Below are positions 1-64,000 of a stretch of DNA of 64,000 nucleotides, in pieces. Origin of the DNA: Lentimicrobium saccharophilum. GTDB taxonomy: Bacteria; Bacteroidota; Bacteroidia; Bacteroidales; Lentimicrobiaceae. Every line of letters starts with the position of its first letter. Position 1 is the stretch's first letter. The notes beneath the pieces are model-generated. The model was not told the origin of the DNA. It was given only the letters and a program-made list of their open reading frames with translations, and searched no databases. The translations under genes were made by a program, and so were the position numbers. Where the stretch lies: assembly GCF_001192835.1 (NCBI RefSeq), contig NZ_DF968183.1, positions 992,001-1,056,000 on the forward strand. The letters run 5' to 3'.

Positions 1-521
1 TCTAAAACCGATTTTCTGCCTTCTTGTAATGAGGCCATCCATAAAGGGACATTAAGGTGTTCTCTGCCATGAAACTGAGGTTTAAGAAAATTCTTGGCAA
101 TTCCCTCCTGATATAGCCTGAAAACACGGTTGTGATTGGGGTACCTTTCTAATGTTTTTGTAAATGGTTCGTAATAATAATTCTGAAAATTATCCGATTT
201 TATTCTTTCGAAATCAGGATTTGCAACAAGGCAATTGGCCGTAAAAATTGCCCCGTTTCCATTTTTATCTTTTACAGAACTTAAAACATCCAACAACAAC
301 TCCAGATCATCATTTGATTCAAGTGCATCAAAGTAATTATAAGGATCCTTGTCAACAGGATAGCCGAGCTTTAAAAAATAATTCAAAGCCTCTTTTGAAG
401 CCATTCTGACTGAACCCCAATCGTCAGATTCAAAGACAACAATCTTTCGCTTTGAACGCCACCCGGGAATATTGATCAGGTTATGGGTTATTCTTTTAGG
501 TATTAAAAAAGATAATGCCAA
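1..521 (-). CDS. NodB-like polysaccharide deacetylase, partial (runs off left edge)
   Basis: About 173 N-terminal residues are visible; the C-terminus lies beyond the window. The protein is a paralogue of the two deacetylases at 5660-6814 and 6811-7938. It has the same opening (PGWR, basic patch, VVFESDDWGS near residue 27) and the same FHGREHLN motif near residue 148. In the NodB fold the Asp pair and the H-x3-H motif would be the catalytic base and metal ligands, so removal of acetyl groups from a cell-surface sugar is the likely reaction. No ATG exists in frame between the upstream stop (540-542) and PGWR. A TTG at 519-521 gives an N-terminus of the same length as the paralogues, so I use it. 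It is the last visible gene of the leftward polysaccharide operon. Confidence 0.75.
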   Translation of the reverse strand, partial: MALSFLIPKRITHNLINIPGWRSKRKIVVFESDDWGSVRMASKEALNYFLKLGYPVDKDPYNYFDALESNDDLELLLDVLSSVKDKNGNGAIFTANCLVANPDFERIKSDNFQNYYYEPFTKTLERYPNHNRVFRLYQEGIAKNFLKPQFHGREHLNVPLWMASLQEGRKSVL

Positions 522-553
522 ATTATTTTCTTCAATATGTTAAGTTTTATTTT

Positions 554-1108
554 CTATTCAGGCCTTATAAAATCAATGTAACCGGACGTTGCATCAGGCC
601 TGCTGATTATTTTGCCCGGATTGCCTATAACAATTGAATGGTCAGGTACATCAAAATTCACAAAAGCACCGGGTGCAATTAGTACATCATTGCCTATCCT
701 GATACCACCGACAATAATTGAATTGGTTCCCATCCAAACAAAATCTCCTATAACCGGTACCCCGCATTTTTCTCCTCTAACTGTTTGGCCTATGGTCACC
801 CCTGGTGCAATATTGCAATTCTTGCCGATCACAGCCTTTTCATTGATGATAACATTACCCTGATGACCAATGTAAAAACCTTCACCAATAATGGCATTAA
901 AAGGAATCTGATAGCCAAATTTATAGGAATACCTTCTCAAAAGAATCTTGTAAAAAATCCAGGTGATAGACTTTACCCTTGCTTTCGAAGCTTTTCTTAA
1001 AAAATACATATACCTGAAACCCGGCACACGCAAACATCTTAAAAAAGTCCAAAAGCTATACTCCCGGTTAAAATATCTGTAAAGATCAGATTTAATAATA
1101 CTATCCAT
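554..1108 (-). CDS. Serine acetyltransferase-like hexapeptide O-acetyltransferase
   Basis: A 184-aa protein with a helical N-terminal part (residues 1-70) and a left-handed beta-helix of hexapeptide repeats (about 70-165). Repeat units include IGHQGN, IGKNCN and IAPGVTIG, followed by the closing IGNPGK. This arrangement is that of the CysE/WcaB acyltransferases, which transfer acetyl from acetyl-CoA. Inside a polysaccharide operon the acceptor is probably a sugar hydroxyl rather than serine. The length is well below the roughly 270 aa of true CysE, which supports the glycan role. It lies 113 bases downstream of the GT4 gene and 32 bases before the partial deacetylase, in one direction. Family assignment is good; the acceptor is unknown. 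Confidence 0.8.
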   Translation of the reverse strand: MDSIIKSDLYRYFNREYSFWTFLRCLRVPGFRYMYFLRKASKARVKSITWIFYKILLRRYSYKFGYQIPFNAIIGEGFYIGHQGNVIINEKAVIGKNCNIAPGVTIGQTVRGEKCGVPVIGDFVWMGTNSIIVGGIRIGNDVLIAPGAFVNFDVPDHSIVIGNPGKIISRPDATSGYIDFIRPE

Positions 1109-1221
1109 TTCTATTACTTAATCTCATGTAAATATTAGAACGCAATTACGATTAGTCAGATTCTTAATTTAACTGTATTCTTAAAAAATCGGGAATATCA
1201 ATCCGGTTGAAGGTATTATTA

Positions 1222-2307
1222 TCACCCAAATAAAAACTCATAGTATTGCATCCCCACCCTTTCAATGCTATACCGACTAATCATAAGTCTGGAATTAACT
1301 CCCATCTCAGCTTGCATCCCTTCATTGCCCATCAATTCCGATAATTTCTCAACGAACAAATTATCATCAAACATTGGTATCAGGAAACCATTTTTACCAT
1401 CTTCAATCATATCAGATGGACCGGCCAAACAATCATATGCTATTACAGGAAGTCCGGCAGCCATGGCTTCACCTATTACATTGGGGAAACCTTCGGAACT
1501 GGATGTAAATGCAAATATTTTACTTTTTCGGTAAAACTCATCTACTTTATTTGAATTTCCGGCAAGAATCACCCGATCCTCCGCATTTAAGTTGCGAATC
1601 TTTTCCTGAAGTACTGATTTAACATCTGAATATGCGACATCCCCTCCAACAATCACCAGTTTCCATCCGGACATATTCACCTTGAGAAAAATATCAATCA
1701 ACAAATCATGATGTTTTGAAGGAATCAATCGACCAACGCTCAGTACAACATTTTCCCTTAAAACACTTGAAGAATTCCCATCGCGATTATCTATCGGGTT
1801 CCCTATGATGGCAATATTGGAATGTGAAATCATTTTTGCGTAGATGTCCCTTGCCGCATTTGTTTGTGTAATAATCCCTTTAGCCAACGGATACAGGACT
1901 TTCCGGAGTTTGTCATGAAAAAATCCAAGGCTTTTATCAGGTTGACATCTGTCAGAAATATAAATTGGTGTACGAAAACCTAGTAATGAAATCAAAACAA
2001 AACTATTCCAATACTCCCCAAAACTTAATATGACATCCGGATTGATAAGTTTTATCTCTTTTCGAATAAAAAGTAAAGTTCTTATTGTACTTATAAATCT
2101 TGACTCGTTATCGAAATCAAAATTCGGCTTATGGATTGAGATCGTTTCAGGAAGTTTAAAAAATATTTTTTTTGAAATACCATATAAAATCAGGTGAACT
2201 TCAACATCCTCTTTGGATGTGAAATACTGAGCCAGTAGACTCATAGCCTTTTGCATCCCACCAGGCCCTAAGGTTGAAATAAGAAGACAAAGTTTCTTTT
2301 TTCTCAT
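1222..2307 (-). CDS. Glycosyltransferase family 4 (GT-B fold)
   Basis: A 361-aa retaining glycosyltransferase that should add one sugar to the lipid-linked repeat unit at the cytoplasmic membrane. The N-terminal half carries STLGPGGMQK, a nucleotide-sugar glycosyltransferase opening. The C-terminal half has SEGFPNVIGEAMAAGLPVIAYD, that is, the E-x7-E signature of GT4, preceded by LSVGRLIPSKHHD. The reading frame extends 14 codons further upstream, but I choose the ATG at 2305-2307. It overlaps the stop of the preceding ATP-grasp gene as ATGA, a typical translational coupling, and gives the usual M-R-K-K-K-L-C-L-L start. Donor and acceptor sugars cannot be told from sequence. Confidence 0.85.
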   Translation of the reverse strand: MRKKKLCLLISTLGPGGMQKAMSLLAQYFTSKEDVEVHLILYGISKKIFFKLPETISIHKPNFDFDNESRFISTIRTLLFIRKEIKLINPDVILSFGEYWNSFVLISLLGFRTPIYISDRCQPDKSLGFFHDKLRKVLYPLAKGIITQTNAARDIYAKMISHSNIAIIGNPIDNRDGNSSSVLRENVVLSVGRLIPSKHHDLLIDIFLKVNMSGWKLVIVGGDVAYSDVKSVLQEKIRNLNAEDRVILAGNSNKVDEFYRKSKIFAFTSSSEGFPNVIGEAMAAGLPVIAYDCLAGPSDMIEDGKNGFLIPMFDDNLFVEKLSELMGNEGMQAEMGVNSRLMISRYSIERVGMQYYEFLFG

Positions 2308-3326
2308 TGTTTTTGGGCCACCTGGTTCACAACCAGATCCACCATCCATCCATAAGGATTAAACTTACCTTCATGCCATTTCAGTTGACGATCCCAATAT
2401 CCAAAATCGAATTGCTGGGGGTCATAGCCAAATCCATAACTGACTTCAACAATTAATGGACCGGTTTCCGATATAACAAAATCAAATGCCGCTGTCTGGA
2501 GTTTAAGTTGTTCAGCAACACTAAAACCAATTTTAACCGCCTCTATCGGAATCCTGGACATATCATGCTCCTGCATACCCCCACCCGACGCCCTGAAGTC
2601 ACCTTTCCTGACCCGACGCCTGAGCGCAAATATCCTGTCAGCAACATATGTTATTCTGATATCATGCGTATTACCCGGAATAAAATCCTGAAAATAGGCA
2701 TAACCTCTCTCTCTTCCGGCAACACGGGAATACGGGGTTCTAATAAAAAGATGTCCGACTCCTTTTATCACTCCAAAAAACGATTCTTTTCCTTTGCGAT
2801 AGTGATTGATCCTGTCTTTTAAAATGCCATAACTATTATAATTACTAAAACCCCGGCCAAAAGCTCTGTTAATTAATCTAACCGCTTCATCATAATTTGC
2901 AGCCAATCTTACATTAGCGCCAGATGATCCGCCCCTGAGTTTAAAAACTTTGGGGAATATAGTTTTACGTACCCAATTCAAAGCAGCGGTTTTCGAGTAA
3001 AACACATATGAAGGAACCAATGGTGCGTTGATTGACTCCAAAAGATATTTCTGCCCGACTTTATCATCGAAATGCCAACCGGTACGAAAATCAGGAAATA
3101 CAATTTTACCGGCCATTTCAAGTGAGTAAAGCAATTGTTTTGCGAATAGGATATCCTTGGCAAACATGTGATGATGATGCCACATCAGTGCATCACAGTC
3201 AGCAAGTTGCTGGATAATATCAGACCGGTAACAATCAACCACCTTGTAATCAATTGCATTCTCCTTGCAGTATTCGATCCAATAAGAACTGAATGACACT
3301 TCTGAATGATGAATTGCAATTTTCAT
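2304..3326 (-). CDS. ATP-grasp carboxylate-amine ligase-like protein
   Basis: A 340-aa protein of ATP-grasp architecture. It has an alpha/beta preATP-grasp region (1-110), an ATP-binding lysine and glycine-rich loop (PKVFKLRGGSSGANV, around 125-140), a central segment with DIRITYV, and a C-terminal metal/ATP site (AAFDFV followed by LIVEVSYGFG). The closest general resemblance is to RimK-type ligases, which join a carboxylate to an amine using ATP. It differs from the two neighbouring ATP-grasp genes, which belong to the sugar-transfer-associated subgroup. An unusual run of four histidines (MWHHHHMF) sits near residues 48-55. Its stop overlaps the next start (ATGA). A role in attaching an amino acid to the glycan is an inference from context. 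Confidence 0.7.
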   Translation of the reverse strand: MKIAIHHSEVSFSSYWIEYCKENAIDYKVVDCYRSDIIQQLADCDALMWHHHHMFAKDILFAKQLLYSLEMAGKIVFPDFRTGWHFDDKVGQKYLLESINAPLVPSYVFYSKTAALNWVRKTIFPKVFKLRGGSSGANVRLAANYDEAVRLINRAFGRGFSNYNSYGILKDRINHYRKGKESFFGVIKGVGHLFIRTPYSRVAGRERGYAYFQDFIPGNTHDIRITYVADRIFALRRRVRKGDFRASGGGMQEHDMSRIPIEAVKIGFSVAEQLKLQTAAFDFVISETGPLIVEVSYGFGYDPQQFDFGYWDRQLKWHEGKFNPYGWMVDLVVNQVAQKQ

Positions 3327-3404
3327 GATAATAAACCGCGTTAATATCCCTGTAAACTAATCCATATCTGACATGGAATCAGAATCAGGCCAAAGCAGGT
3401 CAGC

Positions 3405-4499
3405 TTAATTAGGCCTTATTCTGTTCTGGTTTTGAATTTCAGGAAATACCGGACCAAATTTACCTTCTATAATATCGATATGCGGCCGGCCGGCATTCCA
3501 TTCCAATAATACCGGGACTCCGGCTTTATCAATGCAAACGTCCCATCCAATGATTCTGACATAAGGAAATCTGCTGTGCGCCACTTTGCATTTTTCCAAC
3601 ATTTCTCCATACATCGGAAAACGGAGTTCTGAGAAAAGATATCCGGTATTCTCATGCCTTTCACCAATATCAATCCCTAGTTTATTACAGGCATATTTTG
3701 CCGGCTTTCCATCAGTATCAAAAACAATAAACCTACCGCCTGAAGCAAGGTTATCAACCTTTGACCCATTCGAACCATATCTTAGAAAAACTAACCTTAC
3801 ACTGATACTTCCGTCCCTTTCGATAAAAGTGTTAACCCGGAATGTATTCACGCTATCCGGATACAAATCGTTAAGACTTTGATACTGTTCAATATATGGC
3901 TGAATTACATAGTTTTTAGATTTTTCAATATGAATATTACCGAAATCAGCAGACTCAAAGATCCTCACTTCCTTGCCTCCTCTACCAAACTCTTCTTTAA
4001 CAACAACTTTTTTATTATATTCTCTGAAAAAAAGCATGACTTGATCGAGGGAAACCATCTGATAATCTGAATTGTAAAAATTTCCTCTAATTACTATGAA
4101 TAAAGGGGTCAGGGCAAAATTCTCAAAAATCCTGTGATCAAAACCTTTGAAATTACAGACCATATTGTATGGTGATGGATTCCATTCCGGTAAAAGGTTT
4201 TTCCAATAATAATCTTCAGGAATCCAGCCACTTATAAATCTTTCTCTTATCTCAGTGAAAAGGGCCAGATATGGCCAGAATGAAGTGCTGCCGAAATTAT
4301 CCTTTGAATATCTTTTCAGATTCCTTTTCAATTGCCTGTTAACCGTTTTATAACCTTTCTGCAGTATAACCTTTTTTCTGGCAATGTGTGCCTCATTTCT
4401 GGCATATTTATATGCAAGTGTCCTATCCGCTTTCCTTATCAGATACCAGAGAATGACCTCTATTCGACCTATAATTCTGTTGTAAATGGAATAGGTCAT
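3405..4499 (-). CDS. Sugar-transfer-associated ATP-grasp protein
   Basis: A 364-aa protein of the sugar-transfer-associated ATP-grasp group. Visible landmarks are KVVVKEEFGRGGKEVRIF (ATP lysine and Gly-rich loop), QPYIEQYQ, VNTFRVNTF, a Gly-rich DNLASGG, and the terminal RIIGWDV plus VLLEWNAG carrying the metal-binding Glu and Asn. The same landmarks occur in 4505-5617 and 41895-42977, so the three are paralogues. Such proteins are recurrent in exopolysaccharide loci, but the amide or ester bond they form is not established. The frame extends to a TTG at 4520, overlapping the upstream gene; the ATG at 4497-4499 leaves a 5-base gap and is preferred. Confidence 0.8.
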   Translation of the reverse strand: MTYSIYNRIIGRIEVILWYLIRKADRTLAYKYARNEAHIARKKVILQKGYKTVNRQLKRNLKRYSKDNFGSTSFWPYLALFTEIRERFISGWIPEDYYWKNLLPEWNPSPYNMVCNFKGFDHRIFENFALTPLFIVIRGNFYNSDYQMVSLDQVMLFFREYNKKVVVKEEFGRGGKEVRIFESADFGNIHIEKSKNYVIQPYIEQYQSLNDLYPDSVNTFRVNTFIERDGSISVRLVFLRYGSNGSKVDNLASGGRFIVFDTDGKPAKYACNKLGIDIGERHENTGYLFSELRFPMYGEMLEKCKVAHSRFPYVRIIGWDVCIDKAGVPVLLEWNAGRPHIDIIEGKFGPVFPEIQNQNRIRPN

Positions 4500-4504
4500 C
4501 AATA

Positions 4505-5617
4505 CTATTTTAAAGCCCAATGATTATTGATACAATACTTGATCACTTCATCAGTAAAATTTCCGAAAAATGAAAATCCGAAATTCTGAGCGAATTTTAT
4601 AGTGTGCTGACCATAAACATTCGCTTCCACAAAACGCCAATTTCCCTTCTCATCACAACATGCATCCAAACTAATAATTCGTGCATAAAATATCTTATGG
4701 GCAACCCTTTTCGAAAGTTCAATCAGTTCATCATAGTTTGGCACACACTCATCAAACTTCATCAATGTATCCGGGTGTTCATCAAACCGGCGACCATAAC
4801 GATCCAATGCATAGCCAACCATAAATCCGTCAGGTTTTACATATGTAATGATCCCTCCGGCCTTAAGGTTATCGAGGGAACCGCCTCTGCCCATTCTCAT
4901 CGAAGTATGCAATGCATGAACTTCATTATCAGCAACCGAACGATAAAGTGCCACCCTGATTGTATTTAAACCATGTGGATTATATCTGTTGAAAAATTCA
5001 TACTGTTTTATCCTTTCCTGAACTACAAAATTTTTTCTACCCTTTACCAATTCAATCAATTCAGCATCATTAGCAGGAAAAAATACATCATTGCCACCGG
5101 AAGTATCACGGTTAGGTTTGATCACAACAGGATATTCCAGCTTTTTTGCCAAGATGACAATATCCTGAAATTCAACACGCTCCAGGTCTGAATCCAAATA
5201 TTCACCGTCAACATTGTGAAAATAATCTTTTGGAAAAATACCTTCAGAAAACCAATGGTTGCTGAAACTTTTATTGGCCAGGTAATCAATGACAGGATCA
5301 TGATTAAGGGTGTCTTCTATATCTGCAATATAAATTTCTTCAGGAATATAGCGAATATCAGAAACTCCGGAAATATTCCGGCATATTCTGTATGTTGAGA
5401 GATTGATCCCTGACGAAAAGCCTTTCCATAAATTAATATGAGATTTTTCCTCAGAGCTGTTCGTTTTCTTGAAGTTATCAGGATTTGTCTCATAAAATTT
5501 CCCGAATACAGGCTTCCAGGTCAACCTGGCCCCCCTTCTGACCATAAAATACGACACCAGATTCTTCAATCTCTTTTTTAATGGTAGATTTTTATTGAAA
5601 ATGATTCTTTTATACAT
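4505..5617 (-). CDS. Sugar-transfer-associated ATP-grasp protein (paralogue)
   Basis: A 370-aa paralogue of the downstream gene with the same order of motifs: EYPVVIKPNRDTSGGNDVFF (ATP lysine with an SGGN loop), VQERIKQYEFFNRYNPHGLNTIRV, DNLKAGGI, then ARIISLDACCDEKGNWRFVEANVYGQ. The C-terminal Glu and Asn (EAN) expected to bind magnesium are kept. The substrate-side residues differ from the neighbour (YGQHT instead of AGRPH), suggesting a different acceptor. The N-terminus is basic and lacks a signal peptide, so the protein should be cytoplasmic. It lies 42 bases after the deacetylase gene. Function beyond ATP-dependent ligation is unknown. Confidence 0.8.
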   Translation of the reverse strand: MYKRIIFNKNLPLKKRLKNLVSYFMVRRGARLTWKPVFGKFYETNPDNFKKTNSSEEKSHINLWKGFSSGINLSTYRICRNISGVSDIRYIPEEIYIADIEDTLNHDPVIDYLANKSFSNHWFSEGIFPKDYFHNVDGEYLDSDLERVEFQDIVILAKKLEYPVVIKPNRDTSGGNDVFFPANDAELIELVKGRKNFVVQERIKQYEFFNRYNPHGLNTIRVALYRSVADNEVHALHTSMRMGRGGSLDNLKAGGIITYVKPDGFMVGYALDRYGRRFDEHPDTLMKFDECVPNYDELIELSKRVAHKIFYARIISLDACCDEKGNWRFVEANVYGQHTIKFAQNFGFSFFGNFTDEVIKYCINNHWALK

Positions 5618-5659
5618 AGATCAGATTTTTTCCTTAACTAATATCAGGATTAACCGGTT

Positions 5660-6814
5660 TTAAAGGTGCAGGAAGGATTTCCTTTTCTCGTCACGAATCA
5701 GTTCTCCAAGCTTATCGGATGTCATAAATTCTACACCGGGCCACTTATTTAATATCTTACGCAGAAGTTCTTCCAGTTCAACCAGAGTTTTATTACGGTT
5801 TTCAGGTTCGATCCACCCGGAAAAGTTAATTCTGTGCGTACTGATTATAGCCGGCTTATTCAACCTGAATGCTGCTGCTATATCCTGCATGCAACGATTT
5901 ACCGTATCTTTTCCATAATTCAGGCTAGGTTCGAAACTGCCATTTCTGATCAGATATAATTGGCCAAACTGATTAAATTCACCGAGTTGGCGGGTGTGGA
6001 ACCTGATTTCATTCCCGTTAATCCCCGGCTCTCTGATTTTTCTATATCCCTGAAAATACTTTACACCAAGATCAGCAACAGATTTATTAAAATGCATACT
6101 CCAGGTATAGTTTGGTGGAATAATCGATTCAGAGAAGTATCCGAACATATCTTTAAATATCCTTAATCCATCAAGTATTATAGATAAAATTTCCTTTTTG
6201 GCAGATTCAGTTTTAAACATTGTTGCCTCAACATAATAATTGCCTCGTTTGGATGAGCCCAACCTCATTATACCAGGCATTCTGTGCTTAATGGCAAACT
6301 TAATATCTGAATCATTCTGATGCAAGGCTTCCATAAACATCCCCACATTAAGGTGCTCACGCCCATGAAACTGAGGATAAAAAATCCTTTCATTTAATCC
6401 CTGCTTCCATAAATTAAAGCCATTGGCGTGTGCCGGATATTTTTTGAAGGTTTCTGTTACCAGTTCGTAATGATATTCACGGAAAGAGCTACCAGAAATT
6501 TTATCAAAATCAGGATTGGCTACAATACAATTCGCTGTTATTATAGGATGATTCCCGTTTACATCCCGGAATTTTTTAAGTAAATCAAATAAAAGTTCAA
6601 GATCGTCCTCGCTTTCGAGAGCGTCTGTTTTCTCGTAAATATTCTTGTCAACGGCATATCCTGCCTGGAGGCATGCATAATAAACTTCTTTTGAAGGCAT
6701 GCGGATGCTACCCCAATCATCAGACTCAAAAACTACAATCTTCCGGTTGGTACGCCACCCGGGAAGGTTTTTGACATGACGGGCAATTTCAGACTTTATT
6801 GAATTAAAGATCAA
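5660..6814 (-). CDS. NodB-like polysaccharide deacetylase (paralogue 2)
   Basis: A 384-aa divergent polysaccharide deacetylase. It opens with NLPGWRTNRKIVVFESDDWGSIR, whose Asp pair is the expected metal/base site. Around residue 155 it carries FHGREHLN (H-x3-H). Near residue 238 is SIIPPNYTW, and near 340 the conserved ISTHRINFSGW. No signal peptide is visible, unlike exported chitooligosaccharide or PNAG deacetylases, so it may act on a cytoplasmic lipid-linked precursor. The start is a TTG (6812-6814) overlapping the preceding stop as TTGA; no ATG lies before the conserved core. Adjacent to a close paralogue (6811-7938), indicating tandem duplication. Confidence 0.8.
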   Translation of the reverse strand: MIFNSIKSEIARHVKNLPGWRTNRKIVVFESDDWGSIRMPSKEVYYACLQAGYAVDKNIYEKTDALESEDDLELLFDLLKKFRDVNGNHPIITANCIVANPDFDKISGSSFREYHYELVTETFKKYPAHANGFNLWKQGLNERIFYPQFHGREHLNVGMFMEALHQNDSDIKFAIKHRMPGIMRLGSSKRGNYYVEATMFKTESAKKEILSIILDGLRIFKDMFGYFSESIIPPNYTWSMHFNKSVADLGVKYFQGYRKIREPGINGNEIRFHTRQLGEFNQFGQLYLIRNGSFEPSLNYGKDTVNRCMQDIAAAFRLNKPAIISTHRINFSGWIEPENRNKTLVELEELLRKILNKWPGVEFMTSDKLGELIRDEKRKSFLHL

Positions 6815-7938
6815 TTGCTTTTTTGTATTAAGTCACCCAATTCAGCTGAAGTCATAAATTCAACATCAGGCCAGCGCGAAACAACTTCCTTCAGAAGTTG
6901 TTTCAATTGAGAAAGGCCATTTTCCCTGTTACCGGGATCCAGCGCGCCTATATAATTTACCCTGTGTGAACTTATAATTGCAGGTTTGTTCCACCGGAAA
7001 GCCATATCAATATCATTCAGGCATGAATTTACCCAGTCCTTGCCTTTCATGCATGGCTCAAAAAAGCAATTTCTGATAATGAACCGCTGACCTAATTTGT
7101 TCCTCTGGCCGATAAAATGAATACTCTTATTAATTTTACCATAACCTGCGGGTGTGGAGTGAAACCTGGATGCAAAAAGATACCTGATACCATTTTCAGA
7201 AGCAGCTTTATACAATGAATCATGCAAGTAACCGTTGGGGGGCACAAAAAATACAGCCCTGTATCCAAATATCGATTCAAATAAATTCAAACCATCTGCT
7301 ATTATCTTATCATGAACAGCAAGATCTTCGGGATCATAAAAATCAAATGCCGCCTGATATGAAACAGACGAGCCATTGTATGGTTTATTAGGAAATCCCC
7401 ACATGCCATGCTCAAATGCGAGATGGGTTTCCCGATCTCCCCGTTTCAGGGCGCGCATCCATTCTGAAACATTTAAATGTTCCCTGCCATGGAATTGCGG
7501 GACAAATAATTTATTTCTGATCCCTTCTTTCCACAATTCAAATGAATCATTATTCCCATAATATCTTCTCAGTGTAACAGTAAAAGGTTCGTAGTAGTAA
7601 TTTTCAAAATCACCATTTTTTATTCTTTCAAAATCGGGATTGGCTGCGACACTAATGGCTGTGAATGCACAAGGATTCCCATAATGATCCTTTACATTTG
7701 ACAATACTTCAAAAAGGCCACTAAGATCCTCCGGATTTGCTACCGTGTCGTATAGGTTATAGGGCCCTGAATCGCCTAAAGACAGCGGAAGACCTTTGTT
7801 AACCAATGAGTTAAAAGTTTCCTTTGAAGGCATTCGTATGCTCCCCCAATCGTCGGATTCAAAGACTAGAATATGCCTATTGGTACGCCAGCCGGGAAGA
7901 TTAGATAGCATTAATCTTAGGTTACGGAGATTGAACAT
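6811..7938 (-). CDS. NodB-like polysaccharide deacetylase (paralogue 3)
   Basis: A 375-aa paralogue of the gene that follows it, with NLPGWRTNRHILVFESDDWGS near residue 13, FHGREHLNVSEW around residue 150, VFFVPPNGY near 230 and ISSHRVNYIGAL near 330. The putative metal site (Asp pair, H-x3-H) is intact. It differs from paralogue 2 through much of the middle, so the duplication is old or the two act on different positions of the glycan. The ATG at 7936-7938 is 5 bases from the polymerase stop, and its own stop overlaps the next TTG start. De-N-acetylation (or de-O-acetylation) of a sugar is the likely chemistry. Confidence 0.8.
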   Translation of the reverse strand: MFNLRNLRLMLSNLPGWRTNRHILVFESDDWGSIRMPSKETFNSLVNKGLPLSLGDSGPYNLYDTVANPEDLSGLFEVLSNVKDHYGNPCAFTAISVAANPDFERIKNGDFENYYYEPFTVTLRRYYGNNDSFELWKEGIRNKLFVPQFHGREHLNVSEWMRALKRGDRETHLAFEHGMWGFPNKPYNGSSVSYQAAFDFYDPEDLAVHDKIIADGLNLFESIFGYRAVFFVPPNGYLHDSLYKAASENGIRYLFASRFHSTPAGYGKINKSIHFIGQRNKLGQRFIIRNCFFEPCMKGKDWVNSCLNDIDMAFRWNKPAIISSHRVNYIGALDPGNRENGLSQLKQLLKEVVSRWPDVEFMTSAELGDLIQKSN

Positions 7939-7943
7939 ACTGA

Positions 7944-9221
7944 TTACAAAAGAGATTTAATAAATTCAATGATAGGCTTGGTATCCTCGAAGAAAATAGC
8001 TGATATTGGATTTCCAATAAAGGCTGAGACTCCAATAAAATCAAATCCGACTCTAATGCTGAAAACGCAATAAAATATCAAAAGCGGAACAACCAAAACG
8101 CGAATTGCACTTACAACCCGACTAATTTTATATTTCGAAAGATGCAATATAATAAATACCAAACTCAAAGAATTAGCAACAGCCAAGAATCTGCCAACAG
8201 AAGGTACTAATGCCACTAAATTAACCAAACCATAAAAAAACAAAACAAAACAAATGTAATTATATTGAATTGGATTTGTTTTTAAAAACCTCCTTCCTGT
8301 CAGAATCAGCCCTAGCATTAAAGAAATAATAGCAATTTTTAATGCAATTCCAGAAAACTGAACATACCAGTTATTGTCTGTGCTTAACTCATGTACTCTT
8401 TCGGCATATTCTATATTTGTATATGTTTCGACCCTGGGATGAAATATCTCAGGCAAAAAGAATAAGGCATTTTTAACTCCAATGAGATCAATTTCTGAAA
8501 TAAACAATGTTGAAACAAAAAATACTATATACATTGTTATATTTTTAGGGAGAAGCCTAAATATAAACAATAATATAAGAGGTAACAAAAATGAAAAATG
8601 TATAAAAATAGAACTTATAGCCCACCATAATCCATTCTTCTCATTTCTTATAAAATACAACAACACTCCATAAATAAATATTTGGGCCGCAGTCCACATC
8701 CTTACACCATTAATTGACCAAATTGGAATTATAAAAGCAAGTACAAAAATAAACAGAATTAAGGTCAGGCTAAGTTTACCTTTAATGCTACTAAAAACTA
8801 TCCACAGATTATTCGCATAGAAATAGCCAAAAACAAGTGCAAAGAAAGCAAACAGATAACGTGCATCATCAGTAAAAAGTGAAATAACCCATGTAATAAT
8901 TGGTTGATAAATATCCAAATAATTCGTTTCAAATGTATAAAACGAGTTCCAAAGCGTCATGAAGCTCGGGGTCAGTTTATGCAAGTCAGCCAGATTCTGA
9001 GCATAACGTGCAGAATCGGCACCCTGAATATCGCGACTGAAAACAAATACAAATCCAAAATAAACACAAAACAATATAAACCCCCGCTTAGCCAGAGGAT
9101 CGCGGTAATTTCTTAATGAGGCATAAAGCAGCGCCAGCGGCCAAATAAAAAACAACAGGGTTACGGGCAAAGATTTTGCCTTTTTTCTTTTGAGGGGAAA
9201 TGCAACCGGAGTCGAATTCAT
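7944..9221 (-). CDS. EpsG/Wzy-like polysaccharide polymerase, multi-pass membrane protein
   Basis: A 425-aa integral membrane protein with about eleven hydrophobic segments spread over its length. The loop after the second segment contains GADSARYAQN, resembling the G-x-DS-x-x-Y loop of EpsG-type polymerases. A further large hydrophilic loop follows around residues 245-285. It should join repeat units on the periplasmic face of the membrane. The coding sequence is visibly more AT-rich than the rest of the operon, as is common for Wzy genes, which exchange between strains. It sits 6 bases after the glycosyltransferase gene. EpsG versus other Wzy families cannot be settled without an alignment. 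Confidence 0.75.
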   Translation of the reverse strand: MNSTPVAFPLKRKKAKSLPVTLLFFIWPLALLYASLRNYRDPLAKRGFILFCVYFGFVFVFSRDIQGADSARYAQNLADLHKLTPSFMTLWNSFYTFETNYLDIYQPIITWVISLFTDDARYLFAFFALVFGYFYANNLWIVFSSIKGKLSLTLILFIFVLAFIIPIWSINGVRMWTAAQIFIYGVLLYFIRNEKNGLWWAISSIFIHFSFLLPLILLFIFRLLPKNITMYIVFFVSTLFISEIDLIGVKNALFFLPEIFHPRVETYTNIEYAERVHELSTDNNWYVQFSGIALKIAIISLMLGLILTGRRFLKTNPIQYNYICFVLFFYGLVNLVALVPSVGRFLAVANSLSLVFIILHLSKYKISRVVSAIRVLVVPLLIFYCVFSIRVGFDFIGVSAFIGNPISAIFFEDTKPIIEFIKSLL

Positions 9222-9227
9222 GTTTAT

Positions 9228-10322
9228 CTATAGCAATTCCAGAAATTGCTTTGCAACATTCTTTATATTATAACTTTGTATATTATCAACTACATGCATT
9301 CCCGAATAATCGCCTTCCAGAAACTGATCAATCAGAACTGGATCAAGCGGTGATCTTACATTAAGAATGGGCCGCCCTGCCAGTGCATAATCAATAAGTT
9401 TACTTGGCACCTGAACTGACGTATTGTTATCAAAATTTACCAGAAAATCCATTTTACTCAGCACTTCAAGCAAAGCTTCACGGGGAATATAATTCATTAC
9501 CACCAGTTTCCCATTCAGTTTTTCTTTATATAAATCTAGTAATGCAGATGCACTTGTATAGATAATAAACCTAAAGTTAATACTGATATTTAAAAGATAA
9601 TCCAAAAATGGCCTTGGATCTCTTATTCCGGGGATAAAACCTCCGGCATAAGCGAATGTCGGAATCTCATTAGCCACATAGTTTACAGGATTTTGCTCAG
9701 AATCAAATCTAAAGCCCTGAGGTATAATTTTTATTTTTTTATGGAATTCCGGATAATAACCAATTTTTGCAGTTTCAACCGGTATGCTGATAAAGTCAGT
9801 CTTATGCATAAACCACTTTTCAATAAAACTGAAATAAAACCACTTTCTGAAACTATCGGTTCTTTCCCCCATATAAGGGTCACCACAATCAGCTACCCAT
9901 ATTTTTGCAATTCTGTTTTTTGATGTTCTTGCCCAGGCAACGCCCCAATGAATCGGATAGGGGACGGCAATAGAAACTAACAGGTCGTAACCCTTTACTC
10001 CTTTCAAGGCTTTCTTGACTTTGTAAACAAGTTCGATATCAGGATATTCTATACTTAATGATAGAAATCTAAATACCGCTCTCGTCAAAAAGAAACCAAT
10101 TCTTGAATTACCAAAATCAGGACTTCTAAACTTAAGGCTCCCCAAATCTCTTATTTTCACATTAAACTCTCTTTCAAAATCATTATGAATTTTCGGCTTC
10201 TTTAAGGTAAATACGACCACCTCATGACCCTGCCGGGCGAACTCTTTACATAATTCAGTTGCCCTGTAAGCTCTGGGGGAATTCTCCGGAAAAAAACTTC
10301 GTGTAACGATAAGAATTCTCAT
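9228..10322 (-). CDS. Glycosyltransferase (GT-B fold, GT4-like)
   Basis: A 364-aa glycosyltransferase. It opens with MRILIVTRSFFPENSPRAYR, then ELCKEFARQGHEVVVFT, the usual Rossmann first strand and helix of GT4-like enzymes. The C-terminal half has PTFAYAGGFIPGIRDPR and VPSKLIDYALAGRPIL, which corresponds to the sugar-nucleotide binding loop. The E-x7-E signature is degenerate (the second part is SKLIDYALAG). It would transfer a sugar from a nucleotide donor to the growing repeat unit. Its ATG overlaps the flippase stop (ATGA), so the two are translationally coupled. Confidence 0.8.
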   Translation of the reverse strand: MRILIVTRSFFPENSPRAYRATELCKEFARQGHEVVVFTLKKPKIHNDFEREFNVKIRDLGSLKFRSPDFGNSRIGFFLTRAVFRFLSLSIEYPDIELVYKVKKALKGVKGYDLLVSIAVPYPIHWGVAWARTSKNRIAKIWVADCGDPYMGERTDSFRKWFYFSFIEKWFMHKTDFISIPVETAKIGYYPEFHKKIKIIPQGFRFDSEQNPVNYVANEIPTFAYAGGFIPGIRDPRPFLDYLLNISINFRFIIYTSASALLDLYKEKLNGKLVVMNYIPREALLEVLSKMDFLVNFDNNTSVQVPSKLIDYALAGRPILNVRSPLDPVLIDQFLEGDYSGMHVVDNIQSYNIKNVAKQFLELL

Positions 10323-11827
10323 TTGGCAATTGTGCCTTGAAAAATTGGTTTAATAACAGAAATATAATTTAGATTAAACAATCTGGCAGTTGGCAACAAC
10401 AACACCCCAAAGAAAATAAATGATAATATCAGAAATAAAATATTCTCAACAGGAAAAGGCATTAACCCGATAAGCAACTTTACACTTATCATTACCAGTA
10501 TGGAATGCAGCAATAAGAGCAAAATCTCCTTTCCCGGTATCAACTCGAACACTCTTATATTTAACTTAACGCCCACGTGCCTCAGAGAAACAGCAATTTT
10601 TACAACTGCCATAGCTGTTGAAAAAACTGCTAGAATGACCGGTGAGTCAAAACCGATAACAACCATATACCCCCCGGCCCATGCAATAATAGCAAAACAC
10701 ATATGCATTCTTGCATAAAATCGGGTTTCACCAAGGGCAAACAATAGAGGGGCAAAAACAATAATGTTAAAAAAATTTAACATCATGGCGATACTGAAAT
10801 AAACCGCAGAGTTGGCATATGTATCGGAGTAAAGCGTTACCACGGTAAGCCTGGAATTAAAGAGAAAAAAGATAACAATCGGGTAGATGATGATTGCCGA
10901 TTTTGTTAACGCGTTCCTCCACAGTTCAAGCAATTCTGCAGTCCCGTTTCCATTGGTGTTCTCATGAATTAATTTCGAGAAAAGCGGCATTAGCACAACG
11001 GAAGTTGCTCCGGTAACCATCCCCACAAAAGGCAGTTCAATAAATCCATTGGAAAACTCAGCAAATACTTCTATCCCGAAATACCGGCTGATGTAAAACT
11101 GATCAGCCGAGCGGATCGCCATTCCCCATAAACTGGCGCCTACCAGTGGAAGACTATACCCGAAAACCTCCTTTAAGGTTAGTGAAGATCCCTGCCGCAT
11201 AAGGCCACGGAAAGGTATATTCTTATAATATAAAGCGATGATTAACATTAAAACCGAAACCACCAGCCAACCGTAAATAGCATGAATATAAGTTCCTTTA
11301 AACAGAATAACCGGTAGTACAATAAACAGCAACATCAATGACCTGGAGACTGTATTATATATAGCTATATAGATAGTCTTCTTATAAGTCGAAAAAATCC
11401 CATCAATTCCCAGGGTTGGTAGTAACAACAGGGGAATCGGCGAAAATATTCTCAGCCCTCTGCTTAACTCCGGATTTTTTAATAATGATGCAATGATATC
11501 AGCGGTCAAAAAAAGAAACAGACTAAAAACACCTCCTGCAATCAGAAGTACCTTAGTCACTTTAATTACGATATCTTTTCCTTGCTCAGCAGTATACCGG
11601 GGAAGAAAGTATGCAAAAACACTTGGAAGACCTGCAGAAAAAATAATCAGCAACGTATTATAAACATACAAAATCTGCCTGTAGGTCCCATAATCCGTCT
11701 TATTAAAATATCTGGAAAGTATCGCCGCGCTTACAATCGCCAGGGCAAATGAACTCAGGCTCCCCATGGCAACCCACATTGCCTGAATCGTTTTGCCCTC
11801 CGCGCGCAACAAATACCTCAAATCCAT
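10319..11827 (-). CDS. Polysaccharide flippase (Wzx/PST family)
   Basis: A 502-aa membrane protein with roughly fourteen hydrophobic segments and an N-terminus (ALAIVSAAILSRYFNKTDYG) typical of the polysaccharide-transport branch of the MOP superfamily. It should flip lipid-linked repeat units across the inner membrane for the polymerase encoded just downstream. The conserved charged residue pattern R-S-A-D-Q-F-Y-I-S-R-Y-F-G around residue 245 is usual for Wzx. It lies 36 bases after the regulator gene and overlaps the next gene by 4 bases. Together with the Wzy-like gene it shows a Wzx/Wzy-dependent pathway. Confidence 0.85.
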   Translation of the reverse strand: MDLRYLLRAEGKTIQAMWVAMGSLSSFALAIVSAAILSRYFNKTDYGTYRQILYVYNTLLIIFSAGLPSVFAYFLPRYTAEQGKDIVIKVTKVLLIAGGVFSLFLFLTADIIASLLKNPELSRGLRIFSPIPLLLLPTLGIDGIFSTYKKTIYIAIYNTVSRSLMLLFIVLPVILFKGTYIHAIYGWLVVSVLMLIIALYYKNIPFRGLMRQGSSLTLKEVFGYSLPLVGASLWGMAIRSADQFYISRYFGIEVFAEFSNGFIELPFVGMVTGATSVVLMPLFSKLIHENTNGNGTAELLELWRNALTKSAIIIYPIVIFFLFNSRLTVVTLYSDTYANSAVYFSIAMMLNFFNIIVFAPLLFALGETRFYARMHMCFAIIAWAGGYMVVIGFDSPVILAVFSTAMAVVKIAVSLRHVGVKLNIRVFELIPGKEILLLLLHSILVMISVKLLIGLMPFPVENILFLILSFIFFGVLLLPTARLFNLNYISVIKPIFQGTIAK

Positions 11828-11863
11828 TCTATAAAAGATTATTCTTTTGTAGATTCAACAAAC

Positions 11864-12397
11864 TCATAAGCCTGATTGATATAACAATAACCTTTCCGGA
11901 TGTTCTTTCGCCACTTTCCACACTTCGTCAGGCAAAAGATACTCGTACCGGATCTTCCGCTCCGTCATCCCCTCAACCCTGGCAATATAGCCTGCAAGCG
12001 CCTCCTGATTGATTTTATCACCTATCAGCAACAGACTGATCGTATCACTATCCCTCCCCCTCGCAAAATCGCCCACCAGCCAGGCTTGCTCCAGTCCACC
12101 CAGACGCTTCAGTACATTCTGAACCACCTGGTCTATCCCGGTGTATTTCAGCAATATACTGTTGATATCCTTGAAAAGCGGATGGTTGATATTGGCGGAA
12201 AAAATCTTCTTGTTCCCCTCAAAATGGCTAACCAGCATCCCTGCCTCCTCAAAGCGGTTCAATTCAACCCGGATGCCATTGGTGGACTCCCCGAATTCCG
12301 CCTCCAGGTCACGCAGATAGGACCTGGTGGAAGCGTTCAGAAAGAACTTCACCAGCAGTTTTAAACGGGTTTTGGAAGTGATAAGGGTATCGAGCAT
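11864..12397 (-). CDS. Winged-helix regulator with degenerate nucleotidyltransferase domain
   Basis: A 177-aa protein in two parts. Residues 1-70 form an ArsR/MarR-like winged helix (TRSYLRDLEAEFGESTNGIR, then a wing ending NKKIFSAN). Residues about 95-175 resemble a small nucleotidyltransferase domain, with WLVGDFARGRDSD corresponding to the G-S-x-A-R-G-x-x-S-D site. The following acidic residue expected for catalysis is replaced (SDTISL rather than SD-x-DL), so the domain may only bind a nucleotide or ligand. Proteins of this architecture often head Bacteroidota polysaccharide operons. It is the first gene after the promoter at 12517-12546, with a 113-base leader. It probably controls the operon; direct proof is absent. 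Confidence 0.75.
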   Translation of the reverse strand: MLDTLITSKTRLKLLVKFFLNASTRSYLRDLEAEFGESTNGIRVELNRFEEAGMLVSHFEGNKKIFSANINHPLFKDINSILLKYTGIDQVVQNVLKRLGGLEQAWLVGDFARGRDSDTISLLLIGDKINQEALAGYIARVEGMTERKIRYEYLLPDEVWKVAKEHPERLLLYQSGL

Positions 12398-12409
12398 CAG
12401 GCAGAAGTC

Positions 12410-12434
12410 AGAGCCCCCGATAATAGGGGGATCT
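12410..12434 (-). promoter_or_regulatory. Leader hairpin upstream of the polysaccharide-operon regulator
   Basis: Inverted repeat AGAGCCCCC / GGGGGATCT with one G/A mismatch and a 7-base loop. It lies 12 bases before the ATG of the regulator gene, inside the predicted 5' leader. It could shade the start region or serve as an operator. No T-run follows, so it is not a simple terminator. Confidence 0.4.
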
Positions 12435-12516
12435 CCGGCAGATTTCCCGGGTGGTTATAAAGCTTCGCCACGTCAGTCCCATATTGGCGCTAACCGTAAT
12501 CTGAGAAATCGAGTAA

Positions 12517-12546
12517 CAAATATACTCATTAATTATTGAAAGTCAA
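12517..12546 (-). promoter_or_regulatory. Bacteroidota-type promoter of polysaccharide locus I
   Basis: On the minus strand, TTG (12544-12546) is followed by 19 bases and then TATATTTG (12517-12524). This matches the TTG / TAnnTTTG form used by the Bacteroidota primary sigma factor. Transcription would start near 12510, giving a leader of about 113 bases before the regulator. All genes from 12397 to the left edge run in this direction with short gaps, so this is probably the main promoter of the locus. Confidence 0.6.
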
Positions 12547-12948
12547 GTTTTTTTACACTTATTTTCAGGCTTTGCACCTGCTTTGTTCAATAAAACTATG
12601 ACTCTCCGGCATTCCGGTTACTAGAATTATTAATTGCAAAATCTTATAAAAGTCATTTTCAACATCGCAAGCCACGTCAACCAGCTATTTCAGAAGTAAC
12701 ACAGCCTGAAACGCCTGATTAAACGTACAAGTGTAACAATATGTTTATGGAATGCCTGATATTAAAAGAAAATCAATTATGAATCGTACAAGACTCTGTA
12801 AATCTGTCACATTAAATAAACGGTACAGTGAACTTTTTAAATATTGATTTTCAGCATGATCACAATGATAGCAATGGGCGTCTGAACTTCTCAGACCTGC
12901 ATATTTTTAATAATAAAATAATGTGGCGGCTTACTGAAGAATCAGACC

Positions 12949-14061
12949 TTAAAACCTGATTGTTGTATTCAAAGGCTTGCCGGGCGCAATAAAAGCATTC
13001 TCTACCACAAAACCGAGCGGAATTGAACCCTGCACTGCAGCAGCATCGCCATTTAACTTAATAGACAACTCAATGGTAGAATAAGCGGGCAGATCCAAAG
13101 GATAGATCAAACCATAGCCTTGCGCCTCTTTTCCGGGAACCAGGTGAAAATCAATTCCGCTGTAATTGGTTACAAAAACACTTCTGCGGTTATTTACTGA
13201 CGCCCTGGCATTATTCTCCTGCCCGGTACACGCAGCAAACAATCGTTTCAACCATTCTTCACGCCCATACAGATCGCCATCGAAGTAAACCACAGTCCTT
13301 TTTTCGAAAAGTGCATCCTTAACACCTTTAACAGTCCGTTCCCTGGCAAATACGATGGTCATAGGCCGCTTCTCCCCCTGCGCCAGATTGTATTCCTGTG
13401 CAATAGTCCCGTGAATATCAGAATTCCCGAGTAAAGTAAGGTCCTTTTCAAGCGCCCAGGCAAAAGCTGCAGGGTAGTATTCCTTATAGTTAACTATTTC
13501 AATCCCATGCAGCATCCCCTGATTCAATAATCCGGAGTGTTCATCAAACCAGAGGATGGTATCCGGTTGCTGTGCTTTCCATCCGGGATGATTCCAGAAT
13601 ATAAAAGCACCCTGCCTTTTCGCTTCAGCAAAGGCATCTTCCCATTTTGCCGTATCCAGCCGGTTCACATCATCCAGAAATAAGGCATTGGAATGTCCCG
13701 GAGGCATTCTCCGGGTTATTTCCCCGCCTTGTATCAATAAAATGCCCAGTTTTTCTGCTTTATCAGCAGCCAATTGATATGGCCGGTTCAGGTCAGTATT
13801 AACATCAGACTTAAATGGCTTATACTCGATGTGATCCGTTATGGCAATTACATCCAGCCCTTCCTGCCAGGCCTCAACAACCCGGAGTGTTGGCCACACC
13901 AGTCCGTCAGAAAAAACCGTGTGAATATGAAAATCACACTTTAATGTATGATAGCCCGGGATATCGGGAATATTGAAGTTACGGCGCGCACCATCCTGTG
14001 CAATGAGGCCGGTAAATAAACCCGTAAAGACGAAAAATAACAGAATAATTTTTCTTTTCAT
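12949..14061 (-). CDS. Exported PHP-domain phosphoesterase
   Basis: A 370-aa secreted or periplasmic protein: MKRKIILLFFVFTGLFTGLIAQ is a clear signal peptide. The PHP metal-site pieces follow in order: DFHIHTVFSDG (about 43), AITDHIEYKP (about 74), IQGGEITRR (about 110), FWNHPGW (about 150) and LLGNSDIHG (about 215). These His/Asp/Glu ligands bind a di- or trinuclear metal centre that cleaves phosphate esters. The length and layout match the Bacteroidota PHP phosphodiesterase group typified by Sb-PDE. A C-terminal beta-rich segment (about 290-370) lacks known motifs. Convergent or shared transcription with neighbours is not obvious; it stands 69 bases after the PlsC-like gene in the same direction. 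Confidence 0.8.
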   Translation of the reverse strand: MKRKIILLFFVFTGLFTGLIAQDGARRNFNIPDIPGYHTLKCDFHIHTVFSDGLVWPTLRVVEAWQEGLDVIAITDHIEYKPFKSDVNTDLNRPYQLAADKAEKLGILLIQGGEITRRMPPGHSNALFLDDVNRLDTAKWEDAFAEAKRQGAFIFWNHPGWKAQQPDTILWFDEHSGLLNQGMLHGIEIVNYKEYYPAAFAWALEKDLTLLGNSDIHGTIAQEYNLAQGEKRPMTIVFARERTVKGVKDALFEKRTVVYFDGDLYGREEWLKRLFAACTGQENNARASVNNRRSVFVTNYSGIDFHLVPGKEAQGYGLIYPLDLPAYSTIELSIKLNGDAAAVQGSIPLGFVVENAFIAPGKPLNTTIRF

Positions 14062-14130
14062 TCATTAATGATTAATGGATTATCATCCGGATTAAACCAA
14101 TCAGTCTTACTTTTCGAAAGCCCTTTCTCA

Positions 14131-14691
14131 TCATTTTTCAGGCGGAAGGGAAAATTTTTCAGGATGGCGGGGATGTTTATCCTTATAGAATTGCCTGATC
14201 ATGCTGAAATCTTCATCATAATTCCCTGAAGGCATAAAAGAAGGACCAAACCCCCCTTCCTTGGTTTTGTAATCCAGAAATCCCATAACAACCGGGACAT
14301 TTGAATTTTCGGCAATAAAATAAAATCCGCGTTTCCAGTTCCGGTTCAGTTTCCTGGTGCCTTCAGGAGTAATGGTAAGAATCATCTTTTCTTTCCTTTG
14401 AAATACCTCGGTCAGTTGATGAACGATATTGGTGCTGTGCCCCCTGTCGACCGGAATACCCCCCATTGCACGCAGAATTCTGCCGGTAAACCAGTTAAAG
14501 GCTTCCTTTTTAATAAGAAAATAGGATTTATAACCAAGACTTGCATACCCCAGCCAGCCGTAGAAGAAATCTATATTTGCCGTATGCGGAGCCATCATAA
14601 CCACACACTTTCCGGCACCTTCGGGAATGTTACCGACAATACGCCAGCCAAGGATTTTCAGAAGGAATGATGCGATGTATTTTTTTATCAT
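14131..14691 (-). CDS. PlsC-like 1-acyl-glycerol-3-phosphate acyltransferase family protein
   Basis: A 186-aa membrane-associated acyltransferase. It has the acyltransferase block I HTANID (H-x4-D), block II GRILRAMGGIPVDRG, and block III TPEGTRK. The family transfers an acyl chain to lysophosphatidic acid or a related acceptor. It is shorter than canonical PlsC (about 240 aa) and more like the small variant group often found in Bacteroidota. The longer frame begins at 14745, but the ATG at 14689-14691 overlaps the sugar-kinase stop (ATGA) and yields M-I-K-K-Y-I-A-S-F, so I choose it. The acceptor lipid is not known. Confidence 0.8.
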   Translation of the reverse strand: MIKKYIASFLLKILGWRIVGNIPEGAGKCVVMMAPHTANIDFFYGWLGYASLGYKSYFLIKKEAFNWFTGRILRAMGGIPVDRGHSTNIVHQLTEVFQRKEKMILTITPEGTRKLNRNWKRGFYFIAENSNVPVVMGFLDYKTKEGGFGPSFMPSGNYDEDFSMIRQFYKDKHPRHPEKFSLPPEK

Positions 14692-15587
14692 ATCCGGTAA
14701 GGAGGGGCACCCTGCCAGCCAATGAAATTCTCCCGGCTGCCGCAAACCTCTGCTGCAAAGATAATCGCCCTGCCGATTGCTTCATCCCAAAAAACTTCAT
14801 CAGGCAAAATATTTCCGTATTGGTGGATTACGGATGCCAATCCAGCATTAAAGCTGTCGCCCGCACCAACTGTGCTGACAACCGTCACAGCCGGAACATG
14901 ATAATGTTTTGTAAACCAAGGTGTAAACAAATCCACACCTTCCCGGTTCCGTGTATAAACCAGCAGTTTGCATCCGGATTCCCTGACGAAATCATAGGCA
15001 TGCTTTCCATTCTCTGCACCTGCAATCAGATTCATGTCTTCATCCGAGGCACGCACCAGGTCAGCCATCGAAATATTTCTAATGATGGCTGAAATGGTTT
15101 GAGGCAGATTATCAAGGTGGGGTCTCCTGAAATTAGGATCGTATAAAACCGTGGCACCTGATTCAACCGCCCTGCTGACAACTCTCCCGATATTGCCTTG
15201 ATTTCTGTCTGATATAGAATAATAAGAGCCGAACATCAGCAAATCTGCTGAATTAAAATCAGGGTTCCTGAACTCAGGGGCAATGGTTGGCAACTGATGG
15301 TAAAACTGATAGGCGGCATCACCACGATCGTCGAGGAATGCCAGTGCCAGCGTGCTCTTCCCTTCATAAACCAATAAATGATTGATGGTTACACCATTTT
15401 TCGAAAGAAAATCATGGATCATATCCCCGATACGGTCATTACCCGTTTCGGAAATAAAGGCAACAGGCTGACCATATCTGCCGAGCGAAACTGCAGAATT
15501 GAGCATACTGCCGCCCGGGCAGGACCATTCCGGCTGTCCGTTTCTGAAAATAATATCCAGCAGACATTCACCTATAGTGTAGATCAT
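14688..15587 (-). CDS. PfkB-family carbohydrate kinase (fructokinase-like)
   Basis: A 299-aa ribokinase/PfkB-fold kinase that should phosphorylate a free sugar with ATP in the cytoplasm. The N-terminal signature is GGSMLNSAVSLGRYG (about 27-41), and the C-terminal ATP/catalytic signature is STVGAGDSFNAG near residue 240, whose Asp is the catalytic base. The opening M-I-Y-T-I-G-E-C-L-L-D-I-I-F is typical of fructokinase-like members. It lies 5 bases after the porU gene end and is translationally coupled to the PlsC-like gene. The exact sugar is not determined. Confidence 0.85.
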   Translation of the reverse strand: MIYTIGECLLDIIFRNGQPEWSCPGGSMLNSAVSLGRYGQPVAFISETGNDRIGDMIHDFLSKNGVTINHLLVYEGKSTLALAFLDDRGDAAYQFYHQLPTIAPEFRNPDFNSADLLMFGSYYSISDRNQGNIGRVVSRAVESGATVLYDPNFRRPHLDNLPQTISAIIRNISMADLVRASDEDMNLIAGAENGKHAYDFVRESGCKLLVYTRNREGVDLFTPWFTKHYHVPAVTVVSTVGAGDSFNAGLASVIHQYGNILPDEVFWDEAIGRAIIFAAEVCGSRENFIGWQGAPPYRI

Positions 15588-15592
15588 GAAAT

Positions 15593-18500
15593 TTATCTGA
15601 CCATAACCACTTTCACCGTGTTGCCGGAGGTATACCCATTACGGTCGCGGATCATAAGACGACAGAGGTAAAGACCTGCTCTGACCGGACTCCCGTCGTC
15701 ATTACGGCCATCCCAGTGGATATTACCGGCTGTATACCCTTCCGAAATCACCCGTTCGGGTCCGATTGTCCTCACCAGCATCCCTGATGAAGAATAAACA
15801 TTCAGTTCAACGTCAAATTTACCATCAAACTGATTATGACCAAACCGGAACCAAACATCAGCACCCGATGGATTCGGATAAGCCACTACCTCGTCCACTG
15901 CAAGAACTATCTTACGTTTTACAGTAAAATTGATGCTCGACTGACCTGAGTTATTGAATACATCCCAGGCTTTCAGGGTAAGGGTATGTTCGCCATCCGG
16001 CAGATTAAAATACTGATAATTAATCATCCCGCTCTGATAGCTGTCAAGATCCGAAACATAATAATCGTTCAGCACAATGCCATCGTAGCTGTCACCGTCG
16101 ATGGTAGCAACAATATCATGCCCGATTCCGTTGCCTACCGTGTTTATCCCGCTCTCATCATACAGATAAGCAATCAGTTTGGGATTTTCACTTGTAATGC
16201 CCCCATCAATAAAATTGGTGTCATTCAGGAAAAGCCTGATAGCCGGCCCGGTAAGATCTGTCTGATTTTGAGCAACCGACCCGCCGATTTTAAAATCGGT
16301 AGAATACCCATGTGCATCTTCAATGCCATTGGATGCATATAAACTGATTTTGCCATTCCCTATGGAATAATCAATATCCCTGGGCACCGGGAATGTAAAT
16401 GTAAAGTTTCCTTCCTTAACTGACGCTTTTCCCTGGTAAACAATGTTTTTCTGGGCCTTGAATTCGACAACAAAACTTTCGGGATGCTGTCCGAGGGTAT
16501 TAACCTTAGAAGGTTTGTCAAAAACCTTAACAGATAAGACGCCGTTAAAGTCATCCATAAATGTTCCGTCGACACGTCTCACTTCCCCCGAAACTGTCAC
16601 AAGACTGTTTGCAAACAGGGTATCGGCAGGATTACCGGTAACAGCGTCGGTGATTGAGGTTGTTACTACCCTGTGCTGTGGAATAGGCAGGCGCATAGAA
16701 GGATCGCCAAACAAGGTCAAATGTCGCGTGTTCGGAGAATTCCCATTGGTATTTTTGGTGTATTTCAACACATCTCCCAGGCGGGGAATTTCATGACTTT
16801 TTACATCGAACAGGGTATCGGCAAAACTAAGGTTAAGCTGCGAATTACTTGAGGCAAAAGCCAGACGGGTGGTGGTAATCATCGACATGGCCCCTCCTTC
16901 GGGATTAAGGAATACCAGTTCACCGGCCGAAGTATGAAGGGGATTGTCAAACCTCGAAAACTCACAGGTTGCTGTAAAGAACATTCCCATCCTTTCATAA
17001 TTGGTCCAGGCATTGATGTCGGAAATTTCAAGCACCCTTTCATCAGCCCATCCGACTTCCCCGCCATGTCCGACATAATTCACCAGCAGCGCCCCTTTTT
17101 CAACACGGCTCACAATTTCGCGATTTACATCAGGGTAACGGCCTCCTCCGGGCGTCGATTGCTTTTTATATGCATCAAAATAAATTTTATTGACGTTATA
17201 AACCGGATCAAGCGTGTCAATGCTATTTATCAGCTTTTCGGCCTGGTTCAGGTGAGTGTTTCTGTTTTCATCATCCGCCGGCACCACAATCACATTGCGC
17301 CAATCGCCATGCGTGGAAGCCGGATTTTCGAGGTAATGCAAAATTTTATCTGTAACGACTTTTGATTGTTCAGCATTTCTGACCGGGAGCCGTCCAATAC
17401 CGATATCCAACAATCCGGCAGCATTCAGCGCACCTTCGCCTTCATCCAGCAGACCATAATAATCATCAGTAAGGAAAGAGTTTACCAGATGCACAGAATT
17501 ATCGCTCTGGTACGTTGGAATAAAAATGGAATTACCTGCCACCCTGTTCTTCACATCGTATGAAGCATTGCCAAAAAGCAGCAGATATTTGGGAAATCCG
17601 GCCTCCCTGCCACGATCGTAAAGCATCTTCATAAAGTCACGGATTGCAGTAATATCCTGTATCCCCGAAGAAAACTCATTGTAAATTTCGGGGAGAGGCA
17701 CAACGATGGCCGAAATTTCTCCCTTATTGTTGTGGGCTGCCGCCAGTCGCGTGGCATCAGTATTAAAATCAGGATGTGTTACGATAATCAGATCGTAATT
17801 ACCGGTAGAATGCAGATTCTGATTTTTTACTTTCTCACCAAGTTTCACCTCATTGAAAGTAGAATTGTCATGCGCGATCATCTCAACCAGCCGTTCTGTA
17901 TTTCTCTTGAAAGTATATTGATTCCCAACTCTTACAGGCTGAATGAATTTTACATCGGCCGGATCGGTAACATCCCAGATCTCAAGTCCTTCAACTGCAT
18001 TATCGAGTGTAAAGGAAGTAATCCTTCCAGCGGAAACCGTTTTCGGGTCCCTGAACGCAAGCTGCCCTCCCGGATACTTCAACCGGCAACGGACATTCAA
18101 TGAAACAAAATCAATGTAACCGAAATCGGTGCTGCTCACCGGGTTAAATCTTACCTGAACATCAAGTTTATTGCTCCCAGGTACAAATGAAGTGGTTGTG
18201 GTAACTTCTCTTACATAGTCCCAATCAGAAACGATTTTTGACAACGAGCTGCTTGCTACCTGTTCGCCATTTACCAGAATATTAAAGGAAATCTGCCCTG
18301 CCAATGACCTGCCTGCCAACCCATAACGAACAAGGGCTGTTTCATTTGCTACCGGCTCAGCAAACTGAAAAGAAGGAATTGAAAACGTTCTGGTATAGTA
18401 ATCCAGTTTCTCCCCGAACCATTTTCTTCCGCTTTTAATCAGACTGAGGTTATCATTTTCATGAACCCGGAAATCGGTATATTCAACTGAATAAAAGTTA

Positions 18501-19414
18501 GGTTCTTCCACCGGGCCGGGATCCACAGCGATCCTCTTACCTGCAACCGGGCCAATGGTAACAAAATAGCAGGCTTCATCCGCGTAAGGATGCTTCAGAT
18601 GTTCCATCCGCGCTGAAAACGGGTTCATATTCCATGCCAGCGTACCCTGACCATAAAAAAGAATATAATCACCCTGTGCAAAAACACCGGGACTTGCGGT
18701 TACCACCTTTATGGCATTCTCAGCCAGATCATCAATCCTGCTTCCACCGGCCCCCTCAGGAAGCATACGGCCGCCATTCCCGAAAATCCGGATCATATCA
18801 GGATTCAAACCATTTACATTGATTCCCAGGTTCTTCAGATCATTATAAGTTAAACGGTAAATCCCGGTTTCGTTAATGTAAATCTTATACCAGTCTCCCG
18901 AAGCAAGCACGGAGTTCATGGCATAACTGCGCTCATTTTTTTCGGATGCCGGTTCGGAAGCAGTGATAAAATCCAGCCGGAATTCCGACAATTTCATGAT
19001 CTGACCCGAAGACGGCTCCAGAGCGAAGGGCACTATCGTAACCATTGCCCAGGGTCTGCCGTTTTCGTACATCAACTCAACCTCAGGTGTCAGTTGTTTA
19101 GGCAACTCTTCTCCTGCCAACAGAATCCTGTCAGAATCCGTAAGCGGAATAAACTTTTCACCCGATAACTGAACCTCAATTAAACGATGCCCTTCCGGCA
19201 GCCTGAAGCGATTAACATATGCGGGCATATTGCTTTCAGGCAGAAAAGGGAACTGCGCACCTTTAAATGAAGGTGCAGATACTGAGGAATCGGTACCCCG
19301 CACAAGGGTGGCCGGACGCTCCCATTCCAGTGATTTCAGCACAGAAACCTGACCTGTTAGACTCAGAGATAATGCAGCGAAACAAAAAGCAAGAAAAGGC
19401 GATTTTATTTTCAT
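15593..19414 (-). CDS. porU: PorU-like type IX secretion sortase, C25 (gingipain-fold) protease, copy 1
   Basis: A 1273-aa exported protein: M-K-I-K-S-P-F-L-A-F-C-F-A-A-L then cleavage near TGQ. An N-terminal beta region (to about 520) is followed by the C25 peptidase domain (about 520-920). The catalytic dyad is visible as His783 (NYVGHGGEVGW) and Cys817 (FTATCEFSRF). After Ig-like segments it ends in a type IX C-terminal signal (AYPNPSGADVWF, then GLYLCRL). PorU removes C-terminal signals from type IX cargo at the cell surface and joins the cargo to a lipopolysaccharide glycan. The frame extends to a TTG at 19441; the ATG at 19412-19414 begins the signal peptide. It is a close paralogue of the next gene upstream, 27 bases away. 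Confidence 0.82.
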   Translation of the reverse strand: MKIKSPFLAFCFAALSLSLTGQVSVLKSLEWERPATLVRGTDSSVSAPSFKGAQFPFLPESNMPAYVNRFRLPEGHRLIEVQLSGEKFIPLTDSDRILLAGEELPKQLTPEVELMYENGRPWAMVTIVPFALEPSSGQIMKLSEFRLDFITASEPASEKNERSYAMNSVLASGDWYKIYINETGIYRLTYNDLKNLGINVNGLNPDMIRIFGNGGRMLPEGAGGSRIDDLAENAIKVVTASPGVFAQGDYILFYGQGTLAWNMNPFSARMEHLKHPYADEACYFVTIGPVAGKRIAVDPGPVEEPNFYSVEYTDFRVHENDNLSLIKSGRKWFGEKLDYYTRTFSIPSFQFAEPVANETALVRYGLAGRSLAGQISFNILVNGEQVASSSLSKIVSDWDYVREVTTTTSFVPGSNKLDVQVRFNPVSSTDFGYIDFVSLNVRCRLKYPGGQLAFRDPKTVSAGRITSFTLDNAVEGLEIWDVTDPADVKFIQPVRVGNQYTFKRNTERLVEMIAHDNSTFNEVKLGEKVKNQNLHSTGNYDLIIVTHPDFNTDATRLAAAHNNKGEISAIVVPLPEIYNEFSSGIQDITAIRDFMKMLYDRGREAGFPKYLLLFGNASYDVKNRVAGNSIFIPTYQSDNSVHLVNSFLTDDYYGLLDEGEGALNAAGLLDIGIGRLPVRNAEQSKVVTDKILHYLENPASTHGDWRNVIVVPADDENRNTHLNQAEKLINSIDTLDPVYNVNKIYFDAYKKQSTPGGGRYPDVNREIVSRVEKGALLVNYVGHGGEVGWADERVLEISDINAWTNYERMGMFFTATCEFSRFDNPLHTSAGELVFLNPEGGAMSMITTTRLAFASSNSQLNLSFADTLFDVKSHEIPRLGDVLKYTKNTNGNSPNTRHLTLFGDPSMRLPIPQHRVVTTSITDAVTGNPADTLFANSLVTVSGEVRRVDGTFMDDFNGVLSVKVFDKPSKVNTLGQHPESFVVEFKAQKNIVYQGKASVKEGNFTFTFPVPRDIDYSIGNGKISLYASNGIEDAHGYSTDFKIGGSVAQNQTDLTGPAIRLFLNDTNFIDGGITSENPKLIAYLYDESGINTVGNGIGHDIVATIDGDSYDGIVLNDYYVSDLDSYQSGMINYQYFNLPDGEHTLTLKAWDVFNNSGQSSINFTVKRKIVLAVDEVVAYPNPSGADVWFRFGHNQFDGKFDVELNVYSSSGMLVRTIGPERVISEGYTAGNIHWDGRNDDGSPVRAGLYLCRLMIRDRNGYTSGNTVKVVMVR

Positions 19415-19441
19415 TTTTTGGTCAAAATTATTTTCTTTCAA

Positions 19442-22400
19442 TCATCTGACAATCGAAATTTTAACAGATTTTGAAGCCTGAAGCCCGGTTGCGCTATTAA
19501 CAACCAAGCGTCCGATATAAAAACCGGGATTTAACGGACGGCCCTGGTTATTGCGTCCATCCCATTCAAAAGCTGTTGTCCGGAAACCATCCGCAAAAAC
19601 AGTCCGGTTCAGCACTGCCACAGAAGCACCGGACAATGAAAAGATGCTCAGGGTCAACTCCAGATCCTGACCAGACTGATTATGGTCGAACTCAAACCTG
19701 GTAAAGTCATTCATGGGATTGGGATAAGCGTCGAAGCTTCCGATCACCATCTCGCCGGATGAAACAACATAAAAGGTAATGCTGGCATCCGCGGAGTTAT
19801 TGTTAACATCCCAGGTCTTCAATCTGAGGGTGTGCAAACCAGGCGAAAGATTTTTAAACGGAAATACAACCTTTCCACTCTGAAAAGTATTCAGGTCCGA
19901 TTGATAATACTCATTCAGAATATACGGACTATCTGTTTTTCCATCCAGAATGGCAACGATATCATGGCCTATGCCGTTGCCGATGGTGTTGATGCCGCTG
20001 ATATCCGCAAGCAGGGCAAGCATTACCGGATTCTCGTCGGTAAATCCGCCCGGCCGGAAATCGGTGTTGTTCATAAAAATGGATATCTCCGGCCCATCAT
20101 AATCATCCAGATTCTTATTGCTGATCCCTCCAATAACAATGTCAGTGTAGTACCCTGCAGCATCCTGCTCCCCGTTGGTGGCATAATAACTGATTTTCCC
20201 CTGACCGAACTGATACCCGATGTCGCGTGGGACAATAAAAGTCAAGCTGAAACGGCCATCCTCAACCATCACGTTGCCTTTATAAATAATATTTCTCCTC
20301 ACTGTAAATGACATTGAATTTGCCCCGTCACTTCCAAAAGTATTTATCTGGCTTTCCTTATCAAATACAATCGCTGTAACAACACCGTTAAATCCTGCAA
20401 GAATATTTCTGTCATTATCGGCTACAATTCCACTGATGGTTATTTCACCCAATGCCCTGAGTGTATCTGCATCACCGTTAACTGTGCGGCCGTTAATTTC
20501 TGTTGTAATAACATCATACTTTGGGTAAGCCATTTTCATTGCAGGGTCGCCCAGCAGCACAAACTTCTTACTGTTGGGATCTGATCCTGTCACCCTTTTT
20601 GAAATTCTGATGAGATCCCCGAGGAATGGCATACCATTGCCATCCGGTTTCAGGGCAATGTTGTAAAAATTGCGTGCAAGGTTGAAGTTGGGGGTTCCAA
20701 AAGTGGGTCTTGCCGTAGTAAACAATGCTATTCCGCCGCCCCGGGGATTCAGAAACACCAGTTCCCCTCCTGATCGCCTGAGCGGATCATCATAGCGGCT
20801 GAATTCACAGGTTGCCGTCATAAAGACCGGCAAACGGTCATAGTTGGTCCAACTGTTGATATCGGAAATTTCAAGAATCCGTTCGTGTGTCCAACCTGTT
20901 TCTCCTCCATGTCCGGTGTAATTTACAATCAGTGCACCCTTTTCCAACCGCTGGTTGATTGCGGCGGTTGCATCAGGGGCCCGCTGCCCGCCGGGAGTCG
21001 AAATCTGTGGATAAGCATCCAGAAATATTTTATCAATATTATATTTTCTATAAGTCGTGTCAATCATGGTTGCGATCTGGTCAGCCTGCCGCATATGCTC
21101 GTTACCATCGCCGTCGTCGGCAACAAATGCAATCATATTCCGCCAATCACCATGTACCGATTCGGCAGCGGTTGCATAATGTATAATCTTATCTACAGCC
21201 ATCCGGGCTTCTTCAGGCGTTGCAACCACAAGCCGGCCAACACCGATATCCATAATGTCTGTGGAAAAACCACCCTCATTGTCGTCAATACATCCGAAGA
21301 AATCGTCGGTAGCATAGGAAGTAACGGGATGAAGCGATTCAGGGGCCTGAAATGTGGGGATAAAGTTGGTATTACCTGCCAATCTGTCCTTATAATCGTA
21401 TGATGCATCACCAAAAAGCAGCATAAAGCGGGGTTTAATCCCTTCACCACCGCGATGCCAGAGCATCTTCATGAAATCGCGGATGGCACTGATATCCTGT
21501 GCACCTGAAGAAAACTCATTGTAAATAGCCTGTGGCTGGACAACAATAACACTAAAATCATTATGCTGGCTATGAAAAGCGGCCAGGCGAGCTGCTTCCT
21601 CCGCGAATAACGGATGAGTAAGAATTACCATATCGGCAGACCCCATTGAATGCAAATCCTGATTGGCAACCTGTTCAACAAAAACAGGTTTCAGGAAAGA
21701 AGATGCATCACTCAGGATATACTCCCTCAGTGTATCTGCCAGCGCCCTGAAAGTAAGGGTACCTGCAGAGACTGAGGGCTGAATGTAGCCGGGATTCAGG
21801 GGATCGGTAACATCCCACAGCCAGTCATGTGTTGTAGTCGTTGTTACCCGGTATTCAACAACATCCTGCAAACCGGTCTTTCTGAAAGCAAACTGGCCGC
21901 CACTGAAGTTCAGCATGGCTACTGCATTAAGCTCAATAAAATTCAGCCACCCGATCGCACTGTTTACCGGCTTATTATAATTGATTTTGAGACCATTGAA
22001 ACTACCGTTGTGCTCGATTTCGAATGTTTCAGTCGACATCCTGGCATAGTTGGTATTGAAATCAGTGATAATCGAAGGAATAAAAAGGTTAAATGTCTTG
22101 TCTGATGCTGCCAACGTAAAGAAACTCGCGGATGTCGAACGTGCTGCAGCACTCAGCCTGACCTGAAGAGGTCTGGATGTTTCAGGAACAAATGACTTAA
22201 AGGTATAGTCACGCGAAGTAATCAGATCGAAAATATCCCCGAACCATTCCTTACCCGATTTGATGAGGTTTACCTCGTCAGAATGATATGCATCATAGAA
22301 ATCAAATGAGTTCACGATGGTGGGTACGCCCGTCTGGGGCTGGGGGAATTCAGGAATTCGCCTGCCGGGAGTTGAGCCTGTCGTTATAAAATAATAGGAT

Positions 22401-23239
22401 TCATCTGAATAAAGATGGGGCTTATGTTCAAACAACCCGGATTGGATATTATACTTCCATGCCAGGGGCCCTTGTCCATAAAAAAGAAAATAATCGCCCG
22501 GATCAAATTTACCATCTCCGCCATCAATCACCATGACCGGGACCTCAGGCAGATCATCATATCTCGTTGCACCTGCCCGTTCAGGAAGCATACCTCCTCC
22601 ATACCCGTGAACCCTGATACCGGATGAAGAAAGGCCATTCACCATCACGCCCATCGCCGAAAGGTCATCATACGTAAGCTGTTGAATACCAGTCTTTTTC
22701 ACAGCAACCCTATACCAATCGCCTGCAGAAAGTACGGAAGAAGCTGTATATTGCCGGGATTCCATTCCACTTCTCTCATTGCCTCCTTCAACTTTCAGAT
22801 CAAAAGAAATCAGTTTTTCAATTACACCGGTCAACTTATTCCTTCTCAGCGGCACTAAATTTATTAAAAGACGACCTTCGCCCCGGTCATAAACTAACGT
22901 GGCATTATAATCAGATTCACCTGACCAGCTTGCTGAATCCGATTGATCAAATGCTTCTCTTTCAGCCATCGTCAACTCAGCATATTGCATGGAAGTGAAG
23001 CTCAGTTCAGGAAGCACATCAAAATGACCTTCAGCATAAAAGCTGTAAACAGGCAAGCCGGTTTCTTCAGTGTTGTAACACGATTCACAATGCAGCCAGT
23101 AGTGTTCAGTGTTGTCATCTGCCGGATGTCCGGCGTATGGCATATACCACTTAACGAAGTATTGCGCAGATAAATTCTCCTGCGGAAATATCAGATATAG
23201 AAACAAGATTGCACTGAATACTAAACGAATCGGGTTCAT
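19442..23239 (-). CDS. porU: PorU-like type IX secretion sortase, C25 (gingipain-fold) protease, copy 2
   Basis: A 1265-aa exported paralogue of the downstream gene. The signal peptide is M-N-P-I-R-L-V-F-S-A-I-L-F-L, ending at ENLSAQ. The C25 domain keeps the dyad His777 (NYTGHGGETGW) and Cys811 (MTATCEFSRY), spaced 34 residues apart exactly as in copy 1. The order of domains is the same, including the C-terminal DAYPNPMNDFTRFEF and GFYIGRLVV type IX signal. Most Bacteroidota carry one PorU, so which copy is the general sortase is unclear. The start is taken at the ATG 23237-23239, two codons inside the open frame, which itself opens on TTG. It is divergent from porP/sprF. Confidence 0.82.
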   Translation of the reverse strand: MNPIRLVFSAILFLYLIFPQENLSAQYFVKWYMPYAGHPADDNTEHYWLHCESCYNTEETGLPVYSFYAEGHFDVLPELSFTSMQYAELTMAEREAFDQSDSASWSGESDYNATLVYDRGEGRLLINLVPLRRNKLTGVIEKLISFDLKVEGGNERSGMESRQYTASSVLSAGDWYRVAVKKTGIQQLTYDDLSAMGVMVNGLSSSGIRVHGYGGGMLPERAGATRYDDLPEVPVMVIDGGDGKFDPGDYFLFYGQGPLAWKYNIQSGLFEHKPHLYSDESYYFITTGSTPGRRIPEFPQPQTGVPTIVNSFDFYDAYHSDEVNLIKSGKEWFGDIFDLITSRDYTFKSFVPETSRPLQVRLSAAARSTSASFFTLAASDKTFNLFIPSIITDFNTNYARMSTETFEIEHNGSFNGLKINYNKPVNSAIGWLNFIELNAVAMLNFSGGQFAFRKTGLQDVVEYRVTTTTTHDWLWDVTDPLNPGYIQPSVSAGTLTFRALADTLREYILSDASSFLKPVFVEQVANQDLHSMGSADMVILTHPLFAEEAARLAAFHSQHNDFSVIVVQPQAIYNEFSSGAQDISAIRDFMKMLWHRGGEGIKPRFMLLFGDASYDYKDRLAGNTNFIPTFQAPESLHPVTSYATDDFFGCIDDNEGGFSTDIMDIGVGRLVVATPEEARMAVDKIIHYATAAESVHGDWRNMIAFVADDGDGNEHMRQADQIATMIDTTYRKYNIDKIFLDAYPQISTPGGQRAPDATAAINQRLEKGALIVNYTGHGGETGWTHERILEISDINSWTNYDRLPVFMTATCEFSRYDDPLRRSGGELVFLNPRGGGIALFTTARPTFGTPNFNLARNFYNIALKPDGNGMPFLGDLIRISKRVTGSDPNSKKFVLLGDPAMKMAYPKYDVITTEINGRTVNGDADTLRALGEITISGIVADNDRNILAGFNGVVTAIVFDKESQINTFGSDGANSMSFTVRRNIIYKGNVMVEDGRFSLTFIVPRDIGYQFGQGKISYYATNGEQDAAGYYTDIVIGGISNKNLDDYDGPEISIFMNNTDFRPGGFTDENPVMLALLADISGINTIGNGIGHDIVAILDGKTDSPYILNEYYQSDLNTFQSGKVVFPFKNLSPGLHTLRLKTWDVNNNSADASITFYVVSSGEMVIGSFDAYPNPMNDFTRFEFDHNQSGQDLELTLSIFSLSGASVAVLNRTVFADGFRTTAFEWDGRNNQGRPLNPGFYIGRLVVNSATGLQASKSVKISIVR

Positions 23240-23275
23240 AGGCAATATTTCGGTTTAACGCCGGAAATTGAGACA

Positions 23276-23283
23276 CAAAATTA
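23276..23283 (-). promoter_or_regulatory. Possible -7 element for the porU pair
   Basis: The minus strand reads TAATTTTG, matching TAnnTTTG, 36 bases upstream of the porU copy 2 ATG. No TTG is found at the usual distance, so the promoter is only half supported. Confidence 0.35.
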
Positions 23284-23357
23284 AACTAATCATGCGGTGC
23301 TATCCGTATTAACACGTAATTTAAACATGAGGCAACAGAAATAGGTTCATCTATTCG

Positions 23358-23365
23358 TATATTTG
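23358..23365 (+). promoter_or_regulatory. Possible -7 element for porP/sprF and gldJ
   Basis: TATATTTG matches TAnnTTTG. Transcription would start near 23372 and give a leader of about 148 bases containing the hairpin at 23402-23427. A -33 TTG is not evident. Confidence 0.4.
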
Positions 23366-23401
23366 TAATGAAAACTGATATGCCTGATACACCGCTGGGA
23401 T

Positions 23402-23427
23402 AATAACGGATTGAGAAATCCGTTATT
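23402..23427 (+). promoter_or_regulatory. Perfect 11-bp leader hairpin with a GNRA-type loop, upstream of porP/sprF
   Basis: AATAACGGATT (23402-23412) and AATCCGTTATT (23417-23427) are perfect complements around the tetraloop GAGA, which fits the GNRA class. It lies 92 bases before the porP/sprF ATG. A T-run (about 23452-23458) occurs 24 bases further on, too distant for a standard terminator. It could be an mRNA stability or attenuation element; on the opposite strand it would lie upstream of the porU transcript. Confidence 0.5.
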
Positions 23428-23519
23428 GCAGGGGCTTGTCTGAATTTTGCATTTTTTTAAACAAGAGGCCGTCATTATTAAAATTATTCGTAATATTGGC
23501 TGCCGAAATTCATTACGAC

Positions 23520-24509
23520 ATGAGAATTAAGCTAAGCCTGATATTACTGCTGATTACAGCTGGTTTTTCAGGTATTTCGCAGGATGCCTCTTTTTCGCAA
23601 TACTATGGTAATCCGTTATATCTTAATCCTGCCCTGGCCGGTTCCAAAATCTGTCCGAGGCTAACCCTCAATTACAGGAACCAATGGCCGGGTATACCTG
23701 CCACTTTTGTAACCTATGCTGCTTCGTATGATCAATTTATCGATGTGGTTTCCGGCGGTATCGGACTTATGGTTATTTCTGAAGATATGGCAGGCGGGGC
23801 AATGAAAACAACCTCAGCCAGTGGAATGTACTCATTCAGGATGAATATTTCGAAAAACCTGACATTAAATGCCGGTTTTCAGGGAACTTATATTCAGAAT
23901 AAACTGGATTGGGATAAATTCATATTTGAAGACCAGTTGCTTGTTGGCGATATCAACAATCTTCCGCCTACCCAGGAAAGTCCTCCCGATCGCCTGAGTA
24001 TCGGTATGATTGACTTTTCCGCCGGCATGCTTTTCGGTTACAGGGAGCGATTGTATGGAGGCTTTGCCGCACATCACCTGAATCAGCCTGACAACTCCTT
24101 TTACAGTAATGGCGACAGTAAACTCCCCATGAAAATAACAGCCCATGCCGGTGCACTGATAGATATGCGACAGGGACTCAGCGGTGGCGAGGTTGAAGAT
24201 CTCAGCATTTCACCAAATATAATGTATCAGCAACAGGGTAAGTTTCATCAGTTGAATGTTGGTCTCTACCTGAATGTTTATCCTTTTGTGCTTGGCGCGT
24301 GGTTCAGGCACAATTTTGAAAATCCTGATGCAGTAATTGCACTGGTTGGTTTCCAGCATGCAAAATTTAAGGTCGGATATAGTTACGATTACACTGTTTC
24401 ACGATTAACCAATGCAACCGGCGGTGCTCATGAGGTTTCATTTGCATGGCAATTCGACTGCGGGCAGAAAACTTTCAAGCATAAGGCAATAAAATGTCCA
24501 AGATTTTAG
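23520..24509 (+). CDS. porP: PorP/SprF family type IX secretion outer-membrane protein
   Basis: A 329-aa outer-membrane beta-barrel. M-R-I-K-L-S-L-I-L-L-L-I-T-A-G-F-S-G-I-S-Q is a signal peptide, and the family hallmark FSQYYGNPLYLNPALAGS follows directly. The rest alternates amphipathic strands and ends with the barrel strand VSFAWQFDCG and a short tail. PorP/SprF proteins belong to the type IX apparatus or act as partners for individual large cargo adhesins. A longer frame starts at a TTG (23436), but the ATG at 23520 begins the signal peptide. It is followed after 32 bases by the GldJ-like gene; position next to porU and gldJ supports a core secretion role. SprF-type cargo specificity is an alternative. 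Confidence 0.85.
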   Translation: MRIKLSLILLLITAGFSGISQDASFSQYYGNPLYLNPALAGSKICPRLTLNYRNQWPGIPATFVTYAASYDQFIDVVSGGIGLMVISEDMAGGAMKTTSASGMYSFRMNISKNLTLNAGFQGTYIQNKLDWDKFIFEDQLLVGDINNLPPTQESPPDRLSIGMIDFSAGMLFGYRERLYGGFAAHHLNQPDNSFYSNGDSKLPMKITAHAGALIDMRQGLSGGEVEDLSISPNIMYQQQGKFHQLNVGLYLNVYPFVLGAWFRHNFENPDAVIALVGFQHAKFKVGYSYDYTVSRLTNATGGAHEVSFAWQFDCGQKTFKHKAIKCPRF

Positions 24510-24541
24510 TTAATAACAATCAAAAACAATAATTTCCGGAA

Positions 24542-26035
24542 ATGATCAGCTACAGAAACATCTATCTGAAGATCTTCTTCTTTGCAACCGTAACCTTTCT
24601 CGCATCTTCATGTGCCAAAGAATCCTCACGAACTACCGGATGGGAATACAACAATTCAAAAAACGGAGGATTTCAGGTTAATACCAAATACGGAGAGCAG
24701 CCGGTTGGCCCCGGGCTGAAACTGGTTGAAGGCGGCACATTCACCATGGGTCGCACCAGCGACAATCCAATGTATGACTGGGACAATATCCCCAGGAGGG
24801 TTACGGTGCCTTCTTTCTATATTGATGAAACTGAGGTTGCCAATGTGGATTATGTAGAATATCTTTATTGGTTAAGCCGTGTATTCGGAACCGATTATCC
24901 AGAGGTTTACCGCAAAGCACTGCCCGACACCCTGGTTTGGCGGGAAAAACTGGCGTACAACGAGCCCCTGGTTGAAACCTATTTCCGTCATCCGGCTTAC
25001 AGAAATTATCCTGTTGTCGGTGTCAGCTGGGTTCAGGCAAATGAATACTGCCTCTGGAGAACTGACCGTGTGAATGAAATGCTGCTTATTCGTGAAGGCA
25101 TCCTGGACTTTGACCCGGATCAGCGAAATGAAAACAATTTCAACACAGAAGCTTACCTGGCTGGCCAATATGAGGGACTTGTCAATAAGCCTTTGAAAGA
25201 TCTGAATCCCAGTGGAACAGGTGAACGCCGCGCCAGGCTTGAAGATGGTATTATGGTTCCGAAATACAGACTGCCGACTGAAGCCGAATGGGAGTTTGCC
25301 GCTTTGGGTCTTGTTGGTAACACCGTTTACGAGCGCATCGTTGAACGCAGGGTTTATCCCTGGAATGGAACCATCGTTCGTTCTGATCAGAAAAAATATT
25401 ATGGCCAGTTCCTTGCCAACTTCAAAAGGGGACGTGGCGACTACATGGGTGTAGCCGGCAGCCTGAACGACGGGGCAGACCTCCCTGCTGAAGTCGCTTC
25501 GTACTGGCCGAATGATTATGGATTGTACAATATGGCCGGTAATGTTGCAGAATGGGTACTTGATGTTTATCGCCCGCTTACTTTCGAAGACATGGCCGAT
25601 TATGCCCCATACCGTGGAAATGTCTTTACAACCAAAGTAACGGATGAAGAAGGCTTCCTTGCACCGAAAGACAGCCTTGGCCGGATTAAGTACCGCGAGG
25701 TGACCACTGAAGAAAGCAAAGACCGTTTCAACTACAGAAGCGCAAATCAGATCAACTACCTTGATGGTGATTATCAATCAACCATCAATCCTGACTGGAC
25801 AACCATACCCGCCGACAGCGTGAATACTACCAATATGATGTATGAATATGCCAAAACATCACTGGTATCCGACAAATCGAGGGTTTATAAGGGAGGATCA
25901 TGGAGAGATCCGGCTTATTATCTCAGCCCTGCTACCCGTCGTTACCTGGATCAGAATCTTTCTACCAATTATATCGGATTCCGTTGCGCCATGGGTAAGG
26001 TTGGAGGCGCTTACTCTTCGAGCAAAGGAAAATAA
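24542..26035 (+). CDS. gldJ: GldJ-like gliding/type IX secretion lipoprotein (SUMF1 fold)
   Basis: A 497-aa lipoprotein: the N-terminal segment ends in the lipobox-like LASSC (Cys near residue 24). The rest is a formylglycine-generating-enzyme (SUMF1/FGE-sulfatase) fold, shown by GGTFTMGR, PSFYIDETEVANVDY, YRLPTEAEWEFAALG, NMAGNVAEWVLD, VYKGGSWRD and the C-terminal GFRCAMG. GldJ and GldK/PorK share this fold without enzyme activity and form a ring with the secretion machine. Position beside porU and porP, and before murF, favours GldJ over GldK, which is normally followed by gldL, gldM and gldN; those are absent here. A strong terminator follows. Confidence 0.78.
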   Translation: MISYRNIYLKIFFFATVTFLASSCAKESSRTTGWEYNNSKNGGFQVNTKYGEQPVGPGLKLVEGGTFTMGRTSDNPMYDWDNIPRRVTVPSFYIDETEVANVDYVEYLYWLSRVFGTDYPEVYRKALPDTLVWREKLAYNEPLVETYFRHPAYRNYPVVGVSWVQANEYCLWRTDRVNEMLLIREGILDFDPDQRNENNFNTEAYLAGQYEGLVNKPLKDLNPSGTGERRARLEDGIMVPKYRLPTEAEWEFAALGLVGNTVYERIVERRVYPWNGTIVRSDQKKYYGQFLANFKRGRGDYMGVAGSLNDGADLPAEVASYWPNDYGLYNMAGNVAEWVLDVYRPLTFEDMADYAPYRGNVFTTKVTDEEGFLAPKDSLGRIKYREVTTEESKDRFNYRSANQINYLDGDYQSTINPDWTTIPADSVNTTNMMYEYAKTSLVSDKSRVYKGGSWRDPAYYLSPATRRYLDQNLSTNYIGFRCAMGKVGGAYSSSKGK

Positions 26036-26050
26036 ATCACCATACTGTCT

Positions 26051-26086
26051 AAAAAAGTCCATTTGCGCGGCGAATGGACTTTTTTT
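26051..26086 (+). terminator. Rho-independent terminator after gldJ
   Basis: AAAAAAGTCCATT (26051-26063) pairs with AATGGACTTTTTT (26073-26085) around a 9-base loop and runs into a T-tract. It ends the porP-gldJ transcript 15 bases after the gldJ stop. Confidence 0.85.
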
Positions 26087-26175
26087 ATTGGCTGCATTTT
26101 ATTAAATCCCGGACATATTTGTTACTTTCGGCAATCAAACAAATGTTGTAACGTTGACCTGATTAAAAAAACAAT

Positions 26176-27474
26176 ATGCGAATATCCAGTTCTGACGAAA
26201 TCTTTCTTCATTTCAAACAGCACCCCTACATCAGTCTTGATTCGAGAAAAACACAGCCCGGAAGCCTGTTTTTTGCTCTGAAAGGCGAAAACTTCAACGG
26301 CAATCAGTATGCAAAACTAGCGCTTGAACAAGGAGCTGCCTATGCGGTAATAGATGATCCGGAATACTATACCGGAGAAAGGACACTACTCACCAGTGAC
26401 ACGCTGACCGCATTGCAGCAACTTGCCGCTGACTACCGCAACACTTTGAATATTCCGGTAATCGGCATTACCGGCACAAACGGCAAAACCACTTCAAAGG
26501 AACTGATTTTTACTGCGCTTTCAACAAAATTCAGGGCCTGCGCAACTTCCGGAAATTTTAACAATCACATCGGTGTTCCTGTAACCCTGCTCAATATAAA
26601 GCCGGATACAGAAATAGCTATTGTTGAAATGGGCGCCAATCATATCGGGGAAATAGCAGCACTATGCAGGATTGCCAGACCAACCCATGGACTGATTACC
26701 AACATCGGGAAAGCCCATCTCGAAGGCTTCGGCAGCCCCGAAGGGGTAATTAAAGCCAAAAAAGAACTTTATGATCATCTCAGGAAGAACGGAGGAACTG
26801 CCTTTGTTCACGGAAACGATCATCTGCTGATGCAACTTTCGGAAGAACTGCCCCGCATTACTTACGGAAACTCCGGCAATGAGCCTTTTTTTGGTGAACT
26901 GATTGATGATGAGCCTTTTCTATCAGTGAAACTGCAAAAACCACTTTCCTTACAAATTCAAACACAACTGAGCGGGGGATACAACTTCTCAAATGTGATG
27001 GCCGCAATTGCCATTGCCGGTCATTTCAGGGTTAACCTCAATGATGCTGCCACCGCATTGCAGGCCTATGAACCAAAGATGAACCGCTCACAGGTGCTTC
27101 AAACAGGGAAAAATATCATTGTGCTTGATGCTTATAATGCCAATCCTTCCAGTATGACAGCAGCCATCAGCAATTTTTCTGCAAAAAGCCCTGATAAAAA
27201 GGTACTTATTCTTGGCGATATGTTTGAGCTTGGCACTGCATCGGAACAAGAGCATAACAGTATTCTGGAACTCGCTGTTTCCTGTGGTTTTCGCCGGATT
27301 ATCACAGCCGGACCTGAGTTTCACAAAGCTGCTGCATGTGCAGTTGATGTGCTGGCATTTCTTTCCGTTGAAGATCTCAGATTATACCTGCTGAACAATC
27401 CTTTATCCGGAGAGAACATCCTTATCAAGGGATCACGGGGCATGAAACTTGAAACCATTACCGATGCACTCTGA
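26176..27474 (+). CDS. murF: UDP-N-acetylmuramoyl-tripeptide--D-alanyl-D-alanine ligase MurF
   Basis: A 432-aa Mur ligase that adds D-Ala-D-Ala to the UDP-MurNAc tripeptide in the cytoplasm. The N-terminal domain has the substrate-binding DSRKTQPGSLFFALKG (about 19-34), the P-loop is GITGTNGKTTSKE near residue 96, and the central domain carries VEMGANHIGE and TNIGKAHLEGFGS. The C-terminal domain has LDAYNANPSSM, characteristic of MurF, then LILGDMFELG. Length is in the usual range. It overlaps anmK by 11 bases, coupling cell-wall synthesis and recycling. Position right after gldJ is common in Bacteroidota. Confidence 0.93.
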   Translation: MRISSSDEIFLHFKQHPYISLDSRKTQPGSLFFALKGENFNGNQYAKLALEQGAAYAVIDDPEYYTGERTLLTSDTLTALQQLAADYRNTLNIPVIGITGTNGKTTSKELIFTALSTKFRACATSGNFNNHIGVPVTLLNIKPDTEIAIVEMGANHIGEIAALCRIARPTHGLITNIGKAHLEGFGSPEGVIKAKKELYDHLRKNGGTAFVHGNDHLLMQLSEELPRITYGNSGNEPFFGELIDDEPFLSVKLQKPLSLQIQTQLSGGYNFSNVMAAIAIAGHFRVNLNDAATALQAYEPKMNRSQVLQTGKNIIVLDAYNANPSSMTAAISNFSAKSPDKKVLILGDMFELGTASEQEHNSILELAVSCGFRRIITAGPEFHKAAACAVDVLAFLSVEDLRLYLLNNPLSGENILIKGSRGMKLETITDAL

Positions 27475-28537
27475 AAGAGAAGAGACGGTTCAGGCCATCG
27501 GCCTGATGTCAGGAACCTCGCTTGACGGGCTGGATATTGCATGCTGCACATTCGGGTTTTCAGGCGATAAAACCAGTTTTTCCATTAATTGTGCCGAAAC
27601 CATCCCTTATCAGCCTGACATGATATTAAAACTCAGGCAGGCGGAACATGCCGGTGCGCTTGAATTCTTCAGAATCCACAATGCTTATGGGCAATGGACC
27701 GGCGAAGTTGTACGTGATTTTACCGAAAGATATCACCTTCATCCCCTCCTGATCGCCAGTCATGGCCATACGGTTTTCCACAGGCCGGAAGAGGGTTTTA
27801 CCGTTCAGGCAGGCAATGGGGCGCAGATTGCCGCCATCACAGGAATCAGAACGGTTTGCGACTTTCGCTCCATTGACGTCGCGCTCGGAGGACAGGGCGC
27901 ACCACTTGTACCGGTTGGCGACCGGCTGCTTTTTGGCAATTACCATGCATGTGTTAATATCGGGGGGTTTTCAAATATTTCCATGGAGTCTGAAGGCAGC
28001 AGGATTGCATGGGATATCTGCCCTGCCAACTATGTATTGAATCATTATGCAGGCTTATCGGGCCTGAAATTTGATGATTCCGGCAAAATCGCCCGAAGCG
28101 GAAATCTTATACCCGGACTCTTTCAACAACTGAACAGTTTGGACTATTATTCGGCGAAACCGCCCAAATCGCTGGGACGTGAATGGGTAGAAGCAAACAT
28201 TTATCCCCTGGCTGACAAATACCTCGATGACATACCCGGCATTCTTCATACACTGACGATGCATATCGCTGAACAAATCAGTTTGTCTCTTCCTGAAACG
28301 TCATTTGAAAAGGTATTGCTTACCGGTGGCGGCGTCCACAACAATTTCCTGATTGAAATTATCAGAAAAATGACATCCTGCCATATCGAAATTCCTGAGC
28401 CGAAAATAATTAACTTCAAAGAAGCATTAATATTTGCGTTACTGGGAGTGCTCCGGTACAAAAAAATCCCTAATTGCCTGGCTTATGTAACTGGTGCTGT
28501 TTCCGACAGTATCGGAGGAGCAATTTATGAAGCCTGA
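27464..28537 (+). CDS. anmK: Anhydro-N-acetylmuramic acid kinase AnmK
   Basis: A 357-aa kinase that cleaves the anhydro ring of recycled 1,6-anhydro-MurNAc and phosphorylates it with ATP. Visible family motifs are AIGLMSGTSLDGLDIA (phosphate loop, near residue 11), ASHGHTVFHRPE, TVCDFRSIDVALGGQGAPLVP (containing the catalytic Asp), NIGGFSNIS and KVLLTGGGVHNNFL. The open frame begins at a TTG (27449), but the ATG at 27464 gives a standard N-terminus. It overlaps the murF end, so the two are probably cotranscribed. No rho-independent terminator with a T-run follows. Confidence 0.92.
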   Translation: MHSEREETVQAIGLMSGTSLDGLDIACCTFGFSGDKTSFSINCAETIPYQPDMILKLRQAEHAGALEFFRIHNAYGQWTGEVVRDFTERYHLHPLLIASHGHTVFHRPEEGFTVQAGNGAQIAAITGIRTVCDFRSIDVALGGQGAPLVPVGDRLLFGNYHACVNIGGFSNISMESEGSRIAWDICPANYVLNHYAGLSGLKFDDSGKIARSGNLIPGLFQQLNSLDYYSAKPPKSLGREWVEANIYPLADKYLDDIPGILHTLTMHIAEQISLSLPETSFEKVLLTGGGVHNNFLIEIIRKMTSCHIEIPEPKIINFKEALIFALLGVLRYKKIPNCLAYVTGAVSDSIGGAIYEA

Positions 28538-28961
28538 AATTGCCGGAAAGACAAATAAACCCGGTTTACTCAACAGAAGGCCCGATAGGACTGAACTATT
28601 ATTGATTTTATGAGGGTAATCCCGATTCAGGGTTTGTTCGGTACAATTCTTATTGCGCTGATTACAAACCATTTAATCTTTTAAGCACTATCAAATGCTT
28701 AATCCGGGACGAAAACATCCAGGATCAATTTCCTTGCCTAAAAATTATGAACATTTGCTCATAATTATGTAATTTTGTTTGTGGTTTCAATTTCCTAAGC
28801 GGAAAGGGATTACCATCTTTATAGCAATCCATTATCGGACAGGCCCTGAGTTACTGAAAAGATTTGTTATCTTTGATAAGGCAGATGCCAGGATTTAACC
28901 TTTTAATCCAACTGCCTTAATCCGGCCATAAATTGAATCAATAATAATTGTAAAATACCAG
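28538..28961. other. Intergenic region before the copper-receptor operon
   Basis: About 420 bases. A 7-bp inverted repeat TTAAGCA/TGCTTAA (28681-28702, 8-base loop) could be a weak end signal for murF-anmK. A 24-codon hydrophobic reading frame (28610-28684) ends right at that repeat but has no independent support. TATCTTTG at 28868-28875 fits the -7 element and would start a leader of roughly 80 bases; TAATTTTG at 28770-28777 is a second match. No known riboswitch was recognised. Confidence 0.5.
28868..28875 (+). promoter_or_regulatory. Possible -7 element for the copper-receptor operon
   Basis: TATCTTTG matches TAnnTTTG and lies 86 bases before the receptor ATG. A clear TTG at the -33 position is missing, so either an alternative sigma factor or a weak promoter is possible. 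Confidence 0.35.
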
Positions 28962-31139
28962 ATGAGGAGGAATAGAACGAAAAGTTTTTTCGGAAACAGC
29001 AAACGGATAATAAGCGGTCTGATTGCAATTACCTCAGTATTCTTTATGCCAACAGCAGAAGTTGTTGCACAGCAAAAGGACAGTATTGTGCAATTACCGG
29101 TGTTTGAACTGACCGACACCTCTGTTTACCGCAGGATGCCTGTTTCAGTCATAAATGCAGGTTCACTTGAACAGATCAGGGAAGTGGATCTGGGAGAAAT
29201 TCTCAGGCGGCAACCAAATGTCAGCGGGATCCGGCGGGGAGGTTATGCGTTAGATCCCGTTGTAAGGGGATTCAGGTACTCGCAGATCAGCGTATTTCTG
29301 GATGAAGGGATTCATATTGAAGGGGGATGTCCCAATCGTATGGATCCGGTGCTCGCGCATATTGAACCTGAGCAGGTCAACAGTCTGGAGATTGTGAAAG
29401 GCCCCTATCTGCTGCAATACGGCCCTGCACCTTCAGCCAGCATTCATATAAAAACCAGACCTGATCAATCAGCATTTAACCGGGGCTTCCATGCAACCTC
29501 CCATACTGGTTTCGATGCCGGCAGGAACGGATTAAAACAACACATCAGCCTTCTTTTCTCTGCTGAAAAGGCATTCCTGAGTTTAGGCGGCGGGATAAAA
29601 GATTACGACAATTACACTGACGGCAATGGCAAAGAGTGGAATTCCTCTTTTACCAAGAAAGATATCTCGGCAGATGCAGGCTTCAGAACCGGTAAATCCG
29701 GATTCCTGATCCTTTCTTACAGAGGATCTTTTGGTAAGGACATCCTCTTCCCGGCCCTCCCCATGGATGAAACAATAGGCAATACCAATATCTTTTCCGG
29801 TTATTTCGAAAGATACGATCCGGCGAATCCTGAAAAACGGCTGACATTGTCGGCATATCATTCGAAGGTGTATCATGTGATGGATAACAGCTTCAGGCCG
29901 CAATACTCTCAGGTAGTTCCACCCTACAACGGCATCATGCAGGCAACCGCCATTGCCAATGCTTCATCTACAGGTGGCAGATTCTCCATCTCCTACCCAT
30001 TCAAAAGCCTGAATATGCTTCATGGAATTGATACCAGAATCACTACAAAGGACGGAACCAGAGATATGCGCATGATTATGATCATGGACGGGCAGGAATA
30101 TACCTCAGAGAAAAAAATCAACCTTTGGCGAGATGCGCTGATATTTAATACCGGGCTTTTTACCTCAGCAGTATTGAAAAAAGGAAAAACTGAAGCTTTT
30201 ATAGCGGCACGCCTTGATCTTAACCATGCTGAATCCGGAGATACGCTGATTGTTGCAAAGGAGGGTAATCTATGGTATAAAAGTACGCCCGTAAACCAGT
30301 TATTATACAGTATATCCGGAAACATCACCTACAGACTGACAAAAAAAACAACTATAGGCGTGGGGTTGGCAAGAAGCCAGCGTGCTGGAGATATGCAGGA
30401 AAGGTATATAAAATTCCTTGCAACCGGGTTCGACCGTTACGACTATTTGGGCAATCCGCTGATAAAACCTGAAACTAATCATCAGGCCGACCTTATGCTG
30501 ACCTACAGGCCAGGGAAAGCACAACTACTTGTGAATTTGTTTATTTCAAGAATTGACAACTATATAACAGGCGTATTACTTCCGCCGAATGTTGCCCGGC
30601 CATTGAGTCAGGGCGCGCCGGGTGTTAAACAGTTCGGAAACGTTGATGCGGCAGTTTTTACAGGGCTTGAAGCATCACTTTCATGGATACCATTTAAAAA
30701 TTCCAATATCGGGGTCTCTGGGGCCTATACATTTGCCTACTTCACCAAAGCTGAAAAAATCATCCTCGAAAACAACCAACTGGCCGGAACAGAAGTAATT
30801 AAAAATGATCCGGTACCGGAGATCCCGGCCCTGGATGCCACAATGATTTTCTCATACAAATTCCGGAAACCCCGGTTAAAACCCCAATTAACCGTAAGGG
30901 CTGTTGCAGCGCAAAATCATGTATCTATTTCTTATTATGAAGAAAAGTCCCCGGGGTATGTGATTACCGATCTGGCATTGAATTATTACCCGCACAAATC
31001 AGTTTCACTCTCAGCCGGCGTAAGTAATCTCTTTGACATCGCCTGCTACGACCACCTCAACCGCAGATTGCTTGGGAGCAATGAGAAATTGTATGAACCG
31101 GGCAGGTCATTTTATATCAATCTCAAAATTAAAATTTAA
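28962..31139 (+). CDS. oprC: TonB-dependent copper receptor (OprC/NosA-like)
   Basis: A 725-aa outer-membrane receptor. A signal peptide ends near AEVVAQ, a plug domain spans about 50-165, and a 22-strand barrel ends with an aromatic-containing final strand (SFYINLKIKI). The plug carries GGCPNRMDP with Cys123 and Met127 (C-x3-M), and an early barrel loop has YHVMDN with His305 and Met307 (H-x-M). These are the copper-binding elements known in OprC of Pseudomonas and conserved in the TonB-copper receptor family. Copper or a copper chelate is therefore the likely substrate, imported with energy from TonB. No N-terminal signalling extension is present. The MbnP-like gene follows after 15 bases. 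Confidence 0.85.
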   Translation: MRRNRTKSFFGNSKRIISGLIAITSVFFMPTAEVVAQQKDSIVQLPVFELTDTSVYRRMPVSVINAGSLEQIREVDLGEILRRQPNVSGIRRGGYALDPVVRGFRYSQISVFLDEGIHIEGGCPNRMDPVLAHIEPEQVNSLEIVKGPYLLQYGPAPSASIHIKTRPDQSAFNRGFHATSHTGFDAGRNGLKQHISLLFSAEKAFLSLGGGIKDYDNYTDGNGKEWNSSFTKKDISADAGFRTGKSGFLILSYRGSFGKDILFPALPMDETIGNTNIFSGYFERYDPANPEKRLTLSAYHSKVYHVMDNSFRPQYSQVVPPYNGIMQATAIANASSTGGRFSISYPFKSLNMLHGIDTRITTKDGTRDMRMIMIMDGQEYTSEKKINLWRDALIFNTGLFTSAVLKKGKTEAFIAARLDLNHAESGDTLIVAKEGNLWYKSTPVNQLLYSISGNITYRLTKKTTIGVGLARSQRAGDMQERYIKFLATGFDRYDYLGNPLIKPETNHQADLMLTYRPGKAQLLVNLFISRIDNYITGVLLPPNVARPLSQGAPGVKQFGNVDAAVFTGLEASLSWIPFKNSNIGVSGAYTFAYFTKAEKIILENNQLAGTEVIKNDPVPEIPALDATMIFSYKFRKPRLKPQLTVRAVAAQNHVSISYYEEKSPGYVITDLALNYYPHKSVSLSAGVSNLFDIACYDHLNRRLLGSNEKLYEPGRSFYINLKIKI

Positions 31140-31154
31140 CTAAATCCGGCGAAT

Positions 31155-31946
31155 ATGCGACCCAACTATAAAATACTTGTTTTACTCATGGCCATTTCGA
31201 TGATCGCATGCACCGAAAAAGATCCTTCTGCATCTGAAAACGGATTAAAAATTATTTTCAGCCATCAGGTAGATAATGAACCGCTGATTACCGACCAGAT
31301 GATTTATGAAAACGCGGCCGGAAATCCCTATGAAGTGACCGAGATCATGTATTTCATTTCAGATCTGACACTTTACCACAGCGACGGCAGCGTCATCAGA
31401 CCATCAGATTGGGAAGACATCCATTACACCGATACCAATATTCCCGAAACACTGGAGTGGCTTGCCGGGAAAAATATACCAGCCGGGCATTACGACAGCC
31501 TAACTTTCACATTCGGCCTGTCCGAAGAGCGGAATGAATCGTTTATGTTTGTAAACCCGCCTGAAGTCAACATGGTATGGCCTGAAGTACTTGGAGGCGG
31601 ATACCATTATCTCATGCTGAACGGATGGTGGGAAGATCTTCAGGGAGTCAGACAACCCTATAATTTCCACCTTGGCATCGGACAGATATATGAAAATAAT
31701 TCCGGACTGGTGCCTGACATCACCGGATTTGTTCACAATTATTTTACTGTAAATCCAAACGGGGGACCTTTTTATATAGCGGCTGAAGGCATTTCGGAAT
31801 TAACCCTGACCATGCATATTGAAAGCTGGTTTGAGACACCCTTCATATACGATCACAACCAATGGGGTGGAGCAATCATGCAGATTCAGGATGCAATGTA
31901 CATTGGCAGTATGAACGGAAGGGATGCATTTTCGATTAAACAATAA
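31155..31946 (+). CDS. MbnP-like copper-associated lipoprotein
   Basis: A 263-aa predicted lipoprotein: M-R-P-N-Y-K-I-L-V-L-L-M-A-I-S-M-I-A-C, with the lipobox Cys near residue 19. The body matches the MbnP-like pattern. It has GLKIIFSHQVDNEPL near the start, then VTEIMYFISDLTLY, AGHYDSLTFTFGL, MVWPEVLGGGYHYLMLNG and FHLG, and it ends with a beta segment containing LTLTMHIESWF. MbnP proteins accompany methanobactin and copper-uptake receptors and bind copper through His and an oxidised Trp. Candidate ligands are the GGYH histidine and neighbouring Trp residues. Directly downstream of the OprC-like receptor, it probably hands over copper at the outer membrane or periplasm. Confidence 0.8.
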   Translation: MRPNYKILVLLMAISMIACTEKDPSASENGLKIIFSHQVDNEPLITDQMIYENAAGNPYEVTEIMYFISDLTLYHSDGSVIRPSDWEDIHYTDTNIPETLEWLAGKNIPAGHYDSLTFTFGLSEERNESFMFVNPPEVNMVWPEVLGGGYHYLMLNGWWEDLQGVRQPYNFHLGIGQIYENNSGLVPDITGFVHNYFTVNPNGGPFYIAAEGISELTLTMHIESWFETPFIYDHNQWGGAIMQIQDAMYIGSMNGRDAFSIKQ

Positions 31947-31975
31947 CAGCAGTGCCATAAAACACTGCTGTTATT
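31942..31975. terminator. Bidirectional terminator between the copper operon and the sigma-factor operon
   Basis: AATAACAGCAGTG (31942-31954) pairs perfectly with CACTGCTGTTATT (31963-31975) around an 8-base loop. The stem includes the stop codon of the MbnP-like gene. Its symmetrical A/T ends suit termination from both sides for two convergent operons. Confidence 0.75.
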
Positions 31976-31994
31976 CCTGAAAACATTCCTTCAC

Positions 31995-32540
31995 CTAATC
32001 ATAGTACGGGCAATCCCTTCCGTTACGCATGCCCGGCCCCCTGCGACCTGGCTTCATATTAACATCGTTCCGGCCTCTGCCATAACCACGCCCGCAATTG
32101 TTATCGTACCAGGTTTTCTGCTCATCATTCAGCAATGCCTTGATGCTGCGACGGTGTGCTTCCCTTTCTTTCATGATGTCACCGCGAAGTTTTGATATCT
32201 CGTCAATAGCGTTATCTATGGCCTTTTCATCTTGTTTTTCAGCAAGCTGAAGGGTACGTAACCTGGCCTGTTTCTCTCCGATTTCTGCACGCAACAATTC
32301 CGCTTTGCGAAAATGTGCAGTTCTCAGCTTTTCAATGCTGGTTTTCTGCTCATCAGTAAGACCGGGAATATCTTCAGCCCAATAGCCTTTGGCAGGACGT
32401 TGCATTTCCTGTCCCCCTCCGGGTCCGTATCCTCCTCTGAAACCCCGGCCAGGTCTTTGGGCTGAAAGGTCAGCTGAAGTAACGGTTAACATTACCATTC
32501 CGGCAATAAGGGCGATTAATTTCATTTTGTTGATTTTCAT
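31995..32540 (-). CDS. Spy/CpxP-like periplasmic LTxxQ protein
   Basis: A 181-aa exported protein: M-K-I-N-K-M-K-L-I-A-L-I-A-G-M-V-M-L-T-V then cleavage near LSAQ. The mature part is helical and charged. It contains GLTDEQKTSIEKLR and a second ALLNDEQKTWYD, the paired LTxxQ motifs of the Spy/CpxP group. Both ends are Gly/Arg/Met-rich (GRGFRGGYGPGGGQEMQRP and a tail with M-K-P-G-R-R-G-P-G-M and a Cys). Members are periplasmic chaperones or metal-stress proteins. It is the last gene of the sigma / anti-sigma / sensor operon, 63 bases after the sensor, so metal-linked envelope stress is the likely trigger. Confidence 0.8.
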   Translation of the reverse strand: MKINKMKLIALIAGMVMLTVTSADLSAQRPGRGFRGGYGPGGGQEMQRPAKGYWAEDIPGLTDEQKTSIEKLRTAHFRKAELLRAEIGEKQARLRTLQLAEKQDEKAIDNAIDEISKLRGDIMKEREAHRRSIKALLNDEQKTWYDNNCGRGYGRGRNDVNMKPGRRGPGMRNGRDCPYYD

Positions 32541-32603
32541 AACATTAAAATTTGACTGTTGAAAAAAAAGTTAGTTTGCAGTTTATTGGTTTGTCAGTTT
32601 TCA

Positions 32604-33140
32604 TTATCGTCTGCCACGGCGAAACCGGTGTCCCTCTCCCCGGCCGGCCGGCGGAACATCGCCCTTCAGCAACTCATGATAGAATAACACGAGTTCATCC
32701 CGCTGTTCAGGTCTGGCAATGTTCCATACATCGCGCATATGCCCAACCGTTTTTAATTTGATTTCTCCGTGAATATCTCCTATTAAAAAGCACAATTGTT
32801 CGATTCTGAGAGAATCGGGATGATCTTTCATCACTTCAGCTATCAGTTCTCCGTTCAGATCCTTTAATTCGGCAAACAAAGGAGCTACTAAGTCGCGCTG
32901 TCTGAGCCTGGAATCATGGAACTGCATGGCCTGATTTTCATCAAAACCGGCTTCACGGATTATCATAGCCGGCCGGGGCCTGTTCCTTTCCCACATAAAC
33001 ATACTGCTGTCTGATTTTTGATCCGTAGCCGTTTCAGTTTGTCTCACTTTATAATAAACGGTAAATACAGCTGCCAGGTTAATGACAGTCAGTAGGATAA
33101 TCAAAAGCAGTATAATCCTGCTGGTTCTTGCAGTTATCAT
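32604..33140 (-). CDS. CnrX-like periplasmic heavy-metal sensor
   Basis: A 178-aa protein anchored by one N-terminal membrane helix (about residues 9-31) with a periplasmic helical domain. Its plan (anchor, then helical hairpin with QAMQFHDSRLRQRDLVAPLF and a C-terminal E-Q-R-D-E-L-V-L-F-Y-H) resembles the CnrX/heavy-metal-sensor branch of the CpxP fold. Several Met and His residues could bind metal (MFMWERNR, HDSR, GHMRDVW, GEGHRF). In the CnrYXH scheme the sensor binds metal and releases the sigma factor from its anti-sigma partner. It overlaps the anti-sigma gene by 4 bases (ATGA). The metal is inferred from the neighbouring copper genes, not shown. Confidence 0.75.
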   Translation of the reverse strand: MITARTSRIILLLIILLTVINLAAVFTVYYKVRQTETATDQKSDSSMFMWERNRPRPAMIIREAGFDENQAMQFHDSRLRQRDLVAPLFAELKDLNGELIAEVMKDHPDSLRIEQLCFLIGDIHGEIKLKTVGHMRDVWNIARPEQRDELVLFYHELLKGDVPPAGRGEGHRFRRGRR

Positions 33141-33619
33141 TTATCCTCGTTTTTTTCGTTATCAAAAAAATACGTTTCCAGCCGTTCAAGTGAAGCTTCC
33201 TGCTGCATGATTTCCTGCGCATAGGCTTCCTGCAAGCCGGAAGCTGCATCTTCCCGAACAACATAACCATTGAAAAAAGGCACTAATACCCTGCTTCCAA
33301 GCCATATTCCAAGGAAGACTGCCGCAGCAAGGCCGGTGAGAGAGGTACCAAACTGAAAGGTGTTTATTTTTAACCAGCCATGCTCGAAACGGTTGGCTTT
33401 ACCGGCCCTTAACCTGCTTATTACATTGTAATAGAATTCGGGGTTTTCTTCAGTAACCCTTTCAGCAGCAACAACCTGAAAGGCTTCTGAATATAATTCA
33501 GAAAACCTGCGGCAGGTAATGCATTCCTGAAGGTGCCGGTCCAAATCCGGATTGTACTGCCGCACATCTGCAGAGGCAGTGTAATCAAGGATTAATTTTT
33601 GAGCATCACGGCATTTCAT
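33137..33619 (-). CDS. Zinc-finger (zf-HC2) anti-sigma factor
   Basis: A 160-aa membrane-spanning anti-sigma factor. The N-terminal cytoplasmic part has the H-x3-C-x2-C zinc motif (LDRHLQECITCRRF, about 27-40), which clamps ECF sigma factors. A transmembrane helix follows at about 93-112 (TSLTGLAAAVFLGIWLG), then a periplasmic tail with Q-E-A-S-L-E-R-L. It lies between the sigma factor and the metal sensor, 50 bases after the former and overlapping the latter, as expected for a sigma / anti-sigma / sensor set. Confidence 0.85.
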   Translation of the reverse strand: MKCRDAQKLILDYTASADVRQYNPDLDRHLQECITCRRFSELYSEAFQVVAAERVTEENPEFYYNVISRLRAGKANRFEHGWLKINTFQFGTSLTGLAAAVFLGIWLGSRVLVPFFNGYVVREDAASGLQEAYAQEIMQQEASLERLETYFFDNEKNEDK

Positions 33620-33669
33620 CTGACTAAGCTTTTAAGTTTGACACAAATTGCGCTGATTACTTGCGCATA

Positions 33670-34239
33670 TTAAAGATTCTTATAATTTTTCAGTTTTTTC
33701 TGCAAGTTAATTTTTGCCCTGTGGATCAATGATTCCACTGCCGGGAGGCTGACCTGCATGACTTCCGCAATTTCAGCATAAGGAAGTTCTTCGAATTTAT
33801 TCAGCGTAAAAGCAACCCTTTGGTTCTCAGGCAGACTGTCAATTGCAGATTTCAGCAAATGCCTCAACTCATTTGACTCCAGTTGATTATCCTCTGTATA
33901 TGGTTCCCCGGATTTATGATTATCAACATCATCTGCCAGTCCGAACACTGCTCCGATTTCATACAGAAACCGTTTCTTCCTGTTGTTCCTGATGTGGTTC
34001 AGCGATCTGTTCACGGCAATGCGGTAGAGCCAGGTGCTGATTTTTGAATCCCCCCTGAAGCGGTGCGCATTTTTCAAGGCTTCCACAAATACATCCTGGG
34101 CAATATCTTCAGCATCTTCATGGTTGTGCAACAGGCCGAGACATACATTGATGACCTGCAGTTGATGTGTCTTAACCAAAAACCGCCCCGCTTCAGGGTC
34201 TCCGGCAGCAAGGCCTGAAATCAATTCACTGTCGGTCAT
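33670..34239 (-). CDS. ECF RNA polymerase sigma factor
   Basis: A 189-aa ECF sigma factor. Region 2 is visible as LLHNHEDAEDIAQDVFVEALKNAHRF and STWLYRIAVNRSLNHIR (about 36-80). Region 4 is SLPENQRVAFTLNKFEELPYAEIAEVMQVSLPAVESLIHRAK (about 125-175). The linker between them is long and acidic (DDVDNHKSGEPYTEDNQ). It heads an operon with a zf-HC2 anti-sigma, a CnrX-like sensor and a Spy-like protein, so it should switch on metal-stress genes, probably including its own operon. Its targets may include the facing copper genes, which is inference. Confidence 0.9.
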   Translation of the reverse strand: MTDSELISGLAAGDPEAGRFLVKTHQLQVINVCLGLLHNHEDAEDIAQDVFVEALKNAHRFRGDSKISTWLYRIAVNRSLNHIRNNRKKRFLYEIGAVFGLADDVDNHKSGEPYTEDNQLESNELRHLLKSAIDSLPENQRVAFTLNKFEELPYAEIAEVMQVSLPAVESLIHRAKINLQKKLKNYKNL

Positions 34240-34453
34240 AATGCTGTTTTAAACTCATTTGGATGACGGAAAATATATTAATATTTTGACAGATCAGCAT
34301 CAAAAAACTTGCGCTCATGCCTAAAGTTAATTCACTCAACCCAGTTTCACCGGTCTTTTCGGAATGGGAATCCATAAATTATTCAAAAAAATAATGCTGC
34401 TTTCTCTCGCCGGAAAACTTATCAGCCAGACAGTTATCCGGTCAATTAATCCT

Positions 34454-34461
34454 TAACTTTG
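34454..34461 (+). promoter_or_regulatory. -7 element upstream of the 113-aa exported protein
   Basis: TAACTTTG matches TAnnTTTG, with transcription expected near 34468 and a leader of about 28 bases. The -33 position reads GTTATCC rather than TTG. Confidence 0.4.
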
Positions 34462-34495
34462 CGCGTGCAAACATAATGAACAAATAGGCGGTCAG

Positions 34496-34837
34496 ATGAA
34501 ACCCCGGAACAGAGCAATATATTTTATTTTATTGATTGCTACGTTTTATCTGTCGTTGCATGTGACTTATCCTGATTTGCAGGGAGATCATCTCTGCGAC
34601 TCAGAGCTTGTTTACGGACAGAAAACATTCGCACTCCTGCCCATATGCCCCGAAAACAGGGAAACCGGATTTGAGAAAACCCCGCTAAGTCAGGAAAATT
34701 CAGCACCTGATGTTTTTCTCAAACCCCGCTATTATTATCAAAGACTCTTAAATCTTTTACCTGGGATCTTCCGGACTAAACTCACCTTCCCTGAATCAAC
34801 AGAGCTTCTCAATCTTTTCTGTGTATTGAGGATATAG
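34496..34837 (+). CDS. Hypothetical exported 113-aa protein
   Basis: Not recognised. The 113-aa product begins with two basic residues and a hydrophobic stretch (residues 8-24), which could be a signal peptide or a single anchor. The remainder is polar, with two Cys in the middle (DHLCDSE, LLPICPEN), an aromatic PRYYYQRLLN, and a C-terminal Cys. It is divergent from the sigma-factor gene (256 bases apart) and has a promoter-like element directly upstream. No metal-binding cluster is obvious. It may belong to the copper island or to the following TonB genes. Confidence 0.5.
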   Translation: MKPRNRAIYFILLIATFYLSLHVTYPDLQGDHLCDSELVYGQKTFALLPICPENRETGFEKTPLSQENSAPDVFLKPRYYYQRLLNLLPGIFRTKLTFPESTELLNLFCVLRI

Positions 34838-34921
34838 AATCCCTTTCCCATTGCCGGTTTCCGGCTTCAGACCAATCATATTGCTGGTTTTCAAAGGATT
34901 CAAAATTTAATTCACACGACC

Positions 34922-35041
34922 ATGTCAGCTGAAAGTTCAGAAAAATCAGGCATGTCAGGATTTAAGCCATTTTTAATTATTCTGGCTATCCTGATCGGGA
35001 TATCGCTGCTGCTGAAAGTAGTTATCTCTCTGTTAATGTAA
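34922..35041 (+). CDS. 39-aa single-pass membrane microprotein
   Basis: A small reading frame of 39 codons. The first 16 residues are polar (ESSEKSGMSGFK), followed by one strong hydrophobic helix (about 17-39, PFLIILAILIGISLLL then VVISLLM) that reaches the end. This is the layout of small inner-membrane accessory proteins. It begins 84 bases after the 113-aa gene and is followed by a terminator, which supports it being the last gene of a short transcript. No family was recognised, and coding remains to be shown by conservation or expression. Confidence 0.5.
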   Translation: MSAESSEKSGMSGFKPFLIILAILIGISLLLKVVISLLM

Positions 35042-35062
35042 TTATTACAATAACATTTGTGA

Positions 35063-35109
35063 GGCAGGAGAACAGACAGTTCATCGTTTTCTCCTGCTTC
35101 CTTTTTTTT
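35063..35109 (+). terminator. Rho-independent terminator before exbB
   Basis: GCAGGAGAA (35064-35072) pairs with TTCTCCTGC (35089-35097) around a 16-base loop and is followed by a long T-run (35102-35109). It separates the 113-aa/39-aa transcript from the exbB operon. Confidence 0.75.
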
Positions 35110-35233
35110 ATGATAAAATATTTAGCCGCTTTGTGAGTTAAATATTAACATCAGGATGTTGATAGAATAAATCGCGATGCAACAATCCTGCTCGTTATAA
35201 ACACTAATTTTACCCTGATAAAAATAATTCACA

Positions 35234-35953
35234 ATGATTTCAGGAATTCTTCTACAAATCACCCAGCCCGCGGGGGCCATTGCAGACACGCTTGTTTCCG
35301 GAGCTTTACCGGTTGAAGCCGCCGGAGAGATTAAACTTTCAATCTGGGAACTTGCCCTGAAAGGTGGCTGGATTATGTTGCCACTGGCACTGATGTCGCT
35401 TTTTGCCGTGTATATTTTTATTGAAAGATATATCATAATCAACCGGGCATCCCGCGAAGAAAACAATTTCATGAACAATATCCGGGATTTTATCCATAAT
35501 GGAAGGATCGATTCAGCCTTATCCCTTTGCAAAAACAATCATAGCCCGATTGCCCGAATGATAGAAAAGGGAATAATCAGGATTGGCAAACCGCTGAACG
35601 ATGTCAATGCCGCGATTGAGAATGTCGGCAAGCTTGAAGTCGCCAAACTTGAGAAAAATATAGCAGGACTGGCAACTGTTGCCGGAGCGGCTCCCATGAT
35701 AGGATTTCTTGGCACTGTAATCGGCATGGTCAGGGCATTTTACGATATGTCCATGGCAGGAAACAACATTGATATCGGTTTGCTGTCGGGTGGTATCTAC
35801 CAGGCGATGATTACCACAGTTGCCGGTCTCATTGTTGGTATTATTGCTTACATCTGCTATAATATCCTTGTCGCAAGGGTTGAAAAAGTTGTTTTCATTC
35901 TCGAGGCCAGGGCTACCGAATTCATTGATTTATTGCACGAACCGGCATCCTGA
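35234..35953 (+). CDS. exbB: MotA/TolQ/ExbB proton channel family protein
   Basis: A 239-aa inner-membrane protein of the ExbB/TolQ family with three membrane helices: about 45-67, about 145-167 and about 185-210. The family signature AGAAPMIGFLGTVIGMVRAF spans the start of helix 2. The N-terminus contains an extra hydrophobic stretch before the first helix. With ExbD it forms the proton-driven motor that energises TonB. It starts the exbB-exbD-tonB run, with gaps of 47 and 52 bases. Because it lies 3 kb after the copper receptor, it could power that receptor, though general use is equally likely. Confidence 0.9.
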   Translation: MISGILLQITQPAGAIADTLVSGALPVEAAGEIKLSIWELALKGGWIMLPLALMSLFAVYIFIERYIIINRASREENNFMNNIRDFIHNGRIDSALSLCKNNHSPIARMIEKGIIRIGKPLNDVNAAIENVGKLEVAKLEKNIAGLATVAGAAPMIGFLGTVIGMVRAFYDMSMAGNNIDIGLLSGGIYQAMITTVAGLIVGIIAYICYNILVARVEKVVFILEARATEFIDLLHEPAS

Positions 35954-36000
35954 ATCTCAGACTGATTCTATTTCTTTAAACTGATTTTCATCAGAAAACT

Positions 36001-36414
36001 ATGGCAATCAAATCCAGAAATAAAATAAATGCGCAGTTCAGCACAGCATCCATGTCGGATCTGGTTTTCCTGTTGCTGATCTTTTTCATGCTTACATCCA
36101 CACTGGTAAGTCCCAACGCCATCAAGCTGCTGTTGCCATCCAGTTCAAGCAAGACAATGGCCAGGCAGTCGCTTACAGTATATATTGATGCAACGAACAG
36201 CTATTTTGTTGAAGAAACCCCGGTAAATCCGGAGTTTCTCGTCGAAACAATCGGGAATAAACTCCAGGGGCAACAGGATGCATCAGTTGTGCTCAGAGCC
36301 GATCAGCAGGTTCCGGTTCAGTATGTTGTTACCCTGATCGATGCAGTCAACCAGGTAAATGAACTTACCAATACAAGGCATAAAGTAATTCTTGCCACCA
36401 AGCCGGCCAAATGA
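36001..36414 (+). CDS. exbD: ExbD/TolR biopolymer transport protein
   Basis: A 137-aa protein with one N-terminal membrane helix and a periplasmic domain. The helix begins with SMSDLVFLLLIFFMLTS, whose Asp is the conserved proton-carrying residue of ExbD/TolR. The periplasmic part has the usual VLRADQQVPVQYVVTLID. It is 47 bases after exbB and in the same direction. The N-terminal tail is short and basic (K-S-R-N-K-I-N), as in the family. Confidence 0.9.
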   Translation: MAIKSRNKINAQFSTASMSDLVFLLLIFFMLTSTLVSPNAIKLLLPSSSSKTMARQSLTVYIDATNSYFVEETPVNPEFLVETIGNKLQGQQDASVVLRADQQVPVQYVVTLIDAVNQVNELTNTRHKVILATKPAK

Positions 36415-36466
36415 ACCCTGAAATTGTGGCAGTATTTTTGTTATAAATTCCGGACAGACTGATCGT

Positions 36467-37246
36467 ATGGACAGAGATAAAATAAAGGGCCTAGCGGGAA
36501 CGGTGATATTTCATGCGTTGCTGCTGGTCATGCTTATCTTTCTGGCTTTGCGGACTCCCCTTCCACTTCCTGAAGAAGCCGGAGTTGAAGTAAACCTGGG
36601 CTATTCCGATGAAGGCATGGGCGAACTGCAACCCCGTGAACTGGCCACGGGAGAAGCTATTCCCGCCCCTTCCCAGCCTGCAGCGTCAAATGAGGATATT
36701 GTAACAGACGACTCAGAGGAAGTACCTGCCATACAACCGGTAAGAAAAGAAAAACCGGCCGAGGTTGTAAAAACCGAGTCTAAGCCGGCTGTAAAGCCGG
36801 AACCCAAGCCCAAACCGCAACCGGTTGTCAATCCGGATGCTATGTATAAGCCCAAGCAGGGCACTTCAAGTCAGGGAGGCAATCAGGGTACAACCGGGAA
36901 ACCGGGCGATCAGGGGAAACCCACCGGAGATCCGGATGCACAGGGGTATGACGGAATTGGCGGTGCCGGTGGCGGCGTTTCCTTTAGTCTTGAAGGACGC
37001 ACCCGCAGACAAATACCTCCGCCGCCCAATACTTTCCGTGACAGGGGAACCGTTGTGGTTACCATCTATGTAAACAGAGCCGGAGAAGTAACCCGTATCA
37101 ACGCACCTTCCAGGGGTAGTACGACTTCAAATGCCGAACTTATCCGTCTTGCAAAGGAGGCAGCTATGAAAGCCCGTTTCAGTGCTAAAGAAGATGCCCC
37201 TGAAGAACAAAGGGGAACGATTACATATATTTTCGAGTTGAACTAA
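36467..37246 (+). CDS. tonB: TonB-family energy transducer
   Basis: A 259-aa protein with a short cytoplasmic N-terminus, one membrane helix (about 11-29), and a long Pro/Glu/Lys-rich periplasmic stretch (about 85-125). A Gly-rich linker follows (about 130-170). The C-terminal TonB-like fold has VVTIYVNRAGEVTRI near residue 191 and ends in RGTITYIFELN. It would link the ExbB/ExbD motor to TonB-dependent receptors such as the copper receptor. The C-terminal domain diverges from canonical TonB, as is frequent in Bacteroidota, so a TolA-like role cannot be ruled out. Confidence 0.85.
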   Translation: MDRDKIKGLAGTVIFHALLLVMLIFLALRTPLPLPEEAGVEVNLGYSDEGMGELQPRELATGEAIPAPSQPAASNEDIVTDDSEEVPAIQPVRKEKPAEVVKTESKPAVKPEPKPKPQPVVNPDAMYKPKQGTSSQGGNQGTTGKPGDQGKPTGDPDAQGYDGIGGAGGGVSFSLEGRTRRQIPPPPNTFRDRGTVVVTIYVNRAGEVTRINAPSRGSTTSNAELIRLAKEAAMKARFSAKEDAPEEQRGTITYIFELN

Positions 37247-37257
37247 ATTCATGCCCG

Positions 37258-38544
37258 ATGAATTACCAGCAAACCCTGGATTACATGTTCAGCAGGCTGC
37301 CCATGTTTCAACGCATCGGAGCAGCAGCGTACAAGGCAAATCTGGATAACACCATTGCCCTGTGCGAACTCACCGGGCATCCTTACCGGAAATTCAGGTC
37401 CATTCATGTGGCCGGGACCAATGGCAAAGGATCCGTTTCGCATATGCTGGCCTCCATTATGCAGGAAAATGGCCTGAAAACCGGATTATTTACCTCTCCT
37501 CACCTGAAAGACTTCAGGGAACGGATCAAGGTGGACGGAACAATGGTTTCCCGGGATTTTGTAACCGGTTTCATCGAAAAGTATAAGCAGGATTTCGAAA
37601 AGATCAAGCCGTCATTCTTTGAAATGACCTTTGCCATGGCAATGTGCTGGTTCGAAGAAATGCAGGTTGACATAGCAATCATTGAAACGGGTATGGGCGG
37701 CCGGCTGGATTCCACTAATGTGATTACCCCATTGCTTTCAATAATTACCAACGTAGGGTATGATCACACTCAATTCCTGGGAAAGACCCTGCAGGAGATC
37801 GCTGCTGAAAAGGCCGGAATCATCAAATCCGAAGTACCTGTGGTAATCGGGGAAACCCTGCCGGGATCAGCGGAGGTGTTCCGGGAAACAGCGTCAAAAA
37901 AGAATGCTCCCATTCTTTTCGCGGATGAGGTTGTTAAGGTTGTTAAGGATGGCAGGCATCCGGTGGCAGGAGAAATGATGGTGACCGCATTTCATTCGCT
38001 AAAGAAAAGTATTCTTAAATCACCACTTACAGGAAATTATCAGCTAAAGAATATTGCAACTGTTATCGCAGCTACCGACCTTCTTCAAACCACCTATGCA
38101 TTTTTTGCCAACCTTACGGTTACCGCAGGTATTCACAAAACCATTCAGAACACAGGATTAGCCGGACGGTGGCAGGTATTTAAGGAAAAACCGCTCATCA
38201 TTTGCGATATCGGTCATAACCCCGACGGGATCAGCGAAATAGTACATCAGCTTAACAGCATGGAATTCAACCAGTTACATTTCGTTATCGGTGTTGTCAA
38301 CGACAAGGACATCACGAAAATGCTTTCACTCCTGCCTATGAATGCCAGGTACTATTTCTGTAAAGCTGATATTCCAAGGGGGCTCGATGCAAAGGAACTC
38401 CAGGCAAAGGCCCTTGAGTTTGAGCTTTTTGGCGATAGCTATATGTCAGTGGCGGCTGCCTATCATGCAGCTGTTGATGCGGCGGCTGATAATGATCTGA
38501 TTTTTGTAGGTGGCAGTGCTTTTGTAGTGGCGGAAGTTATCTGA
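37258..38544 (+). CDS. folC: Folylpolyglutamate synthase/dihydrofolate synthase FolC
   Basis: A 428-aa Mur-ligase-fold enzyme that adds glutamate to dihydropteroate or folates using ATP. It has the N-terminal DYMFSRLPMFQRIG, the P-loop VAGTNGKGSVSHML near residue 50, TSPHLKDFRERI, the metal site IETGMGGRLDSTNVI, and VGYDHTQFLGKTLQEIAAEKAGIIK. The C-terminal domain has ICDIGHNPDGI. All parts of the bifunctional enzyme are present and the length is normal. It lies 11 bases after tonB and probably shares its transcript. Confidence 0.93.
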   Translation: MNYQQTLDYMFSRLPMFQRIGAAAYKANLDNTIALCELTGHPYRKFRSIHVAGTNGKGSVSHMLASIMQENGLKTGLFTSPHLKDFRERIKVDGTMVSRDFVTGFIEKYKQDFEKIKPSFFEMTFAMAMCWFEEMQVDIAIIETGMGGRLDSTNVITPLLSIITNVGYDHTQFLGKTLQEIAAEKAGIIKSEVPVVIGETLPGSAEVFRETASKKNAPILFADEVVKVVKDGRHPVAGEMMVTAFHSLKKSILKSPLTGNYQLKNIATVIAATDLLQTTYAFFANLTVTAGIHKTIQNTGLAGRWQVFKEKPLIICDIGHNPDGISEIVHQLNSMEFNQLHFVIGVVNDKDITKMLSLLPMNARYYFCKADIPRGLDAKELQAKALEFELFGDSYMSVAAAYHAAVDAAADNDLIFVGGSAFVVAEVI

Positions 38545-38546
38545 CA

Positions 38547-38750
38547 TCAACCACCGGATACAAGGTGCAAAACCATAACATCATCCCCGTCTCTGACAGT
38601 CGACTTGTCGAATTCATGACGCCTGACAAGCTCGCCGTTAATCTTTACCACAAGCATTTTAAAAGTGAAATTCTTCACAGCGAGCAACTCCGATATGGTC
38701 AATTGCTCTTTATCGAACGTTTCAGACTTGTTATTGAGAATGATTTTCAT
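38547..38750 (-). CDS. ThiS/MoaD-like sulfur-carrier protein
   Basis: A 67-aa ubiquitin-fold protein ending in VSGG, the di-glycine tail that is adenylated and thiocarboxylated. The strand pattern (MKIILNNKSETF, then TISELLAVK, VVKINGELVRR, VRDGDDVMVLHLV) is that of ThiS and MoaD. It lies 10 bases after a ThiF-like activating enzyme, and both are divergent from an aldehyde:ferredoxin oxidoreductase gene. Such pairs accompany AOR genes and may supply sulfur for the dithiolene of the tungsten cofactor. A thiamine role is the alternative, but no other thiamine gene is near. Confidence 0.8.
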   Translation of the reverse strand: MKIILNNKSETFDKEQLTISELLAVKNFTFKMLVVKINGELVRRHEFDKSTVRDGDDVMVLHLVSGG

Positions 38751-38760
38751 GATAATTCCC

Positions 38761-39369
38761 TTATTCGTGAACAGGTTTAAACTCCTTTAGAAGGATTTTC
38801 AGGACTTCATTGGCCTGCATATTCGCAACGACACCTACCCTGGGGGCTAACACGGGCAGTGATTCCGAGACTTCAGAAGACTCGTCCCCGCAGATAATCA
38901 GATTTTCAGAATATCTGCAATGCAAAAGGTTTGTATTTCCCCATCCAGCCATACCTACCCCGACCACAAGCGGTTTTCCGGGAATTCTGGACAGTACGGT
39001 CTCAATGATCATATACTTCATCTCTGCTTTGTCAAAAGCTTCAACGATAACATCACATTTCGAATACAAATCCACAATATCGGAAGTACACAGTTTAAGA
39101 TCAAAAGCCTTAACGGAAACATCAGGATTGATTCTTTGAATATTTTCCCTCAGTGCATGTACTTTCAGCCGGCCGATCTGGTCATGAAAGTAATACTGCC
39201 GGTTCAGATTATGAATGGTGACGATGTCATAATCAGCTATAACCAGTTTGCCAACGCCGGCACGCGCCAAAGCGACGGCGCAATTCGATCCCAAGCCGCC
39301 ACAGCCTGCAATTCCAACTGTATATTTTTTCAGATAAACACTGATCTCGGCAGCTCTTTCAAATGACAT
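38761..39369 (-). CDS. ThiF/MoeB/HesA-family adenylyltransferase
   Basis: A 202-aa E1-like enzyme that adenylates the C-terminal glycine of a sulfur carrier. The nucleotide-binding GIAGCGGLGSN lies at residues about 19-29, the Asp loop VIADYDIVTIHNLNRQYYF follows, and the C-terminal part has CGDESSEVSESLPVLAPRVG. It matches the short ThiF group (about 200-210 aa) rather than full-length MoeB. The frame extends to a TTG, but the ATG at 39367-39369 gives M-S-F-E-R-A-A. Its partner is the ThiS-like protein encoded directly downstream. Confidence 0.82.
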   Translation of the reverse strand: MSFERAAEISVYLKKYTVGIAGCGGLGSNCAVALARAGVGKLVIADYDIVTIHNLNRQYYFHDQIGRLKVHALRENIQRINPDVSVKAFDLKLCTSDIVDLYSKCDVIVEAFDKAEMKYMIIETVLSRIPGKPLVVGVGMAGWGNTNLLHCRYSENLIICGDESSEVSESLPVLAPRVGVVANMQANEVLKILLKEFKPVHE

Positions 39370-39407
39370 ATACAATCCGTTTTCAGTTATAACTGTTCCC
39401 TCTGATG

Positions 39408-39415
39408 CAAAAATA
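39408..39415 (-). promoter_or_regulatory. Possible -7 element for the thiF-thiS pair
   Basis: The minus strand reads TATTTTTG, matching TAnnTTTG, 38 bases upstream of the thiF-like ATG. No TTG is found at the right distance. Confidence 0.3.
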
Positions 39416-39548
39416 GAAAAATAAGTCTATGGATAACGCCCTGAAGAATGTCAATAAGCACACTTTCATGAAAGCCGGAATTTATTATTTTATATAACCC
39501 ACCGGATATGAAAATGCAGTCATATCGCTAATTTTCAATGAATAAAGG

Positions 39549-39577
39549 TTGGGCGTTTACAAAACTTTGTACATTTG
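39549..39577 (+). promoter_or_regulatory. Bacteroidota-type promoter of the AOR gene
   Basis: TTG (39549-39551), then 18 bases, then TACATTTG (39570-39577), a full match to the TTG / TAnnTTTG form. The start would be near 39584, giving a leader of about 33 bases before the AOR ATG. Confidence 0.6.
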
Positions 39578-39616
39578 TGAACCGAATAACAGGAAACCCA
39601 AAATCAGAATATTTCT

Positions 39617-41770
39617 ATGGACCTTACAGTTTTAAAAGACTCACTGCGATTGATCAAGGAGTACCGCTATTCATGGGCCCCGATTGAAAAAGGATACAAC
39701 AACAGAACGGTTTATGTGAATGTTGGAACCCATGACATTCTTGAAAAGCCGGTCACCCCTCAAATGAAAGAAAAATTCATCGGTGGTAAAGGATTTGGGC
39801 TAAGGCTTTTGTGGGATGCCACTACACCCACCACCCGGTGGAACGATCCTGACAATGAGATCGTAATCGGCATGGGACCAATCTGCGGAATTACACAATA
39901 TTCCGGAACCGGAAAGTCACTGGTGGTTACCATCTCACCTCAAACCGACATTGTAATTGACAGTAATGTTGGTGGTTACTTTGGCCCTTTTCTCAAATTC
40001 TGCGGTTTTGATGCATTAGAACTTCAGGGTAAAAGTGAAAAGGATCTGGTAATCCTGTTCGACGAAACCCGTGAAGTAATTGAGATATATGAAACCATTG
40101 ATCTCCCGGGAGACAGTCATCTGCTGGCTGAAAAACTTACCGAAATATTTGCTGAGGAAGAAAGCGGGCGCAAAAATGTATCTGTGGTTTCGGCAGGAAC
40201 AGCGGCAGAACATTCCCTTATCGGTATGCTCAATTTCAGCTTCTTCGATTCAAAACGTAAAGTTGTCAGGCTTAAACAAGCCGGCCGGGGCGGTATCGGT
40301 ACTGTTTTCCGCGATAAAGGGATTCTTGCCCTGGTAGCCAAAGCCAAGGGAGTAAAAGGCAATCTTAACAACGTGGTTGACCTTGATGCCATCATGGAAC
40401 GCGGGCGCCGGTTCAACCGTGAAATGCGCGAACTCGATGACAAGCAGTGTGAAATGCGCTCAAAAGGAACGGCACACCTCACCAATGTCATGAACGACTA
40501 TGACCTGCTGCCTACCAATAACTTCAAGTTCGGCAGCCATCCGGATGCAATAAAAATTCACTCCGAGGTATACAAGGAAAGATTTACACAGGGTGTTCCC
40601 GATGGCTGCTGGATCGGATGCAACATGTCATGCGCCAAGGGCGTGGATAATTATGAGCTGCGTTCGGGCCCGTACAAAGGTTCCAAAGTCATTGTAGACG
40701 GACCGGAATATGAAACCGCTTCTTCTCTCGGCTCCATTGCCGGTATCTTTAATCCCGACTTTACCATTGAGGGCAACTTCTATTGCGACACCTATGGCAT
40801 TTGCACCATTTCATGGGGAACCATCCTTGGATTTGTTATGGAGTGCTACGAAGCAGGGGTTCTCAACGACGAGCGCACCGGTGGCCTTAAACTGAACTTC
40901 GGGAATGCCGATGATGCCATGGAATTGCTGCATCAGGTTGCCAGGGGTGAAGGCTTTGGCAAGATTGCCGGACTCGGAGTCAGAAAAATGAAGGAAATGT
41001 TCATCGCCAACGGATGGGGAGATCCGCAGTTTCTTCAGGATATAGGAATGGAAAACAAGGGACTGGAATATTCACAATACATCTCTAAAGAATCACTGGC
41101 TCAGCAGGGCGGATACGCCATGACCAATAAAGGCCCTCAGCATGATGAAGCCTGGCTTATTTTCATGGACATGGTAAATAACCAGATTCCTACTTTTGAA
41201 AACAAAGCTGAAGCGTTGCATTACTTCCCGATGTTCAGAACATGGTTTGGTTTACAGGGGCTTTGCAAATTACCCTGGAATGACGTGGAGCCTGAAAGCA
41301 ATGCACTAAGCGGTGAACCGGCAAAAGTGCCGGAACATGTTGACAACTATGTGACCATATACAATGCAGTAACCGGCAATAATATCGATAAGCACGAAAT
41401 TATCCGCCAGTCGGAAAGGGTATACAATTTCCAGCGCATCTTTAATATCCGTCGCGGTTACGGCCTCAGGAAACATGATGCGCAGCCTTACCGGGCGGCC
41501 GGCCCTGTGACAGCCGAGGAATACCTGTCGCGCCAGGAGCGTTATGACAAACAGCTTTCAGAACTGCAGGGACTTGATCCTTCAAAAATGACGCTGGAAG
41601 AAAAAATGGCCGCCACCCGAAAGTATCGCGAAGACCGTTACGAGCAATTACTGGATGCCGTTTACTTCAGGAGAGGGTGGAACAGCAATGGCGTTCCGAA
41701 AATCGAGCATTTGAAGAAGATCGGCATGGACCTTCCTGAACTGATCGAGGTGGTTGCTCCGCTGCAATAG
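39617..41770 (+). CDS. Aldehyde:ferredoxin oxidoreductase family protein (tungsten-type)
   Basis: A 717-aa member of the AOR family, which oxidises aldehydes to acids with a bis-pterin tungsten centre and passes electrons to ferredoxin. Signs are FIGGKGFGLRLL near residue 55, GRGGIGTVFRDKG around 223, VDGPEYETASSLG near 360, DTYGIC at 391-396 (pterin motif) and KGPQHDE around 512. The Fe4S4 ligands appear as Cys331, Cys335, Cys339 and Cys550. The spacing is C-x3-C-x3-C, one residue longer than the common C-x2-C-x3-C, and the second pterin motif reads GLQGLC instead of D-x-x-GLC. With about 100 residues more than archaeal AOR, it is probably a distinct subfamily. Oxygen sensitivity suggests an anaerobic host. 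Confidence 0.82.
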   Translation: MDLTVLKDSLRLIKEYRYSWAPIEKGYNNRTVYVNVGTHDILEKPVTPQMKEKFIGGKGFGLRLLWDATTPTTRWNDPDNEIVIGMGPICGITQYSGTGKSLVVTISPQTDIVIDSNVGGYFGPFLKFCGFDALELQGKSEKDLVILFDETREVIEIYETIDLPGDSHLLAEKLTEIFAEEESGRKNVSVVSAGTAAEHSLIGMLNFSFFDSKRKVVRLKQAGRGGIGTVFRDKGILALVAKAKGVKGNLNNVVDLDAIMERGRRFNREMRELDDKQCEMRSKGTAHLTNVMNDYDLLPTNNFKFGSHPDAIKIHSEVYKERFTQGVPDGCWIGCNMSCAKGVDNYELRSGPYKGSKVIVDGPEYETASSLGSIAGIFNPDFTIEGNFYCDTYGICTISWGTILGFVMECYEAGVLNDERTGGLKLNFGNADDAMELLHQVARGEGFGKIAGLGVRKMKEMFIANGWGDPQFLQDIGMENKGLEYSQYISKESLAQQGGYAMTNKGPQHDEAWLIFMDMVNNQIPTFENKAEALHYFPMFRTWFGLQGLCKLPWNDVEPESNALSGEPAKVPEHVDNYVTIYNAVTGNNIDKHEIIRQSERVYNFQRIFNIRRGYGLRKHDAQPYRAAGPVTAEEYLSRQERYDKQLSELQGLDPSKMTLEEKMAATRKYREDRYEQLLDAVYFRRGWNSNGVPKIEHLKKIGMDLPELIEVVAPLQ

Positions 41771-41791
41771 TTCTCTTAATCAATTAATGAC

Positions 41792-41829
41792 AAAAGCTGC
41801 CTTATTAATCAAAGGCAGCTTTTATTATT
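41792..41829. terminator. Bidirectional terminator between AOR and the ATP-grasp gene
   Basis: AAAAGCTGCCTT (41792-41803) pairs perfectly with AAGGCAGCTTTT (41812-41823) around an 8-base loop, followed by TTATTATTTT. A/T flanks on both sides suit termination of both convergent genes. Confidence 0.85.
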
Positions 41830-41894
41830 TTATTCAACAACACCAGCAGATGCACCAGAAATCGGAAATCCAAAACACTCCGATACAACAACGC

Positions 41895-42977
41895 TTAATA
41901 TTTCCCGGTCACTTCATTATACATTTCCATAAATACCGGGTTTTTTATCATTCCTTTCTGACCAATTTCTGCAAACATCAGACTTGGTTGTTCATTGGCT
42001 TCTATCAGTACCGGACCCTTGTCGGTAATGGCTACATCCCAGCCAATGATTCTTAATCCGGGAGTTATGCTGGCGGCAGATTCAACCAGGCTGACAATCT
42101 CCTTAAAATATGGCAAAGGATAATCTCTGAAGAGAAGTCCGGTTTCCGGATGCACGCGATGCGTTTTGCCCCTGCCATGGGTAAAATCAGAAAATGCCTC
42201 CTCCCTCAGAACGCCCTTCTCCATGTCTACCCCAACAAACGCCCCTCCTTTTGACACATTGTCAACGTGCGCTTTGTTCAATCCGATCCTGATATTTCCT
42301 GACATGATACGTGAAACTTTATGTCTGTTGGTAAAAGTTTCAATCCTGAGCGTATTTACACAATATGGATTTAAGCGGTTAATTGCCTCATGCTGCTGCA
42401 ATTGCTCCTGAAAAATAAAATCTGACCGGATTACTGCATTATAAACTTTTTCAAGTTCAACTTTATCTCTCTTCAACGAAGAAAAAGATACCTTGAAAAT
42501 ATTGCTGCCCCCTCCTGATCCATGCATCTTTTTAATAAAAATAAATTCCGATGCGACAAGTTTTGCCGTAAGCAATTCAATGACACCCAGGAATTCTTCA
42601 GGCGAATTAATTTGCAGAACCCTGTTATCAATAAGGACAAGGGAATTATAGCTTTGGGCTATGCTCGGGTGTATGCTGATTTGATGCTGGTTACAGAAGC
42701 GCTCAAACAGGTATTTGTTATCCAGCAGAGAATAATAGTTTGGATCATTCAGTGCCCAGCATTTTTGCTGTATGGCAGGGGTCATCAGGTAATCCTTACA
42801 GTTGTCCACTCCTTTCCTGTAAAGAAATTTTGGAAAATACTGCTCCGCAACGGAAGGCTTGCTGACCAGAAAACCTGCATACTCCCTGATTATTAATGGC
42901 ATGCTTTTTCTGTCAGGATCTTTCAGAACTATTGAAAAAAAATCCTCCATTTTTGAAACCAGGGTTCGCTTACTCAT
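41895..42977 (-). CDS. Sugar-transfer-associated ATP-grasp protein, outlying paralogue
   Basis: A 360-aa protein of the same subgroup as those at 3405-4499 and 4505-5617. It shares IFIKKMHGSGGGSNIFKVSF (ATP lysine and Gly-rich loop), FQEQLQQHEAINRLNPYCVNTLRIETF, DNVSKGGAF, and RIIGWDVAITDKGPVLIEANEQPS with the terminal Glu and Asn. It stands alone between AOR and P5C dehydrogenase, about 37 kb from the other copies and outside either polysaccharide locus. It may act on one of those glycans from a distance. The substrate is unknown. Confidence 0.78.
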   Translation of the reverse strand: MSKRTLVSKMEDFFSIVLKDPDRKSMPLIIREYAGFLVSKPSVAEQYFPKFLYRKGVDNCKDYLMTPAIQQKCWALNDPNYYSLLDNKYLFERFCNQHQISIHPSIAQSYNSLVLIDNRVLQINSPEEFLGVIELLTAKLVASEFIFIKKMHGSGGGSNIFKVSFSSLKRDKVELEKVYNAVIRSDFIFQEQLQQHEAINRLNPYCVNTLRIETFTNRHKVSRIMSGNIRIGLNKAHVDNVSKGGAFVGVDMEKGVLREEAFSDFTHGRGKTHRVHPETGLLFRDYPLPYFKEIVSLVESAASITPGLRIIGWDVAITDKGPVLIEANEQPSLMFAEIGQKGMIKNPVFMEMYNEVTGKY

Positions 42978-43165
42978 AAAAAGCCACCAATAAATAAAAT
43001 TTAACCATAAAGAAAAGTTCCTTTGATCTGTCCCGTTTCCTTCCGGAAGACGGCTGACTTATTCAGGGTTCAAGCAATTCACAAAAGCGCAATATCGGCG
43101 GATTCAACATGCGCTCAACTTCGCTGTATCACTTAATCACGATTTGCAAAACAAGTAATCAGTTT

Positions 43166-43183
43166 CTGAATTAATTAATTCAG
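43166..43183. repeat. 18-bp perfect palindrome downstream of the P5C dehydrogenase gene
   Basis: CTGAATTAATTAATTCAG is its own reverse complement. It lies 28 bases past the P5C dehydrogenase stop, in the 234-base space before the ATP-grasp gene. It could be a protein-binding site or a weak hairpin; there is no GC-rich stem for a standard terminator. Confidence 0.45.
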
Positions 43184-43211
43184 TGACTCAGATTCAGGAC
43201 TTGAATTAAGA

Positions 43212-44852
43212 TCAGTGACAACGGTCTTCCTTCATAAACGGATAACGAAAATCGGTAGGAGGCAGCAGGGTTTCTTTGATTGTTCTGGGGCTCGTCCAGC
43301 GGATGAGGTTAAGGTGGCTACCGGCTTTGTCGTTTGTACCTGACTGCCGGGAACCCCCGAAAGGCTGTTGACCCACCACGGCGCCTGTTGGTTTATCATT
43401 GAAATAAAGGTTCCCGGCTGAATACTTCAACGCTTTGCTGGCCTTATCAAGTACCTGACGGTCATGCGCAAAGATTGCCCCGGTCAATCCATAAGGTGAG
43501 GTCTCATCCACCAGTTTCAGCATTTCGTTAAAATCCTTATCTTCATAAACATAGATTGTAAGCACAGGGCCGAAAATTTCTTCTTCCATGGTAATAAAAT
43601 GGGGATCTTTCGTCAGAATAACGGTTGGTTCAATAAAATAGCCTTTCGACTTGTCCCCGTTACCTCCGAATATCACCTCGGCATCCGGCGATTGCTTTGC
43701 CTTTGAGATATAATTCATGATATTATCGAACGATGCCTCGTCAATCACTGCATTCATGAAATTGCTGAATTCACGCACATCACCAACGGTTACCTCCGAG
43801 AGCATCTCCCCTACCCTGTTGCGTACTAAAGGCCAGAGCGATGCAGGCAGATAAGCCCTGGAAGCAGCTGAGCACTTCTGTCCCTGATACTCAAAAGCTC
43901 CGCGGACAATTGCTGTAGAAACTTCATCCACGTGCGCCGATTCATGAACAACAATGAAATCCTTACCTCCTGTTTCGCCCACAATTTTAGGGTATGATTT
44001 GTAATTCCTCAGATTCTGGGCAACATTCATCCACAGGCGGTTAAAGGTTACGTTGGACCCGGTGAAATGCAATCCGGCAAAATTCCGGTCTGTAAATATT
44101 GCATTGCCGACCACCGATCCGGCTCCAGGAATAAAATTTATCACCCCCTCAGGCAGTCCGGCTTCACGGAATATCTGCATCAGCACGTAGTTTGACAGAA
44201 TTGAAGTGGAAGCGGGTTTCCAAAGGACTGTATTGCCCATCAACACGGGCGACATGTTGAGATTGGATGCTATTGCGGTAAAATTGAACGGAGTAAGCGA
44301 AAAGATGAATCCCTCAAGCGGACGGTATTCAATTCTGTTGATAAAGCCAGGATCCGAATGAGGCTGTTCATGGTAAATGTCAGAAATGTAATGCGCATTG
44401 AACCTGAGAAAATCAATGGTTTCGCAGGCGCTGTCGATTTCAGCCTGATATGCGTTCTTACTTTGGCCAAGCATGGTGGCAGCGTTGAGGGTTGCCCTGT
44501 ATTTCTTAGAGATAAGTTCAGCTATCCTGAGGGTAACGGAAACGCGCTCCACATAAGAAAATGACTCCCACTCCCTGTGGGCCTTCAGGGCTGCATGAAT
44601 GGCCATCTTAACCTCCTCAGGACCGGCCTTGTGATAATTTGCCAGGATATGCCCGTGATCGTGCGGCATCACTACCGGTTCAGTATCCCCGGTTCTGACC
44701 TCTTTTCCGCCAATGATCAGCGGGATATCCACCGTTTCGGAAGACATCCTGTCTAGTTCCTTCTGCAGATTACGACGCTCCGGAGTCCCTGGTGAATAAG
44801 ACTTTACCGGTTCATTTTCAGGGTAATCAAAAACAAATATGGCATTATTCAT
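43212..44852 (-). CDS. pruA: L-glutamate gamma-semialdehyde (1-pyrroline-5-carboxylate) dehydrogenase
   Basis: A 546-aa NAD-dependent aldehyde dehydrogenase that oxidises glutamate semialdehyde, the last step of proline breakdown. The ALDH core has FTGSNVTFNRLW, the catalytic Glu in GETGGKDFIVVH, and the nucleophilic Cys in YQGQKCSAASRAYLP. The ending QQPFGGSRQSGTNDKAGSHLNLIRW plus the P-R-T-I-K-E-T tail is characteristic of the single-domain P5C dehydrogenases. The open frame reaches 44909, but the ATG at 44850-44852 gives the family's N-terminus. It is divergent from the SDR gene across 94 bases; no proline dehydrogenase is in view. Confidence 0.9.
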   Translation of the reverse strand: MNNAIFVFDYPENEPVKSYSPGTPERRNLQKELDRMSSETVDIPLIIGGKEVRTGDTEPVVMPHDHGHILANYHKAGPEEVKMAIHAALKAHREWESFSYVERVSVTLRIAELISKKYRATLNAATMLGQSKNAYQAEIDSACETIDFLRFNAHYISDIYHEQPHSDPGFINRIEYRPLEGFIFSLTPFNFTAIASNLNMSPVLMGNTVLWKPASTSILSNYVLMQIFREAGLPEGVINFIPGAGSVVGNAIFTDRNFAGLHFTGSNVTFNRLWMNVAQNLRNYKSYPKIVGETGGKDFIVVHESAHVDEVSTAIVRGAFEYQGQKCSAASRAYLPASLWPLVRNRVGEMLSEVTVGDVREFSNFMNAVIDEASFDNIMNYISKAKQSPDAEVIFGGNGDKSKGYFIEPTVILTKDPHFITMEEEIFGPVLTIYVYEDKDFNEMLKLVDETSPYGLTGAIFAHDRQVLDKASKALKYSAGNLYFNDKPTGAVVGQQPFGGSRQSGTNDKAGSHLNLIRWTSPRTIKETLLPPTDFRYPFMKEDRCH

Positions 44853-44946
44853 ATTAAAAATCTTAAAAGGTGTAATTTTAACCGACGAAATAACAGCGGC
44901 TAAGTTCAAATGTTCATCACCTGCCGCAACTAAAAATTGTTACGGT

Positions 44947-45699
44947 ATGAATGCATACATAATTACAGGTACCAGCTCGGGAATCGGCAGCTCACTTGCC
45001 CGGAACCTGCTCTCCGGACGGGAAGGGGTCATCAGCATCTCGCGCAATGAGAACACCAGCTTAAACCGGCTTGCGGAAACCAACAACAGTTTCTTCAGGC
45101 ACTTTACATTCGACCTGAGCCAAACAGACAAATTACCTGAGCTTATGGACAGCATTTTTAAATCCCTTCAGGATGTAAATCCCGAAAGAATTTCCCTGAT
45201 TAACAACGCCGGAACCATAGAGCCAATCGGACCTTCAGGCAAAATGGATGCAACCCGGATTGAAATACACCATAAAACAAACCTGATTGCGCCAGCTGTG
45301 CTGATCAATGAATTTATCCGCTTTACCCGGCCACTAAAGATCAGCAAAAGCATCCTGAACATCAGTTCCGGGGCTGCACACAATCCTTATGCCGGATGGA
45401 GCAATTACTGTGCCTCAAAAGCCGGATTGGATATGCTGACAAAGAGCATTGCTATAGAGCAGTCATCTGAAGAGTTTCCAGTAAGGATCATCTCGCTGGC
45501 GCCCGGCATTGTAGAAACGCCCATGCAGGAAAAGATCAGGGCTACCTCAGCAGGTCAGTTTCCCATGCGCAACAAATTTATTGATCTTTATAATAATCAC
45601 CGCCTGAGTAATCCTGACGAAGTGGCCGGAAAAATCATCCCGCTGATTTTCTCAGATCACCCGGCATCAGGCACGTTCAGCGACCTGAGAAATCTGTAA
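44947..45699 (+). CDS. Short-chain dehydrogenase/reductase
   Basis: A 250-aa SDR. It has the NAD(P)-binding YIITGTSSGIG at residues 4-14, the NNAG strand (ISLINNAGTIEPIGP), the catalytic Ser in ILNISSGAAHNPYAG, and Y-x3-K (YCASKAG) around residue 156. The layout resembles the YueD/benzil-reductase and sepiapterin-reductase branch that reduces carbonyl groups with NADPH. The frame extends upstream to 44839, overlapping the divergent pruA start; the ATG at 44947 gives the normal length. The substrate cannot be named. Confidence 0.83.
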   Translation: MNAYIITGTSSGIGSSLARNLLSGREGVISISRNENTSLNRLAETNNSFFRHFTFDLSQTDKLPELMDSIFKSLQDVNPERISLINNAGTIEPIGPSGKMDATRIEIHHKTNLIAPAVLINEFIRFTRPLKISKSILNISSGAAHNPYAGWSNYCASKAGLDMLTKSIAIEQSSEEFPVRIISLAPGIVETPMQEKIRATSAGQFPMRNKFIDLYNNHRLSNPDEVAGKIIPLIFSDHPASGTFSDLRNL

Positions 45700-45714
45700 A
45701 TAATACTCCGGCTG

Positions 45715-45745
45715 TTGGTTTACCCCTTTAAAATAATTAGATTTG
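45715..45745 (+). promoter_or_regulatory. Bacteroidota-type promoter of ppnP
   Basis: TTG (45715-45717), then 20 bases, then TAGATTTG (45738-45745), a full match to TTG / TAnnTTTG. Transcription would begin near 45752, about 20 bases before the ppnP ATG. Confidence 0.55.
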
Positions 45746-45771
45746 CCAGGGAAAACCATAATCTTTAAGCT

Positions 45772-46053
45772 ATGTTCAAAACCAATGATTACTTCGACGG
45801 AAAAGTAAAATCGATCACCTTTGAAACCATTGAAGGTCCGGCAACTGTGGGCGTTATGGCAGCCGGTGAATATGAGTTCGGCACTTCTTCTGTCGAATAC
45901 ATGACTGTTATTTCAGGAGAAATGGATGTGAAACTTCCGGGGGAATCCGGGTGGAAAACATTTTTGCCTTTTGAAACATTCATTGTTCCGGCAAATGTAA
46001 AATTCGGGGTACGGATGAAAGGTGACACCGCTTACCGTTGTTTATACCGATAG
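45772..46053 (+). CDS. ppnP: Pyrimidine/purine nucleoside phosphorylase PpnP
   Basis: A 93-aa single-domain cupin that splits nucleosides with phosphate into a base and ribose 1-phosphate. It shows the family pattern nearly end to end: [71 protein letters not shown]. The length is exactly that of E. coli PpnP (YaiE) homologues. It has its own promoter and a hairpin after its stop, so it is a one-gene transcript. Confidence 0.92.
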
Positions 46054-46058
46054 AGATA

Positions 46059-46079
46059 AAGCCCCGGTTTACGGGGCTT
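46059..46079 (+). terminator. Hairpin terminator after ppnP
   Basis: AAGCCCCG (46059-46066) pairs with CGGGGCTT (46072-46079) around a 5-base loop, starting 5 bases after the stop. The T-run behind it is weak. Confidence 0.6.
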
Positions 46080-46124
46080 GTTCAATCTGCCAGACAGAAA
46101 GTATTCATCTAACGGATCAAAAAA

Positions 46125-46499
46125 ATGAAAGCAAGTAAGTACGAAGAGCTTCGTTTGCATTACAAAATATGGTTCACGGACAAGGATGATAACGGCATTC
46201 TCGGCGATGGTAAATATAAAATACTTAAAGCCATTGATGAAACCGGATCCTTGATGTCAGCATGCGAAAAGCTGGGCATTACTTACCGGCGGACATGGAA
46301 TGATCTCAAAAGCATTGAAAAGCGGCTGGGATTTCCATTGCTGGAGAAGACCAGGGGAGGAACAGATGGCGGAAGCAGTACCCTGACTCCCGAAGGCAGG
46401 AAACTTATAAGGGCATTTGATAATTTCCATGAGAATATGGACGAAATCATGCAGCATCATTTTAAAGTACTCAAGCACCAGCTTCTTTCAGATGAATAA
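46125..46499 (+). CDS. ModE-like N-terminal winged-helix regulator
   Basis: A 124-aa protein consisting of the ModE/LysR-type DNA-binding domain alone: YKILKAIDETGSLMSACEKLGITYRRTWNDLKSIEKRLGFPLLEKTRGGTDGGSSTLTPEGRKLI. The molybdate-binding TOBE domains of full-length E. coli ModE (about 260 aa) are absent. Such short versions control molybdate or tungstate genes and may need another protein to sense the oxyanion. Its stop overlaps the start of the WtpA-like gene by 8 bases, linking it tightly to an oxyanion-binding protein. Confidence 0.83.
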   Translation: MKASKYEELRLHYKIWFTDKDDNGILGDGKYKILKAIDETGSLMSACEKLGITYRRTWNDLKSIEKRLGFPLLEKTRGGTDGGSSTLTPEGRKLIRAFDNFHENMDEIMQHHFKVLKHQLLSDE

Positions 46500-47466
46500 A
46501 AGTGGAATGGTATACTTTACAGCCTGGCTTCTGCTTTCGGCGATTTTCATAAGTTCATGCCGGAACAATCAGTCAGAGAAGCAGTCAACAGACTTATCAG
46601 GTGAACTGACGATATTTCATGCTGGCAGCCTTTCGGTTCCGTTTAAAGCACTTGCCGATTCATTCTGCAGGATTCACCCTGAAGTCAGCATACTCACCGA
46701 GTCTGCCGGCAGCCTTGCTTCAATAAGGAAAATCACCGACCTGAATAAGCCTTGCGATATAATGGCATCAGCGGACTACACCCTTATAGATAAATTATTG
46801 ATCCCGGATTACGCAAGCTGGAACCTGCTGTTTGCCGGCAATGAAATGTCCATTGTTTACCATTCAGATTCCAGGCTGGCTGATTCATTATCTGCGGATA
46901 ACTGGTATAAAATTCTAATGAACCCCGAAGTAAGGTTCGGGCGCTCCGATCCCGATTCAGATCCCTGTGGCTACAGGGCCATCCTTACCATGAAACTGAC
47001 AGAAAAATTCCTCGATCAGCCCGGTCTGACGGAGAACTTTCTTCAGAAAGACAATAAATTCATCAGGCCAAAAGAAGTTGACCTTCTGGCATTACTTGAA
47101 TCAGGATCAATAGATTATATATTTCTTTATAAATCAGTTGCCATACAACATAAGCTAAAATATCTGGAATTATCTGACAGCATTAACCTCGCTTCACCAG
47201 GCCTCCAAGATCTTTATCAGACTGTTTCAGTGGAAATAGCAGGCAATAAACCAGGGGACAAAATCACTCAGCATGGTGAAGCCATGGTTTATGGCCTCAC
47301 CATCCTTAACAACAGCAAAAACAAAGCGCTTGCCGAAGCTTTTATCAGTTTTATACTGAAAGATGGCTTACAGATTATAGAAAATCTCGGGCAAACCCGT
47401 GTAATTCCCAGACTATCTGAAAAATCGCAAGCTCCGGCATTTCTTCATGAATATCTTGTCCCCTGA
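46492..47466 (+). CDS. wtpA: WtpA-like tungstate/molybdate-binding lipoprotein
   Basis: A 324-aa solute-binding lipoprotein (N-terminal helix ending ISSC, Cys near residue 24). The mature part opens with ELTIFHAGSLSVPF, then TESAGSLASIRKI and CDIMASADYTLI, and later FGRSDPDSDPCGYRA. This is the WtpA/ModA-type oxyanion-binding fold, with SerGly-rich loops holding tungstate or molybdate. The frame opens at 46417, but the ATG at 46492 gives the lipoprotein signal. No permease or ATPase gene follows; the next gene is an aldehyde dehydrogenase. Here the protein is an orphan within the window and may work with a distant transporter or as a sensor. Confidence 0.85.
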   Translation: MNKSGMVYFTAWLLLSAIFISSCRNNQSEKQSTDLSGELTIFHAGSLSVPFKALADSFCRIHPEVSILTESAGSLASIRKITDLNKPCDIMASADYTLIDKLLIPDYASWNLLFAGNEMSIVYHSDSRLADSLSADNWYKILMNPEVRFGRSDPDSDPCGYRAILTMKLTEKFLDQPGLTENFLQKDNKFIRPKEVDLLALLESGSIDYIFLYKSVAIQHKLKYLELSDSINLASPGLQDLYQTVSVEIAGNKPGDKITQHGEAMVYGLTILNNSKNKALAEAFISFILKDGLQIIENLGQTRVIPRLSEKSQAPAFLHEYLVP

Positions 47467-47558
47467 TTTATAGCTAGTTAAGATTTCATTTTACAAGGTT
47501 TCTGGTGGCGGAAGAACAAACTCCATCAATTGTTGTTTGTTGCATAAAAACCAATAAC

Positions 47559-49121
47559 ATGATATCTTCCGACAATCACAGAATTGCTGAATTTCTCTCC
47601 CGTTTAGGCATTTCAGAACACAACAAGGGTGCAACTTCCGGGACAGTATGGATTGATACGAAAGGAGGACCGAATCCATCCTACTCCCCCGCCGATGGCA
47701 AACTGATTGCCTCGGTAACACTTGCCACCGGAGATGACTACGCTGTCATCACTCAAAAAGCAACTGAAGCATTCAAAATATGGAGAATGATTCCGGCTCC
47801 TAAAAGAGGAGAAATTGTCAGGCAGATCGGAAACAGGCTGAGGGAATTCAAGGAGCCGCTCGGATCACTGGTGTCGTATGAGATGGGTAAAGTATACCAG
47901 GAAGGTTTGGGTGAAGTTCAGGAAATGATTGACATTGCAGATTTTGCAGTCGGACTTTCCAGACAGTTATATGGATTCACCATGCATTCCGAAAGGGAGC
48001 GCCATCGGATGTACGATCAGTATCACCCGCTTGGTGTTGTCGGAGTGATTTCCGCTTTTAATTTCCCGGTCGCCGTTTGGGCATGGAACGCCATGATAGC
48101 AATGGTTTGCGGAAATGTGGTAATATGGAAACCTTCATCCAAAGTGATGTTGAGCGCGATCGCTGTGCATAAAATCATTGAAAAGGTGCTGGCCGACAAT
48201 GAAGTTCCAGAAGGTGTGCTGAATCTGATCGCGGGAAGCTCTAAACACATGGGAGATAACTTCCTTTCGGACAAGCGCATTCCATTGATTTCTGTCACTG
48301 GCTCCACCAGGGTGGGCAGGCATGTAAGTAAAACAGTCGGAGAACGTCTGGGCCGATGTATCCTTGAGTTGGGCGGAAACAACGCCATTATCGTTTCGCA
48401 ATACGGAAACCTCAACATGGCTTTACGGGCCAGCCTTTTCGGGGCAGTAGCCACATCAGGACAGCGGTGCACGTCAACCAGGCGGTTATTGATCCATGAC
48501 TGTATCTTTGATAAATTCCGCGATAAACTGATCGATGCTTACAAGCAACTCAGGATCGGGCATCCGCTGGACCCGTCAACCGTAGTCGGGCCTCTGGTTG
48601 ACAAGGATGCGGTCAGAGCGTTTCTTGATGCTCAGGCCAGGATCGTTGAAGAAGGCGGAAAAATAGTATACGGCGGTCAGGTTCTTAGTGGTGAAGAATT
48701 TGCATCGGGATGTTACGTCATACCTTGTATTGCCGAGGTTGAAAACGATTTCAGTATCGTTCAGGAGGAAACCTTTGCGCCCATTTTATACCTGATCAAA
48801 TACAAGACGCTCGATGAGGCAATTGAACTGCACAATGCCGTTCCACAAGGACTTTCATCAGCAATTTTTTCAAGAAACATTATAGAAACAGAACGCTTCC
48901 TTTCACACGAGGGTTCCGACTGTGGCATAGCGAATGTAAACATTGCCACAAACGGAGCAGAGATCGGCGGTGCATTCGGGGGTGAAAAAGAAACGGGCGG
49001 AGGCCGGGAATCAGGCTCCGATGCCTGGAAAGCCTATATGCGGAGGCAGACAAACACCATCAATTTTTCCACCGAATTGCCATTGGCACAAGGTATAAAA
49101 TTTGATGCCTTTGATGATTAA
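47559..49121 (+). CDS. Aldehyde dehydrogenase, ALDH7 (aminoadipate semialdehyde) type
   Basis: A 520-aa NAD-dependent aldehyde dehydrogenase. The catalytic Glu lies in CILELGGNNAIIV and the nucleophilic Cys in ATSGQRCTSTRRLLIHD. The end ANVNIATNGAEIGGAFGGEKETGGGRESGSDAWKAY has the tetrameric-type signature of ALDH7A1/piperideine-6-carboxylate dehydrogenase, which oxidises alpha-aminoadipate semialdehyde in lysine breakdown. The frame opens at 47505; the ATG at 47559 is preferred by length and family N-terminus. It follows wtpA by 92 bases; a metabolic link with AOR is only contextual. Confidence 0.88.
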   Translation: MISSDNHRIAEFLSRLGISEHNKGATSGTVWIDTKGGPNPSYSPADGKLIASVTLATGDDYAVITQKATEAFKIWRMIPAPKRGEIVRQIGNRLREFKEPLGSLVSYEMGKVYQEGLGEVQEMIDIADFAVGLSRQLYGFTMHSERERHRMYDQYHPLGVVGVISAFNFPVAVWAWNAMIAMVCGNVVIWKPSSKVMLSAIAVHKIIEKVLADNEVPEGVLNLIAGSSKHMGDNFLSDKRIPLISVTGSTRVGRHVSKTVGERLGRCILELGGNNAIIVSQYGNLNMALRASLFGAVATSGQRCTSTRRLLIHDCIFDKFRDKLIDAYKQLRIGHPLDPSTVVGPLVDKDAVRAFLDAQARIVEEGGKIVYGGQVLSGEEFASGCYVIPCIAEVENDFSIVQEETFAPILYLIKYKTLDEAIELHNAVPQGLSSAIFSRNIIETERFLSHEGSDCGIANVNIATNGAEIGGAFGGEKETGGGRESGSDAWKAYMRRQTNTINFSTELPLAQGIKFDAFDD

Positions 49122-49170
49122 CCGGTATTGAAATTGAAAGAAGGCTCCGGAAGTATTTAAAGCTTTACAC

Positions 49171-49178
49171 TATATTTG
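49171..49178 (+). promoter_or_regulatory. -7 element upstream of polysaccharide locus II
   Basis: TATATTTG matches TAnnTTTG, 100 bases before the flippase ATG. The -33 TTG is missing at the usual distance. A short GTTGA/TCAAC inverted repeat lies in the leader. Confidence 0.4.
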
Positions 49179-49278
49179 CGGAACGGGTAGTTGACTTTTT
49201 CAACAATTGACACCGGCGGGCATGATAACCTGAATAATAAAATCAACACTTTACTGCAATTTTACCTTAAAGCGGATT

Positions 49279-50643
49279 ATGAAGAAACTGCTCCTGCGCT
49301 ACATAGAAAGGTTCAATTCAGGTCATAGCCGCAGTGTAAAAGCCAGAAAAAACATTCTCGCATCTTTCTTCATTAAAGGTGTCAGTATAATTGTCGGTTT
49401 TATCTTCGTACCGTTACTTATCGGTTATCTGGGTGAGGTTGAATACGGTATATGGATTACAATGAGTTCCATCCTGGCCTGGGTGAATTACTTTGACATC
49501 GGGCTGGGCAACGGTCTGAGAAACCGGTTCGCGGAATCACTGGCCAAAGGGGAACATCAGATGGCCAGGATATACGTGAGCACTGCCTATGCCTCTTTAA
49601 GCCTGCTGTTCGGATCATTCTTCCTGGTCTTTATGGCAATCAATCCGTTGCTAAGCTGGTACGAAATCCTCAAGGCCCCGGCATCATTGGCAGACGAGCT
49701 TAACATACTGGTAATTATTACTTTTGGGTTCTTTCTGCTCAGATTTACGCTCAGATTAATTGCCATTATTATTATTGCCGACCAACGGCCCGCGCTTAGC
49801 AATGTTTTCGATCCGCTTGCAAACCTGATATCTCTGCTGGCCGTATTGGTATTGATCCAGACTTCGGAAACATCCCTGCTTGTGCTGGGAATTATCCTGG
49901 GAGCTGCGCCTGTTCTGGTGCTGGCATTGGCCACGATCCATTTCTTCAGACACGATTACCGGGACTACCGGCCCTCCATCAGGCTGATTAATTTCAAGTA
50001 TTTTAAAGACCTTACAGGGCTGGGAGCGAAATTTTTTATAATTCAGATTACAGTGGTGATTATCATGTCGACCAACAACTTTATAATTACACGGGTTGTC
50101 GGCCCTGAGGCAGTAACTGCTTATAATGTTGCCTATAAGTATTTCGGACTGTTGCTTATGCTATTCACCATAATTACAAACACTTACTGGTCAGCATATA
50201 CAGAAGCCTTTATTAAGAAGGATTTTGCCTGGATTCGCAGGGTGACCGGAAATCTTGTAAAAGGCTGGATAGCTATACTCTTTATTCTCGCTGCAATGCT
50301 TGTTATTGCGCCATATTTCTATCATGTCTGGATACGTGACAAGGTGGAAATACCTTTCCTGCTTTCAGCATTCACTGCACTTTTCATCGGAATTTACATC
50401 TGGTACATTATTTTCATTTATTTCATTAACGGAACCGGCAAAATTACCCTGCAGCTCTATGTCTGTGTGATTGTGGCAGTTCTGAATATCCCCGTCTCAG
50501 TATTCTTTGCGAGGTATCTTGGCTTGGGCTCGGCCGGAGTAATCCTGGGTTCTTGCGTTACTTATCTTCCTGGTGCAATCATTGCACCGATTCAATACAG
50601 AAAGATCATCACCGGCAAAGACAACGGCATCTGGGGCAAGTAA
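49279..50643 (+). CDS. Polysaccharide flippase (Wzx/PST family), locus II
   Basis: A 454-aa membrane protein with about twelve to fourteen hydrophobic segments. Its N-terminal third (FIKGVSIIVGFIFVPLLIGYLG, then YGIWITMSSILAWVNYFDIGLGNGLRN) is characteristic of the polysaccharide-transport branch of MOP flippases. It should move lipid-linked sugar units across the inner membrane. First gene of the rightward locus, 100 bases before the FkbM gene. It is clearly different from the locus I flippase, so the two loci do not arise from a recent duplication. Confidence 0.85.
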   Translation: MKKLLLRYIERFNSGHSRSVKARKNILASFFIKGVSIIVGFIFVPLLIGYLGEVEYGIWITMSSILAWVNYFDIGLGNGLRNRFAESLAKGEHQMARIYVSTAYASLSLLFGSFFLVFMAINPLLSWYEILKAPASLADELNILVIITFGFFLLRFTLRLIAIIIIADQRPALSNVFDPLANLISLLAVLVLIQTSETSLLVLGIILGAAPVLVLALATIHFFRHDYRDYRPSIRLINFKYFKDLTGLGAKFFIIQITVVIIMSTNNFIITRVVGPEAVTAYNVAYKYFGLLLMLFTIITNTYWSAYTEAFIKKDFAWIRRVTGNLVKGWIAILFILAAMLVIAPYFYHVWIRDKVEIPFLLSAFTALFIGIYIWYIIFIYFINGTGKITLQLYVCVIVAVLNIPVSVFFARYLGLGSAGVILGSCVTYLPGAIIAPIQYRKIITGKDNGIWGK

Positions 50644-50743
50644 ATGAAAATCAGCATCAGTCAGGATGCATATCTGCCAAACACCGGGTTGCAAAACAGA
50701 ATAATCAATAATCGGAGATTAAATTTGCTCAAAAAAAAACATC

Positions 50744-51595
50744 ATGAATCATCTGAAGGATTTTTTAAAAACACAATTGATCAAGGTTTTCCCCTCTGCC
50801 TATAAGAAGCGCCATTACAGGTTTCTGGAAAACCTGAACTGGAATAACATTCCTGCGGAGGAAGGAGAGCTGCTCCTTATGCCGTATTTCCTTAATGATA
50901 ATACTTTATTTTTTGACATCGGCGCGAATACCGGAATTTACACATCCTTCGCCCAGAAATTCATTCCCGGCGAATCGGTTTATGCCTTTGAACCAATCCC
51001 TGAACTATATACCCGGTTAAAATACTTGTTCAGAAAATCAAACATATACAAAATGGCATTCTCCAATGAAATCAGCGAGAAGCAGTTTAAGATCCCTTCC
51101 ATTTGCGGAAAAGAGTTTAAGTCGAGGGGCACCCTGAATGTCAGTTACAAAGAAAACGATGAAACAAAATCCCGTGTTATTGATGTAAGCACAGATACCA
51201 TTGATAGCTTTGTAAAGAAAAAAAATATATCAAAAATCGGATTTGTAAAAATTGATGTAGAAGGCCATGAACTACAAGTAATTGAAGGTGGAATTGAAAC
51301 ACTGAAAGAGCAAAAGCCCGTTCTGCAGATTGAAATAGAACAGCGCCATTATCAAAGAAATATCAGTGAGATTATCGATTTTATTAAAGATGCCGGTTAT
51401 TTCTGCTATTATCTTGATCCGAAGGCCTGGATACTTAAAAAACTGGAAGTTGATCCCGTCAGTCTGCAGAAAGAAGATCATTTCAAGACTGCGCAATATA
51501 TACACAACTTTATTTTCCTGCCTGTCAACACAAAATGGGACTCAGCAGTTTCAAGTATAAATCAGGATATCAGATTGGCCAGATCAGGGAATTAA
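50744..51595 (+). CDS. FkbM-family methyltransferase
   Basis: A 283-aa SAM-dependent methyltransferase. The SAM loop is visible as LFFDIGANTGIYTSF (about 62-76), followed by VYAFEPIPELYTRL and, around residue 165, KIGFVKIDVEGHELQVIEGG. These motifs define the FkbM group, which methylates sugar or other hydroxyls. In this position it probably caps or decorates the glycan. It is separated by 181 bases from the following polymerase gene. Confidence 0.88.
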   Translation: MNHLKDFLKTQLIKVFPSAYKKRHYRFLENLNWNNIPAEEGELLLMPYFLNDNTLFFDIGANTGIYTSFAQKFIPGESVYAFEPIPELYTRLKYLFRKSNIYKMAFSNEISEKQFKIPSICGKEFKSRGTLNVSYKENDETKSRVIDVSTDTIDSFVKKKNISKIGFVKIDVEGHELQVIEGGIETLKEQKPVLQIEIEQRHYQRNISEIIDFIKDAGYFCYYLDPKAWILKKLEVDPVSLQKEDHFKTAQYIHNFIFLPVNTKWDSAVSSINQDIRLARSGN

Positions 51596-51776
51596 TAAAA
51601 TATAACCAGCGTAGTCAAATAAGGACCGGTGAAAGATACCTAATACGCCCCTTGTTATAATGCAGCAGGAGGTGTAGAAACAATTCATCCCGGTGTATTG
51701 TTAAGTTACGTAACTTTATGGTTGCTTTTTCGCTGATTTCTGCACGTAAAACTGAAGATTCCAATCTGCAATAAAA

Positions 51777-53039
51777 ATGGTCAAAAGAGTCATCGCGCTT
51801 TTTATTATTATTACATCGCTTGAGCTCTTCAATTTTGCCTTTATAGGCAAAGAGATTACAAAAGTTGCAGAAATTGCCGGAATTGGTGTTATCCTGCTGG
51901 TGATTGTGCTTCAGTTGATTTATCACAAAGGGGAAGGTTTCAGGATGACGTATAAGTGGGAAGTCGGGTTGATTCTTCTCGCACTGGTTACCAGTATGTT
52001 TATGGCATATTCGGCGCATAATCAGAATTTTCAGACGACACTGATTGCGCAACGTTTTATGTATTTCTATTTTTTTTATTACGCATTGCACATGTTGAGA
52101 ATTCCGGATAAAGAACTGGAAAAAATCATCCTGTATCTGGCCCTGATCTATGTGTTCTTTTATATTATCCAGTATTTTGCCTATCCAACAATTATTTTCA
52201 GGGTCCGGGTGATTGAGGAAAGGGGAACCATCAGGATTTTTCAGGTTGGCCTTTCATATATGATTCTTGCATATTTCTATGTACTGAACAGAAGTTTTGA
52301 CAAATTATCGCTCAGGGGAATCGGCATGTTGTTTTTGTTTTTCAGTGTGATTATACTTATGGGTACCCGGCAGCTTTTATTTTCCATGTTCCTTCTGACT
52401 ATGCTCAATATCCTGATGAGCCGCAAAGTAAAATCAAAACTAATGGTGATCTTACTTGCGATGTTTGCAGCGATTCCGGTTGTACTGATGTTTCAGGATA
52501 TATTTACAAGCATTATCAGTTTATCGAAAGAGCAGAGTGTAGGCTTTGAAGAAAATATAAGGGTATTGGCCGGCACATTCTTCCTCACAGAGTTTTTCCC
52601 GAACAACCTCGCCTACTTAACAGGGAATGGCGCTGACAGTGCAAATTCGGGCTATGGAATGACAATACAGATGTACAAGGATGTGTTTGGTTTCTATCAA
52701 TCCGATGTCGGCATTATTGGAGACTACAGCAAATTCGGAATTCTGTTTCTTGCTGGTGTATTCTCTATCCTTTACCGGACGCTGAAAACAAGTTTCAGCG
52801 ATGATCTTAATTACATTAAATACTTTTTTCTTTTTGTGATATTAACAGGCATTACCGGTGCAGGTCCGTTTGGGGATGCCAATTCAATTGTTACCATCAG
52901 CATTATCTTATACCTGGCTGATGTCGACAAACATAATCGCGAACTGGAGGAAGAAGAACAAGCCCTTGCAGGCAGCGACCCTGATGCGGTTGCAAACACT
53001 GCTGAAGAAAATCCGGTGGAAAACAACTATACTTACTAA
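51777..53039 (+). CDS. O-antigen polymerase/ligase-like membrane protein (Wzy-like)
   Basis: A 420-aa integral membrane protein with ten or more hydrophobic segments and a large periplasmic loop after the mid-point (about 250-325), which contains LTGNGADSANSG. This is the general plan of Wzy polymerases and WaaL ligases; the two cannot be told apart by eye, but the locus already has a flippase and needs a polymerase. The C-terminal tail after the last helix is acidic (R-E-L-E-E-E-E-Q). Its stop overlaps the next start (TAATG). Confidence 0.75.
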   Translation: MVKRVIALFIIITSLELFNFAFIGKEITKVAEIAGIGVILLVIVLQLIYHKGEGFRMTYKWEVGLILLALVTSMFMAYSAHNQNFQTTLIAQRFMYFYFFYYALHMLRIPDKELEKIILYLALIYVFFYIIQYFAYPTIIFRVRVIEERGTIRIFQVGLSYMILAYFYVLNRSFDKLSLRGIGMLFLFFSVIILMGTRQLLFSMFLLTMLNILMSRKVKSKLMVILLAMFAAIPVVLMFQDIFTSIISLSKEQSVGFEENIRVLAGTFFLTEFFPNNLAYLTGNGADSANSGYGMTIQMYKDVFGFYQSDVGIIGDYSKFGILFLAGVFSILYRTLKTSFSDDLNYIKYFFLFVILTGITGAGPFGDANSIVTISIILYLADVDKHNRELEEEEQALAGSDPDAVANTAEENPVENNYTY

Positions 53040-53959
53040 TGAACGAAGCAAACATAGCCGTCCTTATTCCTGTGCATAACGGGTTGCATTTCACTTCAAA
53101 GTGCCTGAAGGATTTGTATCATCAGATCAACCTGCTCAGCAACGAAACAAAAAAATTCACCATCGTTGTTATTGATGATGGATCTACAGATAAAAGCCAG
53201 GAATGGATTAAGGCCAACTATCCTGAAACCGTAATATTGAATGGAGATGGCAGTCTGTGGTGGGGAGGAGGCATCAATAAGGGAACTCAGTATGCCATTG
53301 ATGAACTTAAATGTGATTATGTTCTTTGGTGGAACAATGATATACATACGGACGGCGATTATTTCAGGAATCTGCTGCTGATAGCCAGCGAAACTGAGGA
53401 AAATACAATTATTGGCTCGAAAATATATTTTGCTGACAAGCCGGAAGTTATCTGGTCAATGGGAGGAATTTTCGATACCAGGTCCGGCAGAAAATATACC
53501 ATCGGGATGCTTCAGAAAGATTCAGAGCAATTCAGCCGGCCTATTGAAGCTGACTGGCTCCCCGGAATGGGGACACTTATACACCGTTCCGTTTTCGAGA
53601 AGATTGGATACGTTAATGCAACTGATTTCCCCCAATATCATGGTGACAGTGATTTCACTTTCAGGGCAAAACTTGCGGGATACCGTATTTTAGTATCACC
53701 ATTGCTGAAGATATGGAACGACAAAAGCAATTCCGGGCTGCATCATTATAACAGTTTCCGATTGCTTATTAAATCACTGACCGATATCAAATCAAACAAT
53801 AATGTGAAGAAGGATGTTCTTTTCTATCACAAATACGCCACCTCACCGGTGGCATATATTGCATTGGCTCACAAATACATATATTACATCGGCGGATTTT
53901 TTAAATGGAAAATTCTCAGCCTGGCGGGTTTTAAAAAACGCGATTCCCAACTGAAATAG
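53039..53959 (+). CDS. Glycosyltransferase family 2 (GT-A)
   Basis: A 306-aa inverting GT-A enzyme. It opens with IAVLIPVHNGLHFTSKCL, has the nucleotide loop VIDDGSTDKS, then GDGSLWWGGGINKG and the metal-binding LWWNNDIHTDGDY. The acceptor-side WLPGMGTLIHRSVFEKIG and YHGDSDFTFRAKLAGY follow. The W-W-G-G-G-x-N-x-G block is frequent in rhamnosyltransferase-like GT2 members. It would add one sugar to the lipid-linked unit. Confidence 0.87.
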   Translation: MNEANIAVLIPVHNGLHFTSKCLKDLYHQINLLSNETKKFTIVVIDDGSTDKSQEWIKANYPETVILNGDGSLWWGGGINKGTQYAIDELKCDYVLWWNNDIHTDGDYFRNLLLIASETEENTIIGSKIYFADKPEVIWSMGGIFDTRSGRKYTIGMLQKDSEQFSRPIEADWLPGMGTLIHRSVFEKIGYVNATDFPQYHGDSDFTFRAKLAGYRILVSPLLKIWNDKSNSGLHHYNSFRLLIKSLTDIKSNNNVKKDVLFYHKYATSPVAYIALAHKYIYYIGGFFKWKILSLAGFKKRDSQLK

Positions 53960-53965
53960 TAAAAA

Positions 53966-55135
53966 ATGAAAGTTTCAATTTTTAATGGTGCAGGACAGGT
54001 TGATTATTTGTACGGGCTGGTTTCCGGACTTGCCCAGTTTAAAGAAGACCAGATTAATGTTCTGGATGCCGATGTAACCGGTGATTTATTCCTTCAATAT
54101 CCCAATGTCAGATATATTCCGGTTTTCAGGTTTCTGCCAAAGAATTCTTCCTTTTTCAGTAAAGGGTTAAACATCGTGCGGTTTTATTTCAGACAAATAT
54201 GGTACCTTCTCACCTCTTCTCCGGGAATTGTTCATTTTCAATGGCTTGACAGATATAAACTTATTGACAGGCTTATTCTGCCAACGATTGCCAGAATGAT
54301 GGGCAACAAGGTTGTATTGACCGTTCACAATATAAATGCCGGCAGCAGAGACAATAAAGATTCAAAGATTAACAGGCTGACGCTAAAATATCTTTACCGG
54401 ATATCAAACCACCTGATTGTGCATACTCCTTTAAGTAAATCTGAACTGATTACTGAATTTGGCACCCAGGATTCTAAAATTTCCGTTGTCAGGCATGGTT
54501 TGAACAACAGGGTCAGTCACAAAGGATTGAAATCCCGGGAAGGCAGAGAATTGCTTGGCATCCGTGACAATGAAAAAACAGTGCTGTTTTTCGGCAATAT
54601 CGATCATTATAAAGGGCTTGATATCCTGATCAAATGTCTTGACTTCTTGCCTGATAACATTATAGACAATTTCCGGCTGCTCATCGCCGGTAACTCAAAA
54701 GATGAGAATTACACTGGAAAAATACTATCCGACATTTCGGACTCCACTCACAGTCAGCTGATTAATTACAGAATATGCTATATCCCTGATGAGGATGTAG
54801 AGCAATACTTTACAGCTGCTGATTGCATCGTACTGCCATACAGAAAAATATATCAGTCAGGTGTCATTTTTATGGCATATACCTTTGGATTACCAATTAT
54901 TGTGACAGATATAGGAAATTTTAAAAATGACATGCTGGAAGGTAAAACCGGCATGATAATCAAAGAAAATACACCGGAAATGCTTTCCAAAACCATTACT
55001 GACTTCTTTAGTTCGGAGATGTATCTTAAACTCTCGGAAACAAGGGGTTTTATTAAAAAATGGGCCATTGAAAATTATGGTTGGGAAAGTATTGGGAAAG
55101 AAACCCGTAACTGCTACCTGAAATTATTTAAATAA
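53966..55135 (+). CDS. Glycosyltransferase family 4, locus II
   Basis: A 389-aa GT-B enzyme. The N-terminal domain includes VHFQWLDRYKLIDR and LTVHNINAGSRDN, where the HxQ/HN pair lines the donor site. The C-terminal domain has TVLFFGNIDHYKGLDILIKCL and LPYRKIYQSGVIFMAYTFGLPIIVTD. The usual acidic E-x7-E first residue is replaced by a Q-S-G pattern, a common variant. The gene starts 6 bases after GT2. It transfers a sugar whose identity is not determined. Confidence 0.83.
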   Translation: MKVSIFNGAGQVDYLYGLVSGLAQFKEDQINVLDADVTGDLFLQYPNVRYIPVFRFLPKNSSFFSKGLNIVRFYFRQIWYLLTSSPGIVHFQWLDRYKLIDRLILPTIARMMGNKVVLTVHNINAGSRDNKDSKINRLTLKYLYRISNHLIVHTPLSKSELITEFGTQDSKISVVRHGLNNRVSHKGLKSREGRELLGIRDNEKTVLFFGNIDHYKGLDILIKCLDFLPDNIIDNFRLLIAGNSKDENYTGKILSDISDSTHSQLINYRICYIPDEDVEQYFTAADCIVLPYRKIYQSGVIFMAYTFGLPIIVTDIGNFKNDMLEGKTGMIIKENTPEMLSKTITDFFSSEMYLKLSETRGFIKKWAIENYGWESIGKETRNCYLKLFK

Positions 55136-55358
55136 CCTTCATTTTATCAAAGCCTTAAGGAAAACAATCAGATATTGCATTCGCCGGTTATAAGAAAGGG
55201 AGTCATCCGAATAATGAATTTACCGGCCAAATGTGCCACTTATTTATTTACTTTTAGCAGAATTTTCTTTTCAACCCTTACAAACCAGAACTGCTTTGGA
55301 TTGTTGGTATTTCATTACAGCAGCCAATCATTTGGGCCGAATCATATAAATTAACAAT

Positions 55359-56147
55359 ATGAAAGTTAGCGACAGGCCGGTTATTTTTTTCCGGAATGAT
55401 GACGTAAGGGAGCGCCTTGACTACACCCTGATCAGTCTGACAGAGCTATTTCTGAAACAACAGATTCCGCTTGCCCATGCTGTAGAGCCTGCAAACATCA
55501 CGCCCGAAGTTGTCAACTGGTTAAAATCATTAAAGACAGACTACCCCCGGTTAATTGACATCGTACAGCATGGTTACAATCACAATGCTGAAAACCCGGG
55601 CATAAAGATGGAATTCGGTGGCTCCCGGAATTACGCCGATCAATACAATGACATTCTCAAAGGGAAAGACCTGATGTATGAATATTTTTCTGAACACTGG
55701 TCCCCTGTTTTCACTTTTCCTTACGGCACTTATAATTCCGGTTCCCTGAGAGCTCTTTCTGACTGCGGATTTAAAATACTTTCTTCGAAGATCAAATTTA
55801 CCATGAAAGCCAGGTTAAAAAATTTCCTTGGCCGTTCGCTTGGAAAGGACTTCATTTTTGGAAAATCCGTCAACTATCATCCGGGTGTCAGAAGTAATTA
55901 CAACTTCAGCGAAATCTCGGTTTCGGTGAACCTGATCAGAAAATACACAGGATATGAAACAGCTGACCATTACAACCTTCAGGAAATTCTTTACCAGATT
56001 GAAGCAGCCCGAAAACATACATCCATCATCGGGATTCTGATGCATCACCGCTTCCATGGTAATCATCTGGACATGATTCAGGAATTACTGACTCACCTTA
56101 GAAATACCGGATATTCTTTTGTTTCATTTTCTGAGCTGATGTATTAA
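55359..56147 (+). CDS. NodB-type polysaccharide deacetylase, locus II
   Basis: A 262-aa deacetylase of a different subgroup from those in locus I. The Asp pair lies in IFFRNDDVRER near residue 13, and the H-x3-H motif in DIVQHGYNHNAENPG near 74. The FTFPYGTYN stretch follows around residue 125. A final HHRFHG element occurs around residue 230. There is no signal peptide, so cytoplasmic or membrane-face action is expected. A 223-base space precedes it, without a clear promoter. Confidence 0.8.
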   Translation: MKVSDRPVIFFRNDDVRERLDYTLISLTELFLKQQIPLAHAVEPANITPEVVNWLKSLKTDYPRLIDIVQHGYNHNAENPGIKMEFGGSRNYADQYNDILKGKDLMYEYFSEHWSPVFTFPYGTYNSGSLRALSDCGFKILSSKIKFTMKARLKNFLGRSLGKDFIFGKSVNYHPGVRSNYNFSEISVSVNLIRKYTGYETADHYNLQEILYQIEAARKHTSIIGILMHHRFHGNHLDMIQELLTHLRNTGYSFVSFSELMY

Positions 56148-56167
56148 CTGTCTAAAATTATCAGTAC

Positions 56168-58027
56168 ATGAAAGAGTTTATTCATGAAATCGATATTGAC
56201 AAGCAGATCAAGCCCAAAATGGCAGGATATCTTCTTGTTGAATCGGATCCGAATGACCCGGACAGAAGCCAGAACATCCTTTCTGAAGGCATCAGGAATT
56301 TTTTCGGCGGGTTTGGCAACAGGGCACATATCTACTCCCTGGGTAAATTCATCTTTGCGCTGCTGATTCCTGACGAAATTCACAAACTGGACATTTGTGG
56401 CTTTATCAGGGATAAACGGGATTTTGCTTTTATAGAGGGTACGTTTTATGAATCACCCACTCCCGATAGCTTAATTAAAAACAGGAAAGATGCAGGAAAT
56501 TATCTTGCTGAAGAAATTCTGAATATATGCAGATCAGGGAATCCGGACAAACTTAAAGAACTCAACGGGAGATATTCAGGCTTCTCCTATCTTTATGAAA
56601 CCGACACCCTGATCATTTTCAATGACCAGTTGGGTGGTAACAGGATTTATGTTTATGACAACAGCAAAGTCTTCGCTATCAGCAATAATGTTTTTGCGCT
56701 GGCATCAAATCCGGCTCTGCAGATTTCAATCAATGAACAATCAATTGCAGAAATACTTCAGTTGGAATATCCGCTATACAGAAATACTGAATTCAATGAG
56801 ATAACCCTCATTGTACCGTCTGATATCTATATCCGGAAGGGGAAATCAGTCGTTTACCGGAAGTATTACCAGAAGTTCGACAGAAGCAGGAAAATGTCGG
56901 ACAACAGTTACATCGAAGGCCTGAAGCATGTCATTGATTCTTTTTTTAAGAAACTTTACCAGCAGGTTGAAGAGCCACTTGGAATTTTCATGTCGAAAGG
57001 AAAAGACAGCAGGATATTTCTGCCATTCATGGAACACAACCAAATACCATATATACCTTATGTTTTCAAAGACGGAACAGGGGTTTTTGATTACCCTTAC
57101 GTAAAAAGAATTGCAGAATTGCTGCAAAAAGACTTACATGTACTTGAGTCATATTCGATTGACCGTCGCCTCGCGTTTATGATTGCAATGAGCACAACGC
57201 CAACATTTTCATGGGGCGCTTTGGGCAGTCTGGCATCCGGCTATTCTTCAACGGCATTGATGGGACTTTTCGGAGACATGAGTTCGGGCAAGATGCCTTC
57301 ATTCAGGGTTCCTGGTATTAAAACCCGTGATGATATGATCCATGGCATTTTTGATTGGATTACCAAAGGTGTTACACGCGAAATTTTCAAGGAATCGCTG
57401 ACCTGCTATAATAAATATGACATCTGGAATCAATATACATCACTATACAAGGAGTATCCGGAATCGGAGCTCCTGATTGACACAGAGATTCACCACGACA
57501 CTGACAACCGCTCATTTCGCAACACCCAGCCGATCCTGCTGCGTGCACAGCACTTTCTGACGCCTGTCACCCCATTTGCCGACAGAGAAATACTTAAAGC
57601 CTATCACTCGTTACCGGCAAGCCTGATACGTTCTCAAAAAGCACATGCGAAGATTGCGGCAACCGAGCAAAAATCCAATTCTGTCAGATCCACGGCTTTC
57701 CCCGTTTCCCTGAAACTTGAAAGCCGTATTCGCCCTGCAATGCTCCAGATTATCAGATTCAACAACAGGAACAGCAACCTTCTGCTCCGTTGGCAAATTA
57801 AAAAGTTTAATCCGTACGTTGAAACAGATCATTTCATCCCTCGATCAGACTATTTCAGGAATTTATTCATTGACAAAAAATCAATCAGACCAGGTCATAA
57901 ACGCTTACTGACCCGAATGTATAACACTGACGATTACCTTCACCTGATTTTTCATGACAATATCAGATCTTTTTGCAGGACACCGGATATTGTTTATAAT
58001 GAAATGGAAGCGATGCAGAAAAATTGA
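56168..58027 (+). CDS. Asparagine-synthase-like enzyme lacking the glutaminase site
   Basis: A 619-aa two-domain protein. The N-terminal part (about 1-220) looks like the class II glutamine amidotransferase fold (LNGRYSGFSYLYETDTLIIFNDQLGGNRIYVY), but the catalytic Cys2 is absent, so it cannot use glutamine as in true AsnB. The second part has an ATP-pyrophosphatase domain with a changed P-loop, FMSKGKDSR near residue 280 in place of SGGxDS. Such proteins form amide or related bonds through an adenylate and occur in glycan and antibiotic loci. Here it may amidate a sugar acid; the reaction is inferred. Confidence 0.7.
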   Translation: MKEFIHEIDIDKQIKPKMAGYLLVESDPNDPDRSQNILSEGIRNFFGGFGNRAHIYSLGKFIFALLIPDEIHKLDICGFIRDKRDFAFIEGTFYESPTPDSLIKNRKDAGNYLAEEILNICRSGNPDKLKELNGRYSGFSYLYETDTLIIFNDQLGGNRIYVYDNSKVFAISNNVFALASNPALQISINEQSIAEILQLEYPLYRNTEFNEITLIVPSDIYIRKGKSVVYRKYYQKFDRSRKMSDNSYIEGLKHVIDSFFKKLYQQVEEPLGIFMSKGKDSRIFLPFMEHNQIPYIPYVFKDGTGVFDYPYVKRIAELLQKDLHVLESYSIDRRLAFMIAMSTTPTFSWGALGSLASGYSSTALMGLFGDMSSGKMPSFRVPGIKTRDDMIHGIFDWITKGVTREIFKESLTCYNKYDIWNQYTSLYKEYPESELLIDTEIHHDTDNRSFRNTQPILLRAQHFLTPVTPFADREILKAYHSLPASLIRSQKAHAKIAATEQKSNSVRSTAFPVSLKLESRIRPAMLQIIRFNNRNSNLLLRWQIKKFNPYVETDHFIPRSDYFRNLFIDKKSIRPGHKRLLTRMYNTDDYLHLIFHDNIRSFCRTPDIVYNEMEAMQKN

Positions 58028-58059
58028 AATCCAACAATCAAAGAACAGGACTTCTCTGT

Positions 58060-59217
58060 ATGAAAAAATGGATTATCTTCAGCGGTACCGACTGGTTCAG
58101 ACCTTCTGTTACCAGTACCCGTCAGATAATGATGCAATTTAAGCTAAAAGGATATTATATTCTGTGGGTAAATCCTATCGCATTTAAATCTCCGGCGGTA
58201 AATTCGGAGAACAGAAAATCAATGCGAAAAAAAATACTGAACAAATTGCAGACCCACCTTAAGTTTATCAGGAAAGCAGATCAGGGAGTTTACGTATTGG
58301 TTCCCTTCTACATTCCTCTGTTCAGTGCAACCGGCGATAAGATCAATGACATGCTGATCAGGCTTCAAATAGCAGTTATTACGTTTTTTCTGGGCATCAG
58401 GATCAGAGAAACCATTTTGTGGATATCGGGTAGCTTCACCTTATCGCCGGTTCTGCATAAACCTTTTTACCGCAAAATTTATCAGGCGGCCGACCTTATC
58501 TCAGATTTCAGGACCAGCAACCAGGCACTTCTGAAAGAACTCCGGAGAAAAGAACATTACCTCGGGACTCATGTCGATCTTTTATTCGCAAGTTCTCCGA
58601 ATATCAGGACTAAACTGGAACAACTTACAGGCAGGCAGGTTTCCTTGTTAACTCATGGTGTAAACTTCACACATTTCAATACTGCAGTGGAAGTAAATCC
58701 GTTTATGTTAAAAGTTAAGGCATCGGGCCTGCCGGTTGCCGGTTATTTTGGAACACTTTCAGATGCCAATGACAAAGAAGTCTTCAGAATACTTGCAGAG
58801 CGCGGATTTTCGGTTGTAATTATCGGAAAAGTGCTGGGAGATTACTCTTCACTTGAAAATCTTGACAACATTTATTTTACCGGCCCTGTTGATTTTAAGG
58901 AACTCCCCTCCTATGCCCGGGCTTTCGATGTTTGTCTGCTCAACTGGATTATGGCCGACTGGATTTACAATTCATACCCTGTTAAGACCCTTGAATACCT
59001 GGCTATGGGCAAGCCCATTGTCAGTTGCCCCATCCCGGTAGTAAAGGAACTTTTTGGTTCACTGGTATACTTCGCAGATACGCCTGAAGAATACCTGGAA
59101 AAAGCCTTGCTTGCATTGAAAGAAAACAGCAGAGAATTATCAGAAGCCAGAGTCAGTGCAGCCGCAGAACACACCTGGGAAAGTAAATTTAAAACCATAG
59201 AATCTGCAATCCAATGA
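58060..59217 (+). CDS. Glycosyltransferase (GT-B, GT4/GT1-like), locus II
   Basis: A 385-aa glycosyltransferase. It opens with KKWIIFSGTDWFRPSVTSTRQ and ILWVNPIAF, the start seen in a group of capsule GT-B enzymes. The C-terminal part shows AGYFGTLSDANDKEVFRIL, then YNSYPVKTLEYLAMGKPIVSCP, the donor-binding loop. The frame opens at a TTG that overlaps the previous stop, but the ATG at 58060 sits at the conserved start. It is coupled to the following ligase gene by a 4-base overlap. Confidence 0.8.
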   Translation: MKKWIIFSGTDWFRPSVTSTRQIMMQFKLKGYYILWVNPIAFKSPAVNSENRKSMRKKILNKLQTHLKFIRKADQGVYVLVPFYIPLFSATGDKINDMLIRLQIAVITFFLGIRIRETILWISGSFTLSPVLHKPFYRKIYQAADLISDFRTSNQALLKELRRKEHYLGTHVDLLFASSPNIRTKLEQLTGRQVSLLTHGVNFTHFNTAVEVNPFMLKVKASGLPVAGYFGTLSDANDKEVFRILAERGFSVVIIGKVLGDYSSLENLDNIYFTGPVDFKELPSYARAFDVCLLNWIMADWIYNSYPVKTLEYLAMGKPIVSCPIPVVKELFGSLVYFADTPEEYLEKALLALKENSRELSEARVSAAAEHTWESKFKTIESAIQ

Positions 59218-60515
59218 AGACAGGCATAAAACTCATTGACCTGGCCAGGGGCACCGATATCCTGGGTAAATACAAGGAGCTTGTCAGGCTTTGGGATAAT
59301 AAATCGCCTCTTGAGGAAGCCCGTAATAAGAACCTTGCCGGATTCCTGCTGGCCATCAGGAGCCAGAACCGATTTTACAGCCCCTTACTGGGTAGATTTA
59401 GCCCGGATGAGATCATTGACAATCCGCAGAAGGTGCTGACAGACATGCCGGTCATCGACAAAAAAATGCTATCCGAAAACCAGCATCTGGTTTTTACCCC
59501 GGTTAAAGGCGTTGACTATCAGTTTAAGAAAACAGGAGGCAGCACCGGCGAACCTTTCCGGTATTATGTCGACAAGGAGCACCTCTCCTGGATGTGGGCA
59601 CATAACTATCTGTTCTGGCACAACAACTGCGGTTATGAACCCGGGGAGCCGTTTGTTACAATAGCCGGTAACTCTCTCCGCACAGTCAATAAAAAATTTT
59701 CTGAGAGTATTTATCACAAACTTCAGAACAATTATTTCCTTAAGGGTGACATGATCGACAATAATCTGAAACCGGATCTTTCAAAATTAAAGAAAGCGGT
59801 GTTGATTTATGGATACCCCAGCTCAATCCTTAACATTATAAAATCAGTGCCTGAGTTCTCATCACATTTCAAGGGGCTCAGGGCAATTTTCACAACCTCT
59901 GAGCAATTAATACCATCGGTTCGCAGACAAATAGAGGCGGCATTCAATAAACCTGTATTTGATATTTACGGGGCTAATGATGGTGGAATCCTGGGATGTG
60001 AATGTCCTGAACACCAGGGATATCATTACAATTTTCTCAATTGCTTTGCTGAAACATTGACAACAGAAGACGGGTTTACCGAATTGTTGCTGACCAACAC
60101 AAACAGTCAGAACTATCCCTTCATAAGATACCGTGTCGGAGATATAGGAAGTATCACCAGCGACAGATGCATATGCGGCTCTGCATGGCCAAGGATAATT
60201 GATTTAAAAGGCAGAACAAGGGACCTTATCAGAAAACCGGATGGTGGTTCAATTCATGGAGCATATTTCAATAAAATTCTATTTGACTTCCCCGAGGTCG
60301 ACGCCTACCGCATTGTTCAGGAAACTGATTATTCGGTGACTGTTTATATTCACCTGAAGCAAATGCAACTATTTGACAAAATGGCAACAAAACTGACCGC
60401 CACGCTGAATAAACTTCTGCCAGAACTCTCCTTTTCAATTGTGCAAATGCAGGAATACAATCCGACCAATGCAAAGTTTAAATTAATTGAAAGCCATGTC
60501 AATCAATCTATGTAG
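59214..60515 (+). CDS. PaaK/CapK-like adenylate-forming ligase
   Basis: A 433-aa protein of the phenylacetate-CoA-ligase-like family. The phosphate loop is KKTGGSTGEPFRYYV near residue 103, followed by YGYPSSIL, ITTSEQ-type motif IFTTSEQLIPSVRRQIE, and FDIYGANDGGILGCEC. A cysteine set (GCECPEH and CICGSAW) may bind zinc. In polysaccharide clusters this family (CapK) is thought to activate a carboxylic acid that is then joined to the sugar. It begins inside the GT stop (ATGA) and overlaps capA by 20 bases. Confidence 0.8.
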   Translation: MKTGIKLIDLARGTDILGKYKELVRLWDNKSPLEEARNKNLAGFLLAIRSQNRFYSPLLGRFSPDEIIDNPQKVLTDMPVIDKKMLSENQHLVFTPVKGVDYQFKKTGGSTGEPFRYYVDKEHLSWMWAHNYLFWHNNCGYEPGEPFVTIAGNSLRTVNKKFSESIYHKLQNNYFLKGDMIDNNLKPDLSKLKKAVLIYGYPSSILNIIKSVPEFSSHFKGLRAIFTTSEQLIPSVRRQIEAAFNKPVFDIYGANDGGILGCECPEHQGYHYNFLNCFAETLTTEDGFTELLLTNTNSQNYPFIRYRVGDIGSITSDRCICGSAWPRIIDLKGRTRDLIRKPDGGSIHGAYFNKILFDFPEVDAYRIVQETDYSVTVYIHLKQMQLFDKMATKLTATLNKLLPELSFSIVQMQEYNPTNAKFKLIESHVNQSM

Positions 60516-61521
60516 TGTCGGTGATATTATGCTTGGCGAAAATGTTCATCATTTCGGCCGGGGAATTATAAAAAAATTCAGCAGCGATTATACCAGGCTG
60601 CTGAGTCCGAAGGTCTATGAGGTAATATCAGAGGCAGACATCCTTATTTTTAACATGGAGTCGGGTTTTGCCCCGGATATTCATTTCTTGAAGCGTAACA
60701 TCAGCAACGGAGTTTATCTTGCACCTGAAAGTGCTGCAACTATTTTCAGAAAGATCAATGCAATTAAAATAGCCAACGTTGCCAACAATCATTTCAGTCA
60801 GCATGGAGTGCAATCTGCCGGACATAGCCTTCAGTTTCTCGAAAAAGAAGGCATTCTTGTCGCAGGAAGAGACAACACCCCCCTGGTTATAGAAATGAAC
60901 AGCAAAGTTTTAAAAATCTGGGGAGTAAGCCTTATAGATGATAAGAATTACTGCGGTCAGTACTTTCGCAGTTCCAACAACAATCTTATCCGTGATTTGA
61001 ATCTCAGCCGGAAAGCCGATAATGAAATCCGCATCATCAGCATTCATTGGGGTGATGAATATCTGACACTGGAAAATGCACAACAGCAAATTCTTGCACA
61101 GGAATTAAGCGATGCCGGTTTTGATTTCATACTTGGACATCATCCGCATGTGATACAGTCTGTAGTCAGACTAAATAAAACTTGGACTGTCTTTAGTCAC
61201 GGCAACTTTATTTTCGATCAGAACTTTTCCAAATTAACCCAAACGGGATTGATTTTCAATGCCAATCTTTCCGATAATCATCCAAAATTATTATTTTCGC
61301 ATCAGAAAATGTTCCAGGTTAAAGAACTCAGAGCAACCAGCCCTGAAGCATTGAATCATTATTGCAAAAAGCACTTTCATCCACGAAAGCCATTTTTTAT
61401 GCGGATCAGGATGAAAGTTGAATTAATTGTTCATTTTTATGAGCTCAACAGAAGTGTAATCGTCGTTTTTATGAAAAGACTTTTACGTAAAAGCAGTAGT
61501 CGCCATAATGGGGAAAATTAA
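60496..61521 (+). CDS. CapA-family metallophosphatase-fold protein
   Basis: A 341-aa protein with the PGA_cap fold: CSVGDIMLGENV near the start, NMESGFAPD, ANVANNHFSQHG near 95, IHWGDEYLTLE near 182, LGHHPHVIQSV near 215 and FSHGNFIFDQ near 235. These metal-site motifs match CapA of poly-gamma-glutamate synthesis and related proteins in glycan loci. No signal peptide or N-terminal membrane anchor is seen, unlike Bacillus CapA. It overlaps both neighbours. Its role next to an adenylate-forming ligase suggests amino-acid or acid modification of the glycan. Confidence 0.82.
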   Translation: MSINLCSVGDIMLGENVHHFGRGIIKKFSSDYTRLLSPKVYEVISEADILIFNMESGFAPDIHFLKRNISNGVYLAPESAATIFRKINAIKIANVANNHFSQHGVQSAGHSLQFLEKEGILVAGRDNTPLVIEMNSKVLKIWGVSLIDDKNYCGQYFRSSNNNLIRDLNLSRKADNEIRIISIHWGDEYLTLENAQQQILAQELSDAGFDFILGHHPHVIQSVVRLNKTWTVFSHGNFIFDQNFSKLTQTGLIFNANLSDNHPKLLFSHQKMFQVKELRATSPEALNHYCKKHFHPRKPFFMRIRMKVELIVHFYELNRSVIVVFMKRLLRKSSSRHNGEN

Positions 61522-61963
61522 AATACTTGCCATCGCCTCCAGCGGAGGCCACTGGATACAATTGTTAAGACTTCTGCCGGCTTTTGACGGACAGTATCTG
61601 ATTTTTGTGTCCACCCATAAAGGCAATCAGGCCCAGGTTGAAGGCTATAAATTTTATGCAGTTACCGATGCAACGAGATGGGAAAAACTGAAGCTTATTA
61701 AAATGGCCTTTGAAGTAAGGAGAATTATTGTAAATGAAAATCCTGATGTGATTATTTCAACAGGGGCAGCACCCGGGCTTATGGCTGTTATATGGGGAAG
61801 GTTGAAAAGAAAAAAGACAATCTGGATCGACAGCATAGCAAATGTTGACCGGATATCCATGAGTGGCCGCATTGCAAAACCTTTCAGCCGGCTGCACCTT
61901 ACCCAATGGGATCATCTGGCCGATAATAAATCAACGCTATTTAAAGGAACGGTTATATCATGA
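61508..61963 (+). CDS. Alg14/PssD-like glycosyltransferase subunit
   Basis: A 151-aa protein homologous to the N-terminal half of a GT28 enzyme. It opens with ILAIASSGGHWIQLLRL, then FVSTHKG and PDVIISTGAAPGLMAVIWGRL. Alg14-type subunits hold the acceptor and bind the membrane, while a separate Alg13-type subunit provides the donor site. The gene overlaps capA by 14 bases and its partner by 4 bases (ATGA). The pair probably adds an early sugar to a lipid carrier. Confidence 0.87.
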   Translation: MGKIKILAIASSGGHWIQLLRLLPAFDGQYLIFVSTHKGNQAQVEGYKFYAVTDATRWEKLKLIKMAFEVRRIIVNENPDVIISTGAAPGLMAVIWGRLKRKKTIWIDSIANVDRISMSGRIAKPFSRLHLTQWDHLADNKSTLFKGTVIS

Positions 61964-62436
61964 TTTTTGTTGTAGTAGGAACACAGGAACCATTCGACAG
62001 GCTGATCAGAGCTGTTGACCGGTGGGCCGGCGACACCGGTTATAAAGAGATTTTTGGTCAGATTTCCAGGGCAGAATATCTACCAACCAACTTCCGTTAT
62101 ACTGACTTTATTGAGCCTGAACATTTTATTGACAGGTTCAGGTCAGCTGATGTTATCGTCGGGCACGCAGGAATGGGAACAATCATTCAGGCGCTGCAGT
62201 TCTCCAAACCCATCATTGTAATGCCCCGGCTATCAAGTTTTCATGAAACAAGAAATGATCACCAGATATCAACAGCAAAAAGCTTTGGAAGGTTGGGATA
62301 CGTCCGGGATGTCTACTCGGAACAGGACCTTTTTGAAGCTTTAAACCGGATCGACACAATTAGACCTTCAAAACCCATAGGGCCAGGCGCTTCAGAAAAC
62401 CTCCTGGCATCTCTCAGGGAATTTATCGGCATTTAA
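61960..62436 (+). CDS. Alg13/PssE-like glycosyltransferase subunit
   Basis: A 158-aa protein equivalent to the C-terminal, donor-binding half of GT28 enzymes. It begins IFVVVGTQEPFDRLIRAVD and carries VIVGHAGMGTIIQALQFSKPIIVMPRLSSFHETRNDHQ, the nucleotide-sugar loop. It is translationally coupled to the Alg14-type partner, confirming a two-subunit transferase as in PssD/PssE or EpsE/EpsF. It is the last gene before a 463-base space. Confidence 0.88.
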   Translation: MIFVVVGTQEPFDRLIRAVDRWAGDTGYKEIFGQISRAEYLPTNFRYTDFIEPEHFIDRFRSADVIVGHAGMGTIIQALQFSKPIIVMPRLSSFHETRNDHQISTAKSFGRLGYVRDVYSEQDLFEALNRIDTIRPSKPIGPGASENLLASLREFIGI

Positions 62437-62899
62437 CTTATCCCCGAAAATACAGACATGGTGGATCGAAGAAAAACCTTACTGTTGTTTCTGTTTCGGC
62501 AGTCATTTTATAAATAAACGCTGAGATTTTTTATATTTCACCCCGGCAACAAATGAAATTTGTCAATTATAGGTTGTTTTCAAGTAAAAGCGCAACAAAT
62601 ATGAGTTTTAGTTGTGAAATATAATTATTTTTGATAACTCGTACATTTCTACCTTCGACCACTAAAAAGAAAATTATTCATGTTGTAATAATCGTGAAAA
62701 GATTTCTTTTTTTTGACTGACGTTGATTTTTGGTTTTAATATTTTCAGGTTTACCGGATTTCTTGCATAAAATAATTTCGGTTGAAAAGCGGCAGCGCGG
62801 CTAAGAAACAAATCCGGAATTAATTTGTTGACATTGGCACTTAAGGCATTATTATTAACCTGATTTGCGATTAAATACTAAAACCCCCGAATAGCGAAA
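62437..62899. other. Intergenic leader before the WcaJ-type gene
   Basis: About 460 bases, AT-rich and without a credible gene (the longest frame near the left end is 19 codons at 62458). The octamer CAACAAAT occurs at 62547-62554 and 62593-62600, and inverted at 62823-62830. The copies at each end lie within inverted repeats: ACAAAT/ATTTGT (62549-62563) and AACAAAT/ATTTGTT (62807-62829). TATTTTTG at 62626-62633 could be a -7 element for the next gene. No known regulatory RNA was recognised. Confidence 0.5.
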
Positions 62900-64000
62900 A
62901 TGATACAGGAGCGCGAGGAGCTTGGAAGCAAAACTTTTGGCATTATCATCACGATATTGTCAGTATTTGCTTTTATAGGGGCTTTTTTTATAATAAACTG
63001 GTTATCAATAGCCGACATTGAATACAATAGCCAGTATCTCACCGTTTTACTGATCATGATCCCTTTATGGCATTTTGGGATCAGCAAAACAAATCTCACC
63101 CGGTTTTACAGGGCCAAGGATACGGCGATCATCCTGCTAGAGAGTTTTTTATTTATCTTAACCGGAACCGGGATTCTGGCCATCATTATTTCATTGCTAA
63201 AACTCGACCAGGTTAATTTTTACATCCTCCTGGTGTTTGCATCAGTTGAGTTTATATTGCTAAACCTGATAATTATTCTATCCTACAGGTATCATAAAAA
63301 TCTACTCAGCAAAGGATTAAACACCAGAAATATCATATTAATCGCTGATGAAAACTGTGTTGATTTTATTGAAAGACTTTTTCTCCATAAAGAATGGGGA
63401 TTCAGAATTGTAACCATAATATCTGAATCGGAAATTATTTCAGAGATTTTCAGCAGCAGGGTCAAGGTCATTCAAAATACTCAAAGCCTGGCCTACCTGA
63501 TAAAATCGCATGTTGTTGACGAAGTGTTCTATTGCAAAAATGACATTAATCAGGCTGAAATTAAAAAGCTGGTGTTTGCATGTGAAGAAATCGGGGTTGT
63601 ATTCAGGCTGCAATCTGCTTTCTTCCAGATGCCTGCGACCAAGACTCATCTGAGTTATTACAATGAAGTACCCTTTCTCACATTTATCAATACGCCGGCC
63701 AACAAGGATGCACATCAATGGAAATTTGTCGTTGACATTGTAGCTTCCTTCCTTATATTGCTTATTTGGTCCCCCATTCTGTTGCTAATTGTTATTGCGA
63801 TAAAACTCACCTCAAGGGGACCGGTTATATTCAAGCAGAAAAGGGTTGGTCTTAGGGGGCGTGAATTCAACATCTATAAATTCCGGACAATGGTTCAGGA
63901 TGCCGAGAAACTGAGGCCCCTGCTCGAAGCCCAGAACGAAATGGATGGTCCGGTATTCAAGATAAAAAAAGATCCACGAATCACAGCTGTTGGGAAGATA
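62900..64000 (+). CDS. Undecaprenyl-phosphate sugar phosphotransferase, WcaJ type, partial (runs off right edge)
   Basis: The first 367 codons are visible and remain open at the right edge. The N-terminal half has four to five membrane helices and a Rossmann-like domain (NIILIADENCVDFIERLF onward). The last part begins the bacterial sugar transferase domain: a further membrane segment (DIVASFLILLIWSPILLL), then VIFKQKRVGLRGREFNIYKFRTM and QDAEKLRP. This enzyme places the first sugar phosphate on undecaprenyl phosphate, starting repeat-unit synthesis. It is the initiating transferase of locus II, with its own 463-base leader. The true end and catalytic C-terminus are not in the window. Confidence 0.85.
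   Translation, partial: MIQEREELGSKTFGIIITILSVFAFIGAFFIINWLSIADIEYNSQYLTVLLIMIPLWHFGISKTNLTRFYRAKDTAIILLESFLFILTGTGILAIIISLLKLDQVNFYILLVFASVEFILLNLIIILSYRYHKNLLSKGLNTRNIILIADENCVDFIERLFLHKEWGFRIVTIISESEIISEIFSSRVKVIQNTQSLAYLIKSHVVDEVFYCKNDINQAEIKKLVFACEEIGVVFRLQSAFFQMPATKTHLSYYNEVPFLTFINTPANKDAHQWKFVVDIVASFLILLIWSPILLLIVIAIKLTSRGPVIFKQKRVGLRGREFNIYKFRTMVQDAEKLRPLLEAQNEMDGPVFKIKKDPRITAVGKI

Follow-up and report, generated by a model that had tools for sequence, protein, structure and literature searches.

An OprC-type receptor gene and an MbnP-family lipoprotein gene with an unlinked MbnH gene in a Lentimicrobium-like member of the Bacteroidales

The receptor and lipoprotein genes

The window, the entire 64-kb stretch of DNA that was analysed, originates from a Lentimicrobium-like member of the Bacteroidales. 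It contains an ORF that encodes an OprC-type receptor followed, on the same strand and after a gap of 15 bp, by an ORF that encodes an MbnP-family lipoprotein (Table 1). The original prediction had described an OprC-like copper receptor and an MbnP-like lipoprotein in a member of the Bacteroidota, and both family assignments and the host are supported. The receptor has the Pfam domains PF07715 and PF00593, with a plug at residues ~60-156 that is followed by the barrel. Its top NCBIfam match, to TIGR01778 (TonB-copper; 210 bits, E 6e-62), lies below the 472-bit cut-off and the receptor is therefore classed as OprC-like rather than as a TIGR01778 equivalog. The top sequence match in the PDB, identified with phmmer, is OprC (6fok; E 8e-30) and, when the AF2 model of the receptor (pLDDT 78) was used in Foldseek searches, the top 28 matches were all OprC, with E-values down to 4e-38.

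The C-x3-M and H-x-M motifs noted earlier can be read directly in the DNA and, in the phmmer alignment to 6fok, Cys123, Met127, His305 and Met307 align with Cys143, Met147, His323 and Met325, the residues that are the copper ligands of OprC (PMC8610252). All four are invariant in the 50 MbnP-linked receptors, with the query counted, as also are His133, Met268 and His698, whereas 3 of 14 distant receptor relatives do not have the four ligands, and their presence here is therefore not attributable to chance. As judged from its sequence and model, this is an OprC-type TonB-dependent copper receptor, with copper import as the predicted function. The fold, the order of the domains and the CxxxM plug and HxM barrel ligands are as in Pseudomonas aeruginosa OprC (6fok/6z8y; PMC8610252) but the two proteins are ~20% identical, with the score below the TIGR01778 equivalog cut-off, and the receptor described here is co-encoded with an MbnP lipoprotein.

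The product of the second ORF matches the Pfam MbnP family (PF20243) with an E-value of 1.9e-18 and 67.5 bits (gathering cut-off 27) and has a lipobox, MIAC, in which the lipid-modified Cys is residue 19. An MbnP with 97% identity is encoded by a Lentimicrobium sp. of the same genus. With the AF2 model (pLDDT 86), the only Foldseek matches at E <= 0.001 are to six chains of the Methylosinus trichosporium MbnP 7l6g (E 2e-8 to 4e-7), and with TM-scores of 0.5-0.56 this match is distant. A direct sequence search from the MbnP ORF recovered no solved MbnP, and a weak match was obtained solely via a distant WxW-type relative. The TIGR04052 (MbnP_like_WxW) score is 19.6 bits, far under the 140-bit cut-off, a threshold passed by none of 297 sampled Bacteroidota genomes. 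The WxW motif is not conserved, the sequence being W142-P-E144, with the second Trp replaced by Glu or, in some relatives, by Asp (WxE/D).

A GGYH motif, highlighted in the original prediction, is present within GGGYH, and Gly147, Gly149 and His151 are invariant in 24 MbnPs. His151 is, however, not kept in WxW-type members, in which this segment is GYIF or GYLF, and the informative residue is instead Trp142, at the position of the first Trp of WxW. Trp142 is invariant in 24 order-level MbnPs and, in distant Bacteroidota MbnPs, corresponds to the first Trp of WxW; these distant proteins could be aligned, although only weakly, with MAWNW of 7l6g. His172, like Trp142, is invariant in 10 of 10 sequences in a wide alignment that included WxW types. 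In M. trichosporium, Manesis et al. (in 2021) are reported to have found that MbnH converts the first Trp of WxW to kynurenine, with the copper coordinated by one His, one Met and solvent.

In Bacteroidota, C-X-K-(D/E)2 is a signal for lipoprotein export to the cell surface (PMC5080379). The residues that follow the lipid-modified Cys in MbnPs are Lys-rich at +2/+3 and Asp/Glu-rich at +4/+5, and so resemble this signal. For the query MbnP, the sequence is CTEKDP, a partial resemblance and not an exact match, and a surface-export signal was not assigned.

Table 1. Locations of genes and sequence features. Positions are in the window unless preceded by a locus or genome identifier.
Feature	Position	Strand	Comment
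Type IX secretion-like genes (PorU-like, PorP-like, FGE-domain GldJ-like)	19442-26035		conserved beside this locus in the genus
Palindrome	about 28743-28766		~215 bp upstream of the start of the receptor ORF
OprC-type receptor ORF	28962-31139	+	725 aa
Plug ligands for copper, Cys123 and Met127 (C-x3-M; CPNRM)	29328-29342	+	predicted; aligned with OprC CPNRMD
Cys123 codon	29328-29330	+	read in DNA
Met127 codon	29340-29342	+	read in DNA
Barrel ligands for copper, His305 and Met307 (H-x-M; HVM)	29874-29882	+	predicted; aligned with OprC HIMDN
His305 codon	29874-29876	+	read in DNA
Met307 codon	29880-29882	+	read in DNA
MbnP-family lipoprotein ORF	31155-31946	+	263 aa
MbnP Trp142	31578-31580	+	predicted kynurenine precursor; conservation and alignment
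MbnP GGGYH motif, residues 147-151	31593-31607	+	noted earlier as GGYH
MbnP His172 (HLG)	31668-31670	+	candidate copper ligand; conservation
ECF sigma, putative anti-sigma factor and two Spy/CnrX-like proteins	31995-34239	-	convergent to the pair
113-aa ORF, apparently secreted	34496-34837	+	no known family; oriented divergently to the ECF sigma gene
ExbB-ExbD-TonB	35234-37246		conserved neighbour in the genus
MbnH	L049:1315-2517 = G000:C1:1897913-1899112		other contig; 400-aa lipoprotein
~120-aa lipoprotein	L143:6596-6955, L149:6526-6894, L174:6355-6720		about 19 more loci
~130-aa NLC...SCCKGKC protein	L144:4160-4552, L159:3935-4327, L147:4141-4533, L137:3-401, L135:1022-1399		small membrane protein
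NifX-like protein	L114:4128-4517, L119:4366-4758, L121:4298-4699, L126:4417-4815, L145:4444-4839, L156:4482-4847		His-rich

MbnH is encoded elsewhere in the genome

The genome was searched for MbnH and for MbnB. The earlier statement that there is no MbnH is correct for the window but not for the genome, in which an unlinked MbnH is encoded on a different contig. There are two MauG-family proteins, of which one has M. trichosporium MbnH (6e1c; 9.7e-44) as its top PDB match, followed by a di-haem peroxidase (1.4e-29), and the other is an ordinary CcpA-type peroxidase (1.5e-88 to 6qkn/CcpR, 1e-36 to 6e1c). The MbnH has two CxxCH motifs, and Tyr327 occupies the position of the CcpA Met, at which MauG-type enzymes use Tyr. 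With 206 bits it falls under the 363-bit cut-off of TIGR04039, as do MbnP-adjacent MbnHs from other Bacteroidales (215 bits). The gene stands alone amid unrelated genes and is not adjacent to mbnP, in contrast to the situation in many other Bacteroidales. The absence of a methanobactin gene, also noted originally, was upheld genome-wide for MbnB. No match to an MbnB (PF05114)/MNIO-family gene was found in the genome, two control genomes being positive, and methanobactin production by this organism is therefore unlikely.

Distribution of MbnP, MbnH and the receptor

Co-occurrence was evaluated in 60 genomes, including that of the query organism, with a threshold for the receptor of at least 37% identity to the query. 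MbnP is present in 23 of these and a strong MbnH in 22 of the 23, so that 22 genomes have both, 1 has MbnP only, 3 have MbnH only (two of these being incomplete assemblies) and 34 have neither. Outside the genus the corresponding numbers are 7, 0, 1 and 33 (7/7 versus 1/34; Fisher p = 3.6e-7). The one exception, G006, is an 89% complete genome from the same genus in which MbnP and the receptor are present and MbnH was not found. Of the 23 MbnP genomes, 16 have the receptor, which was not found in any of the 37 genomes without MbnP. Three genomes of the genus (G007, G010 and G018) have kept MbnP and MbnH and lost the receptor at the locus, with a 30%-identity relative encoded elsewhere only in G010, and the receptor is therefore not obligatory for MbnP.

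In 79 readable named MbnP loci, a receptor gene is upstream on the same strand in 49, MbnH is downstream in 27 and both are present in 20. The receptor-MbnP gap is less than 40 bp in 19 of the 49 receptor-bearing loci, and MbnP-MbnH occurs with no receptor at six (L133, L153, L166, L172, L182 and L188). The commonest full order, found in many other Bacteroidales, is receptor – ~120-aa lipoprotein – MbnP – MbnH. As the receptor and MbnP genes are together and MbnH is elsewhere, the cluster is split in the genus of the query organism.

Proposed function and alternatives

With an unlinked MbnH encoded in the genome, the pair does not appear to function alone but to represent half of a copper-uptake system that is widespread and has been little studied. 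We consider it probable that copper is captured by the receptor in conjunction with a kynurenine-type Cu(I) lipoprotein that is matured in trans by MbnH. The OprC-type receptor would bind copper at the CxxxM-HxM site and import it with energy provided via TonB. The co-encoded MbnP, located at the outer membrane, would hold Cu(I) at a site that requires oxidation of Trp142 to kynurenine, a reaction that would be catalysed by the MbnH di-haem enzyme encoded elsewhere on the chromosome. MbnP could feed the receptor, if it is surface-exposed, or take copper from the receptor, if it is periplasmic, and expression is presumably responsive to copper. Counted against this mechanism are the MbnP score, far below the TIGR04052 cut-off, the Glu in place of the second Trp of WxW, the loss of the receptor at the locus in G007, G010 and G018, the failure to find MbnH in G006 and the lack both of a regulatory site common to the receptor and MbnH genes and of a clear copper client (see below). 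A search of the literature found no experiments on any Bacteroidota member of the system.

The pair resembles M. trichosporium MbnP (7l6g) and MbnH (6e1c) in fold, in the position of the kynurenine-precursor Trp and in having an MbnH partner in the genome but differs in that the genes are not in a methanobactin operon, WxE/D replaces WxW, MbnH is unlinked and the receptor is OprC-type rather than MbnT. The CorA/CorB and MopE/SACCP systems of methanotrophs, like the system proposed here, have a copper-binding envelope protein, a Trp converted to kynurenine and a MauG-like di-haem partner; the accessible text of the source (PMC3912023) describes the copper sites of CorA and MopE as kynurenine plus two His, and reports no receptor beside either system. 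No marked sequence similarity of CorA or MopE to MbnP has been reported (PMC3621798). Bacteroidota pairs of the BtuG/BtuB type (PMC6143338) also have a TonB receptor co-encoded with a lipoprotein, but the ligand and the protein family are different, and the surface location of BtuG-type lipoproteins is only a possibility for MbnP.

A more elaborate arrangement, which we offer tentatively and regard as rather unlikely, is that MbnP and MbnH, with the ~120-aa lipoprotein in relatives, form a surface-exposed lipoprotein assembly on the OprC-type receptor. A di-haem enzyme at the surface would then install the kynurenine, enabling MbnP to scavenge copper outside the cell and pass it to the receptor, and the assembly would be a copper counterpart of BtuG/SusD pairs.

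Copper might, alternatively, be imported bound to a chalkophore, synthesized by this or another organism, rather than as an ion, with MbnP and MbnH acting together on the chelator as has been suggested for methanobactin operons. MbnP/MbnH pairs do occur in such operons and near MbnT-like receptors (PMC3621798), and CrtA, from another family of copper receptors, imports chelated Cu(II) (PMC12914433). We consider this unlikely, given that an MbnB/MNIO-family gene is absent from the genome and that, in 50 of 50 receptors, the ligands match those of OprC, an importer of ionic copper. It is quite improbable that MbnP and MbnH work separately in the periplasm, to buffer copper or as a redox device, with the receptor a neighbour by chance or in loose association. 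Consistent with such a role, MbnP genomes lack the receptor (7/23) more often than MbnH (1/23), and there are the receptor-less MbnP-MbnH loci listed above, but the frequent location of the receptor gene upstream on the same strand, often within 40 bp, and the absence of this type of receptor from the 37 genomes without MbnP argue otherwise. That the receptor and MbnP acquire copper with no MbnH and an unmodified Trp, the stand-alone pair originally envisaged, would fit the absence of MbnH from the locus in this genus, the departure from WxW and the gene content of G006, but is very improbable with MbnH encoded in the same assembly and adjoining MbnP in many Bacteroidales, the near-complete MbnP-MbnH co-occurrence and the invariance of Trp142.

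Uptake by OprC-type receptors is already known, and both MbnP/MbnH pairs outside methanobactin producers and isolated pairs near MbnT-like receptors were reported in 2013 (PMC3621798). In the literature searched, we saw no account of a Bacteroidales cluster that includes an OprC-type receptor, of a WxE/D MbnP or of the MbnH-MbnP split in this genus. Copper transport across the outer membrane is understood in few cases, and MbnP and MbnH have been studied mainly in methanotrophs. The Bacteroidales cluster of receptor, MbnP and MbnH links these two lines of research, provides many natural methanobactin-free cases and makes a role in uptake for kynurenine copper sites directly testable. With adjacency as the sole criterion, a partner such as the unlinked MbnH is missed.

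Copper clients, upstream sequences and neighbouring genes

A haem-copper oxidase is encoded in the genome of the query organism and in all 19 genomes of the genus. Outside the genus it is not associated with MbnP (both in 2 genomes, MbnP only in 5, oxidase only in 15, neither in 19), so that 5 of 7 MbnP genomes have no oxidase and there is no clear copper client. NosZ was also rejected as a client, as there were just CuA-domain matches far under the cut-off.

No regulatory site common to the upstream regions of the receptor and MbnH genes was found. A palindrome, AATTATGA-N8-TCATAATT, located upstream of the receptor gene, is nearly intact at the same place in the two closest relatives only and was not found at the MbnH loci. 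A scan of 45 upstream regions gave 4 occurrences of ATGA-N8-TCAT versus 0.8 expected, with 3 of the 4 from this lineage. The palindrome was rejected as a regulatory link between the receptor and MbnH.

The block of ECF sigma, putative anti-sigma factor and Spy/CnrX-like genes, with a Metal_resist domain (PF13801) in the last Spy/CnrX-like protein, is kept beside the pair in most of the genus and is possibly an envelope or metal-stress regulon. Neither this block nor ExbB-ExbD-TonB was retained as part of the system, as the pair occurs without both in G008 (L033). Most of the genus has an ORF of similar size at the position of the 113-aa ORF.

Several small proteins are encoded at related loci. 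The ~120-aa lipoproteins end in [VI]SG-x-[VI]P and have no Pfam match above the cut-off; none was found in the genome of the query organism, in a search that had no positive control. In another Bacteroidales group, the receptor gene is preceded by a gene for a small membrane protein of ~130 aa, also with no Pfam match above the cut-off, that has a conserved NLC...SCCKGKC stretch, a possible copper-binding motif. In genomes of the query genus and in others, a His-rich NifX-like protein is encoded just upstream of the receptor, with PF02579 present in the two tested, and in the own-genus cases it has the C-terminus CC(S/R/H)H.
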